DNA of 35,120 nt from a virus. Positions 1 to 35,120 of this stretch are shown one piece after another (position 1 is the first letter of the stretch; every line of letters begins with the position of its first letter). Where the stretch lies: positions 1 through 35,120 of the IMG/VR virus record IMGVR_UViG_3300047552_000159. One strand, 5' to 3'. The translations under genes and the position numbers were made by a program. The notes below the pieces were generated by a model, which searched no databases, was not told where the DNA came from, and saw nothing but the letters and a program-made list of their open reading frames with translations.

Positions 1-1
1 G

Positions 2-253
2 GAAGACGAAATCGCCAAGTTACGCGCCGAACTAGATACGGCAGAAGCGTGGCGTAGAGAAAATAACGATCTGATTATTGAACTGAACATCGAACTAGCC
101 GAAGCAAAGAAGGATGCTGACAGATATAAGCACATCTCAAAAGCAGTTGTTGATGTTGAGTTTTTTAACAACATGTTTCATGTAACAACCAACACTAAGC
201 AGTACATAACCGAACACCTAGATGAAGCAATCGACGCAGCTATGAAGGAGTAA
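2..253 (+). CDS. Partial hypothetical protein, coiled-coil (N-terminus outside window)
   Basis: An open frame enters from the left edge and gives 83 residues before TAA at 251-253. The first half is rich in Glu, Lys, Leu and Ala with heptad-like spacing (for example KLRAELDTAEAWRRENNDL), so a coiled coil is likely. The last part is a mixed helix ending DEAIDAAMKE. The next gene starts 2 bases after the stop, which suggests co-transcription with the small genes that follow. I do not recognise a family. The true start and full length cannot be seen. Confidence 0.6.
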   Translation, partial: EDEIAKLRAELDTAEAWRRENNDLIIELNIELAEAKKDADRYKHISKAVVDVEFFNNMFHVTTNTKQYITEHLDEAIDAAMKE

Positions 254-255
254 CC

Positions 256-420
256 ATGTACTACGAAATAACTCAGGATAAGTATGTGATCTACGGCTGG
301 GGTGAGCATGTTGCAACGCTTGCTTCTAAATACTACATCCCTGTTATTAACTGGACTATCGGGCCGTTTGTGAAAGAGCGCGTGTATTCGCTTAGAGAAT
401 TGATGGAGGCTGTGAAATGA
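256..420 (+). CDS. Small hypothetical protein (54 aa)
   Basis: ATG at 256, two bases after the previous stop, with AAGGAG (245-250) just upstream as ribosome binding site. It encodes 54 residues starting MYYEITQDKYVIYGWGEH and ending LRELMEAVK, then TGA. The stop overlaps the next start as ATGA (417-420), a typical translational coupling in compact phage operons. It is aromatic-rich, with no signal peptide or cysteine pair. No family recognised. Support comes from the close fit at both ends and the good ribosome binding site. Confidence 0.6.
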   Translation: MYYEITQDKYVIYGWGEHVATLASKYYIPVINWTIGPFVKERVYSLRELMEAVK

Positions 421-635
421 AAGCCAACTACAAAGCAAGGGTTGTCTATGACGAGAATCGTGAAGCCTACATCGTAGAACGCAAGCGCCACTGGTGGGAC
501 CGGTGGGTGTTTGTGCAAAGCCACAGCTTCAACAGCTATACACCAAAAGAAACAGCAAAGCGTAGCGCAATTGAGGCGTGTGAAGCGCTTGTAGCTCAGG
601 TTGTCGTGTATGAAACAAGAGGAGAAACGAAATGA
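417..635 (+). CDS. Small basic hypothetical protein (72 aa)
   Basis: It starts within the ATGA overlap at 417 and ends in an ATGA overlap with the thioredoxin-like gene at 632-635. The 72-residue product is basic and aromatic, with a central IVERKRHWWDRWVFVQ stretch and an Ala-rich C-terminal helix. The pattern (short strands, then a helix with TAKRSAIEAC) suggests a small alpha/beta fold. I cannot assign a family. Overlaps on both sides argue that it is a real member of the operon. Confidence 0.6.
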   Translation: MKANYKARVVYDENREAYIVERKRHWWDRWVFVQSHSFNSYTPKETAKRSAIEACEALVAQVVVYETRGETK

Positions 636-886
636 ACAAACTAATTAAATTTGCATCACCCACATGTAATCCTTGCAAAATCTTAGAAAATCAGATAAAA
701 GATGTTGATTTTGGTGTTCCAGTGGAAAAAGTAGATATTTCTATTGACAAGGATGCTGTTAATAAGTACAATCTACGCTCACTACCTACTGTTATTATGT
801 TTAGGGGTGATTTAGAAGTTGGGCGACTTGTTGGTATTAAAACTGTACAAGATATTAAAGACCTAGTAAAATTAGCGTTCATTTAA
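632..886 (+). CDS. Thioredoxin/glutaredoxin-like protein
   Basis: A small (84 aa) thioredoxin-fold protein, predicted to be a cytoplasmic dithiol-disulfide oxidoreductase. The sequence starts MNKLIKFASPTCNPCKIL, giving a CxxC active site (C12-N-P-C15) at the end of the first strand. The conserved cis-proline region follows as LRSLPTVIMF, then GRLVGIK. The order strand, CxxC, helix, strand, cis-Pro, strand is standard for the family, and the length is near that of short phage thioredoxins. Upstream AGGAG supports the ATG at 632. A reductant of this kind could recharge the B12-dependent ribonucleotide reductase encoded at 13452-15335, which uses C-terminal cysteines; that partnership is inferred. 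CNPC is not the classical thioredoxin CGPC. Confidence 0.85.
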   Translation: MNKLIKFASPTCNPCKILENQIKDVDFGVPVEKVDISIDKDAVNKYNLRSLPTVIMFRGDLEVGRLVGIKTVQDIKDLVKLAFI

Positions 887-896
887 GGGGAAATTA

Positions 897-1103
897 ATGA
901 GCCGTTGTAAAAGTTGTAATTCAGTTATGTCAGACGAGGATATGCTACGCAAATTCCCTGATGGTAGTTTCAGCGACCTCTGTGGCGATTGTCATGAAGA
1001 GTCTGTTAATGTAATATACGATAACTATACCGAGCCGGAAGAATATAATGAGCACACACTGTACGCATCACACAGCCTGTCCGACTTGTCGCCGGAATGG
1101 TAA
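897..1103 (+). CDS. Small zinc-ribbon-like protein (68 aa)
   Basis: ATG at 897 follows GGGGAAATTA, a good ribosome binding site. The N-terminus MSRCKSCNSV and the later LCGDCHEES give two CxxC pairs (C4/C7 and C29/C32), as in a zinc-binding treble clef or ribbon. The remainder is acidic (Asp, Glu, Tyr). Its stop TAA (1101-1103) overlaps by one base the likely start of the HNH gene. Molecular function is unknown. It may bind nucleic acid or a protein partner, but only the metal site is supported. Confidence 0.6.
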   Translation: MSRCKSCNSVMSDEDMLRKFPDGSFSDLCGDCHEESVNVIYDNYTEPEEYNEHTLYASHSLSDLSPEW

Positions 1104-1648
1104 TGATCGTGGTTGAAAATTGGAAAGATATCCCAGAATGGGAGGGTTATTATCAAGCATCTACTATCGGACGTATCCGAACTGTTTCTCGGTTTATTGA
1201 TAATGGCAGATATCGCAGGACTGTCCCCGCTAGAATCTTAAAACCGTCATTGTGTTATGGATATCAACAAGTAGTACTCCAAAAAAACAAGTACAAACTA
1301 ACTAGAAAGGTTCATTTACTTGTTGCGGAAACATTTATAGCTGTAAAACCAAGACCTGCGTACTGTGTGCATCATATTGACGGAAATAAGTTAAACAATA
1401 CTGTTGAGAACCTAGCTTGGATGTTTTTATCAGAACATTCTGTGATGGAGAATATGGGTAGTTATCTTATGTCATCTCCATCAGGAGAAATAACTGAGAT
1501 TTTAAATATGGCTAAGTTTTGTAGAGATAATAATCTGTATGATACAAATATGCACAAGGTTCTTTCAGGAAAACGGGAACATCATAAGGGCTGGAGAAAA
1601 TGCAACACTGTGTTAAACATGAGCAATGTCCAAAATGCGCGGAGCTAG
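1103..1648 (+). CDS. HNH homing endonuclease with NUMOD4 domain
   Basis: A free-standing homing endonuclease-type protein. The N-terminus ENWKDIPEWEGYYQASTIGR is a NUMOD4 DNA-binding motif. It is followed by an HNH nuclease core, CVHHIDGNKLNNTVENLAW (about residues 88-106), and a C-terminal NUMOD1-like tail ending GKREHHKGWR. I chose ATG 1103 because GGA lies about 9 bases upstream; ATG 1097 is in frame but has almost no ribosome-binding spacing. The gene sits between a zinc-ribbon gene and the primase gene and runs 49 bases into the primase 5' end, a position typical of a mobile endonuclease that invaded a replication operon. DNA cleavage and homing are known for the family; activity here is inferred. 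Confidence 0.88.
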   Translation: MIVVENWKDIPEWEGYYQASTIGRIRTVSRFIDNGRYRRTVPARILKPSLCYGYQQVVLQKNKYKLTRKVHLLVAETFIAVKPRPAYCVHHIDGNKLNNTVENLAWMFLSEHSVMENMGSYLMSSPSGEITEILNMAKFCRDNNLYDTNMHKVLSGKREHHKGWRKCNTVLNMSNVQNARS

Positions 1649-2334
1649 GAAATGACAAATCTTCAGACAATCTTGCAGTATATTCCGATGGCTCTACTTA
1701 TTGTTTTCGGTGTGGTTATTTTGAAACAGCGAAGGGCTTACAAAATCTTAAAGAACGAGTATTTACATCTAAGCCTAGAATTGTCTTACCACAGGACGTA
1801 TCAGAGCAGTTACCTAAAAAATGTTGGGATTTCCTTGGACAATATTCACTAACAAAGAATGACACTCTTGTAAATACTGTTTTGTGGTCAGAGCATTTTG
1901 ACAGGTTGATCTTCCCGTACTTCAACGACACAGGTTTATGGGGATGGCAAGGTCGATATTTAGGACACGATAAGAAGGCAAAGTGGTATAGTCAAGGCGA
2001 TTTAAAGCACCAATTACATACCCTAGGCAATCCACGTAGCAAGGTTTGTGTGATTGTTGAGGATATTATCAGTGCTGTTAAGGTTTCGCATTGCAGGATG
2101 GTCACCGCTTCGCCTCTCTTTGGTAGTACTATTACCACAAAACGGTTGTTGCAATTGAAAAAGAAGTACAGTAAAATCCTGATATGGTTAGATGATGATA
2201 TGAAGTCGAAATCAGCAAAGTTTTGTTACAATTCGCAATCCTTGGGGTTAGATTCTAGTTGTATTTTCACCAAACAAGACCCAAAGTGCTATAATGATGC
2301 TGAAATTACGGAGATTATTCAATGCAAACTATAG
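1600..2334 (+). CDS. DNA primase, zinc finger plus TOPRIM (T7 gp4 N-terminal type)
   Basis: Synthesises RNA primers for lagging-strand replication. The N-terminus carries a zinc-binding domain with CPKC (C10, C13) and CFRC (C35, C38), the latter within YSDGSTYCFRCGYF. A TOPRIM fold follows, with the catalytic Glu in VIVEDIISA (E154) and the acidic WLDDD motif (D198, D200), as in T7 gene 4 and DnaG. At 244 aa it holds only the primase half of T7 gp4; the helicase is the separate gene at 2590. ATG 1600 has GGAG just upstream and lies inside the 3' end of the HNH gene. It overlaps the following 95-aa gene by 13 bases, so the replication genes are translationally coupled. Confidence 0.88.
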   Translation: MQHCVKHEQCPKCAELGNDKSSDNLAVYSDGSTYCFRCGYFETAKGLQNLKERVFTSKPRIVLPQDVSEQLPKKCWDFLGQYSLTKNDTLVNTVLWSEHFDRLIFPYFNDTGLWGWQGRYLGHDKKAKWYSQGDLKHQLHTLGNPRSKVCVIVEDIISAVKVSHCRMVTASPLFGSTITTKRLLQLKKKYSKILIWLDDDMKSKSAKFCYNSQSLGLDSSCIFTKQDPKCYNDAEITEIIQCKL

Positions 2335-2609
2335 AAGAGGCTGTTAAACACCGTCGCAGTCAGATGTTAATTCACAGTTATTTGTACTATCATCTTGATG
2401 ATCCTATTATTCCCGATGATAAATGGCAAGAATGGGCAGAAGACTTGACGGAGTTACATAAAACATGTACAATGATTGGGTTCTACGATAAGGAATTCGC
2501 TGATTGGGATGGTTCTACAGGGATGCACTTACCAGTAGATGACTTTGTAAGAGAAAAAGCACACAAACTTAGACTGTATAGGGATAAAAATGGCACTACA
2601 ATTACTTAA
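2322..2609 (+). CDS. LigA domain Ia-like small protein (95 aa)
   Basis: A 95-aa protein resembling the N-terminal domain Ia of NAD-dependent DNA ligase, which binds the nicotinamide half of NAD. The stretch HSYLYYHLDDPIIPDDKW matches the LigA pattern of Tyr, x, x, x, Asp, x, Pro, x, Ile, x, Asp. The nicotinamide-contacting Tyr and Asp positions are kept, but the Tyr-Asp pair at the end of the motif is Trp-Gln. No adenylation, OB or BRCT domain follows, so it cannot be a ligase alone. It overlaps the primase upstream and the helicase downstream (start 2590), placing it in the replisome operon. It may have been recruited as a scaffold or regulator. The family match is from memory of the LigA motif. 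Confidence 0.6.
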   Translation: MQTIEEAVKHRRSQMLIHSYLYYHLDDPIIPDDKWQEWAEDLTELHKTCTMIGFYDKEFADWDGSTGMHLPVDDFVREKAHKLRLYRDKNGTTIT

Positions 2610-3813
2610 AATCCTGTTAAACCATGAAATCTTCACAAAATATAGTGATTTTGTAGGTCATTTGTACAAAGAAACGAAAGAACTTGGAATTTTGTACCGT
2701 TTTTTGTGTAATTTACATGAAAAATATGAACGCGATATTGCAGAAGTTGAGTTCTCTCTATATGTTCTTGTGAATTGTCAAGAGAAAGACAAGGAAAATC
2801 TCCAGGAAATTCTTGATGGGTTGCGCGAATTAAACACTAATGGTGAAGTCCTAGACGAGATTCTCAGTACGGTAGTACAACGTCATCAGGCATATGAACT
2901 TGCTGTTCTAGGATTAGAGGTAGCAGAAGGACGTAAAGAGTTTAATGACCTTGTAACTGCGACACAGGAATTGACAAAACAGGATGTTGTTAGTACAATT
3001 ACAGATGACACCTTTGTTACGGACGATATCGAAATGTTACTTAATGACTTACAGACAAAACCCGGTTTGCGCTGGAGACTCAAGACTCTGAACAGGATGA
3101 TGGGTTCTCTGCGTAAGGGTGATTTTGGATTCTTGTTTGCTCGACCAGAAACAGGTAAGACCACCTTCTTAGCATCAGAGGTTACGCATTTCGCAGGTCA
3201 GGCTAACTCACCTATCCTGTGGATCAACAATGAGGAAGGTGGGAACAAGGTTAAGATTCGTTTGTATCAGGCTATGCTTGGTGTTACACTAATGGAGTTA
3301 CATACAAATGCAGCAAACATCAAACAGCAATACTTGGAACGGGGTGGAGATAAAATTAGACTCTATGACAGTGCGTCCGTTCATCGAAGACAAGTTGAAC
3401 AATTGTGTCGCGAACTGGAACCAAGTCTCATCATCTTTGACCAATTGGACAAAGTTAAAGGATTCACAGATGATCGGGAGGACTTGCGCCTTGGATCAAT
3501 CTATATCTGGGCTAGAGAACTTGCAAAGCAGTATTGCCCAATTATTGCTGTATCTCAAGCTGATGCAAGTGGCGAAGGAAAAAGGTGGCTGACAATGGAT
3601 AATGTTGCTAATGCTAAGACTGCTAAACAAGCTGAAGCTGATTGGATTCTTGGTATTGGTAAGACTCACTCTGAAGCTGAAGAATACATGCGCCATTTGT
3701 CTTTGTGTAAAAACAAGCTAACTGGCGATCCTGATACAGAACCAGAGTTGCGTCACGGTCGATTGTCTGTTAATATTAACCCTGAGATTGCACGATATGA
3801 GGATATGCCATAA
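2590..3813 (+). CDS. DnaB-type replicative DNA helicase
   Basis: A RecA-fold ATPase that unwinds DNA at the fork, partner of the separate primase. At 407 aa it has a helical N-terminal region (1-140), a linker, then the motor. The Walker A is ARPETGKT (184-191), directly after KGDFGFLF. The catalytic Glu region is WINNEEGG (211-218), and Walker B is LIIFDQLD (280-287). AVSQADASG then matches the helicase sensor strand (DnaB motif 3), and residues after NKLTGDPD suggest a DNA-contacting loop. The start ATG 2590 is inside the preceding gene, and the stop TAA overlaps the next ATG by one base (3813). The length and single motor domain fit phage helicases that lack a fused primase. Confidence 0.88.
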   Translation: MALQLLKILLNHEIFTKYSDFVGHLYKETKELGILYRFLCNLHEKYERDIAEVEFSLYVLVNCQEKDKENLQEILDGLRELNTNGEVLDEILSTVVQRHQAYELAVLGLEVAEGRKEFNDLVTATQELTKQDVVSTITDDTFVTDDIEMLLNDLQTKPGLRWRLKTLNRMMGSLRKGDFGFLFARPETGKTTFLASEVTHFAGQANSPILWINNEEGGNKVKIRLYQAMLGVTLMELHTNAANIKQQYLERGGDKIRLYDSASVHRRQVEQLCRELEPSLIIFDQLDKVKGFTDDREDLRLGSIYIWARELAKQYCPIIAVSQADASGEGKRWLTMDNVANAKTAKQAEADWILGIGKTHSEAEEYMRHLSLCKNKLTGDPDTEPELRHGRLSVNINPEIARYEDMP

Positions 3814-4058
3814 TGGCTTTGTTTAAAACACACCAGATACAGGCGATTGCGAAAGTTGTCCGTAATGCAGACATTTCAGAGAGACAGCGTGGTGCGCTAC
3901 GCCAAGACTTTGTCGAGATGTTCCAGACGTTCCACGGACAGTCATTTAACGACAAACAGTTTCGCAATTGGGCTGGCACACACAGTTTAGATGACTTTTT
4001 TGATGGGAGAATGGCTAGTGCAAAAACATACACTAAAAGTCCTGCTGACAATAGTTGA
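3813..4058 (+). CDS. Hypothetical protein (81 aa)
   Basis: It starts at the TAATG junction with the helicase gene. The product begins MALFKTHQIQAIAKVVRNAD, is mostly helical, and carries ISERQRGALRQDFVEMFQTFHG, a charged amphipathic stretch. The C-terminus (DDFFDGRMASAKTYTKSPAD) looks disordered. No cysteine motifs or membrane segments. Position between helicase and polymerase suggests an accessory replication role, but no family is recognised. The next gene probably starts inside its last 40 bases. Confidence 0.55.
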   Translation: MALFKTHQIQAIAKVVRNADISERQRGALRQDFVEMFQTFHGQSFNDKQFRNWAGTHSLDDFFDGRMASAKTYTKSPADNS

Positions 4059-4278
4059 AACAAACGCTTGCAAAGCAGAGAAAAATGCAGTAGAATTCCT
4101 TATCAACAGTACAAGAGAGTTTGGAAATGACTTTAGAATCGCAGATTTCGAGTTGCTTGAAGAGTCTGATGGAAAATGTTGTAACAATATTTTGGAGGAC
4201 ACAGAATGCCCCTCGCTAATAAAGAAGCTCGTTCAGAATATATTAAAAACTGGAAAGAAGCAAATCGACGTAAGCTAG
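4018..4278 (+). CDS. Hypothetical protein (about 86 aa), GTG start proposed
   Basis: An open frame runs to TGA at 4276-4278. I place the start at GTG 4018, because GGGAGA (4005-4010) lies 7 bases upstream; ATG 3991 and ATG 4003 are in-frame alternatives with poorer ribosome sites. The product (VQKHTLKVLLTIVETNACKA at the start) reads as a mixed alpha/beta protein up to about codon 65. The last 25 codons overlap the next gene, an HNH endonuclease, and look like run-on sequence. The original C-terminus may therefore have been replaced when the endonuclease inserted. No family recognised. Confidence 0.45.
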   Translation: MQKHTLKVLLTIVETNACKAEKNAVEFLINSTREFGNDFRIADFELLEESDGKCCNNILEDTECPSLIKKLVQNILKTGKKQIDVS

Positions 4279-4763
4279 GAAAACCTAAACGTAAGAACTT
4301 AACACAAGAAGACCTTGACCTTAGAGAAGCTCTACGAAAAGAAAAACGTAAAGAATATACAGAAAAGAATCGAACTAAGATAGTAGCAAGACAGTCTGAA
4401 TGGAGAAAAAATAATTTGCGAGCTAAACCAGAGATACGTTTATTTTATGCTGCTAAAAAACGATCAAAAGAGAAAAATCTACCTTTTAACTTAGACATTT
4501 CTGATATAGTTATTCCAGAGTATTGTCCTTATTTGGGTTTAAAGTTAGAATCCTTTTCTCAACGAGGTGATCCTAGAATGAATGTATCTTCATTAGATAG
4601 GATTATTCCTGAACTTGGGTATGTAAAAGGAAACGTCGAAGTTATCTCTCACTTAGCAAACACAATGAAATCAAATGCAAACAAAGACCAACTCGTTAAA
4701 TTCGCTAGAGAAGTACTTATCAGATTCGATTCAGAAGATAATGGAGAATCCAGTCTGCTTTGA
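4206..4763 (+). CDS. HNH-family homing endonuclease (SLDRI...GYVKGNV type)
   Basis: A free-standing phage endonuclease of a divergent HNH type. The first 90 residues are very basic and helical (EKRKEYTEKNRTKIVARQSEW), probably DNA-binding. The core reads IPEYCPYLGLKL followed by SSLDRIIPELGYVKGNVEVI and ANTMKSNA, a pattern I know from small phage HNH genes: the Asp of LDRI stands in the metal site and the two Asn residues follow. A strong GGAGGA (4194-4199) precedes ATG 4206. The last 23 bases overlap the likely start of the DNA polymerase gene (4741). The location next to a replisome gene suggests homing into, or near, a polymerase allele; this is inference. Confidence 0.8.
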   Translation: MPLANKEARSEYIKNWKEANRRKLGKPKRKNLTQEDLDLREALRKEKRKEYTEKNRTKIVARQSEWRKNNLRAKPEIRLFYAAKKRSKEKNLPFNLDISDIVIPEYCPYLGLKLESFSQRGDPRMNVSSLDRIIPELGYVKGNVEVISHLANTMKSNANKDQLVKFAREVLIRFDSEDNGESSLL

Positions 4764-5874
4764 TATTGAATGTACCACTGCGAACAAGGGCAACCCATTC
4801 ACTCAACAGAACAAGTGCGTCCTGATGCAAGTCAAAGTTGGTTCGCAAAAGCCAGAGAGTTTTTTTCAGGATGAGTTCTATAAAGTTGAAGAAATCCTGA
4901 AATCTGCATCCTGTGTAATAACCTTTAATGGTAAGTTTGACCTGAACTGGCTTCAACGTGAATTAGGGATTCAAGTCCCCTGCGTGTGGGATTGTCAATT
5001 AGCAGAGTTTATTCTGTCTAACCAGACTTGGAGGTATCCTGATCTTGCGACTACCTGTGAAAAGCATGGGGTAGCTAGTAAGCTGGATATTGTTAAGACA
5101 GAGTACTGGAGTAAAGGAATCGACACCTGCGATATTCCTAAAGAAATTCTTGTTGAGTATGGCGAACAGGACGTAGAAAGTACTTACCAAGTGTTCTTAA
5201 AGCAGGTACAATTGTTCTCTAACGAGCAGCAGAGTAAGTTTAAGCTATTTAGGATGCACTGTAATGATCTACTCGTTTTGCAGGAAATGGAGTATAACGG
5301 GATTCAGTATGACTCTGCGAAATCTCTAGCTCGCTCAGAGGAACTAGGTAAGCAGTTGGCACACATTGAAGATAAGTTAGCACAGATGTGCGACATTCCT
5401 ATCAATTGGGATAGCCGCGACCATGTCTCTGTCTTCCTATATGGTGGTACAATTACTGAGGAAACAAGGTTACCGATTGGCGTTTTTAAAACTGGAGCAA
5501 AGATTGGTCAGACACGGTACAAAGTAGTAGAACGTGAGTATTCACTACCACGACTTGTCCAGCCAGTAAAGGGATCAGAGTTAAAGAAGGAAGGTTACTT
5601 TGGAACTGACGAACAGACCTTGCTTTCTTTGAAACCTAATGCTACAATCAAGAAAGTCATTAAATGGTTGCTTGAGCGTTCTAAGATTAAGAAGTTACAG
5701 AGTACTTACTTAGAAGGTTTGCCTAACTTGATTGAAACTATGGACTGGAGTAAAGATATGCTGTATCCTAACTATAACCAGTGTATGGCGCAGACTGGTC
5801 GATTGAGCAGTACCAAACCTAACGCCCAAAATCTTCCTAAAGAAGCTAAATCTTTTTGCACAACGAGGTTTTAA
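4741..5874 (+). CDS. polA-like: DNA polymerase A family, N-terminal half (3'-5' exonuclease and thumb)
   Basis: The first part of a split replicative DNA polymerase, 377 aa. It holds a complete proofreading exonuclease domain: Exo I FDIE (D8, E10), Exo II FNGKFD (D67) and Exo III YGEQD (Y140, D144). A thumb-like region and the start of the polymerase domain follow, up to QTGRLSSTKPNAQNLP, the conserved segment just before the palm. The frame stops at TAA 5872-5874, right before motif A would be expected. I chose ATG 4741 because MENPVCFDIECTT matches the usual start of podovirus polymerases; the frame is open upstream to 4675, but that stretch lies inside the HNH gene. The rest of the enzyme is at 6028-6762. 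Confidence 0.88.
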   Translation: MENPVCFDIECTTANKGNPFTQQNKCVLMQVKVGSQKPESFFQDEFYKVEEILKSASCVITFNGKFDLNWLQRELGIQVPCVWDCQLAEFILSNQTWRYPDLATTCEKHGVASKLDIVKTEYWSKGIDTCDIPKEILVEYGEQDVESTYQVFLKQVQLFSNEQQSKFKLFRMHCNDLLVLQEMEYNGIQYDSAKSLARSEELGKQLAHIEDKLAQMCDIPINWDSRDHVSVFLYGGTITEETRLPIGVFKTGAKIGQTRYKVVEREYSLPRLVQPVKGSELKKEGYFGTDEQTLLSLKPNATIKKVIKWLLERSKIKKLQSTYLEGLPNLIETMDWSKDMLYPNYNQCMAQTGRLSSTKPNAQNLPKEAKSFCTTRF

Positions 5875-5875
5875 T

Positions 5876-6031
5876 ATGTTACAATTCAACGATCAATATG
5901 CAGAAGCAAACTTTTACTTTACAATGATGTCTGTCGCTGAATATGTTAAGCAGTTTGGCTATAAAGAAGTATTGACAGAGATTGAAAGTATGATACAATC
6001 TAGTAAATTAAACGAGAGTAACAACACATGA
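5876..6031 (+). CDS. 51-aa protein between the two halves of DNA polymerase
   Basis: ATG 5876 follows the polymerase stop by one base, and TGA 6029-6031 overlaps the ATG of the second polymerase half (ATGA). The product (MLQFNDQYAEANFYFTMMSV at the start) is acidic and helical, with a predicted helix through EVLTEIESMIQ. It is in a different frame from the two polymerase halves, which share one frame. It may be a small gene carried in by a past insertion, or a linker subunit that helps the halves assemble. No family recognised. GAGG (5865-5868) lies about 8 bases upstream as ribosome site. Confidence 0.6.
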   Translation: MLQFNDQYAEANFYFTMMSVAEYVKQFGYKEVLTEIESMIQSSKLNESNNT

Positions 6032-6762
6032 TTGTTAATGTAGATGCAAAATCCTTAGAATGGTGCACTTACCTATATCTTAGCCAAGACCCTGTTGGAA
6101 TTGAAGAGTGGGAAGGTGTTGTACTTGATCCAGATAAGAACGATATTCATACTGCTAACCAGACAGCATTTAACCTACCAAGCCGTCTAGTAGCAAAAGT
6201 TTTCTTGTTCCGCTGGATTTATAGGGGTAGTGCTTATGCTTACAGTAAAGACCCTGACTTTGCATCTGTAAGTAAGAAAGTTGATTTTTGGCAGGAAGTT
6301 ATTGACAAGTACTACAAGAAGTATGCTAAACTCTACAAAACACACATGCAGTATATTAGGGAGGCAACAACAAAAGGAAAACTTGTAAGTCCATTTGGCC
6401 GTGAGTATCAGTTTGCACCCCACAAGAATTACCGTGGTGAATCTGTTTGGTCTGAACCTGATATTACAAACTGGATTAATCAGGGATGTGGTGCTGATGT
6501 TATGGCTGTTGCGAGGGTAGTTGCATTCCAACGTATGAAACGGGCAGGATTTAAGAGTAAGCTAATCTCTACTGTCCATGATAGTATTGTTGCAGACTGT
6601 CCTGACAATGAGGTAGAAGATGTATCAGTTTTGTTTGACAAAGTATTCCGCGATCTACCACAGCTAGTAACAAAGGCGTATGGTGTTGATTGGAATGTAT
6701 CTATGTTAGGTGAAGTTTCTGTTGGAAAGGACATGCTAAATCTAAAAGAAATTAAATTTTGA
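6028..6762 (+). CDS. polA-like: DNA polymerase A family, C-terminal half (palm and fingers)
   Basis: The second part of the split polymerase, 244 aa, with all three catalytic motifs of family A. Motif A is VNVDAKSLE (D6, E11). Motif B is the fingers helix RLVAKVFLFRWIY (R53, K57, F61, Y65). Motif C is STVHDSIVAD (H184, D185). Two residues are unusual: the glycine after the motif B tyrosine is Arg (YRGSA rather than YG), and the second acidic residue of the HDE motif is Ser, a change I recall from other phage enzymes. The Phe at the 762-equivalent is as in E. coli Pol I. It must associate with the exonuclease half (4741-5874) to form a working enzyme; this is inferred. Its end is followed at once by a promoter for SSB. 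Confidence 0.88.
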   Translation: MIVNVDAKSLEWCTYLYLSQDPVGIEEWEGVVLDPDKNDIHTANQTAFNLPSRLVAKVFLFRWIYRGSAYAYSKDPDFASVSKKVDFWQEVIDKYYKKYAKLYKTHMQYIREATTKGKLVSPFGREYQFAPHKNYRGESVWSEPDITNWINQGCGADVMAVARVVAFQRMKRAGFKSKLISTVHDSIVADCPDNEVEDVSVLFDKVFRDLPQLVTKAYGVDWNVSMLGEVSVGKDMLNLKEIKF

Positions 6763-6791
6763 TTGACACTTTGTTTTATTTGATGTACAAT
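6763..6791 (+). promoter_or_regulatory. Sigma70-type promoter upstream of SSB
   Basis: A perfect -35 box TTGACA (6763-6768), exactly 17 bases of spacer, and a good -10 box TACAAT (6786-6791). Transcription would start near 6798, giving a leader of about 25 bases with AGGA ahead of ATG 6823. It lies directly after the polymerase stop. It suggests that SSB and the genes beyond are boosted by host RNA polymerase. Confidence 0.85.
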
Positions 6792-6822
6792 ATTTATACC
6801 CTCTAACTAAATAGGAAACTAT

Positions 6823-7365
6823 ATGTCCAATATGAAAATCAAAATCGTTGCTGTTGAAACTTCTACTGCTACTTCTAAGAGTGGTAAAGCCTACCAAGTT
6901 GTCGAAGCTACTTACAAGAACATGTCGTTTGATGGTAAGGTAGAAACAAAGAAACACAATAGCTATGGTGATAAGTCAGTATTTGATGCTCTTAAAGGTG
7001 CTAAGTCTGGTGATGAATTTACGATTGAGCGTAAGAAAGATGACGCTGGTTATTGGCAGTGGATTGGTATTGGTTCAGGTAATGTTCCTGCAACATCTTC
7101 TGCAACATCTTCAAGTGCTCCTGCAAAAGCTACAGGCGGGAACTGGGAATCCTCAGAAGAACGCGCTAAGAAACAAGTTTATATCGTTCGCCAGTCTTCC
7201 CTAGGCCATGCTGTTGAGACACTTAAGACAGACAAGAAATCGCCTAGTGCTGACGAAGTAATTGAACTGGCAAAGGTGTATGAGGCTTACGTGTTTGGTA
7301 TTAATCTTGACTCTGAACCTGAGAAATTGCCTAAGTACGACGAGGAAGATGATCTGCCTTACTAA
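6823..7365 (+). CDS. Single-stranded DNA-binding protein
   Basis: A 180-aa protein with the layout of a phage SSB. The N-terminal half is a beta-rich OB-like domain (KIKIVAVETS, then YQVVEATYKNMSFDGKVETK and EFTIERKKDDAGYWQW). A flexible Ser/Ala/Thr linker follows (about 90-105), then a conserved helical segment, and a strongly acidic C-terminal tail YDEEDDLPY. Acidic tails of this kind recruit polymerase and helicase in T7 gp2.5 and bacterial SSB. It has its own sigma70 promoter, in line with the high copy number such proteins need. It coats single strands at the fork and in recombination. The assignment rests on architecture and context rather than a single catalytic motif. Confidence 0.75.
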   Translation: MSNMKIKIVAVETSTATSKSGKAYQVVEATYKNMSFDGKVETKKHNSYGDKSVFDALKGAKSGDEFTIERKKDDAGYWQWIGIGSGNVPATSSATSSSAPAKATGGNWESSEERAKKQVYIVRQSSLGHAVETLKTDKKSPSADEVIELAKVYEAYVFGINLDSEPEKLPKYDEEDDLPY

Positions 7366-7520
7366 TATTTAAGTTTTACGGGGAAAGCGGATTCTGTAGC
7401 GTAAATCCCAAAGAATATGGCGTCTAATGGATTGGGGATTCTCGGTCGGCCACACTTTGTTCTTTCGGTAGCATGTACATACAGTGCAGCGAGTACCCAC
7501 TCTTTTATCTTGGAGATATT
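7366..7520 (+). other. Structured intergenic region with possible leader RNA or weak promoter
   Basis: 155 bases without a gene, the longest gap in the + strand block. It contains TTTACG (7375-7380) paired with CGTAAA (7400-7405), and AATCCC (7404-7409) paired with GGGATT (7435-7440). The two stems share two bases, so they could be alternative or coaxial. A weak sigma70-like pair, TTGTTC (7457-7462) and TACAGT (7480-7485), has 17-base spacing and overlaps a near-palindrome GCATGTACATAC (7471-7482). No tRNA could be folded. It may be an mRNA leader or regulatory site for the next gene. Confidence 0.4.
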
Positions 7521-7763
7521 ATGTATATTAAAGTAGATGTTGATGTTGTAGATTCGCTTGTTGTCAAGTCATTAATTCAGCAGTATGATAACTTGTACCA
7601 CGACTATATTAACGGTACGCAAATTCCAACCTTCTGCCATGACCCTGAAGAAGACTCAAAGAAAATGCGTAAATTCTTAAAGTCGCTTGAGCGTGTTATT
7701 AGCTGGTACTCTAATCCAGATGAATTTAAAGTATTTAAGGAACGCTATGCTGAAGCTTTTTGA
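7521..7763 (+). CDS. Hypothetical protein (80 aa)
   Basis: ATG 7521 has GGAG (7512-7515) just upstream; the in-frame ATG at 7473 lacks a ribosome site and falls in the structured leader, so I chose 7521. The product starts MYIKVDVDVVDSLVVKSLIQ, is acidic and helical, and contains HDPEEDSKKMRKFLKSLERV. This pattern (small helical protein with a C-terminal Trp-Tyr and charged tail) is common among unknown phage genes. Its end overlaps the zinc-ribbon gene by 17 bases. No family recognised. Confidence 0.6.
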   Translation: MYIKVDVDVVDSLVVKSLIQQYDNLYHDYINGTQIPTFCHDPEEDSKKMRKFLKSLERVISWYSNPDEFKVFKERYAEAF

Positions 7764-7926
7764 TTTCAAATGTCACGATTGTGACAATGAGTTTGAGAAA
7801 CTTGTCAAGTCTGTAGCTGATATTACCTGTCCTAAATGTGGTTCTACACACACTTCGCGTGTAATTAATAAAGCAGCATTCAAGGTTACAGGTCAAGGAC
7901 AATACACTTCAAAGATGAAAGTATGA
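7747..7926 (+). CDS. FmdB-like zinc-ribbon protein (59 aa)
   Basis: ATG 7747 lies inside the previous gene, with AAGGA upstream. MLKLFDFKCHDCDNEFEKLV begins like the FmdB family of small zinc-ribbon proteins. Cysteines pair as C9/C12 and C28/C31 (CHDC, CPKC), followed by Gly-Ser and a basic tail. FmdB-like proteins are common in phages and bacteria; their role, possibly in transcription, is not well established. The frame is open upstream to 7687, but that part does not resemble the family. The stop overlaps the next ATG (ATGA, 7923-7926). Confidence 0.7.
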   Translation: MLKLFDFKCHDCDNEFEKLVKSVADITCPKCGSTHTSRVINKAAFKVTGQGQYTSKMKV

Positions 7927-8063
7927 CGATACAGGAGAAAGCGCGGAAGTTCTTAGAGTCTAAACAGGATGCTAATTACTACGAAGTTCTCTGTACTCTA
8001 GCTATGTTCTTTGGTTTAACTCCAAAGGTTTGTGAAGATAAGATAAGGGAGATAGCTGAGTGA
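7923..8063 (+). CDS. Small hypothetical protein (46 aa)
   Basis: It starts in an ATGA overlap with the zinc-ribbon gene and ends with TGA at 8061-8063, overlapping the GTG start of the exonuclease gene (GTGA). The 46-residue product starts MTIQEKARKFLESKQDANYY and is amphipathic and helical throughout. It fills the gap exactly and reads as coding, but no family is recognised. Confidence 0.55.
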   Translation: MTIQEKARKFLESKQDANYYEVLCTLAMFFGLTPKVCEDKIREIAE

Positions 8064-8827
8064 AAGCTTTAGTAGATGGCGACCTCGTCGTTTTTAGGGT
8101 ATCTGCATCAGTTAAGGAAGAGGATCAGTTTGATATTGTCATAGAACGTATTGACAATTTACTCACACAGATTTTCTACAATACAGATGCAGAAGAACAT
8201 CAGATTTACCTAACTGGTACAGGAAATTTCCGCAAGAAAGTAAATAAGGAGTACAAGGCAAACAGGAAAGATTCTGTCCCGCCCCCTTATTTACAAGATG
8301 CGCGAAAGTACCTAGTAGATAAGTATGGTGCTATAATCTCACAGGGATGTGAAGCTGATGATTTATTGGGGATTAATCAGACAGAAGAAACTGTTATCTG
8401 TTCTCTTGACAAAGATTTAATGATGATTCCTGGTCGGCACTTTTCTTGGCAGATTGGAACACAGACTTGGACTAAACCGGCGAAACATACTACTGTAACA
8501 CAACAAGATGGCTTGCGATTCTTCTACAAACAGTTGCTTATTGGAGATTCTACTGATAACATTATAGGTGTTCAAGGTATTGGCACTAAGACAGCAGACA
8601 AGTTGATTGAACATCTTGATGATGAACAAGATATGCTAAATGTTGTGTTAGAGAAATACAAGTATGACTTTAATCGGTTTGTAATGAATTGTCAGTGTCT
8701 TTGGATTCAACGAAAGGAAAATGAGTTTTGGACAACACAGATGTTAAACCAAAAAAAGGACTTGATTTCAAGCGACCAATCACTACTAGATGCGGTGCAG
8801 AAGTACGATTCTATGACATCTTCGTGA
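8060..8827 (+). CDS. 5'-3' exonuclease, FEN/T7 gp6 type
   Basis: A structure-specific 5' nuclease of the FEN family, which removes RNA primers and degrades DNA. It uses a GTG start in a GTGA overlap. Visible metal-site motifs are VDGDLVVFRV at the N-terminus (D6, D8), EADDLLG and SLDKDL in the middle, and GDSTDNIIGVQGIGTKTA. The last is the second metal cluster plus the helix-hairpin-helix that grips duplex DNA. A basic loop, FRKKVNKEYKANRK, lies before EADDLLG where the helical arch is expected. At 255 aa it is somewhat shorter than T7 gp6. The 3' end overlaps the next gene by about 100 bases. Together with endonuclease I it would process replication intermediates and recycle host DNA. Confidence 0.88.
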   Translation: MKALVDGDLVVFRVSASVKEEDQFDIVIERIDNLLTQIFYNTDAEEHQIYLTGTGNFRKKVNKEYKANRKDSVPPPYLQDARKYLVDKYGAIISQGCEADDLLGINQTEETVICSLDKDLMMIPGRHFSWQIGTQTWTKPAKHTTVTQQDGLRFFYKQLLIGDSTDNIIGVQGIGTKTADKLIEHLDDEQDMLNVVLEKYKYDFNRFVMNCQCLWIQRKENEFWTTQMLNQKKDLISSDQSLLDAVQKYDSMTSS

Positions 8828-8949
8828 ATAGGTATATCAACGGTGCTGTCTATGATCGCGATACTGATTGCTGGAATCCAAGGCAATGGTACTGGAGTGG
8901 TAAAGATGAACAAAAAGAGAATGACTTTGACTTGAGGAATTGCAAATGA
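8728..8949 (+). CDS. Hypothetical protein (73 aa), TTG start
   Basis: The frame begins inside the exonuclease gene. TTG 8728 is the best start: AAGGAAA (8714-8720) lies 7 bases upstream and no ATG is available nearby. The product contains FVNRYINGAVYDRDTDCW followed by NPRQWYWSG, a recognisable type of small phage protein that predicts a beta-rich fold binding to nucleic acid or protein; function unknown. The 100-base overlap with the exonuclease is large but common in compact phages. A shorter product cannot be excluded. Confidence 0.5.
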   Translation: MDNTDVKPKKGLDFKRPITTRCGAEVRFYDIFVNRYINGAVYDRDTDCWNPRQWYWSGKDEQKENDFDLRNCK

Positions 8950-9134
8950 AAATTAGTCGAGATTACACCCCTATTAGTTTAACATTAGAAACCCAAGATG
9001 ATCTTGTTAATATGTTAAATGTACTTCATGCTGCTAGAATAAAACTTGGAATGGATTTTGATGAAGACTGCGAGATTGACTATGAAACATCATGTTTTGT
9101 AGAAGAACTTTTTAATCAACTAGAGTTCAAATGA
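8946..9134 (+). CDS. Small acidic hypothetical protein (62 aa)
   Basis: ATG 8946 follows GAGGA (8934-8938) at normal spacing. The product (MKISRDYTPISLTLETQDDL at the start) is acidic, with a middle helix (LVNMLNVLHAARIK) and a Glu/Asp-rich stretch (DFDEDCEIDYE). Such acidic small proteins in phages can mimic DNA and inhibit host nucleases, but that is speculation here. It ends in an ATGA overlap with endonuclease I (9131). Confidence 0.6.
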   Translation: MKISRDYTPISLTLETQDDLVNMLNVLHAARIKLGMDFDEDCEIDYETSCFVEELFNQLEFK

Positions 9135-9535
9135 CAACTAAACGCCGACGAAGTAAGCTAGAACTTCAATTTGAAGAAATCCTTAAAGAGAACAAGGCAG
9201 AATACGATTATGAAGTAACAAAGCTAAAATATATTGTGCCAGAATCAAATCATGTATATACTGTGGATTGGACACTAAATAGTGGAATGCTACTTGAAAC
9301 GAAGGGCTATCTTAGTGACCATGCTGAACGCAACAAGTATGTCCTGTTAAAACAGCAGTACCCTGACTTAGATTTGCGTTTTGTATTTGCTAGTCTTACT
9401 AAGCCCTGTGGTGGAATGAAGACTACACATGAACAGTGGGCAATAAAGAATGGTTTTAAATATTGCTCTGTTAAAGATGTTGCAACCATTAAGAAATGGA
9501 TTAAGGAAAGCAATGAAAATTCTAGTCCTGCCTGA
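9131..9535 (+). CDS. Endonuclease I (T7 gp3-like Holliday junction resolvase)
   Basis: A 134-aa nuclease of the T7 endonuclease I family, which cuts branched DNA and helps degrade host DNA. The PD-(D/E)XK centre is clear: D46 in YTVDWTL, E56 and K58 in LLETKGY, plus E15 or E16 in the N-terminal helix. The spacing of 10 between Asp and Glu equals that in T7 gp3 (D55, E65, K67). The segment ERNKYVLLKQQYPDLDLRFVF is also typical. The T7 enzyme works as a domain-swapped dimer. The gene sits between the exonuclease module and a phosphoesterase, whose start (9513) overlaps its 3' end. Confidence 0.9.
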   Translation: MTTKRRRSKLELQFEEILKENKAEYDYEVTKLKYIVPESNHVYTVDWTLNSGMLLETKGYLSDHAERNKYVLLKQQYPDLDLRFVFASLTKPCGGMKTTHEQWAIKNGFKYCSVKDVATIKKWIKESNENSSPA

Positions 9536-11060
9536 TACACAGGCCAAGTATTCAGATAACTTTGATTTTCTAACCTGTATTGGTAAATATATCTTAGCAA
9601 AGAAACCGGATGTGGTTTTGCACCTCGGAGACTTTTCCGACATGGAATCGCTAAGCAGTTATGATACAGGAAAGAAGAGCTTTGAGGGGCGACGCTACAC
9701 AAAAGACATTAAGGCAGCAGAACTTGCTATGAAAGCCTTGATGACCCCTTTGGTAGAGTTTAACCAGAAAGCAAAGAAGAACAAGGAAAAGCAGTATAAG
9801 CCCCGCCTTGTGATGCTGTTGGGTAACCATGAAAACAGAATCATGCGAGCTGTTAATGACGATCCTAAACTAGATGGGTTGATTAGCTACGATGACCTTC
9901 CATATAAGAAATACAATTGGGAAGTACATGACTTCCTTCACCCTGTCTTTATCAATGGTGTTGCTTTCAGTCATTATTTTCCCACTGGTGCTATGGGCCG
10001 TCCTGCTGCTAGCGCTGTTACACTGGTCGGAAAAATGCATATGTCTTGTATCGCGGGTCATCAACAGGGTCGTCAAGTAGCCTATGGAAAACGCCCAGAT
10101 GGTTCAGCTATCACAGCCATTATTGCTGGCTCTTGTTTGGCTAAACACCATAAGGTACTGACGGCTGATCTACGATATGTTGAACTAGGCTCTGTGCGTG
10201 TTGGAGATAAACTTGTTAGTTTTGACGAACATCTTGGCATGTCTGCAAAGCGCAGTCGTAGATTTAAAACAGGGACTGTCCTGAATGTTAAGCATACTGT
10301 TGGGGAGCTTTTTGATGTTACTTTAAGTAATGGTAAGGTTTTTACTACAACTCGCGACCACAAATGGCTAACAAAGAACTGTTGTGGGGTAAATAAGTGG
10401 CAAGAAACACAAGACCTGACTGTGAATAAGACAAAGGTTGCTCGTGTTTTACCAGAATGGGAGACTTTAGAAACAAGAGAGGCTGGTTGGTTAGCTGGGA
10501 TGTATGATGGTGAGGGTAGTCTGTATGCCAGAAAAACAACTGGTGGAAATTGCACTCAATTAGCTATTTCTCAGTGTCCTGTTCATAATCCAACTACTGT
10601 AGAAAGACTTATAAAGGCCCATCAAAATTTAGGATTTGATCTTGGAAATCATTGTAAAAATGGAAAAAATTGTCGCCAATGGAGAATTCCAAGGGGACAG
10701 GCACAGGTTGCTAAGTTTTTAGGCTCTGTACGTCCTCAAAGGTTGTTGGATAAATTTAAACCTGAGTTGCTTGGAACTTTGACTACTAAATATGCCGAAC
10801 CCCTAGATACTGTCGTGTCTGTTGCTTCAAAAGGTTTAGGTACATACGTAGAAATAGAAATTGATGCTGCTACAATGGTCGTAGAAGGTTACCCACACCA
10901 TAATTGTTATGAACACGATGAGGGTTACTTAGACCACCAGAGTAATCACCACTGGCGCGGTATCATTATGTTGCATGAAGTAGAGAATGGTTCTTTTGAT
11001 GAAATGTTTGTTAGCTTAAAGTACTTGAAAGAGAAATATGCTACACAAAACAATAGCTGA
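9513..11060 (+). CDS. Calcineurin-like metallophosphoesterase interrupted by an intein
   Basis: A 515-codon gene: 207 residues of N-extein, a 257-residue intein (10134-10904) and 51 residues of C-extein. Spliced, it would give a 258-aa metallophosphoesterase. Family motifs are LPDTQ (D8; His of the usual DxH is Gln), HLGDFSD (D40), GNHEN (N105, H106), FSHYF (H154) and GHQQG (H183). The substrate is unknown; phage relatives are often annotated as phosphatases or nucleases. ATG 9513 is chosen because MKILVLPDTQ is the normal start and GGA lies upstream. The frame is open to 9450, but that part is inside endonuclease I. The intein interrupts between Gly-Ser and Cys, 25 residues after the active-site GHQQ motif. 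Confidence 0.85.
   Translation: MKILVLPDTQAKYSDNFDFLTCIGKYILAKKPDVVLHLGDFSDMESLSSYDTGKKSFEGRRYTKDIKAAELAMKALMTPLVEFNQKAKKNKEKQYKPRLVMLLGNHENRIMRAVNDDPKLDGLISYDDLPYKKYNWEVHDFLHPVFINGVAFSHYFPTGAMGRPAASAVTLVGKMHMSCIAGHQQGRQVAYGKRPDGSAITAIIAGSCLAKHHKVLTADLRYVELGSVRVGDKLVSFDEHLGMSAKRSRRFKTGTVLNVKHTVGELFDVTLSNGKVFTTTRDHKWLTKNCCGVNKWQETQDLTVNKTKVARVLPEWETLETREAGWLAGMYDGEGSLYARKTTGGNCTQLAISQCPVHNPTTVERLIKAHQNLGFDLGNHCKNGKNCRQWRIPRGQAQVAKFLGSVRPQRLLDKFKPELLGTLTTKYAEPLDTVVSVASKGLGTYVEIEIDAATMVVEGYPHHNCYEHDEGYLDHQSNHHWRGIIMLHEVENGSFDEMFVSLKYLKEKYATQNNS
10134..10904 (+). mobile_element. Intein with LAGLIDADG endonuclease domain
   Basis: A 257-aa in-frame protein intron. It begins with Cys (CLAKHHKVLTADLRYVELGS), matching splicing block A. 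Block B is TTTRDH (T73, H76 of the intein). One LAGLIDADG motif is seen in GWLAGMYDGEGSL (118-130). Block F is YVEIEIDAATMVVEG, and the C-terminal block G is YPHHN followed by Cys as the first C-extein residue. All splicing residues (Cys1, TxxH, His-Asn, +1 Cys) are present, so splicing should work. Only one LAGLIDADG copy is visible, where most inteins have two, so the endonuclease may dimerise or be degenerate. Confidence 0.92.
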
Positions 11061-11376
11061 TCTTGCTGCTGGATCATATGATCCTAAGGGTTATATGTTT
11101 TACAAGACAAAGAATGCTGATTACAAACCTATTTGGCAAGTCGAAGGGGAAGGTGTGGAAGAACGCAAACATTCACATTATTTTAAAAAAGTAGGTGACT
11201 TAACTGAAATTGATGTATATAATGTCCTCTACTTGTTCAACGTCAATGACCCGTGTTTGTCTCATGCAGTAAAGAAACTACTTTGTGCTGGACAGCGTGG
11301 TGTGAAAGATAAGAACAAGGATGTTCAAGAAGCAATTGATACTTTAAACCGTTATTTGGAGATTAACCATGGATGA
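11038..11376 (+). CDS. Hypothetical protein, possible DUF3310-like (112 aa)
   Basis: ATG 11038 lies inside the end of the phosphoesterase gene. The C-terminal part, SHAVKKLLCAGQRGVKDKNK then EAIDTLNRYLE, recalls the end of DUF3310 proteins (unknown nucleotide kinase-like phage proteins), which have a helix, a Gly-rich turn and a final helix ending in YL. The N-terminal part has an aromatic stretch (YMFYKTKNADYKPIW) and is not typical. It overlaps the MazG gene by 8 bases. In this setting a link to nucleotide metabolism is plausible but unproven. Confidence 0.5.
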   Translation: MLHKTIADLAAGSYDPKGYMFYKTKNADYKPIWQVEGEGVEERKHSHYFKKVGDLTEIDVYNVLYLFNVNDPCLSHAVKKLLCAGQRGVKDKNKDVQEAIDTLNRYLEINHG

Positions 11377-11716
11377 ACCACGTACAAGTATTACCTGCGA
11401 CGAGTATCAGGACTGGACAATTGAACCTTCTATTTATCCAGGTGCTGGCACTGGCAGTGATATTGAACTTACATATCTTGCCTTAGGTTTAGCATCAGAA
11501 GCAGGGGAGGTTGCTGGTAACATTAAGAAACTTGTGCGGGATGGCAAGTATGATCCGGGGAATTTGGCAAAAGAGCTTGGGGATGTTGCTTTTTATCTAG
11601 CTCGGTTAGCAGATTCTGTTGGATATTCTCTGTCAGATATTCTACTAATCAATTATAATAAACTAAACAGCCGTCTTGTTCGTGGTGTTATAGGAGGGTC
11701 TGGTGACAACAGGTAA
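11369..11716 (+). CDS. MazG-like nucleotide pyrophosphohydrolase
   Basis: A 115-aa member of the all-alpha NTP pyrophosphatase superfamily, which hydrolyses (d)NTPs to the monophosphate and pyrophosphate. The metal site is LASEAGEVAGNIKK (E44, E47) followed by AKELGDVAFYLARLAD (E69, D72), the ExxE...ExxD pattern. The middle sequence (KLVRDGKYDPGN) is a typical loop. It may clean up non-canonical nucleotides or lower alarmone levels in the host; both have been proposed for phage MazG. Its 3' end overlaps an HNH gene by 14 bases. The location just upstream of thymidylate synthase and ribonucleotide reductase fits a nucleotide-pool role. Confidence 0.88.
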   Translation: MDEPRTSITCDEYQDWTIEPSIYPGAGTGSDIELTYLALGLASEAGEVAGNIKKLVRDGKYDPGNLAKELGDVAFYLARLADSVGYSLSDILLINYNKLNSRLVRGVIGGSGDNR

Positions 11717-12116
11717 TCCAGAAAAATATGTTGTAATCCATGCTCCAAACCATCCAAATGCAAACACACAGGGGAAAGTTAGGGAGCATGTTTTAATCGC
11801 CTCACGTGTGCTTGGAAAAGCAGTTCCTAAGGGTGTTATTGTTCATCATGTAGATAGCAATCCAAAGAATAATGCTAATTCTAATCTTGTTATTTGTCAT
11901 GAAAGGGATCATGCTAGAATTCACGCAAGGACAGCAGCATACGATGCAACAGGAGATGCAAATAAAATGAAATGTCCTTATTGCAAACAATACGACGATC
12001 CTGCTAATATGTATGTTAGACCAAAACAATATCAAGCATGGCATCGGAAGTGTAGTAATAAATATAAACGAGTTGAAAATCCAAAAACAGGGCCATATAA
12101 ATATGGAAAAGATTGA
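11703..12116 (+). CDS. HNH endonuclease with C-terminal zinc-binding cysteines
   Basis: A 137-aa free-standing HNH nuclease. GTG 11703 is the start, with GGAGGG (11694-11699) upstream. The core is VIVHHVDSNPKNNANSNLVI followed by CHERDHARIH: H48, H49, D51, N61 and H70/H74 form the beta-beta-alpha-metal site. A second metal site is suggested by CPYC (about 90-93) and a later Cys in WHRKC. It stands between MazG and a 60-aa gene and overlaps both, as an inserted endonuclease would. It is the third free-standing HNH gene in the window and is not closely similar in sequence to the other two. Confidence 0.85.
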   Translation: MTTGNPEKYVVIHAPNHPNANTQGKVREHVLIASRVLGKAVPKGVIVHHVDSNPKNNANSNLVICHERDHARIHARTAAYDATGDANKMKCPYCKQYDDPANMYVRPKQYQAWHRKCSNKYKRVENPKTGPYKYGKD

Positions 12117-12285
12117 AGACCTAAAGCCTCTCAATGTCGGACATGAGAACAGCAAACTGTATGCTATGCTTAAAGAGTGCATGCGTAACAATGCTGAACT
12201 GCGCCGTCAGATTGAGGAAGACCAACAGCAAATGCTAGATGCTGCTGAAACAATTGAGAAATTGACACGGGAACTTTACAAATGA
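12103..12285 (+). CDS. Coiled-coil hypothetical protein (60 aa)
   Basis: I place the start at ATG 12103 (MEKIEDLKPLNVGHENSKLY at the start); the frame is open to 12013, but that part lies inside the HNH gene and reads as non-coding. The second half is a heptad-like helix (NNAELRRQIEEDQQQM, then AAETIEKLTREL), so a short coiled coil is likely. The ribosome site is weak, which suggests coupling to the HNH gene upstream. It ends in an ATGA overlap with the next gene (12282). No function assigned. Confidence 0.55.
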   Translation: MEKIEDLKPLNVGHENSKLYAMLKECMRNNAELRRQIEEDQQQMLDAAETIEKLTRELYK

Positions 12286-12581
12286 ACTATAAGTATAATC
12301 CAAAGCAATTTGACGCTGCTGTTAAGTTTATTGCAAAGAAGAATCGGTATTTTAAAGCAGATCGTCCTAAAGTAAAGCTAATCCTAGAGAACCTAATTAA
12401 AGAGGCGATCAAGGAAGATAAACGCAATATTAAAGAAGACGTCCCTACCTATATTTCAACAGGTGGTTTTGTTGTTGTGATTTCTTATATCTACACGGAT
12501 ACAAGTTGGATTGATATTTATGTTGATCCTAGTGTCAGTAAAGGGTATTATGAAGAAGATATTGCAGCGGAGTTACTGTGA
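12282..12581 (+). CDS. Hypothetical protein (99 aa)
   Basis: It starts in an ATGA overlap and ends in a GTGA overlap with thyX (12578-12581). The N-terminal half is basic and helical (QFDAAVKFIAKKNRYFKADR); the second half is beta-rich and aromatic (FVVVISYIYTDTSWIDIYVD). The C-terminus is acidic. A small alpha/beta protein of unknown role, in an operon of nucleotide-metabolism genes. No motif I recognise. Confidence 0.6.
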   Translation: MNYKYNPKQFDAAVKFIAKKNRYFKADRPKVKLILENLIKEAIKEDKRNIKEDVPTYISTGGFVVVISYIYTDTSWIDIYVDPSVSKGYYEEDIAAELL

Positions 12582-13147
12582 AAGTTGAACTAAAACACAT
12601 CACGCCGAATGCGCTTGAGTTGATTGGTGGATATGCGGGGATTTGCTACAACAGCCGGAATGAACCAGAGGCTAATGTCAAACGCGCAATCCACTGTAAA
12701 GACTCAGGGCATTTATCCACCCTGCGACATGCTATTGCAACATTCCACATCTCAGGGATTAGTAGGGCATGTAGTCATCAAATGGTGCGTTCTAAACATT
12801 TGGATTTCCTTCAGCGTAGTCAGCGATACTGTTCCGAAAAGGAACCTAAGTTTGTATATCCGGGGACAAGTCACGATACAACAATCAGCGGATTGTATCA
12901 GACAGCACATCGTGTTTATATGGACTTGATTGCTGTTGGTGTAAAGAAGGAAGACGCGCGATTTGTGCTACCAGAGGGTTGTCAAACAGAATTAATTGTT
13001 ACAGGGAACTTGCAGGCTTGGCTAGACTTTGTTAAACTACGTGCTGATAAACATGCGCAATGGGAGATTCGCGAAGTAGCAATCACTGTTAATAATGAAC
13101 TAGCAAAGCACTGTGAAGGTGTTTTTAATTGGTTACCATCAAAATGA
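12578..13147 (+). CDS. thyX: Flavin-dependent thymidylate synthase ThyX
   Basis: Makes dTMP from dUMP using FAD, methylene-tetrahydrofolate and NADPH; the family is tetrameric. The 189-aa product uses a GTG start overlapping the previous stop. Recognised segments are SGHLSTLRHA, ISRACSHQMV and the signature position RSKHLDFLQRSQRY, plus the C-terminal DKHAQWEIREVA with conserved Arg and Gln residues. The signature normally reads RHRxxSxxxxSxR; here His, Arg and the first Ser are Ser, Lys and Asp (R71-S72-K73, D76), while S81 and R83 are kept. The family match is firm, but the altered motif leaves activity open. The next gene overlaps its stop (ATGA, 13144). Confidence 0.88.
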   Translation: MKVELKHITPNALELIGGYAGICYNSRNEPEANVKRAIHCKDSGHLSTLRHAIATFHISGISRACSHQMVRSKHLDFLQRSQRYCSEKEPKFVYPGTSHDTTISGLYQTAHRVYMDLIAVGVKKEDARFVLPEGCQTELIVTGNLQAWLDFVKLRADKHAQWEIREVAITVNNELAKHCEGVFNWLPSK

Positions 13148-13329
13148 TCTATACATTTGCAGACTTAAAAGAACGACTGAAACGCGAAGATGAATTGACT
13201 ATTCTTGAACGATTAGATTTGACAAGTCAGGAGTTAGTTGATATCCTAGAACCTTATATCGCTGACAAAGTGGAGGAATTATTCGACTACTACAACGAAG
13301 ATTACGAGGATGAAAACGAACCACTCTAA
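13144..13329 (+). CDS. Small acidic hypothetical protein (61 aa)
   Basis: ATG 13144 overlaps the thyX stop (ATGA). The product starts MIYTFADLKERLKREDELTI and ends DYYNEDYEDENEPL. It is helical and very acidic at the C-terminus. The middle LERLDLTSQELVDILEPYIA reads like a short regulatory domain. Such small acidic genes are common next to ribonucleotide reductase in phages, but I know no function for this one. The frame is open upstream to 13129 with a TTG, which is inside thyX and less likely. Confidence 0.55.
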   Translation: MIYTFADLKERLKREDELTILERLDLTSQELVDILEPYIADKVEELFDYYNEDYEDENEPL

Positions 13330-13474
13330 CAAGAAGTCTCCTACAAATCCTGTCAAGAAAGAAGCCCATGAAGGCCGTAAGGTCAAGGCTAGGATTTTAC
13401 ATGAAATTGAAGACACTGAACAACAACAGGCTATTCTGGAATTTAAGAAAAATGAAACTAACAAAAATGGATGA
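13310..13474 (+). CDS. Small basic hypothetical protein (54 aa)
   Basis: ATG 13310 follows GAGGA with short spacing and overlaps the preceding gene by 20 bases. The product starts MKTNHSNKKSPTNPVKKEAH, is Lys-rich, then has a helix through AAGGC-coded EGRKVKARILHEIED and QQQAILEFKK. It ends at TGA 13472-13474, overlapping the start of ribonucleotide reductase. It was found by direct reading. Its clean fit between two genes argues that it is real. No family recognised. Confidence 0.5.
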   Translation: MKTNHSNKKSPTNPVKKEAHEGRKVKARILHEIEDTEQQQAILEFKKNETNKNG

Positions 13475-15335
13475 TTACTCTAAGTATATTGCTAAAAGTC
13501 GATATGCCCGTTATCTTGAGGATGAGCATCGCCGCGAGGAGTGGGACGAGACTGTAATGCGATTCTGCAACTTCTTTAGTGAGCGTAACGAGAAGTTCCC
13601 AAAACAGCGAATCTTTGATGCTATTAACAGTCTTGAAGTTGTCCCTTCTATGCGAGCCTTGATGACAGCAGGTAAAGCACTAGATCGTGATAACGTTGCA
13701 GGATTCAATTGTTCTTTTGTTGCTGTAGATGATCCACGCGCATTTGATGAGATTCTGTACATCTTGATGTGTGGTACTGGCGTAGGTTTCACAGTAGAAC
13801 GTCAGCAAGTGGCTAAACTACCTGCAATTCCAGAAGAGCTTTTTGCAACAGAAACTACAATCTCTGTACGTGATAGTAAAATTGGTTGGGCTACAGCATT
13901 CCGCGAACTTGTTAGCCTATTGTATAGTGGTCGTGTTCCACAGTGGGATTTGTCTAAGCTACGTCCTGCTGGTGCTCGACTTAAAACATTTGGAGGTCGT
14001 TCAAGTGGGCCTGATCCTCTCAACGATTTGTTTAACTTTACTGTTAATCTATTTAAGCGAGCAGTTGGTAGAAAACTATCGTCACTCGAAGCACATGACC
14101 TTGTTTGTAAAATTGCAGACGTTGTCGTTGTTGGTGGTGTGCGCCGCAGTGCTCTTATCTCTCTTAGTAACTTGTCCGACGAACGAATGCGAAATGCCAA
14201 GAACGGACAGTGGTGGGAAGATAACGTACAACGCGCCTTAGCCAATAACTCTGTTGCTTATACAGAGAAGCCAGATATTGAAATCTTTATGAAGGAGTGG
14301 TTAGCCCTTATTGAGTCAAAGTCTGGTGAGCGTGGTATCTTTAATCGTGTTTCAGCACAGAAACAGGCACAGAAAACAGGTCGGCGGGACTGGAAACAGG
14401 ATTTTGGTACCAACCCATGTGGCGAGATCATCCTGCGTCCTAACTCTTTCTGTAACTTATCTGAGGTAGTTATCCGCGAAGATGATACACTTGAAACACT
14501 AAAAAACAAGGTTGAGATTGCTACGATTATTGGTACATTCCAATCTACTCTGACTCAGTATCGCTATCTGCGTCCTATTTGGCGTAAGAATGCAGAAGAA
14601 GAGCGTTTGTTAGGTGTATCCTTGACAGGTATTATGGATCATCCTGTTCTTAATCATGTAAATGAAACGGCGAAGGAATGGTTGAATGAACTACGGATTC
14701 ACGCAATTTACACTAACAAGGCTTGGTCTTTTGCCTTGGGGATTAACAGCAGTGTTTCTATTACTACTGTTAAGCCTTCTGGTACAGTCTCTCAGTTGGT
14801 TGATTCTGCCTCTGGCATCCATGCACGTTTTGCTCCATACTATATCCGTACTGTACGTGCTGACAAACTTGACCCAATCGGCAGACTACTACAAGATGCT
14901 GGAGTACCAGTCGAAGATGACGTTACAAAGCCAGACAAAACCAATGTCTTCAGTTTTCCGATGAAAGCGCCTAGCTCTGCTGTTTTCACAAAGGATCGTA
15001 CAGCAATTCAGCAGTTAGAACATTATATGATGGTTAAGGAGTGTTGGTCAGAACACAATCCAAGTATTACAGTATATGTAAAACAAGATGACTGGTTGGA
15101 AGTAGGGGCGTGGGTTTATAAGAACTTTGATTTGATTGGCGGTGTCTCTTTCTTGCCACAATCAGATCATGTCTATAAACAAGCACCATATCAGGAAATT
15201 ACACAGGAGCAGTATGAAGAACTAATCGCGAAATTCCCTAAGATTGACTGGTCTAAGTTAGCCTCTGAAGATACTGATAATACCACTGCTGTTCAAACAT
15301 TAGCGTGTAGTTCGGGCGTATGTGATATCCTATGA
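13452..15335 (+). CDS. nrdJ: Adenosylcobalamin-dependent ribonucleotide reductase, class II monomeric type
   Basis: Reduces ribonucleoside triphosphates to dNTPs using a cobalamin-generated thiyl radical and needs no oxygen. From ATG 13452 the protein is 627 aa. Catalytic residues line up with the Lactobacillus leichmannii enzyme: redox pair C87 (FNCSF) and C334 (SFCNLSEV), thiyl cysteine and acid C323/E325 (NPCGEI), with the same 11-residue spacing between C408 and C419. The C-terminal shuttle pair C619/C624 (CSSGVCDI) is also intact. It is somewhat shorter than the 739-aa bacterial enzyme. The host or environment must supply cobalamin. The thioredoxin-like protein at 632 is a candidate reductant. 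ATG 13467 is an alternative start; the open frame to 13368 overlaps another gene. Confidence 0.93.
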   Translation: MKLTKMDDYSKYIAKSRYARYLEDEHRREEWDETVMRFCNFFSERNEKFPKQRIFDAINSLEVVPSMRALMTAGKALDRDNVAGFNCSFVAVDDPRAFDEILYILMCGTGVGFTVERQQVAKLPAIPEELFATETTISVRDSKIGWATAFRELVSLLYSGRVPQWDLSKLRPAGARLKTFGGRSSGPDPLNDLFNFTVNLFKRAVGRKLSSLEAHDLVCKIADVVVVGGVRRSALISLSNLSDERMRNAKNGQWWEDNVQRALANNSVAYTEKPDIEIFMKEWLALIESKSGERGIFNRVSAQKQAQKTGRRDWKQDFGTNPCGEIILRPNSFCNLSEVVIREDDTLETLKNKVEIATIIGTFQSTLTQYRYLRPIWRKNAEEERLLGVSLTGIMDHPVLNHVNETAKEWLNELRIHAIYTNKAWSFALGINSSVSITTVKPSGTVSQLVDSASGIHARFAPYYIRTVRADKLDPIGRLLQDAGVPVEDDVTKPDKTNVFSFPMKAPSSAVFTKDRTAIQQLEHYMMVKECWSEHNPSITVYVKQDDWLEVGAWVYKNFDLIGGVSFLPQSDHVYKQAPYQEITQEQYEELIAKFPKIDWSKLASEDTDNTTAVQTLACSSGVCDIL

Positions 15336-15484
15336 TACATTATTTGATGTTCTCATTTATTACAGGATGTGTTCTTGGTCTTGAGTTGTTGAGTGCAGAA
15401 GATTTAGATATTGAAGAAGGCTGGGCGATTGTATTAGACCTCTTTATTATCCGAATTATGTTCATCTCAGAAAAAGCAGGATAA
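15332..15484 (+). CDS. Small membrane-like protein (50 aa), end of + strand block
   Basis: ATG 15332 overlaps the reductase stop (ATGA). The product starts MIHYLMFSFITGCVLGLELL and has a second hydrophobic run, AIVLDLFIIRIMFI, separated by an acidic stretch, so one or two short membrane segments are possible. Its TAA (15482-15484) touches the A-tract of the convergent terminator, so it is the last gene of this transcription unit. No family recognised. Confidence 0.55.
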   Translation: MIHYLMFSFITGCVLGLELLSAEDLDIEEGWAIVLDLFIIRIMFISEKAG

Positions 15485-15532
15485 AAAAATAGCCACATTG
15501 GATGTTGAGTCCTTTGTGGCTTTTTGTTTTTT
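15484..15532. terminator. Bidirectional intrinsic terminator between convergent gene blocks
   Basis: AGCCACA (15491-15497) pairs perfectly with TGTGGCT (15515-15521), with an inner GGA/TCC pairing in the 17-base loop. On the right is a T-rich run (15521-15532) serving the + strand; on the left an A-run (15484-15490) gives a U-run for the - strand. It overlaps the stop codon of the lysozyme gene. It would stop transcription from both sides, where the replication and structural blocks meet. Confidence 0.88.
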
Positions 15533-16022
15533 ACGACTTAAATAACTTAGACTCTGCTAATCTGCGTTTAGTTAGTCCTTTTAGTTTAATTCCCTGTGCT
15601 TTGTCCCATTTAAGAAACTCAAACGCAGCCTGTTCAAAGTCACCCCTTAAAACACACTTTCGCAAGGTACTGGATTGCAGATTTCCGGCACCACAATTAA
15701 AAGCAAAGTCTGTTAAGGCAGCAAGTTGATTTACTGATAGCTTGTTTGGACAGAGCCTTACGACAGCATCCAGCGACTTTCGCATATCTAGTTCAAGCAT
15801 CCTGTCAGCATATTCCTGTGTCCAAGGTTTATATTTAGAGAGGTCTTCCCACTTATTCCTGCTAAGAAGATGCCCCCAACCTTGTGTAGGAAAGCCAACA
15901 GGATCGTGATAAGCTTTCAAAAAGCACATTTCAAATGGTTTAGCAAGGCTAGAGGCAACACTTAGTACCTCCGCGTATTGATCACCTCTAAACATATTGC
16001 TAATCGAGTAGTCTAGCCTCAT
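15531..16022 (-). CDS. Endolysin, T4-type lysozyme (GH24)
   Basis: A muramidase that cuts peptidoglycan at lysis. The 163-aa product carries the GH24 catalytic triad E31-x8-D40-x5-T46 in FEMCFLKAYHDPVGFPTQGW, with the same spacing as T4 lysozyme (E11, D20, T26). NQLAALTDFAFNCGAGNL and LKGLTKRRLAES are the typical C-terminal helices. The N-terminus (MRLDYSISNM) shows no cleavable signal peptide, so export would depend on the holin. The start overlaps the holin stop (ATGA, 16019-16022). It is the last gene of the - strand unit and ends inside the terminator. Confidence 0.9.
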   Translation of the reverse strand: MRLDYSISNMFRGDQYAEVLSVASSLAKPFEMCFLKAYHDPVGFPTQGWGHLLSRNKWEDLSKYKPWTQEYADRMLELDMRKSLDAVVRLCPNKLSVNQLAALTDFAFNCGAGNLQSSTLRKCVLRGDFEQAAFEFLKWDKAQGIKLKGLTKRRLAESKLFKS

Positions 16023-16549
16023 TTTTTACCGAAGGCTTTGAGATGCTGCCTATTACCAAACCAGAATCCTAAGACAAGAAGTACAATAGCTCTATCTTCA
16101 GCACCCCAGACATTCAAGAGTGCAGCGGATAGACTTGAACTTTGCCTAGCGATTTCCAGTTCTGCCCATTTTACAGCCATATAGAAACCAAATGCGGCAT
16201 AGGTGATTGCAGGTCGAACAAGACCACTTAAGAAGTCAAGCGCGACGAACAAATAGAAGGCAGGGTATAATGCCCATCCTGCTAGTTTATCCTGTGCAGC
16301 ATCTAGTAACTGAACACCAAAGGATTGCATTGGTTTGTGGATTTCAGCAGTTTCAGCTATTTCAGCTTTAATGTCGCCTTCTATCCGTATTTCCTCTGCT
16401 CTCCATAAATGCTCTTGCTGTCCTTTTTGCATTTGCAGGGTAAGCATCTTAAGCTCATGTTCATTGTCTTGGCGACGCTGGAAGAACTTAACAGCCTCCC
16501 CGCAGAAAGGGGCAAGGAACCCCAATCCTGCTGAGAGAATTTCTATCAT
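16019..16549 (-). CDS. Holin-like protein, 3-transmembrane (GTA holin) type
   Basis: A 176-aa membrane protein just upstream of the lysozyme. Hydrophobic segments are an N-terminal one (SAGLGFLAPFCGEAV), a central one (WALYPAFYLFVALDFLSGLV and on into ITYAAFGFYMAV) and a C-terminal one (RAIVLLVLGFWFG). The middle WALYPAFYLF...RPAIT and the C-terminal GFWFGNR recall the three-segment holin family first described for gene transfer agents. Between the first and second segments is a charged helix (residues 25-70) with coiled-coil character. It would form the lesion that releases the endolysin. The overlap with both neighbours (16546 and 16022) supports one lysis cassette. Confidence 0.75.
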   Translation of the reverse strand: MIEILSAGLGFLAPFCGEAVKFFQRRQDNEHELKMLTLQMQKGQQEHLWRAEEIRIEGDIKAEIAETAEIHKPMQSFGVQLLDAAQDKLAGWALYPAFYLFVALDFLSGLVRPAITYAAFGFYMAVKWAELEIARQSSSLSAALLNVWGAEDRAIVLLVLGFWFGNRQHLKAFGKK

Positions 16550-17997
16550 TGTTTCATCAACTCATTATATCCAATACCACCCAGAGCAGGAGCACTCTGT
16601 CTAGTAGCACCAACTAAACGATTTGCTTGTTGTAGTGGGTTAATATCAGTTAGATACTTGGCACCCATTCCAGTTCCCTGCGCCTTGCCAAAGTTAAGTA
16701 GTTTGTTTGCAATGTTAACTTTAGGAGTGATACCGTAGAGGTATGGGCCTTTCGCATCTAGGTTGTTCTTTAGAACATCACCTTTGACATGACTTCCAAC
16801 ACCAAGAGATTCACCAACATGACCGATCTGGTACAGCGGATTCCGCGTATCGTCCTTAATCATTCTGCCTAACTGGTACGCATCAAGATTACCATCAACA
16901 TCAATAATATCTTTATTACGGGCATCCTGTAGAGTTTTAACAGCACGATACTTTGGATTTAGTTCATCAAGGGCTGCTTTGAGTTGCGGATTTGTGTTTG
17001 CTAGGCTTTGATTAATATTATCAATTGTGTCACCAATAGCATACTTTACATTACCGTCACTAGAGGTACGTTGAATCTTCTTAAGCTCAGAAACAATAAA
17101 CTTAAAGTCTTTACCATCCATAGCGCCACTCTGTTGGACAGATTGCAAACCCTGTACTAAACGATTCTTAAGCTGTGTTGGCATTGGAATCTGATTGGCA
17201 AATAGAGTAGTGATACTATCCTGAGCATTCTGTTCTAAAGGTACAAACTGGCCTAGGCTTGGATCAGAATAGACACGATCATATTCCTTGCCTAAAGTAT
17301 CAAAGCGATTGTCAAGGTATTTCTGATTTAGGTACTGAACACTAGAGGTATCGCCTGTAGCTTCAGCAGCCTTGTTAATCATAATGCGAGTATTCTTCTC
17401 TTTACCCATGATACGGGCATTCTTACTTTCCTGTACCTGTGTCGGATGGAGAGAAAGACCCCAATCATCAGCAGTTTTCCAAGCTTCTTTCTGTGTTGGT
17501 GAGGCTTTAGCCCAGAGATTGTTAGAAGCAATCTTAAGAACACCTCTACCAAACACTCCTGTTGGAACAGCCATTGTAGCTACATCCGGTGCAAGCTCAC
17601 CTAACTTAGATGCGACAGGGAATTGAGCACGTTCAGCAGCACGTTGATCTTCACCATATCCAAGGTCTTCCTGAGCCTGTTTTGACAGGAATGAATTTAA
17701 AAGACCTTTAGAGACTTTATCAACTGCCTGTGCTCCACCCGCCGCACCTAATGTACCATATACCAGACCACCTAAAGCAGAGCCTACTGGCCCCGCAGGA
17801 GCAAACTGTGCTGCACCTCCCATAAAGGCAGGAACACCTGTGGCAACAGCACCTAATGCAGCAGGAATATTCTCTAAAGCTGACTTACCAAATGCCATAA
17901 ACCTATTAGAGTCTGTAACATTTGGTTGTGCAACATCAGACGGTGGAACAAAGCTTTGCTCTACTTCAGCATCACTTGGCGGTGTCCATTCAGCCAT
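16546..17997 (-). CDS. Putative internal virion / DNA ejection protein (483 aa)
   Basis: A 483-aa protein of the probable ejection module. The N-terminal third has a long Gly/Ala-rich hydrophobic stretch (about residues 40-95; AALGAVATGVPAFMGGAAQF), as in proteins that enter or cross membranes during DNA ejection. The rest is helical and polar (QKYLDNRFDTLGKEYDRVY, and DELNPKYRAVKTLQDAR), with a region rich in Gln and Asn. It lies next to the three other large helical proteins in the order expected for podovirus ejection genes (like P22 gp7, gp20, gp16). No lytic transglycosylase motif was seen. Function is by context and composition. Confidence 0.55.
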   Translation of the reverse strand: MAEWTPPSDAEVEQSFVPPSDVAQPNVTDSNRFMAFGKSALENIPAALGAVATGVPAFMGGAAQFAPAGPVGSALGGLVYGTLGAAGGAQAVDKVSKGLLNSFLSKQAQEDLGYGEDQRAAERAQFPVASKLGELAPDVATMAVPTGVFGRGVLKIASNNLWAKASPTQKEAWKTADDWGLSLHPTQVQESKNARIMGKEKNTRIMINKAAEATGDTSSVQYLNQKYLDNRFDTLGKEYDRVYSDPSLGQFVPLEQNAQDSITTLFANQIPMPTQLKNRLVQGLQSVQQSGAMDGKDFKFIVSELKKIQRTSSDGNVKYAIGDTIDNINQSLANTNPQLKAALDELNPKYRAVKTLQDARNKDIIDVDGNLDAYQLGRMIKDDTRNPLYQIGHVGESLGVGSHVKGDVLKNNLDAKGPYLYGITPKVNIANKLLNFGKAQGTGMGAKYLTDINPLQQANRLVGATRQSAPALGGIGYNELMKQ

Positions 17998-19553
17998 TAT
18001 TTTGCTCCTTTTTTATATGTCTTCCCATCTGGGCCAACAAGAGTCTCACCAGGTTTCAGAGTAGCCCATTTGACATTAAAATCTTCAGGTGTAGTCAGTT
18101 TAGACTTAGTTTCACCCATCATCTGTCCAAATGTCTTTGTAGGATTCTTCTGGTTACGTAGTTCATTAATATCATTAACAGTAACAGGAATAACCTCTTT
18201 AACCATCTTAACAGCATCTTCCCACATAGCCATTTGTTCTGGTGGAGTAGCTTTAGATGCAAGTTTGACTTCTGCTGCCCGTTCAAATGCTTGACGCATC
18301 TGTGCAAAACGAGTCATAGCAGTCATAGCATCTTCACCTTGTTTAATACGATACTGATCTGTAAATTTATTAATATCAGCTTGACTTACGCTCAAACCAC
18401 CGTTAATCAAACGAGCATAGAAAGCACCAATGTTATCAACTTCTGCGTTATAGGAGTTTGTATATTCCTTAGACAGAGTTTTCTTTAAAGCCTGCACAGG
18501 AGCCTCAAATAGACCATTACCTAGTTTAACATCAGGGCCAAACCAGCCACTAGAAGCAGTAACAGGCATATTAACCAAGTTCTTAATAGCAGCCTGAGCT
18601 TCATTACCAGCAATAGCTACAACGTCAGCATACCGAGCTTCCCTAGCAGAGTTTGCCTTAGGCGCTTTGTGTTCTACAACCTGATTCAAAATACTTGTAT
18701 TATCTACTTGATAATCTCCAAGTGAATTCTTATATTTCTGTGATAAAGCATTTAAAAGGGAATTAACCCCCGCATAATCCTTTTTAGCAATTAAAGCATC
18801 CATCTGTTGCTGTTCTTCAGGAGAGGCATCAGAATACGAAAATCTTTTTTCTTGTTCTACTGTCTGAGAAGGTGTTGTAACTGTTTGTGTAGTAGTAGGT
18901 TGAGTTCCTAAAGATTGAGCAACCCGTGGGCGATTCATTTGCCAAGCAGCATAATCTTCTTCATAAATCTGGTCAATTGTCTTTCCAGTTAAAGAGGATT
19001 CTTTTGATACTACATTAAACGGAAGTGGTTTGTACGCACCCTTAGCAGCCTCCCGCGCATTTGTCATTGCTTCTGTTTTACCAAGAGCTTGTTGGTAGGC
19101 AGGATCAGTTGCATTAAGGATAGAAACATACTTAGAAACAGCAGCAAGAGTCTCTGGAGTTGGGTTTTCTAAAGCAGCCTTTCTTAATTTCTCTAAAGCC
19201 GCTTTACGTTCTTCTTCTGATAGGACATTTGGTAACTCAGCACTAGACTTTTCAAGTGCATTCTTTTGCAAACCAGCCTGTGATGTGTAAGTATCGCGAT
19301 AGGCATCTAACATAGGCTGTTCCATACCAACCTCGGCACGTTTTCCAGCTAACAGACCAACATTAATATCAGCCTGTTGTGTTGCTGCTTGACGTTCTGC
19401 GGCTAGTTGATTCATACGCATCTTGAGTTCGTTATTTTTCTGACGCTCAATATAATCATAAGCCTGTGATACAACCGTATTCGGACTCATAATCATTTTC
19501 ATGATTTCAGGCATTTGTGTCTGATCGTACTGTAATTCTTCCAATCCAGCCAT
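17997..19553 (-). CDS. Putative internal virion protein (518 aa)
   Basis: A 518-aa helical protein. The N-terminus (MAGLEELQYDQTQMPEIMKM) is followed by a long charged, Gln/Ala-rich helix (NELKMRMNQLAAERQAATQQ) suited to coiled coils. Central and C-terminal parts repeat short helices with a Thr/Gln-rich segment around 200-240 (GTQPTTTQTVTTPSQTVEQ). The TAATG junction links it to the downstream gene, and it is followed by another likely ejection protein. I see no enzyme motif. By position and composition it is a virion protein released with the DNA; this is inference. Confidence 0.55.
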   Translation of the reverse strand: MAGLEELQYDQTQMPEIMKMIMSPNTVVSQAYDYIERQKNNELKMRMNQLAAERQAATQQADINVGLLAGKRAEVGMEQPMLDAYRDTYTSQAGLQKNALEKSSAELPNVLSEEERKAALEKLRKAALENPTPETLAAVSKYVSILNATDPAYQQALGKTEAMTNAREAAKGAYKPLPFNVVSKESSLTGKTIDQIYEEDYAAWQMNRPRVAQSLGTQPTTTQTVTTPSQTVEQEKRFSYSDASPEEQQQMDALIAKKDYAGVNSLLNALSQKYKNSLGDYQVDNTSILNQVVEHKAPKANSAREARYADVVAIAGNEAQAAIKNLVNMPVTASSGWFGPDVKLGNGLFEAPVQALKKTLSKEYTNSYNAEVDNIGAFYARLINGGLSVSQADINKFTDQYRIKQGEDAMTAMTRFAQMRQAFERAAEVKLASKATPPEQMAMWEDAVKMVKEVIPVTVNDINELRNQKNPTKTFGQMMGETKSKLTTPEDFNVKWATLKPGETLVGPDGKTYKKGAK

Positions 19554-19555
19554 AA

Positions 19556-20569
19556 TTAACCTCCAAACATTTTAACAGCACTATCCAACAAAGGATTCAT
19601 ACGGTAATTACCATAAGCAGCACTATTCTGACCTAAACCAGATGCAAGTTCAGCACCACGACCAGCAGTTCCGCGAGGAGTAATTAAGCCACCGAGATAG
19701 TTCAAGTTATTTGTCTGAGCATTAAACAAGCCAGCTAAAGCACCTAGTTGCTGTGTATCAGCATTCTGTAGAGCAGCCATACCACTCATAGCATTCTGAT
19801 AAGCAGTGTTCTGAGCGCCACCAGCAACCTGTGCAGACTGGTTCAAGCCTTGACGATAGTTGCCAATATCCTTGAGGAAGTTATTTTGCATCTCGACAGC
19901 ACGATCACCATACTGACTTAAACGACCTTTTGCTGCATCGCGACGGGCCAGTTGCTGACCTAGTTGATTAGCTAAAGACTGATAACCACTAGAATTGTAA
20001 TATGCCATTGGATCAGAGTATGTCTGACCTAGGATATTCTGGTAATTACGATAATCACCCCCAAGAGGGTCAGTACCCATAATCTTCTGCTGTAGAGCTT
20101 GTACAACAGGATTAGTTTGGCCTTGTTTAGCAGCAATCAAATCTGCTAGCGTATTCTGTTGTCCCTGCACTTTGCCATACTGTTGCATCTGACCAAGCAT
20201 AAATGGGATTTCAGCTTGCTGACGGTATTGTAGATATGGATCAGCATTTGACAAAGCTTGTTGTGCTAGACCACTTAAAGCCTTGCTTTGGTTATTAGCA
20301 GCATTAGCACCATAAACACCACTTAGTAATTGACCAATACCTTTACCACCACCAAGAGCGTTGAATAGACTCCCTAGGTTGAAACCACTAAGGCCGTTTC
20401 CAGTTGGTAGGGATGAACCATTAGAGCCAACCAGATCATTCCACCAGCCTTGATCCATTGTAATGGAAGAGTCTTGCATGTTTGGAGACTGATTTCCAAT
20501 ACGATCTTCTGGTAGAGAGTCAGCATTCTGAGCATCAATTAAGTCTTGCAAATCGAGTTCATCATCCAT
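19556..20569 (-). CDS. Putative internal virion protein (337 aa), Gly/Gln-rich
   Basis: 337 residues with an acidic N-terminus (MDDELDLQDLIDAQNADSLP) and then a Gly-rich hydrophobic segment (FNLGSLFNALGGGKGIGQLL, about 64-83). A long Gln/Ala/Asn-rich helical part follows (QQALSNADPYLQYRQQAEIP, LGQQLARRDAAKGRLSQYGD). The pattern of helical segments and Gly-rich hinges is typical of phage ejection proteins. It sits between two genes of similar composition with 2-base gaps on both sides. No catalytic motif seen. Confidence 0.5.
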   Translation of the reverse strand: MDDELDLQDLIDAQNADSLPEDRIGNQSPNMQDSSITMDQGWWNDLVGSNGSSLPTGNGLSGFNLGSLFNALGGGKGIGQLLSGVYGANAANNQSKALSGLAQQALSNADPYLQYRQQAEIPFMLGQMQQYGKVQGQQNTLADLIAAKQGQTNPVVQALQQKIMGTDPLGGDYRNYQNILGQTYSDPMAYYNSSGYQSLANQLGQQLARRDAAKGRLSQYGDRAVEMQNNFLKDIGNYRQGLNQSAQVAGGAQNTAYQNAMSGMAALQNADTQQLGALAGLFNAQTNNLNYLGGLITPRGTAGRGAELASGLGQNSAAYGNYRMNPLLDSAVKMFGG

Positions 20570-20571
20570 AA

Positions 20572-21765
20572 TTATTTTCCTTTAAACATAGAATTCAGAC
20601 CACTAGAAGCACCTGCCATTAAGAGGTTTTCTGGTGAAATTTTACCTGTTGCGAATAGCTGATTTAAGCCTGATTTACCAACAGAGGATAAGATGTTACC
20701 TGCTGTTTGCGAAATACCTAGATTAGAAGCAAGTGTTCCACTGAGATTAGCAAGAGGCATTCCCGGAGCACCTAGCATAGAGAGCGCAGCACCACCGATA
20801 TTCCCATTAGCAGCAGCCATAGCAGCATTAACGTAGGGCATAAAGGCTTGCATCCCCGGAACAGCCATAGAAGCAATCTGCAAAACAGGAGCGATATCCT
20901 GCATAAATCCGCCTTGATGACCTTGAATTTCGCGAGCAGTTTTAAATTGCTGGTCTGCTTTTTGAGCACCTTGTAGAGCAGCATTTCTATCTAATGTTGT
21001 GCCATACTTTCTGTTAGCATAGTCATACAGAGAGTTAGTAAAGTCCGAGGTTAGTGGTGTAGCGCCAACGTTGAATGGTTCGCTACTGTTCTCTAATCCT
21101 GTTTGATATAGATCAGCCATCTTTAATCGCGCGACGCGATCTATCTCATCCTGTGATAAACCAAGAGATTTGCCTAGTTGCTGTTGATAGTTCTGATTTA
21201 GGTTAGTACCATAAACAGAGTTAAACTGCTCACCAATTAAAGACTGAACAGGATTATCTGGAATAACCTCTGTACTTCTGTATGTTGGCCCTAATACATC
21301 TTTTAAGCTGAAGGTTTCGCCTGATTTTGTACCGTAGATAAGATTGTTTAACAGATCATTCTGGTTTTGTTTAATCCAATTGCTTTTTTGATCTTCAGTT
21401 ACTTTTGCCGTATAATCCTCCCAAGAATTAAAGCCTTCAGGAGCACCACTTGTCTGATCCACACCAGCCAACATATTTAAATTAGGGGTAAATTGAATGT
21501 CTTTCTTCTGTAACCCTGCTAGACCGTAACCAGCCTCTAGTTCCTTGTAGATTTGTTCCGGATCGACTTGTTGAGTCAAACCTTGAATCTGTGAAACAGG
21601 AGATTGAACAGGGCTGGATAGGTCTGCGGTTGGTGTTTGTGGTTGTAGAGAATTATAATAGTTTGTTGAGATATTACTATATAAATCACCTAGGTTTCCG
21701 TAATCATATGATCCTGCACCTTGATAATTTTTAGCAATATTGGAATATAGATCAGGTAGATTCAT
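20572..21765 (-). CDS. Putative internal virion protein (397 aa)
   Basis: 397 residues. The N-terminus carries an imperfect repeat: LYSNIAKNYQGAGSYDYGNL followed by LYSNISTNYYNSLQ, two copies 22 residues apart. A helical middle (KADQQFKTAREIQGHQGGFM) leads to a Met/Ala/Gly-rich hydrophobic C-terminal part (PVLQIASMAVPGMQAFMPYV, then AAMAAANGNIGG). Such a hydrophobic part fits a protein that inserts into a membrane during DNA entry. Its start overlaps the stop of the preceding fibre-like gene (21762-21765). The role in ejection is inferred from position and composition. Confidence 0.5.
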   Translation of the reverse strand: MNLPDLYSNIAKNYQGAGSYDYGNLGDLYSNISTNYYNSLQPQTPTADLSSPVQSPVSQIQGLTQQVDPEQIYKELEAGYGLAGLQKKDIQFTPNLNMLAGVDQTSGAPEGFNSWEDYTAKVTEDQKSNWIKQNQNDLLNNLIYGTKSGETFSLKDVLGPTYRSTEVIPDNPVQSLIGEQFNSVYGTNLNQNYQQQLGKSLGLSQDEIDRVARLKMADLYQTGLENSSEPFNVGATPLTSDFTNSLYDYANRKYGTTLDRNAALQGAQKADQQFKTAREIQGHQGGFMQDIAPVLQIASMAVPGMQAFMPYVNAAMAAANGNIGGAALSMLGAPGMPLANLSGTLASNLGISQTAGNILSSVGKSGLNQLFATGKISPENLLMAGASSGLNSMFKGK

Positions 21766-22325
21766 ACATTACTCAATAATACATAGTATGTTGTGCCACC
21801 TATCGTGACAGGAACTTTATGAGTTACAGCATTAGAAGAAGAGACAACAGAACCAGTGATATGTGGATAAATACCGTCATGTTTATGTAGTGTAGTATCG
21901 CCGCCATCAGTCAAATCTGTCCAGTTAGTGCCTGTAAAGTTTGCTGAGTTGCGATCTGCGGCATGATAATGTAGGGTACTGTCATTCCCATCTGTTAAAT
22001 CAGACCAACTTGTACCAGTGAAGTTAGCAGAATCTCTGTCAGAGGCATGATAGTGTAATGTGCTAGAAGTGCCGTCAGTTAAATCACCATGTTGAGTACC
22101 TGTTAAATGATAGTAATCTCCACCTCCACCACCTTGCAGAGTCTGTAGGTCTTGATGGCTTCTATTAACAATTTGGTTTATATTAGAATCTTCTTTTGAA
22201 ACAGAAGACCAGCTAATAGAACCAGTCGGGCTAACAAGATAGGTGCGAACTTGACGGAACCACTCCTGCCAAGCTAGTGAAGTAAGTTCTGAATCATATA
22301 TTGGAGGTGGCGGCAACGTAGCCAT
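21762..22325 (-). CDS. Fibre-like virion protein with His-box (HxH) repeats
   Basis: A 187-aa protein. The N-terminus (MATLPPPPIYDSELTSLAWQ) resembles an attachment segment, followed by a helix and then a poly-Gly stretch (GGGGG, about 65-69). Residues 75-150 contain three copies of a 28-residue repeat with the core DLTDGxxSTLHYHAxDRxSANF. HxH motifs (HYH twice, HKH once) are known from T4 gp37 and similar fibres, where trimers bind iron through histidines. It overlaps both neighbouring genes, and is encoded just after the nozzle gene, which suggests a tail-tip or needle role. The trimer and metal binding are inferred. Confidence 0.65.
   Translation of the reverse strand: MATLPPPPIYDSELTSLAWQEWFRQVRTYLVSPTGSISWSSVSKEDSNINQIVNRSHQDLQTLQGGGGGDYYHLTGTQHGDLTDGTSSTLHYHASDRDSANFTGTSWSDLTDGNDSTLHYHAADRNSANFTGTNWTDLTDGGDTTLHKHDGIYPHITGSVVSSSNAVTHKVPVTIGGTTYYVLLSNV
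21876..22103 (-). repeat. Three 28-codon repeats coding HxH (His-box) motifs
   Basis: Residues 75-102, 103-130 and 131-150 of the fibre-like protein repeat TGTxxxDLTDGxxSTLH, then YHAxDRxSANF. The third copy is shortened and diverges after LHKHD. The DNA also repeats, with scattered silent changes, so the array has had time to diverge. It is a possible site of copy-number change. Confidence 0.85.
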
Positions 22326-23764
22326 TAGTGTGTCCCCTGATCTAAGTCCATTTCGACAGCTTCAATGCGGAATGGTGTGTTTGATTCGTGTATAAATAAG
22401 AATGCCCTACGTCTGAATGAGCCTAAACGCCACAAGACAGCACGATCTGTTAAAGATACTGTTCTTGGACTTGTCCAGCTTTGATAATCATCATCACTGT
22501 ATCTGACAGACATTGTAGAAGCTGTAGTTTGTCTGTCTGCAATAAACTCAATCTTCGACATAAACTTTAACTTAGAAGAGTCATTGTCAAATCGCGAAGT
22601 TTGTATCTGAACAGAGATTGCATTACCATCATCGCGATACAAGCTAGGCTTCATCAGGTAAATATAACCATCAGTTTCATGTAGGAAAGCAGGATTAGAC
22701 TCAATCACAGATCGCCAGCTAAATGGGAACATATCCTGTTCAGCACCAACAGTCCAAGACCATTCATGCCACATACCAACAACAAAGTCATAACAGAGTG
22801 TTCTGCGTTGATAAGGTAGATTTAGAACATAGAAGAAATGACCCCGCTGACGAACAAGATAAGCCCAAGAGTCGATGATATAATCACCTTCCGCGTCCAG
22901 AATCCTGTTGATAGGTTCTGTTGAAATATTTGTAGGCTTGAACCCCTCACATGCTGTGACAAAGTAACCTCCTGTACTAGACTGAGCTACGAAACAAATA
23001 AGTGCCTCTTCCTGAGTAATACTGCCAATACTTGCACAACCAAATTGGAGTGTATATTGAGGAGCTACAGCAAGAGGTGATCCTGTCGCATTACCAGCGT
23101 CATAAAAGAATTCGACAGAGTTAGTATTAAGAGCTACTACCATGTTATTCTGTCTAGCTAATCCAATACAAGGATCAGGGAAAGATTCAGGAACAATAAA
23201 GTTACTAGCATCCCAAGACAGTGGGTCTTCTACAACAGAGTTACAGATATCACCATTAGTTTTTAGCAGGAAGACATAACCATCCATAAAGGTAGGTAAT
23301 GCTACATGCGGCGTAGGGAAATCTGCGTCAGTAATTTCTGTTACAACACCAGTTGTTGAGATTACATAACCCTTTACAGTGTCACAAAGAAATAGGTAGT
23401 CATTAGCACCTGTAGTATCAGTAAAGCCAACAGCACCCGTAGAAGTAGTGAGTGTTTGTTTTTCTGTGGATACTTTTGTAACAATATCTGTTTCCCATAA
23501 TTTAGTACCGATAACAGAATAGACTTTGTTATTCCATACTGTTAATCCGCGACCTTCTCCGCTAGCACTACTAGGTCTTGTCCATTTCTCTAATCCTGCG
23601 CGTTTAACAAGATAAACACGATCAGCACCTGTTACCCGATTGTTGATTACTTCAGGATAACAATTGACAAATCGCTGATCTTTCTCAACAAGAACATCTC
23701 TATTAGTAGGTGATCCAACAAGCGGAACACGTACTGTTTTTTCGGTAACAAGTTTCTTAGCCAT
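22325..23764 (-). CDS. Tail nozzle / DNA stabilisation protein, P22 gp10-like
   Basis: A 479-aa protein, close in length to P22 gp10 (472 aa). These proteins form the tail nozzle that plugs the portal after packaging. The N-terminus has the recognisable KDQRFVNCYPEVIN segment, followed by repeated short beta strands with Gly and aromatic residues (LTVWNNKVYSVIGTKLWETD, GYVFLLKTNGDIC, NNMVVALNTNSVEFF), as expected for the beta-propeller fold. The C-terminal part (LKFMSKIEFIAD, then SVRYSDDDYQSW) matches the end domain. The adaptor gene lies two genes upstream, so adaptor and nozzle are close together as in P22. Confidence 0.85.
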   Translation of the reverse strand: MAKKLVTEKTVRVPLVGSPTNRDVLVEKDQRFVNCYPEVINNRVTGADRVYLVKRAGLEKWTRPSSASGEGRGLTVWNNKVYSVIGTKLWETDIVTKVSTEKQTLTTSTGAVGFTDTTGANDYLFLCDTVKGYVISTTGVVTEITDADFPTPHVALPTFMDGYVFLLKTNGDICNSVVEDPLSWDASNFIVPESFPDPCIGLARQNNMVVALNTNSVEFFYDAGNATGSPLAVAPQYTLQFGCASIGSITQEEALICFVAQSSTGGYFVTACEGFKPTNISTEPINRILDAEGDYIIDSWAYLVRQRGHFFYVLNLPYQRRTLCYDFVVGMWHEWSWTVGAEQDMFPFSWRSVIESNPAFLHETDGYIYLMKPSLYRDDGNAISVQIQTSRFDNDSSKLKFMSKIEFIADRQTTASTMSVRYSDDDYQSWTSPRTVSLTDRAVLWRLGSFRRRAFLFIHESNTPFRIEAVEMDLDQGTH

Positions 23765-23766
23765 AA

Positions 23767-24276
23767 TTAGAATGAAGCCATAGAAGTGCCAGTATCACCT
23801 GTCTGATAAGAATTAGAGTCTTGGTTAAAGTAACGTGCGCCGCGACTATTATTCAAGTTAAAGTTCTTTGTCGGATACAAACCAGCTAGGTTATTTGGGT
23901 TAGTATAAGAACCTGAGGTATATCCAGCAGTAGGACTTGTGTTAGCAGAAGACTGGTTGTTATACATACTCTGCAAACTTGAGTACTGATTCTGCAACTG
24001 GCTAATCTGGTCTTGAAAAGGCTTAAACAAGGCAGATAGATCAAACTGTGATTTCTGCTGTTGTGGTGCAGTATATCCACCCTGTAACTGTGGAGGTTGC
24101 ATATACTGTTGAGTATATTGTTGAGAACCTAAATTGCGATTCTCATTAACACCGTAAGTATCATAATGATAATTAGCCCACTGTTGTGGTGTCATATTTG
24201 ACGTAGCCTGTGCTGCCATTACGTCCGGGTTAGCAGTTAAGTAATTTAATGCTTGGTCTAATGTAGAAAAAGCCAT
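23767..24276 (-). CDS. Gln/Asn-rich virion-associated protein (169 aa)
   Basis: The N-terminus carries LNYLTANPDVMAAQ and then WANYHYDTYGVNENRNL, a pattern (YLxxNPDVxxA, HYxxyGxxExR) that recurs in virion and secreted proteins. The remainder is low-complexity: Gln-, Asn-, Tyr- and Ser-rich (QQYTQQYMQPPQLQGGYTAP), with a short helical coiled coil (PFQDQISQLQNQYSSLQSMY). It lies between the adaptor and nozzle genes. It may be a tail component or an ejection protein; no specific function is supported. Confidence 0.5.
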   Translation of the reverse strand: MAFSTLDQALNYLTANPDVMAAQATSNMTPQQWANYHYDTYGVNENRNLGSQQYTQQYMQPPQLQGGYTAPQQQKSQFDLSALFKPFQDQISQLQNQYSSLQSMYNNQSSANTSPTAGYTSGSYTNPNNLAGLYPTKNFNLNNSRGARYFNQDSNSYQTGDTGTSMASF

Positions 24277-24986
24277 TAGTAAGTTCTCCTGTCAGCTTGG
24301 AAGAAATAAGATGAATCTTCTGTATTAAATGCAAATGCTTCAGCTTGCAGTCGCGCAGCTTTGTTTTCCAAAGATTCGCGATCAGAAGCAGAGATACCAT
24401 ACTCAAAAGCTAGTTCAGCAGCAAGAGAGTACTTTAAAGCCCTGAGCATTTCCTGTGGAACATCTGGGTTATCTGTGCTAGCATCGAAGTCATCAATCGG
24501 GCGTTGATAAAAAATACGGACAACATCACTTGTGTCTGCGCTAGAAGGAGTCGGGAAGAGTGAAAGAACACCATAATCTCTTTGTGGGTTATAATATAGT
24601 TGAATAGGCGCACCAGTTGTAGCTTTGTTGCCTAGGATGTTATATTGCTGTTGTGAAAGAATTGTCATTGGAATATCTACGTTACTTGTTGTATGTCGAT
24701 ACGCCTGATAAATCTTCAGCGGTTTTGCAATATTGATACTTTGGCCTAACCCAAGATTGTAGTCTGTTTGGTTTGCAACAAGAGTAATGTCCTGTGATTT
24801 AATACACCACAGTGGCACCCCTTGATTTTCCCACGCTTTTACTAGATAGTTAAGTGCTTCAGCAGCATCCGAGTATTGTTGAGATGTTGGAGTTTGACCT
24901 TCGCCAACAACACCTAGAATACGCAAAGCGCCATGCACCAATTCATTTCTAGTAACAGTGAAGTTTGAAGAATTGCTTGTAGCCAA
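24276..24986 (-). CDS. Head-tail adaptor, P22 gp4 / T7 gp11-like; TTG start
   Basis: A 236-aa head-to-tail adaptor that would form a ring below the portal. The N-terminal part, VTRNELVHGALRILGVVGEG then AAEALNYLVKAWENQGVPLW, is the typical start of this family: a helix, a Gly turn, and AWENQGxPLW. PRDYGVLSLFPTP-like strand segments and a C-terminal helical part (LKYSLAAELAFEYGIS) follow. The start codon is TTG at 24986 with a strong GGAAGGA six bases upstream; no ATG fits. The adaptor, then nozzle, order is that of P22-like tails. It is longer than P22 gp4 (166 aa). Confidence 0.75.
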   Translation of the reverse strand: MATSNSSNFTVTRNELVHGALRILGVVGEGQTPTSQQYSDAAEALNYLVKAWENQGVPLWCIKSQDITLVANQTDYNLGLGQSINIAKPLKIYQAYRHTTSNVDIPMTILSQQQYNILGNKATTGAPIQLYYNPQRDYGVLSLFPTPSSADTSDVVRIFYQRPIDDFDASTDNPDVPQEMLRALKYSLAAELAFEYGISASDRESLENKAARLQAEAFAFNTEDSSYFFQADRRTY

Positions 24987-25001
24987 GATAAGTCCTTCCT
25001 G

Positions 25002-25409
25002 TTATATTTTTTTAGGGCCAGCGTTGAATGCCTGCCACAATGTCATACATACCCAAGTCATAATGCCAATTAACCCATACTTGACTACTTCGCCTAATAT
25101 CTTGTCCCAAAACTCTTTACGCCTTTTCAGGGTATCCATAACAGCATTATGGTAGTCATGATGACCATGCAAATCTGCGTTAGGGAAAGCGTCATAAAGA
25201 GCTTTAGTCAAGACATCAGTTCCAACAATCTTAGATGCAATCTGTTCATGTCGTTCTACAGAAGAGTCAATATGTTTATCTAGCTTTTCAGACAGAGCAC
25301 CAATCTGTTGCAACATAATTACAATATTGCGATCAGTGCTCCGTCTATCGGCTAAGGCTACTGGACGTTCTTCATTTTCATGTATGAATTTAGCCTCTGG
25401 CGTACTCAT
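25002..25409 (-). CDS. Membrane-anchored hypothetical protein (135 aa)
   Basis: 135 residues: a charged N-terminal region with a coiled-coil helix (IVIMLQQIGALSEKLDKHID), a middle with DLHGHHDYHN, and a single C-terminal membrane segment (VKYGLIGIMTWVCMTLWQAF) ending in a basic tail. This layout recalls small phage membrane proteins of the XhlA type, which help lysis, but the sequence does not decide it. It begins in an ATGA overlap with the small gene at 25406-25582 and lies just before the adaptor gene. An accessory lysis or infection role is possible. Confidence 0.5.
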   Translation of the reverse strand: MSTPEAKFIHENEERPVALADRRSTDRNIVIMLQQIGALSEKLDKHIDSSVERHEQIASKIVGTDVLTKALYDAFPNADLHGHHDYHNAVMDTLKRRKEFWDKILGEVVKYGLIGIMTWVCMTLWQAFNAGPKKI

Positions 25410-25582
25410 TTCTTAGTAACCAATGGAGGTGTAGTCGTTAAATGTACATCTAAATACACTATAGAAATAGGTGTGGAATCTGTCTTTTGAAGTCCTGTTT
25501 TGGTTTCTCTGTTTTGTACTCGTGTTTTTTTGTCTATACCAACACATTCTTGTTTTGTAATATAAAAAGAATCCAATATCAT
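25406..25582 (-). CDS. Small hypothetical protein (58 aa) after the tailspike gene
   Basis: ATG at 25582 with AAGG seven bases upstream, ending at TGA in an ATGA overlap with the next gene (25406-25409). The product starts MILDSFYITKQECVGIDKKT and ends with a Thr-rich beta-like part (SIVYLDVHLTTTPPLVTKK). A longer frame from 25607 in another register exists, but it gives a composition unlike the other proteins and overlaps the tailspike gene. The fit at both ends favours this version. Function unknown. Confidence 0.6.
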   Translation of the reverse strand: MILDSFYITKQECVGIDKKTRVQNRETKTGLQKTDSTPISIVYLDVHLTTTPPLVTKK

Positions 25583-25591
25583 AGAAGCACC

Positions 25592-27277
25592 TTAAATAAT
25601 AAACCAATTAGTGCCATCACTAACAAGGGCTACTGATGCGTAAGCAGCCGCTGAAGACCAAGTAGCTGCCCCATTAATAAGACCACTTCCAGGATTTACA
25701 GTTAGTGTATTTCCACCTCCATCCCGTTTAACGACTGTAACCATACGTCCAGCTAAATGTGAAATATTTGTAAGAGTAACAGACCGATTACCACTAGTTG
25801 TATCTACCATACAGAGGCCAGTTGTAGCGCTTGGTGTTAAATTTGAACTGGTTATCTGAGTAATCAGACTAAATCGCCCACGGAACTCATTGCTATTATC
25901 CGCAACAGATGCAAGACCTGTCTGCCCAAATCTTATTTCCCCATTTGCAGGGTTTAAATCTAACCTATCTGAAGCACCATAGGCTTGTACTGTTCCAATA
26001 GATGAATGTGTTCCGATAGCTACGCCGATAGTATCAAAACCAACGTTTAATGCTGCACGGGTTGTTGGTGCAAACGAAATGTCTGCCATGTCTTGACCAA
26101 AAATACCAATAGGTCTGGCTGTGTGGTGTACAATGGCGTTATCAGACTCGCCAACACCAAGATTTGTGAGTAAAGCAGATCGAGAATTTGCAGAGTTGTA
26201 TGTTGCATTAACTTGTTCAACTCCAACACCTACAATTGGAACTGGTGTAACACTGTTACGTGACCACCTCTCGCGATATTTAAATGACCTGAACCCTTCG
26301 ACATAACAAGCACCGAGGCCAGTTCTATTGACATCATTTAAGTCGTTCATAACACAATCCTCAATAACAGCAGAGGAAAGGGAATTGGAACCACTCCGGC
26401 GTAAATCAATATAATATGTAGCAGGGTTTCCGATACAGTTACCTTCAAAGAAGCAGCCATATAATTCAACTGTCCTTGCATCATCAACTCTAACTGCTGC
26501 ACTTGATCCGAATTGAACAGCAGCCTTTTCAATCACAAGCTCTGCTACAGGATCATTAATGTATACACCATAACTTGCTGCAACATCATACCTACCACCT
26601 ATAATCTGTATCTCACCAACACCACTACCAGCATTAATATGATGTCTGGTTGCGTTATAACTAGCACAGTTTTCAATACAGAATTGCCATGTCTCTTGGA
26701 TACTCCAGCTATCTCGGAAGTTCTTAATCACAACATCATTTGCACCGCAATTACGAATTAACCCGCTTATAACAAAACCGTCTTGGGCAGAAGTATCATT
26801 TTCCAATGTAAAACCTACAAAACGTACATTACTATAATCTACTCCAGTTGGAGGGGATACGTCATCCACCTCAAAACCATTAACACCTGAACCACTAACC
26901 AAGAGACAGGTCGTGCCAGAACCTGAACCATACCACTGGACGCAATTACGAATAAGAATTGGCGCTGTGATCTTATAAATACCTGCGGGAATAAAAACAG
27001 ACGCAGCTACTATATCATTGTTTGCTGTTCCAGCTTTAACAATTTCAGATGCAAATAGCCCAGCGGAATTGAACGCATCTGTGTCATCAGTAATACCATC
27101 CCCTACAGCACCAAAATCTTTAACTGAAACAGTATCTGCAAGTTTGTTGGGTAAAAGTCGTGGGGTTGATCCTGTAATTTCCTGTGTTACATTATTAATA
27201 GCATCATTAATACCGTTTAACCACTCTGAAGAAATCACAGTACCACTTATAAAGGGTGTGTCTACTATTGCTGTCAT
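25592..27277 (-). CDS. Tailspike with pectate-lyase-type beta-helix
   Basis: A 561-aa receptor-binding tailspike. The N-terminus (VDTPFISGTVISSEWLNGIN) is a short attachment region. Then comes SVKDFGAVGDGITDDTDAF (about residues 50-68), the signature start of the pectate_lyase_3 beta-helix fold. The body has many short strands with Asn and Gly turns, as a right-handed beta-helix has (VVIKNFRDSW, FCIENCASYN, EIQIIGGRYD, VELYGCFFEG, AVIEDCVMND). The C-terminal part (VTLTNISHLAGRMVTVVKRD to NWFII) is typical of spike or fibre ends. Such proteins bind and often cut surface polysaccharide; the substrate cannot be read. It lies two small genes upstream of the adaptor gene. Confidence 0.88.
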   Translation of the reverse strand: MTAIVDTPFISGTVISSEWLNGINDAINNVTQEITGSTPRLLPNKLADTVSVKDFGAVGDGITDDTDAFNSAGLFASEIVKAGTANNDIVAASVFIPAGIYKITAPILIRNCVQWYGSGSGTTCLLVSGSGVNGFEVDDVSPPTGVDYSNVRFVGFTLENDTSAQDGFVISGLIRNCGANDVVIKNFRDSWSIQETWQFCIENCASYNATRHHINAGSGVGEIQIIGGRYDVAASYGVYINDPVAELVIEKAAVQFGSSAAVRVDDARTVELYGCFFEGNCIGNPATYYIDLRRSGSNSLSSAVIEDCVMNDLNDVNRTGLGACYVEGFRSFKYRERWSRNSVTPVPIVGVGVEQVNATYNSANSRSALLTNLGVGESDNAIVHHTARPIGIFGQDMADISFAPTTRAALNVGFDTIGVAIGTHSSIGTVQAYGASDRLDLNPANGEIRFGQTGLASVADNSNEFRGRFSLITQITSSNLTPSATTGLCMVDTTSGNRSVTLTNISHLAGRMVTVVKRDGGGNTLTVNPGSGLINGAATWSSAAAYASVALVSDGTNWFII

Positions 27278-27303
27278 TTTAAATCCTTATCAATATGATT
27301 GTA

Positions 27304-27600
27304 TTACCCAAGATAATTAACAGAGGAACAATCCGCTGTTCCAATATCTGCCCGAGATCTTCGAGTAACCTCAGAACACATAGTTGTAATAAAGGCATCT
27401 GTTTGTCTTGGCCTAGAGATTGGGACAGTTATCTTATCAGTAATTGCCTTGACAAAATCCTGTGGTTGTCGTTGTTCAAAGTCATCGCGACAGACAAACA
27501 GACCATCCCATCTCATTCGCATATCTACAGCTTTATGCTTAAACCCACACACATCACAGATAGCATTATTGGAACCGGACTTATAATAATTTTTACTCAT
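27304..27600 (-). CDS. Zinc-binding virion-associated protein (98 aa)
   Basis: The N-terminal half reads CDVCGFKHKAVDMRMRWDGL and then VCRDDFEQRQPQDF, a pattern I know from many phage structural operons. C15/C18 plus the later Cys and His form a likely zinc site. The C-terminal half (SRPRQTDAFITTMCSEVTRR) is less typical. It overlaps the repeat protein upstream by four bases (ATGA) and is followed by the tailspike gene. The family is widespread in virion modules but has no established function. Confidence 0.65.
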   Translation of the reverse strand: MSKNYYKSGSNNAICDVCGFKHKAVDMRMRWDGLFVCRDDFEQRQPQDFVKAITDKITVPISRPRQTDAFITTMCSEVTRRSRADIGTADCSSVNYLG

Positions 27601-28775
27601 AATGTCATCACTACCTTATTATTAAGAGGGAGCACTAAAGCACCTGTGGAAATGTCTAGTTTAATTGTTTTGGTTACAGCCTCAAGAGTACCAACATATT
27701 CTGAACCTGTTGGGCCGTAGCTAATACCAGAAGTAACATTCTCAGGCAAGGGCCAAACAGCATACCCCGTCAAAGCTATATTTACTGGCCTAAAGGAAAG
27801 TAAGATACTGTTTGCATTAACAGCAAGATTTCTAGCTGCCTGCATTTGACCACTGATGCCATCCGCGACATATCCAGTCTGAACATACCCATCTGTTACA
27901 TAGGTGGTCTTTAAGCTGTAAGAGTCTTTGTTTCCTACATACCCAGATTCGACATAACCATCAACATACGTTTGCTCAGGCCAAGTAATGGGTAAGCTAC
28001 GAGTGCATAACAAAGAACTTGGTTGTGTTAGAATATCATAACTACCAACAGAGACTGGTAAAGTTCTTGTTGCTGAAATACCTACATTAGCGAATGTTGT
28101 GCTATAAGTTGTTGTCGTTAAGTTTAACTGTCGGCTACTTTGTAAGGTAACAGGCGAAGTTGTAAGTACAGATGAAAATGGATCAACTACTAACTCAGCA
28201 TTTAACTTTGGAACATAGTCAAGTGCAGCAGGTATAAATGTAATACCAAGAGAGTCAGGAGCAGTCCATAAAGCCCTTGTTGTATTAAACGTAACTGGAC
28301 TTGTTGTAAGTGTAAAGCTACTCAGGACAACAGAGATTTGCCTATCTGACACAAGAGTTGGATTTACAAATGAAACCGCGAAACTTGTTGGGCTAGTAGA
28401 TAACTGACGATCTGTTTGAAATGAGGCTGTACTTGGCGTTATCGCAAAACTTGTTGGTGTTACTTGAGCTAAACTATTCTTTGCTAAACTGATTGACTGT
28501 AAAGATGTTGTATAGCTTGTAGCATCTACTGGTAAAGAACGTCCTCTTGAGAACTGAGCATCTACTGCTGTAATTGTAACAGCAAAAACATCTACAGGAA
28601 GATCGTAAGCACCACCACCAACAGGATCAGCCGAGAAGATTAAGTCATCAAAAACAACTGGAGCAGCGTCATTAGGCTTTGATTTTACAAGGAGATCAAC
28701 TGTACCTAGGCGGCGGCGGCGGCGGCGAGCAAGAAACAAGCCAGATAATGCGGAACCTTTGCCTGATACCGCCAT
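27597..28775 (-). CDS. Virion protein with about ten 22-residue beta repeats
   Basis: A 392-aa protein. The N-terminus carries a run of six Arg (ARRRRRRLG). Residues 59-264 are tandem units of about 22 residues with the pattern L-x(4-8)-S-F/Y-x(2)-T-x(6)-F-x(3)-R (for example LSTSPTSFAVSFVNPTLVSD), which should form a beta-solenoid or a string of small beta modules. Two copies of a second repeat, TYVDGYVESGYV and TYVTDGYVQTGYV, follow (269-303). Repeats of this type are known from phage fibres and surface proteins. It is likely exposed on the virion; exact location unknown. It may assist adsorption. Confidence 0.6.
   Translation of the reverse strand: MAVSGKGSALSGLFLARRRRRRLGTVDLLVKSKPNDAAPVVFDDLIFSADPVGGGAYDLPVDVFAVTITAVDAQFSRGRSLPVDATSYTTSLQSISLAKNSLAQVTPTSFAITPSTASFQTDRQLSTSPTSFAVSFVNPTLVSDRQISVVLSSFTLTTSPVTFNTTRALWTAPDSLGITFIPAALDYVPKLNAELVVDPFSSVLTTSPVTLQSSRQLNLTTTTYSTTFANVGISATRTLPVSVGSYDILTQPSSLLCTRSLPITWPEQTYVDGYVESGYVGNKDSYSLKTTYVTDGYVQTGYVADGISGQMQAARNLAVNANSILLSFRPVNIALTGYAVWPLPENVTSGISYGPTGSEYVGTLEAVTKTIKLDISTGALVLPLNNKVVMTL
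27984..28601 (-). repeat. Tandem repeat of about 22 codons (roughly ten units)
   Basis: Codons 59-264 of the repeat protein. Unit ends are marked by Arg or Lys followed by Leu: GRS-LPV, DRQ-LST, DRQ-ISV, TRA-LWT, SRQ-LNL, TRT-LPV, TRS-LPI. Units vary between about 20 and 26 residues and are diverged at DNA level. A second, shorter repeat pair lies just downstream (27867-27971). Confidence 0.75.
28709..28727 (-). repeat. CGC trinucleotide run coding six Arg
   Basis: Six consecutive CGC codons (GCC-flanked on one side, CTA on the other) in an otherwise AT-rich gene. Such a microsatellite is prone to slippage. It keeps the reading frame if whole triplets are gained or lost, so the Arg run can vary in length. 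Confidence 0.8.
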
Positions 28776-28778
28776 GAT

Positions 28779-29588
28779 TTAGCCTTGTGTGAAAACGACT
28801 TGACCACTTAACTGAGTAGTAGAGGTTGTCTGGGGGATGTAAATCAAGAAAGGGACAGTACCATCATAACAACGTGGCATACCTGATGTTAAAGCATCCA
28901 CAGCATTAGGCAAGCCAGCAGCAGAAAGTTCAAGCGTAGCCAGTACGCGATAAGCAACTAGGTGCATCGTGCCAGAAGTCCATGTGGCAGAGAGTGTTAG
29001 GGTTTGAACAGAGCGAACACCAGTATCACCAGCGGCAAGTCCGATAGGATAGAACGAACCAGCCGCAGATGTAGCTACTGTCGCCACTGTATTCGTTGCC
29101 GTACGACCTGCTGTACCTGCTTGGTTTGTGTAGCTAACTGTGATAGTCGGCGTACCTGTACCAGTTGCACCAGAGATTTCAACACCAAGAATAACCTTGT
29201 CTCCGTTTGTTGTGCCGTTAGCATCTCGGGCTGGCCATGCGTTAGAGTTGATCGTCTGTGCTGCGGTACTGGTAATCGTAAAACCTGAGTTATGCCACAA
29301 GCGGTCACATAGTAGAAGCATCCCAGATTGTGCCGAGGACACTCCAGAGAACCTAGCTAGATGAGTGTTACCACTTGCTGCTGGAATAGCTAACTGTCCT
29401 GCATACGAGGTAAGACCACCAACAGGCCCTGCTAGACCCGGAGTTGGAGCAATTGCAGCACCCGGAACACCCGCTAGATAAAACGGGCTAAAAGGTCTTG
29501 CTGCGACCAGCGTACCAGAAACAGCTTTACTATAATACTCCGGTGGTTTCATTCCTGCAAGAGCACCGTCAAGTGTTGTAATAGCCAT
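28779..29588 (-). CDS. Putative structural protein (269 aa), Thr/Gly/Ala-rich
   Basis: 269 residues starting MAITTLDGALAGMKPPEYYS, with GVPGAAIAPTPGLAGPVGGL and a Thr/Ser/Ala-rich beta part (ITVSYTNQAGTAGRTATNTV). I recall this type from head or virion operons of several phages. No membrane segment or catalytic motif. It begins at a TAATG junction with the 48-aa gene and ends 3 bases before the repeat protein gene, so it belongs to the same transcription unit. The exact role is unknown. Confidence 0.5.
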   Translation of the reverse strand: MAITTLDGALAGMKPPEYYSKAVSGTLVAARPFSPFYLAGVPGAAIAPTPGLAGPVGGLTSYAGQLAIPAASGNTHLARFSGVSSAQSGMLLLCDRLWHNSGFTITSTAAQTINSNAWPARDANGTTNGDKVILGVEISGATGTGTPTITVSYTNQAGTAGRTATNTVATVATSAAGSFYPIGLAAGDTGVRSVQTLTLSATWTSGTMHLVAYRVLATLELSAAGLPNAVDALTSGMPRCYDGTVPFLIYIPQTTSTTQLSGQVVFTQG

Positions 29589-29734
29589 TAGATTTTCTCC
29601 AGATAAATAGGATCAAAATCCCTGTCGCCTGCAATAGTACAAGTACCATCCTCTTTAATAACCTCAACAACATATGTATCAGGAAAGGCAATATCAAAGG
29701 GAGGTAGTACTTTTACAATATCATTAACTTGCAT
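29588..29734 (-). CDS. Small SH3/KOW-like protein (48 aa)
   Basis: ATG at 29734 (complement) gives 48 residues: MQVNDIVKVLPPFDIAFPDT at the start, EDGTCTIAGDRDFDPIYLEK near the end, then TAA overlapping the next ATG by one base. The pattern (strand, Pro-Pro turn, strand, Gly turn, strand) is that of a small SH3-like beta barrel. Such genes accompany structural operons; function unknown. It is too short for many gene finders but reads clearly as protein. Confidence 0.6.
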   Translation of the reverse strand: MQVNDIVKVLPPFDIAFPDTYVVEVIKEDGTCTIAGDRDFDPIYLEKI

Positions 29735-29742
29735 ATTTATAC

Positions 29743-30369
29743 TCACAGGAAGAAGTTAGGGTCTTTGTTTGGTGTTGCATATCTTTCACACTGATAATGC
29801 AAATCAAACGTAATACCATAAATAGGGTCTGGATAAGTATCATTAGCATGAGCAGCATCACGGAATATACGGAACAATAGGACAGTGTCAATATTCATAC
29901 CAGTACCATCAACACCGTTACCAACAGCAGGTTGTGCTACATAATGTCGATACGCCACATTCTGTGCTGCTTGCTCTACGTAGATTGTATTAGTAGGGCC
30001 AAACTCCGTAGTACCTGTGTCATCAGACCGTCGCGCCCAAGTATATTCAAATCCCCAACGCACAGTGCCAGTATTAGTAGTGTCTGTTGTCCAGTGCATA
30101 TGTGGAAACAGTTCAGAACCTAATTTATAATCATGGTCTATATGTGCTGTTGCAAATGCTTCTTGTAGATTATCAGGATTAAAAGAATATAAATAGATAC
30201 CGTTACGATAGTTCTGTAGTACAGGTTGTGTTGGGCCTGAACGTGTCTCCAAGCCACAGACCATATCGCGCCAGCCCATTGCAGTACGTGAATCCAACTC
30301 TGAGAAATTACCATCAACCTCAGAAGGAACTAAATCAACACCCTTAACTGAACGATAAACTATCGCCAT
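29743..30369 (-). CDS. Putative virion protein (208 aa)
   Basis: 208 residues, starting MAIVYRSVKGVDLVPSEVDG, with ELDSRTAMGWRDM and a beta-rich core containing HMHWTTDTTNTGTVRWGFEY. The N-terminus (VYRSVKGxDLxxSEVDGNF) recalls the attachment ends of phage fibre-like proteins. It lies in the run of small structural genes between the capsid and the tailspike. No enzyme motif. Probably a minor virion protein; I cannot be more specific. Confidence 0.5.
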   Translation of the reverse strand: MAIVYRSVKGVDLVPSEVDGNFSELDSRTAMGWRDMVCGLETRSGPTQPVLQNYRNGIYLYSFNPDNLQEAFATAHIDHDYKLGSELFPHMHWTTDTTNTGTVRWGFEYTWARRSDDTGTTEFGPTNTIYVEQAAQNVAYRHYVAQPAVGNGVDGTGMNIDTVLLFRIFRDAAHANDTYPDPIYGITFDLHYQCERYATPNKDPNFFL

Positions 30370-30371
30370 GA

Positions 30372-30809
30372 TTAAGCCAGAGTAAAGATAGCACCGGGAC
30401 TGGTGTTGTTAAATTTAACAGTTAGTGTTTCTGTATCTGCTAAGGTAATGCTAGAACCATAGTCTGTAAAGGCAATCAAAGCATCAGCAGGGGAAGTTGC
30501 AGTGTCATTATATAGAATTGCATAACGGAATGGGCCAATACCACCCACAGTTGCTGTAAATACGATTTGTGTTCCGCTAACAGTAGTTGTTCCACTAACT
30601 TCTGCAATTGTGATTGTTGTTGCAGTACCACCAGCAGTATAGCCATTAACAGCGGCAGGTGCAGGGTGATTCGTGACTGTATCTAGTGAAACTTGTGTAT
30701 TAACTGGGAGTGTGTTAGTTAGTGCAATCTTAAAAGTATGTGCATCCCAATCATGAACTCCGCGAGCTAGTTGCTCAGAGAAGTCTTGAAATTTAGTCCA
30801 TGTAGCCAT
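30372..30809 (-). CDS. Putative virion protein (145 aa), beta-rich
   Basis: 145 residues. MATWTKFQDFSEQLARGVHD, then WDAHTFKIALTNTLP and a Thr-rich beta stretch, and ILYNDTATSPADALIAFTDY. I have seen this arrangement in phage structural operons, as small conserved proteins of unknown role near head-tail genes. It is 2 bases upstream of the 208-aa gene. No metal or catalytic site visible. Confidence 0.5.
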   Translation of the reverse strand: MATWTKFQDFSEQLARGVHDWDAHTFKIALTNTLPVNTQVSLDTVTNHPAPAAVNGYTAGGTATTITIAEVSGTTTVSGTQIVFTATVGGIGPFRYAILYNDTATSPADALIAFTDYGSSITLADTETLTVKFNNTSPGAIFTLA

Positions 30810-30827
30810 ATTGTTAGTCCTTAATTA

Positions 30828-31058
30828 TTAGTTGTAGGATAGTGTGAGTCGATCAGCCCATACGTTGTCAAAGTTACTGTTTCCATCTGCCCATTCAACA
30901 ATAACACCAGAGGTAGTATCAATACGTTTGATTCTCCAGACAGGGCTAGATAAAGCAGCAGAAGGTGAAGCCTCCCCGACATACATTACAGTAGGAGAAG
31001 CCTCATCCAGTCTTAGAGAATAGAGGCTATCAGACCGCTGTTCTAAAGAAACGCCCAT
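30828..31058 (-). CDS. Small hypothetical protein (76 aa)
   Basis: 76 residues, starting MGVSLEQRSDSLYSLRLDEA, then YVGEASPSAALSSPVWRIKR and a C-terminal beta stretch with WADGNSNFDNVWADRLTL. It has a mostly beta pattern like small collar or fibre-attachment proteins. The gene is 1 base from the upstream coiled-coil gene, so translation is probably coupled. No family recognised. Confidence 0.5.
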   Translation of the reverse strand: MGVSLEQRSDSLYSLRLDEASPTVMYVGEASPSAALSSPVWRIKRIDTTSGVIVEWADGNSNFDNVWADRLTLSYN

Positions 31059-31059
31059 A

Positions 31060-31533
31060 CTAAACCATTACTGATCGGAGCTTGGCTACTTTATCTTCGT
31101 ACTCAGCCATCAATGCTGCTAGCTTACTAGATTCAGCAGTTAGAGTTGCCTCGCGTTTTGCTAGGTCTTTCTCCCGCTTAGTAACAGAAGCTACTAGAGC
31201 CTGCGCCTGTTCTAGTTTAGAGTTTGCATCCTGAACTTGTGCATTAACAGCATCCTGTTGCTTACGGAGATTTGCGAACTCAGAGTCAAAGACCTCATTA
31301 CGTTTTGCAATATCAGCCTCAGCACTGGAGACAATCTCTGCTGCCTTCTTGTTTGCAGTGTTTAATGCTTTTTCTGTTTTTTCTTTTAGAGCATTAATTT
31401 CTGTAACAGTACCATACTTAACCATTGTCTGTTCAAGCGCAGAGCGGTTATCTTGGATTTGCTTCAGGAGGGCTTCTGCTTCTTTAGGGTTTTTAACTAA
31501 AGAAATAAAATCTGAAATATCTTGAAAATTCAT
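31060..31533 (-). CDS. Coiled-coil virion-associated protein (157 aa)
   Basis: 157 residues, nearly all helical. Two long charged heptad-like stretches (EINALKEKTEKALNTANKKA, and NAQVQDANSKLEQAQALVAS then KREKDLAKREATLTAESSKL) make it a clear coiled coil. The start ATG at 31533 overlaps the stop of the 103-aa gene. It could be a structural rod or a chaperone for tail proteins. No specific family. Confidence 0.55.
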   Translation of the reverse strand: MNFQDISDFISLVKNPKEAEALLKQIQDNRSALEQTMVKYGTVTEINALKEKTEKALNTANKKAAEIVSSAEADIAKRNEVFDSEFANLRKQQDAVNAQVQDANSKLEQAQALVASVTKREKDLAKREATLTAESSKLAALMAEYEDKVAKLRSVMV

Positions 31534-31844
31534 TATCGTAGACCCTGTAGAATTGTTAGAGTAGCAGTGCCAGATGTATAGGCTGTATTATTAATACGAA
31601 CAGCGCGAATCGGGAAGGCATAGTTGCCATCTGCACTTGCTGTTTTGCTAACAAGGGTTGAGTGCTTAAAAGCTGTTGGAGTTACACTTGGATCAAAGAC
31701 ATCATCAAATGTATGCTCAATGTCGGCAGTTAGTGTGCCGGTAATAACTAAACCTAGACCTACGTTAAAAGGACTCTGTTTATAGTCTAACGGAATCCAC
31801 GCCGATGTTCCACTGGCTGCTTTACTGATTACTTGGGGGCGCAT
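31533..31844 (-). CDS. Small beta-rich structural protein (103 aa)
   Basis: 103 residues: MRPQVISKAASGTSAWIPLD, then FNVGLGLVITGTLTADIEHT and a C-terminal beta stretch ending LTILQGLR. This matches a common phage pattern (a small jelly-roll-like protein in head operons). Upstream on the - strand is an intrinsic terminator (31859-31901), so this gene is the first after the partial stop that separates the capsid genes from the later structural genes. Function unknown. Confidence 0.5.
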   Translation of the reverse strand: MRPQVISKAASGTSAWIPLDYKQSPFNVGLGLVITGTLTADIEHTFDDVFDPSVTPTAFKHSTLVSKTASADGNYAFPIRAVRINNTAYTSGTATLTILQGLR

Positions 31845-31858
31845 AATTTTCCTTTAAA

Positions 31859-31901
31859 TAAAAAAAGGGACAGTACTTCTGTTACGAAACACCATCCCTT
31901 T
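31859..31901 (-). terminator. Intrinsic terminator between capsid and minor virion genes
   Basis: On the - strand AAAGGGA (complement of 31895-31901) pairs with TCCCTTT (complement of 31864-31870), followed by a run of T (complement of the A-run 31859-31867). The loop is 24 bases. It lies between the 142-aa gene and the 103-aa gene and would lower transcription of the downstream structural genes relative to the capsid genes. Confidence 0.75.
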
Positions 31902-31914
31902 GGATCAAACTATC

Positions 31915-32343
31915 TTAGAATGAGTAGCCGGACTGTGGATAATAATACTCCACTTTGACGAGCCAAGGGCCACCAGTTGTACTAGCAGTACCAGACTCTG
32001 TATATTTTGCCTTCATCATGGTATCATCAGTTAGCTGGGAACCCATAGAAGTACCACCTTGAGCACCAGCGACATAGTAGCCAGCACCGTTGGTTTTCAC
32101 GCTGAATGCAGCAACACACTCATTTGTAGTGCCGGGATTAGAACCGACGCTAACAGTAGCAGTAGTAGCAGCATCTGAAGCAGTTGTGCCGAGAACATAA
32201 GCACCAGCAATCACAGCACCTTTAGGTAGTACAAAAGCGTCAAATGCTGTAGTATCAGTACGCGCAACTTGAACAACTTTAGATAGTACCTCAATCGCTG
32301 GAGGAGTGGTGAATGTTACGGTTTGTTGTGGGCGAGAAGCCAT
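31915..32343 (-). CDS. Small structural protein near major capsid (142 aa)
   Basis: 142 residues, beta-rich and Thr/Gly/Ala-rich: MASRPQQTVTFTTPPAIEVL, then FDAFVLPKGAVIAGAYVLGT and a C-terminal VEYYYPQSGYSF. The pattern suggests a small head protein (decoration or completion), in line with its place directly after the major capsid gene. It has a strong ribosome site (AAGGAGA) upstream. It is flanked by terminators on both sides, so it may be made at a level of its own. Function is inferred by position only. Confidence 0.5.
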   Translation of the reverse strand: MASRPQQTVTFTTPPAIEVLSKVVQVARTDTTAFDAFVLPKGAVIAGAYVLGTTASDAATTATVSVGSNPGTTNECVAAFSVKTNGAGYYVAGAQGGTSMGSQLTDDTMMKAKYTESGTASTTGGPWLVKVEYYYPQSGYSF

Positions 32344-32365
32344 ATAATCTCCTTAATTAAGTAAC

Positions 32366-32381
32366 AGGGGCCGAAGCCCCT
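32366..32381 (-). terminator. UUCG-tetraloop hairpin after the major capsid gene
   Basis: AGGGGC (32366-32371) and GCCCCT (32376-32381) enclose CGAA, which on the - strand reads as the very stable GGGGC-TTCG-GCCCC hairpin. The following T-run is weak (GTTACTTAATT), so it may act as a leaky terminator or as an mRNA stabiliser for the capsid message. It lies about 20 bases after the capsid stop codon. Confidence 0.65.
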
Positions 32382-32401
32382 TATTTAAATCCTAATTAGG
32401 A

Positions 32402-33334
32402 TTAGGCACCTGGCGAACCATACACGGATCGCGCATCACTCCATCCAAATGAGTAACGAGCAGTGGCCTTGAACTTGGCGTTCTCAGTGTCAAAGTCGTT
32501 ATCCATTTCAAAGGCATCAGCACGACGCTCAAAGTACTTCAGACCATCTTGAACATCAGTACGGATGAACCAAGCATCAGCATCTGTGAGGAAGTGGTTA
32601 GTAGTAACTTCAGAGAAGATACCCTTGTCTTTGAGAACGTTTGGATCATTTAGATCAGTACCAACGCGACCATTTGCACCTAGGATACGTGCAGCTTCAA
32701 ACTGTAGCTGGTAAGGAATGATAAGTTGCTTTGGCTTTGCAGCGATCAATAGACCACGATCATCGCGGAAACCAGCAATATCAATAACAGCCTGTTCTAG
32801 AGCAGCTTCAGAAAGGTCAGCAGCAGTTGCTACGCCGTTTGTGAAAGAACCACCAGCAACATTTGGGTGTGAAGAAGAACCACCACCGCCAGCAGAAGCG
32901 ATTAGAGAAGCACCGTCACCACCAACATAAGAAGTGTTGAAAGCACGGTTATACACGTTAGCCGCAACGATTTCTTTAGTTTGACGCATAGAACGGGCAA
33001 GAGCCTTAGCCTTTTGAGCACCGACTTTACCGTACTGGTCATCTTCGTAGATTTCACGTGTAACGATGAAACCAAGAGCATATACAACATGGTTGTAACG
33101 AGAGGTGAAGCCCTGACGTTCAGTGTCGTATGTGATTGATGCGCCTTCGTTCTTGACAGAGGCTAGACCAAAGCTAGATAGACCAAGGTCTTCTTCATAT
33201 GCGCGATCTGAGGTGTTCTTTTCAAACAGCTTAGACCACTCTTCTGGATAGTCGTTATACGCCTTACCATAGATTGCATTAAGACCGGGCCAAAGTAGCT
33301 TGGCAAAACTGGAGCTATTAATTACGCCTGACAT
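32402..33334 (-). CDS. Major capsid protein (HK97-like fold)
   Basis: A 310-aa major capsid protein. Evidence: gene order (scaffold, two small head genes, this gene), length, and a sequence of the typical HK97-fold kind. The N-terminus (NSSSFAKLLWPGLNAIYGKA) and a long helix-like EEWSKLFEKNTSDRAYEEDL are followed by EGFTSRYNHVVYALGF-like beta strands and an E-loop region. KQLIIPYQLQFEAARILG and the C-terminal WFIRTDVQDGLKYFERRADA match strands that I know from Mu-gpT-like and related capsids. It is expected to be one of the most abundant virion proteins, and the upstream gap has a good ribosome site. A hairpin with UUCG follows. No protease domain is fused. Confidence 0.75.
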   Translation of the reverse strand: MSGVINSSSFAKLLWPGLNAIYGKAYNDYPEEWSKLFEKNTSDRAYEEDLGLSSFGLASVKNEGASITYDTERQGFTSRYNHVVYALGFIVTREIYEDDQYGKVGAQKAKALARSMRQTKEIVAANVYNRAFNTSYVGGDGASLIASAGGGGSSSHPNVAGGSFTNGVATAADLSEAALEQAVIDIAGFRDDRGLLIAAKPKQLIIPYQLQFEAARILGANGRVGTDLNDPNVLKDKGIFSEVTTNHFLTDADAWFIRTDVQDGLKYFERRADAFEMDNDFDTENAKFKATARYSFGWSDARSVYGSPGA

Positions 33335-33355
33335 ATTATATTATCCTTATTCTAA

Positions 33356-33988
33356 TTAAGCAACACCAGCGGTACCAGTACCAGCGGATAGTTGAGCATT
33401 GTTGATCTTGGCGAGAACCTTGGTGTAGTTACCAGTGATCTCGTTGTCTGGACGCTGTACAACACCCATGATCTTGAACTGTAGGGTTGCAGTAGCAGCC
33501 TTAGTAGCCATATCAAGAGCAGCACCAGATGTACCTGTAGTGGTAGAACCAGCAACAGTAGTTAGATCAGCATTTAGACCAACGTCAGCAACAGCAAAGC
33601 TATATGCAGAGTTAGAGCCAGTAGCAGCTTCAACTTCGTAGATTACGTCTGGAGAGTCGCAAACTAGGATGTATTGTGCTGTAGAGGCAGGACGATACTG
33701 AGGAGTGTCAAGAGCAATAGAGCCATTGGTCATGGAGCCAGCAACTGGGTCAAGCTTGGTATTGATAACACCAACGCAAACACCTAGAACAGCAGCACCT
33801 TGAGTGGCCTTTGTTACGATTTGAATACCCTGTGCATTTGCATCAGAAGTAATCTTTACTGGATCGCCAACATAGATGGCAGTACCATCAGCAGCGGCGG
33901 TTGCGTAAATGTTTGCCTGACCATTGTATGGTGAGCCATTTACATGCTTAACAGCGCGGAAGCCGTTAATGCGGGAAGTGTTAGCCAT
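33356..33988 (-). CDS. Head-associated structural protein (210 aa)
   Basis: 210 residues, beta-rich with Ala/Gly/Thr, starting MANTSRINGFRAVKHVNGSP. The stretch INGFRAVKHxNGSPYNGQAN is a conserved type in capsid operons of many phages. It lies just upstream of the major capsid gene and would be a head decoration or accessory protein. The ORF starts with ATG at 33988 and a good AAGGAA site upstream. No metal or enzymatic motif visible. Confidence 0.6.
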   Translation of the reverse strand: MANTSRINGFRAVKHVNGSPYNGQANIYATAAADGTAIYVGDPVKITSDANAQGIQIVTKATQGAAVLGVCVGVINTKLDPVAGSMTNGSIALDTPQYRPASTAQYILVCDSPDVIYEVEAATGSNSAYSFAVADVGLNADLTTVAGSTTTGTSGAALDMATKAATATLQFKIMGVVQRPDNEITGNYTKVLAKINNAQLSAGTGTAGVA

Positions 33989-34031
33989 TTAATTTTCCTT
34001 ATATAAAAAGTAAGCACTTCCCAAAGTTTGG

Positions 34032-34430
34032 TTATTTACGTTTTCCTAATTCTAGTTTACCGTACATTCCTTGGGAAGCATTTTCAGTCATTGCATGTTC
34101 CTGTTCATCCAGAGCTTCCATTTTAGCAGCCTGATCTTCTACGTAGAATTCATTCTTGATTCGCATTAGATAGGATGTTGTACCGTCATTACTGACAACA
34201 CGTTTGTTAGCACTGTTTGAAGAGGGGTCAGATACACGATTGTCACCAACGGACAAATCAGTGTCGGTTACGAACTCATACCCAGCCTGTTGAAAATTTA
34301 CAACTCGGCTACCAGTATCATTCACAAATCGGTAATGATAGTTAGGGTCTTTTTCCCCGCTGATAGATTGTGGGCCACGCTGAAATAGCGGCTTACGTGA
34401 GACTCGTTTTTCTACTTTTGCATTACTCAT
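34032..34430 (-). CDS. Putative head protein (132 aa)
   Basis: 132 residues: MSNAKVEKRVSRKPLFQRGP at the start, then YHYRFVNDTGSRVVNFQQAG and a C-terminal helix with Met/Glu (KMEALDEQEHAMTENASQ). It lies between the scaffold gene and the head-associated 210-aa gene. The pattern is known from unknown proteins of capsid operons. A small, 13-base inverted repeat (34447-34459) lies in the gap before it. Function unknown. Confidence 0.5.
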   Translation of the reverse strand: MSNAKVEKRVSRKPLFQRGPQSISGEKDPNYHYRFVNDTGSRVVNFQQAGYEFVTDTDLSVGDNRVSDPSSNSANKRVVSNDGTTSYLMRIKNEFYVEDQAAKMEALDEQEHAMTENASQGMYGKLELGKRK

Positions 34431-34471
34431 GCTTATATTCCTTTTCCTGTAACTTACAGATTAGTGTTCTA

Positions 34472-35119
34472 TTAACCGCGCATTGCTTTAACTTGTGCAA
34501 TATACTCGTCAGCGGTCATTAATTTTTGTCGTACAAATGTGTTCATCACTTTACGCTCTTCGTCAGTGAGTTGAAAACCTTTACCACGACTCTGTGATTG
34601 TGCCCCAGAACTCTCAACAGAACCGGGTTTATTACGATTGGGATTTTCAAACTTATCCTTGAATCGCTGTTTTACTTCTTTAGAGACATATTCTAAAATT
34701 TCCTCAGGGTCTAGCTCAGGGTTTGTTTTGTTTAAACCAAGGCCGACAGCATCAGCAAATTTACGCATTTCAGCATCTTTAGCATACCATTGGTTACGCT
34801 CAGTCCAAGATGTGAAACGAGGATCAACTCCCTGCTGTTGTGGTACTGCCGCTGAGATAACTTCTCTGGCTTTTTGTTCAGCCTTTAGATCAGTCAGTAG
34901 CTCAGTAGTCTGAAGATAACCATCAGCGTTACCTTCTTCTAAGTGTTGCTTTTGCAATGCTTTAAGTTCTGTCAAAGCACGATTGTATTCAGTTTCACGA
35001 ACTTTAGTATGATGCTCTTGTAACATCTTCAGGGCTTTGCGAGTCTCTTTTAACTCCTTACCCATTGTGTCGATTTTACCGAACAACTCTCCACGATCAT
35101 TAAAATCTTTCGCGGGACG
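34472..35119 (-). CDS. Capsid scaffold protein, partial (N-terminus outside window)
   Basis: At least 215 residues, open to the right edge of the window, so the N-terminus is missing. The first visible TTG (35086) is probably internal. It is highly charged and helical: LKETRKALKMLQEHHTKVRE, EQKAREVISAAVPQQQ, EEILEYVSKEVKQRFKDKFE, then a Ser/Gly/Asn-rich linker and a C-terminal helix (LTDEERKVMNTFVRQKLMTA). Helical, charged composition, the linker and the short C-terminal helical domain all fit phage scaffolds, and the position ahead of the capsid genes fits too. The C-terminal helices of such proteins bind the capsid protein. Confidence 0.6.
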   Translation of the reverse strand, partial: RPAKDFNDRGELFGKIDTMGKELKETRKALKMLQEHHTKVRETEYNRALTELKALQKQHLEEGNADGYLQTTELLTDLKAEQKAREVISAAVPQQQGVDPRFTSWTERNQWYAKDAEMRKFADAVGLGLNKTNPELDPEEILEYVSKEVKQRFKDKFENPNRNKPGSVESSGAQSQSRGKGFQLTDEERKVMNTFVRQKLMTADEYIAQVKAMRG

Positions 35120-35120
35120 C

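Follow-up and report, generated by a model that had tools for sequence, protein, structure and literature searches.

A family A DNA polymerase divided beside motif A into two open reading frames, and the conservation of the break among related phages

The polymerase locus in the window

We analysed a stretch of viral DNA of 35,120 nucleotides (IMG/VR record IMGVR_UViG_3300047552_000159, positions 1 to 35,120), which we call the window. The features of its polymerase locus and of the neighbouring genes are listed in Table 1.

Table 1. Coordinates of the polymerase locus and its neighbours in the window
Feature	Position	Strand	Remarks
DnaB-like replicative helicase	2590..3813	+	upstream neighbour, as in MEP401
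HNH endonuclease gene	4206..4763	+	phrog_3322, 2.8e-31; overlaps the exonuclease half by 23 bases
Exonuclease half, family A DNA polymerase	4741..5874	+	377 codons; 3'-5' exonuclease, thumb, first palm strands
TGRLSS motif	5794-5811	+	within the exonuclease half
Shine-Dalgarno-like GAGGT	5865..5869	+	in the last conserved codons of the exonuclease half (T-R-F), 6 bases 5' of ATG 5876
Gap gene	5876..6031	+	51 codons; product likely to belong with the small, helical proteins of the gap
Polymerase half	6028..6762	+	244 codons
Motif A, VNVDAKSLE	6034-6060	+	polymerase half; Asp at 6043-6045
Motif B	from Arg 6184	+	polymerase half
Motif C (HD)	6577-6582	+	polymerase half
Gene 3' of the polymerase half	6823..7365	+	position taken by a similar-sized gene in relatives

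Pfam shared out a single DNA_pol_A domain over two ORFs (profile positions 54-135 and 184-360) and assigned the 3'-5' exonuclease to the first of them. The hallmarks of a family A enzyme (exonuclease, TGR, the Asp of motif A, the Arg/Lys of motif B and the HD of motif C) are complete, with motif A intact, and are distributed across the two ORFs. The exonuclease half, for which there is an alternative longer in-frame ORF from 4675, reads MENPVCFDIECTT...TGRLSSTKPNAQNLPKEAKSFCTTRF* and ends at the stop TAA 5872-5874. The polymerase half begins MIVNVDAKSLEW.

The gap between the halves consists of 153 bases (5875-6027). At the end of the exonuclease half, TAATATG leads into the ATG of the gap gene, and the stop codon of that gene (TGA 6029-6031) overlaps the polymerase ATG at 6028 as ATGA. 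An earlier note, made from the sequence alone, had described these genes, junctions and the 51-codon gene, and all of them were borne out when the sequence was read again; the coupling of start and stop signals that it proposed is supported by TAATATG and ATGA. The note had also placed both halves in a single frame with TAA 5872 and TGA 5938, and had concluded that neither readthrough nor one sequencing error explains the break. This is right, and the case is stronger than was stated, because the common frame contains eight stops, not two, when it is read through the gap. These eight stops, together with relatives that have the same break, rule out a sequencing error.

Elsewhere in the window, at 9450-11060, there is a calcineurin-like phosphoesterase gene with a 256-residue intein (insert about 10134-10901). 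The intein starts with Cys, ends with HN before the following C, and has an LAGMYDGEG-type motif; the homologue in the relative L008 is without the insert.

Conservation and ancestry of the break

IMG/VR was scanned with a profile of each half, and together with GenBank records and the window this gave 155 loci with both halves, two of which are of the ICP2 type. The set comprises about 130 unique contigs (129 were counted for the survey of motif A) and 57 dereplicated lineages. All window-type loci with both halves are broken at one and the same turn, which links SR[FY] to the strand of motif A. An unbroken gene, which either profile should detect, was found at none of the 155 loci. Four additional contigs from bacterial assemblies are split as well, and so are all five GenBank phage records in which tblastn found both halves (36-49% identity). 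The exonuclease half of the window is 40-51% identical to its counterpart in five other records, and at the DNA level the window has no relatives among GenBank phages. Thus the split is genuine, as the earlier note had held, since the same break occurs in all these contigs, the five GenBank records included. The note had proposed to search both halves against phages and to look for relatives with an unbroken gene; the search yielded the GenBank records, all split, and no unbroken gene among close relatives holding both halves.

In unbroken relatives, SR[FW] is followed by a short Gly-rich turn and then by the motif A strand, which ends in Asp. In members of the split clade, SR[FY] and a few residues usually form the end of the first protein, and the second starts with M(I/L)(V/L)xxDAK. 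That is, only a turn of two to three residues between two palm strands is missing at the break, and because the break adjoins the Asp of motif A, the active site is complete in neither half.

The gap varies among relatives: at one extreme the halves overlap by 17 bases, at the other they are 3.6 kb apart. The halves are frequently in different frames, and in 17 of the 57 lineages the halves overlap or are separated by at most 2 bases. The closest relative, L008 (77% identity in the polymerase half), has no gap gene, and its TAA is directly followed by ATG (...ATTACGAGGTACTAAATG...). In Alcaligenes phage vB_Af_QDWS535 there is nothing in the gap and the halves overlap as TAATG. Between their halves, MEP401 and MEP402 carry an ORF of 77 codons. 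One Manatee Spring podovirus record carries a gap gene with the annotation 'R67 dihydrofolate reductase', and in another record from Manatee Spring the 3.6-kb gap contains seven genes. We also observed, at 4128-4388 of L008, that the exonuclease half starts about 50 residues late, without the first exonuclease motif (DxE), and that a different small gene is in that place.

A Shine-Dalgarno match of at least 4 bases precedes the polymerase start in 67% of 54 lineages, compared with 13% for internal ATGs (relatedness ignored). The codons of SR[FY] often provide the Shine-Dalgarno site of the downstream start, and where there is no gap gene this site stands directly before the polymerase start. 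The Arg codon of the junction is AGG or AGA in 86% of the lineages, compared with 49% for other arginines (relatedness again ignored), and the TGR arginine is also high in these codons (69%). In the window, GAGGT belongs to the 51-codon gene; the polymerase start lies within ATGA without a strong Shine-Dalgarno site.

In a tree of 42 polymerases, all window-type splits are on one branch (support 99/99), so that the window is in the same clade as the MEP401-type split enzymes. The ICP2-type split was placed beside the unbroken Autographiviridae enzymes, its break point (after NLQN[IL]SN) is not that of the window, and a tree uniting both split types was rejected (AU test, p=0.002). As judged from the tree and the break points, the split arose once for the window's clade and separately in Vibrio phage ICP2. 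The ICP2-type gap contains an HNH gene in ICP2, an 88-aa gene in VP41s3 and a 9-base spacer in ICP2_2013_A_Haiti. As ICP2 with its HNH gene and ICP2_2013_A_Haiti with its spacer are both split, the genes of the gap turn over while the split persists.

The distances of the exonuclease and polymerase halves are correlated (r 0.85; 0 of 2000 permutations), and dN/dS among close relatives is about 0.1-0.2 for the exonuclease half and 0.02-0.2 for the polymerase half. In some close relatives (L021, L029, L148, L157) the synonymous divergence differs strongly between the two halves, for example 0.18 and 0.98. Such unequal divergence, as in L021 and L029, suggests that the halves can be re-paired by recombination at the gap.

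The gap protein and the HNH genes

The 51-residue protein was modelled as two helices, and BLAST aligned it with other gap proteins at 44% identity over 32 residues. A gap-family profile built without this protein ranked it first of the 237 ORFs of the window, with E=0.017 in 11,042 ORFs, and its score was reached by 1 of 20,000 shuffles. The score was 14.5 bits, compared with 9.9 bits for its own reversed sequence, meaning that the signal is partly due to composition. There was no match in Pfam or in phage tblastn, the PHROGs match was at chance level only, and neither Pfam nor PHROGs gave an endonuclease match. We count the protein as a probable member, with a weak sequence match, of a small helical family with the pattern EEA....T..F.....GA..VL...

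Of the 60 hits of the family profile, 58 are in the gap, and the other two are at truncated contig ends directly before the polymerase half. A search begun from the small protein gave the same picture, all 20 of its hits lying either in the gap or where a contig is cut off ahead of the polymerase half. The family is under purifying selection in relatives (dN/dS 0.01-0.6), and about eight changes on the tree are required to account for where it occurs, meaning that gains, losses or transfers are frequent. The gap gene was also considered as the cause that keeps the enzyme split, and this was rejected because the 17 lineages with an overlap or a gap of at most 2 bases are split as well. From this distribution we read the 51-codon gene as an optional accessory or passenger of the gap.

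The HNH gene before the exonuclease half, which the earlier note had left out, covers the first 23 bases of that half. It is 48% identical over 106 residues to the HNH gene in the polymerase gap of L099, and by this similarity it is of the same family as the HNH genes in the gaps of relatives. In the window, two HNH genes (1097-1648 and 4206-4763) each run into the beginning of a replication gene, the first into the primase gene (from 1600) and the second into the exonuclease half (from 4741).

In sister phages, 15 of the 129 unique contigs have an interruption in the motif A codons for D-A-K-x-L-E-W, exactly at L-E-W. The net change is a gain of 1-8 bases, except in one contig, where a single base is lost. 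Five lineages (L090/L207, L092/L212, L096/L210, L206 and L209) have Leu-stop-Leu (CTN TAR CTN, e.g. CTT TAG CTG) at this position, and other small indels are seen in L204, L001, L034, L049, L077, L083, L093, L095, L120 and L202. Without recoding, all 15 interrupted polymerase halves would lose the catalytic strand. In MW202697 (L001, 5050-5110), the polymerase half is annotated from 5275 with motif A left out; motif A sits upstream of the annotated start, before a one-base insertion at AGC-T-CTT-GAA. Leu-stop-Leu has the same layout as the synthetic 'stop-hop', and a 2016 review was aware of no natural in-frame stop-hop (PMC5009743). L204 (CTT TAG CCC) does not fit a matched-codon hop, such a hop gives no explanation of the insertions of +5, +7 and +8, and a TGA version of the pattern gave a chance hit only.

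An HNH gene is in the gap of 7 of the 15 interrupted contigs, compared with 4 of the 114 others (Fisher p=1.7e-5; counted by hand and uncorrected for relatedness). In L092 (5742-6257) and L202 (2933-3319), the HNH gene of the gap opens with a copy of the polymerase start (MAIVNADAKS and MIINIDAKS, respectively), and a second copy of those codons is at the polymerase gene itself. We regard these duplications as signs of insertion at motif A. Frame breaks outside motif A were rare, in a scan without reach to short N-terminal pieces. They were inserts with an HNH gene at motif B in L095 (7825-8545), L096 (4064-4651) and L098 (4926-5603), of which that of L098 matches Rfam Intron_gpI (E=3e-4). L204 has a further insert, at residue 155, and isolated stops occur in L159 and terminally in L063.

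We suggest only tentatively that the start of the polymerase half may be a target of homing endonucleases, from which the clade escapes in unusual ways, the ribosome possibly hopping over the stop to give an intact motif A. T4 gene 60 with mobA is a mobile cassette, and by analogy the present locus with its adjoining HNH genes may be one as well.

A probable two-part enzyme, its alternatives and known systems

When the halves of L061 were joined by reading through their lone stop, a complete polymerase was predicted (pLDDT 89.3, pTM 0.85, 20 rows); this is a model of the joined chain of that relative, not of the window's own chains or of separate chains. In the model, the break is in the loop before the strand of motif A (residues 375-379 coil, 380-387 strand), and the fold matches Bst/Klenow over its full length, across the junction (TMq 0.77).

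We consider it very likely that the replicative polymerase of the window is a two-subunit family A enzyme, the halves of which are separate proteins that would assemble into an active enzyme without a covalent link. The exonuclease half would contribute the exonuclease, the thumb, the first palm strands and the TGR arginine, and the polymerase half would contribute the motif A aspartate, the fingers and motifs B and C. Both would be translated as separate proteins, presumably from a single message, with the 51-codon gene translated between them by stop/start coupling, and they would then associate non-covalently.

The 51-residue protein could also be a third subunit without which the halves would not be bridged or activated. 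The confinement of its family to the place between the halves and the purifying selection on it speak for such a role, but the gap protein is missing in the 17 of 57 lineages without a gap, with close relatives of the window among them, and it was not found elsewhere in the DNA available for them; the family membership of the window protein is, moreover, weak by sequence. We therefore think that a required third subunit is unlikely. Phage polymerase genes often contain group I introns, and the gap might be an intron, of group I or another kind, with the RNA spliced to encode one polymerase, as was suggested for MEP401. The halves of the window do share one frame, and the same gene family has the motif B inserts in L095, L096 and L098, including the one that matches group I. 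However, no intron was matched in the window's 3 kb, while the L098 intron, serving as the positive control, was detected; what weak Rfam matches there were close to the gap were to eukaryotic families, at chance level. In addition, gaps of -17 to 2 bases are too small to hold an intron, the halves are often in different frames, the polymerase starts have their own Shine-Dalgarno sites, and ICP2 is split with or without the HNH gene. The earlier note had named RNA splicing as a finding that would refute the split, and the comparison counts against it, since there is no intron core in the gap and some relatives have no room for one; we regard an intron as highly improbable.

As the virus record is fragmentary and stops separate the two large halves, the locus may also look like a broken pseudogene whose function has been taken over by another enzyme. 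Yet every catalytic motif is intact, both halves are under strong purifying selection in relatives and the break is fixed across a deep clade, so that this explanation is hardly credible. A split intein, with intein pieces on the halves and ligation after translation, is known in the family B polymerase of phage MIJ3 (PMC6892783), and a different gene of the window does contain an intein; but the halves stop and start right at the conserved strands of the polymerase and carry nothing additional there, and we give this explanation almost no weight. Judged from the sequences, an intron, a split intein and a sequencing error are excluded or very unlikely, and an enzyme of two separately made halves is the most likely reading.

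The earlier note had thought the split with a small gene in it worth describing. It is already known, having been reported with an intron suspected for the OM43 phages MEP401 and MEP402 and most of the related metagenomic (group I) genomes (PMC10580990, 2023), and the window is a further case. The present analysis adds that the break is fixed throughout the clade as sampled, that there were two independent splits, that a case against splicing can be made with a positive control, and that the gap proteins define a family. A division beside the catalytic Asp that holds throughout a widespread clade of phages and was reached again in a relative means that the break is tolerated in nature, and the locus offers a ready-made two-part family A polymerase for testing. 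The intron question left by MEP401 is answered by comparison, and the locus looks like a conserved enzyme site repeatedly visited by homing endonucleases, with possible recoding in sister phages.

Among known systems, the MEP401 type (OM43 phages, Zobellviridae; PMC10580990) shares with the window the break, the small ORF between the halves and the gene order of primase, helicase, exonuclease half, small ORF, polymerase half, exonuclease and endonuclease. The two are about 37-40% identical; the small protein of the window is shorter, and in the window an HNH gene overlaps the exonuclease start. An intron was left open in that report and is argued against here. A few Zobellviridae with separate exonuclease and polymerase genes have also been described (PMC10143988). 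The family A polymerase of Vibrio ICP2 and VP41s3 (Icepovirus and unclassified Zobellviridae) likewise consists of two ORFs, between which a gene may or may not be present, but its break is 12-14 residues earlier and of separate origin in the tree. The homologous enzymes of Autographiviridae and HMO-2011-type phages (Ptah, RHEph02, HMO-2011) have the same motifs as the window, whereas they are single chains that keep the residues of the turn. In genes split by homing endonucleases the endonuclease is in the break, whereas the gap of the window has none and some relatives have an HNH gene there. Finally, gp43A and gp43B of the T4-like phage 25, which co-purify and are active, and the split NrdA of Aeh1 (reviewed in PMC2988022) are likewise divided replication enzymes with cooperating parts and homing endonucleases nearby, but they are a family B polymerase and a ribonucleotide reductase, occur in few phages and have other break points.
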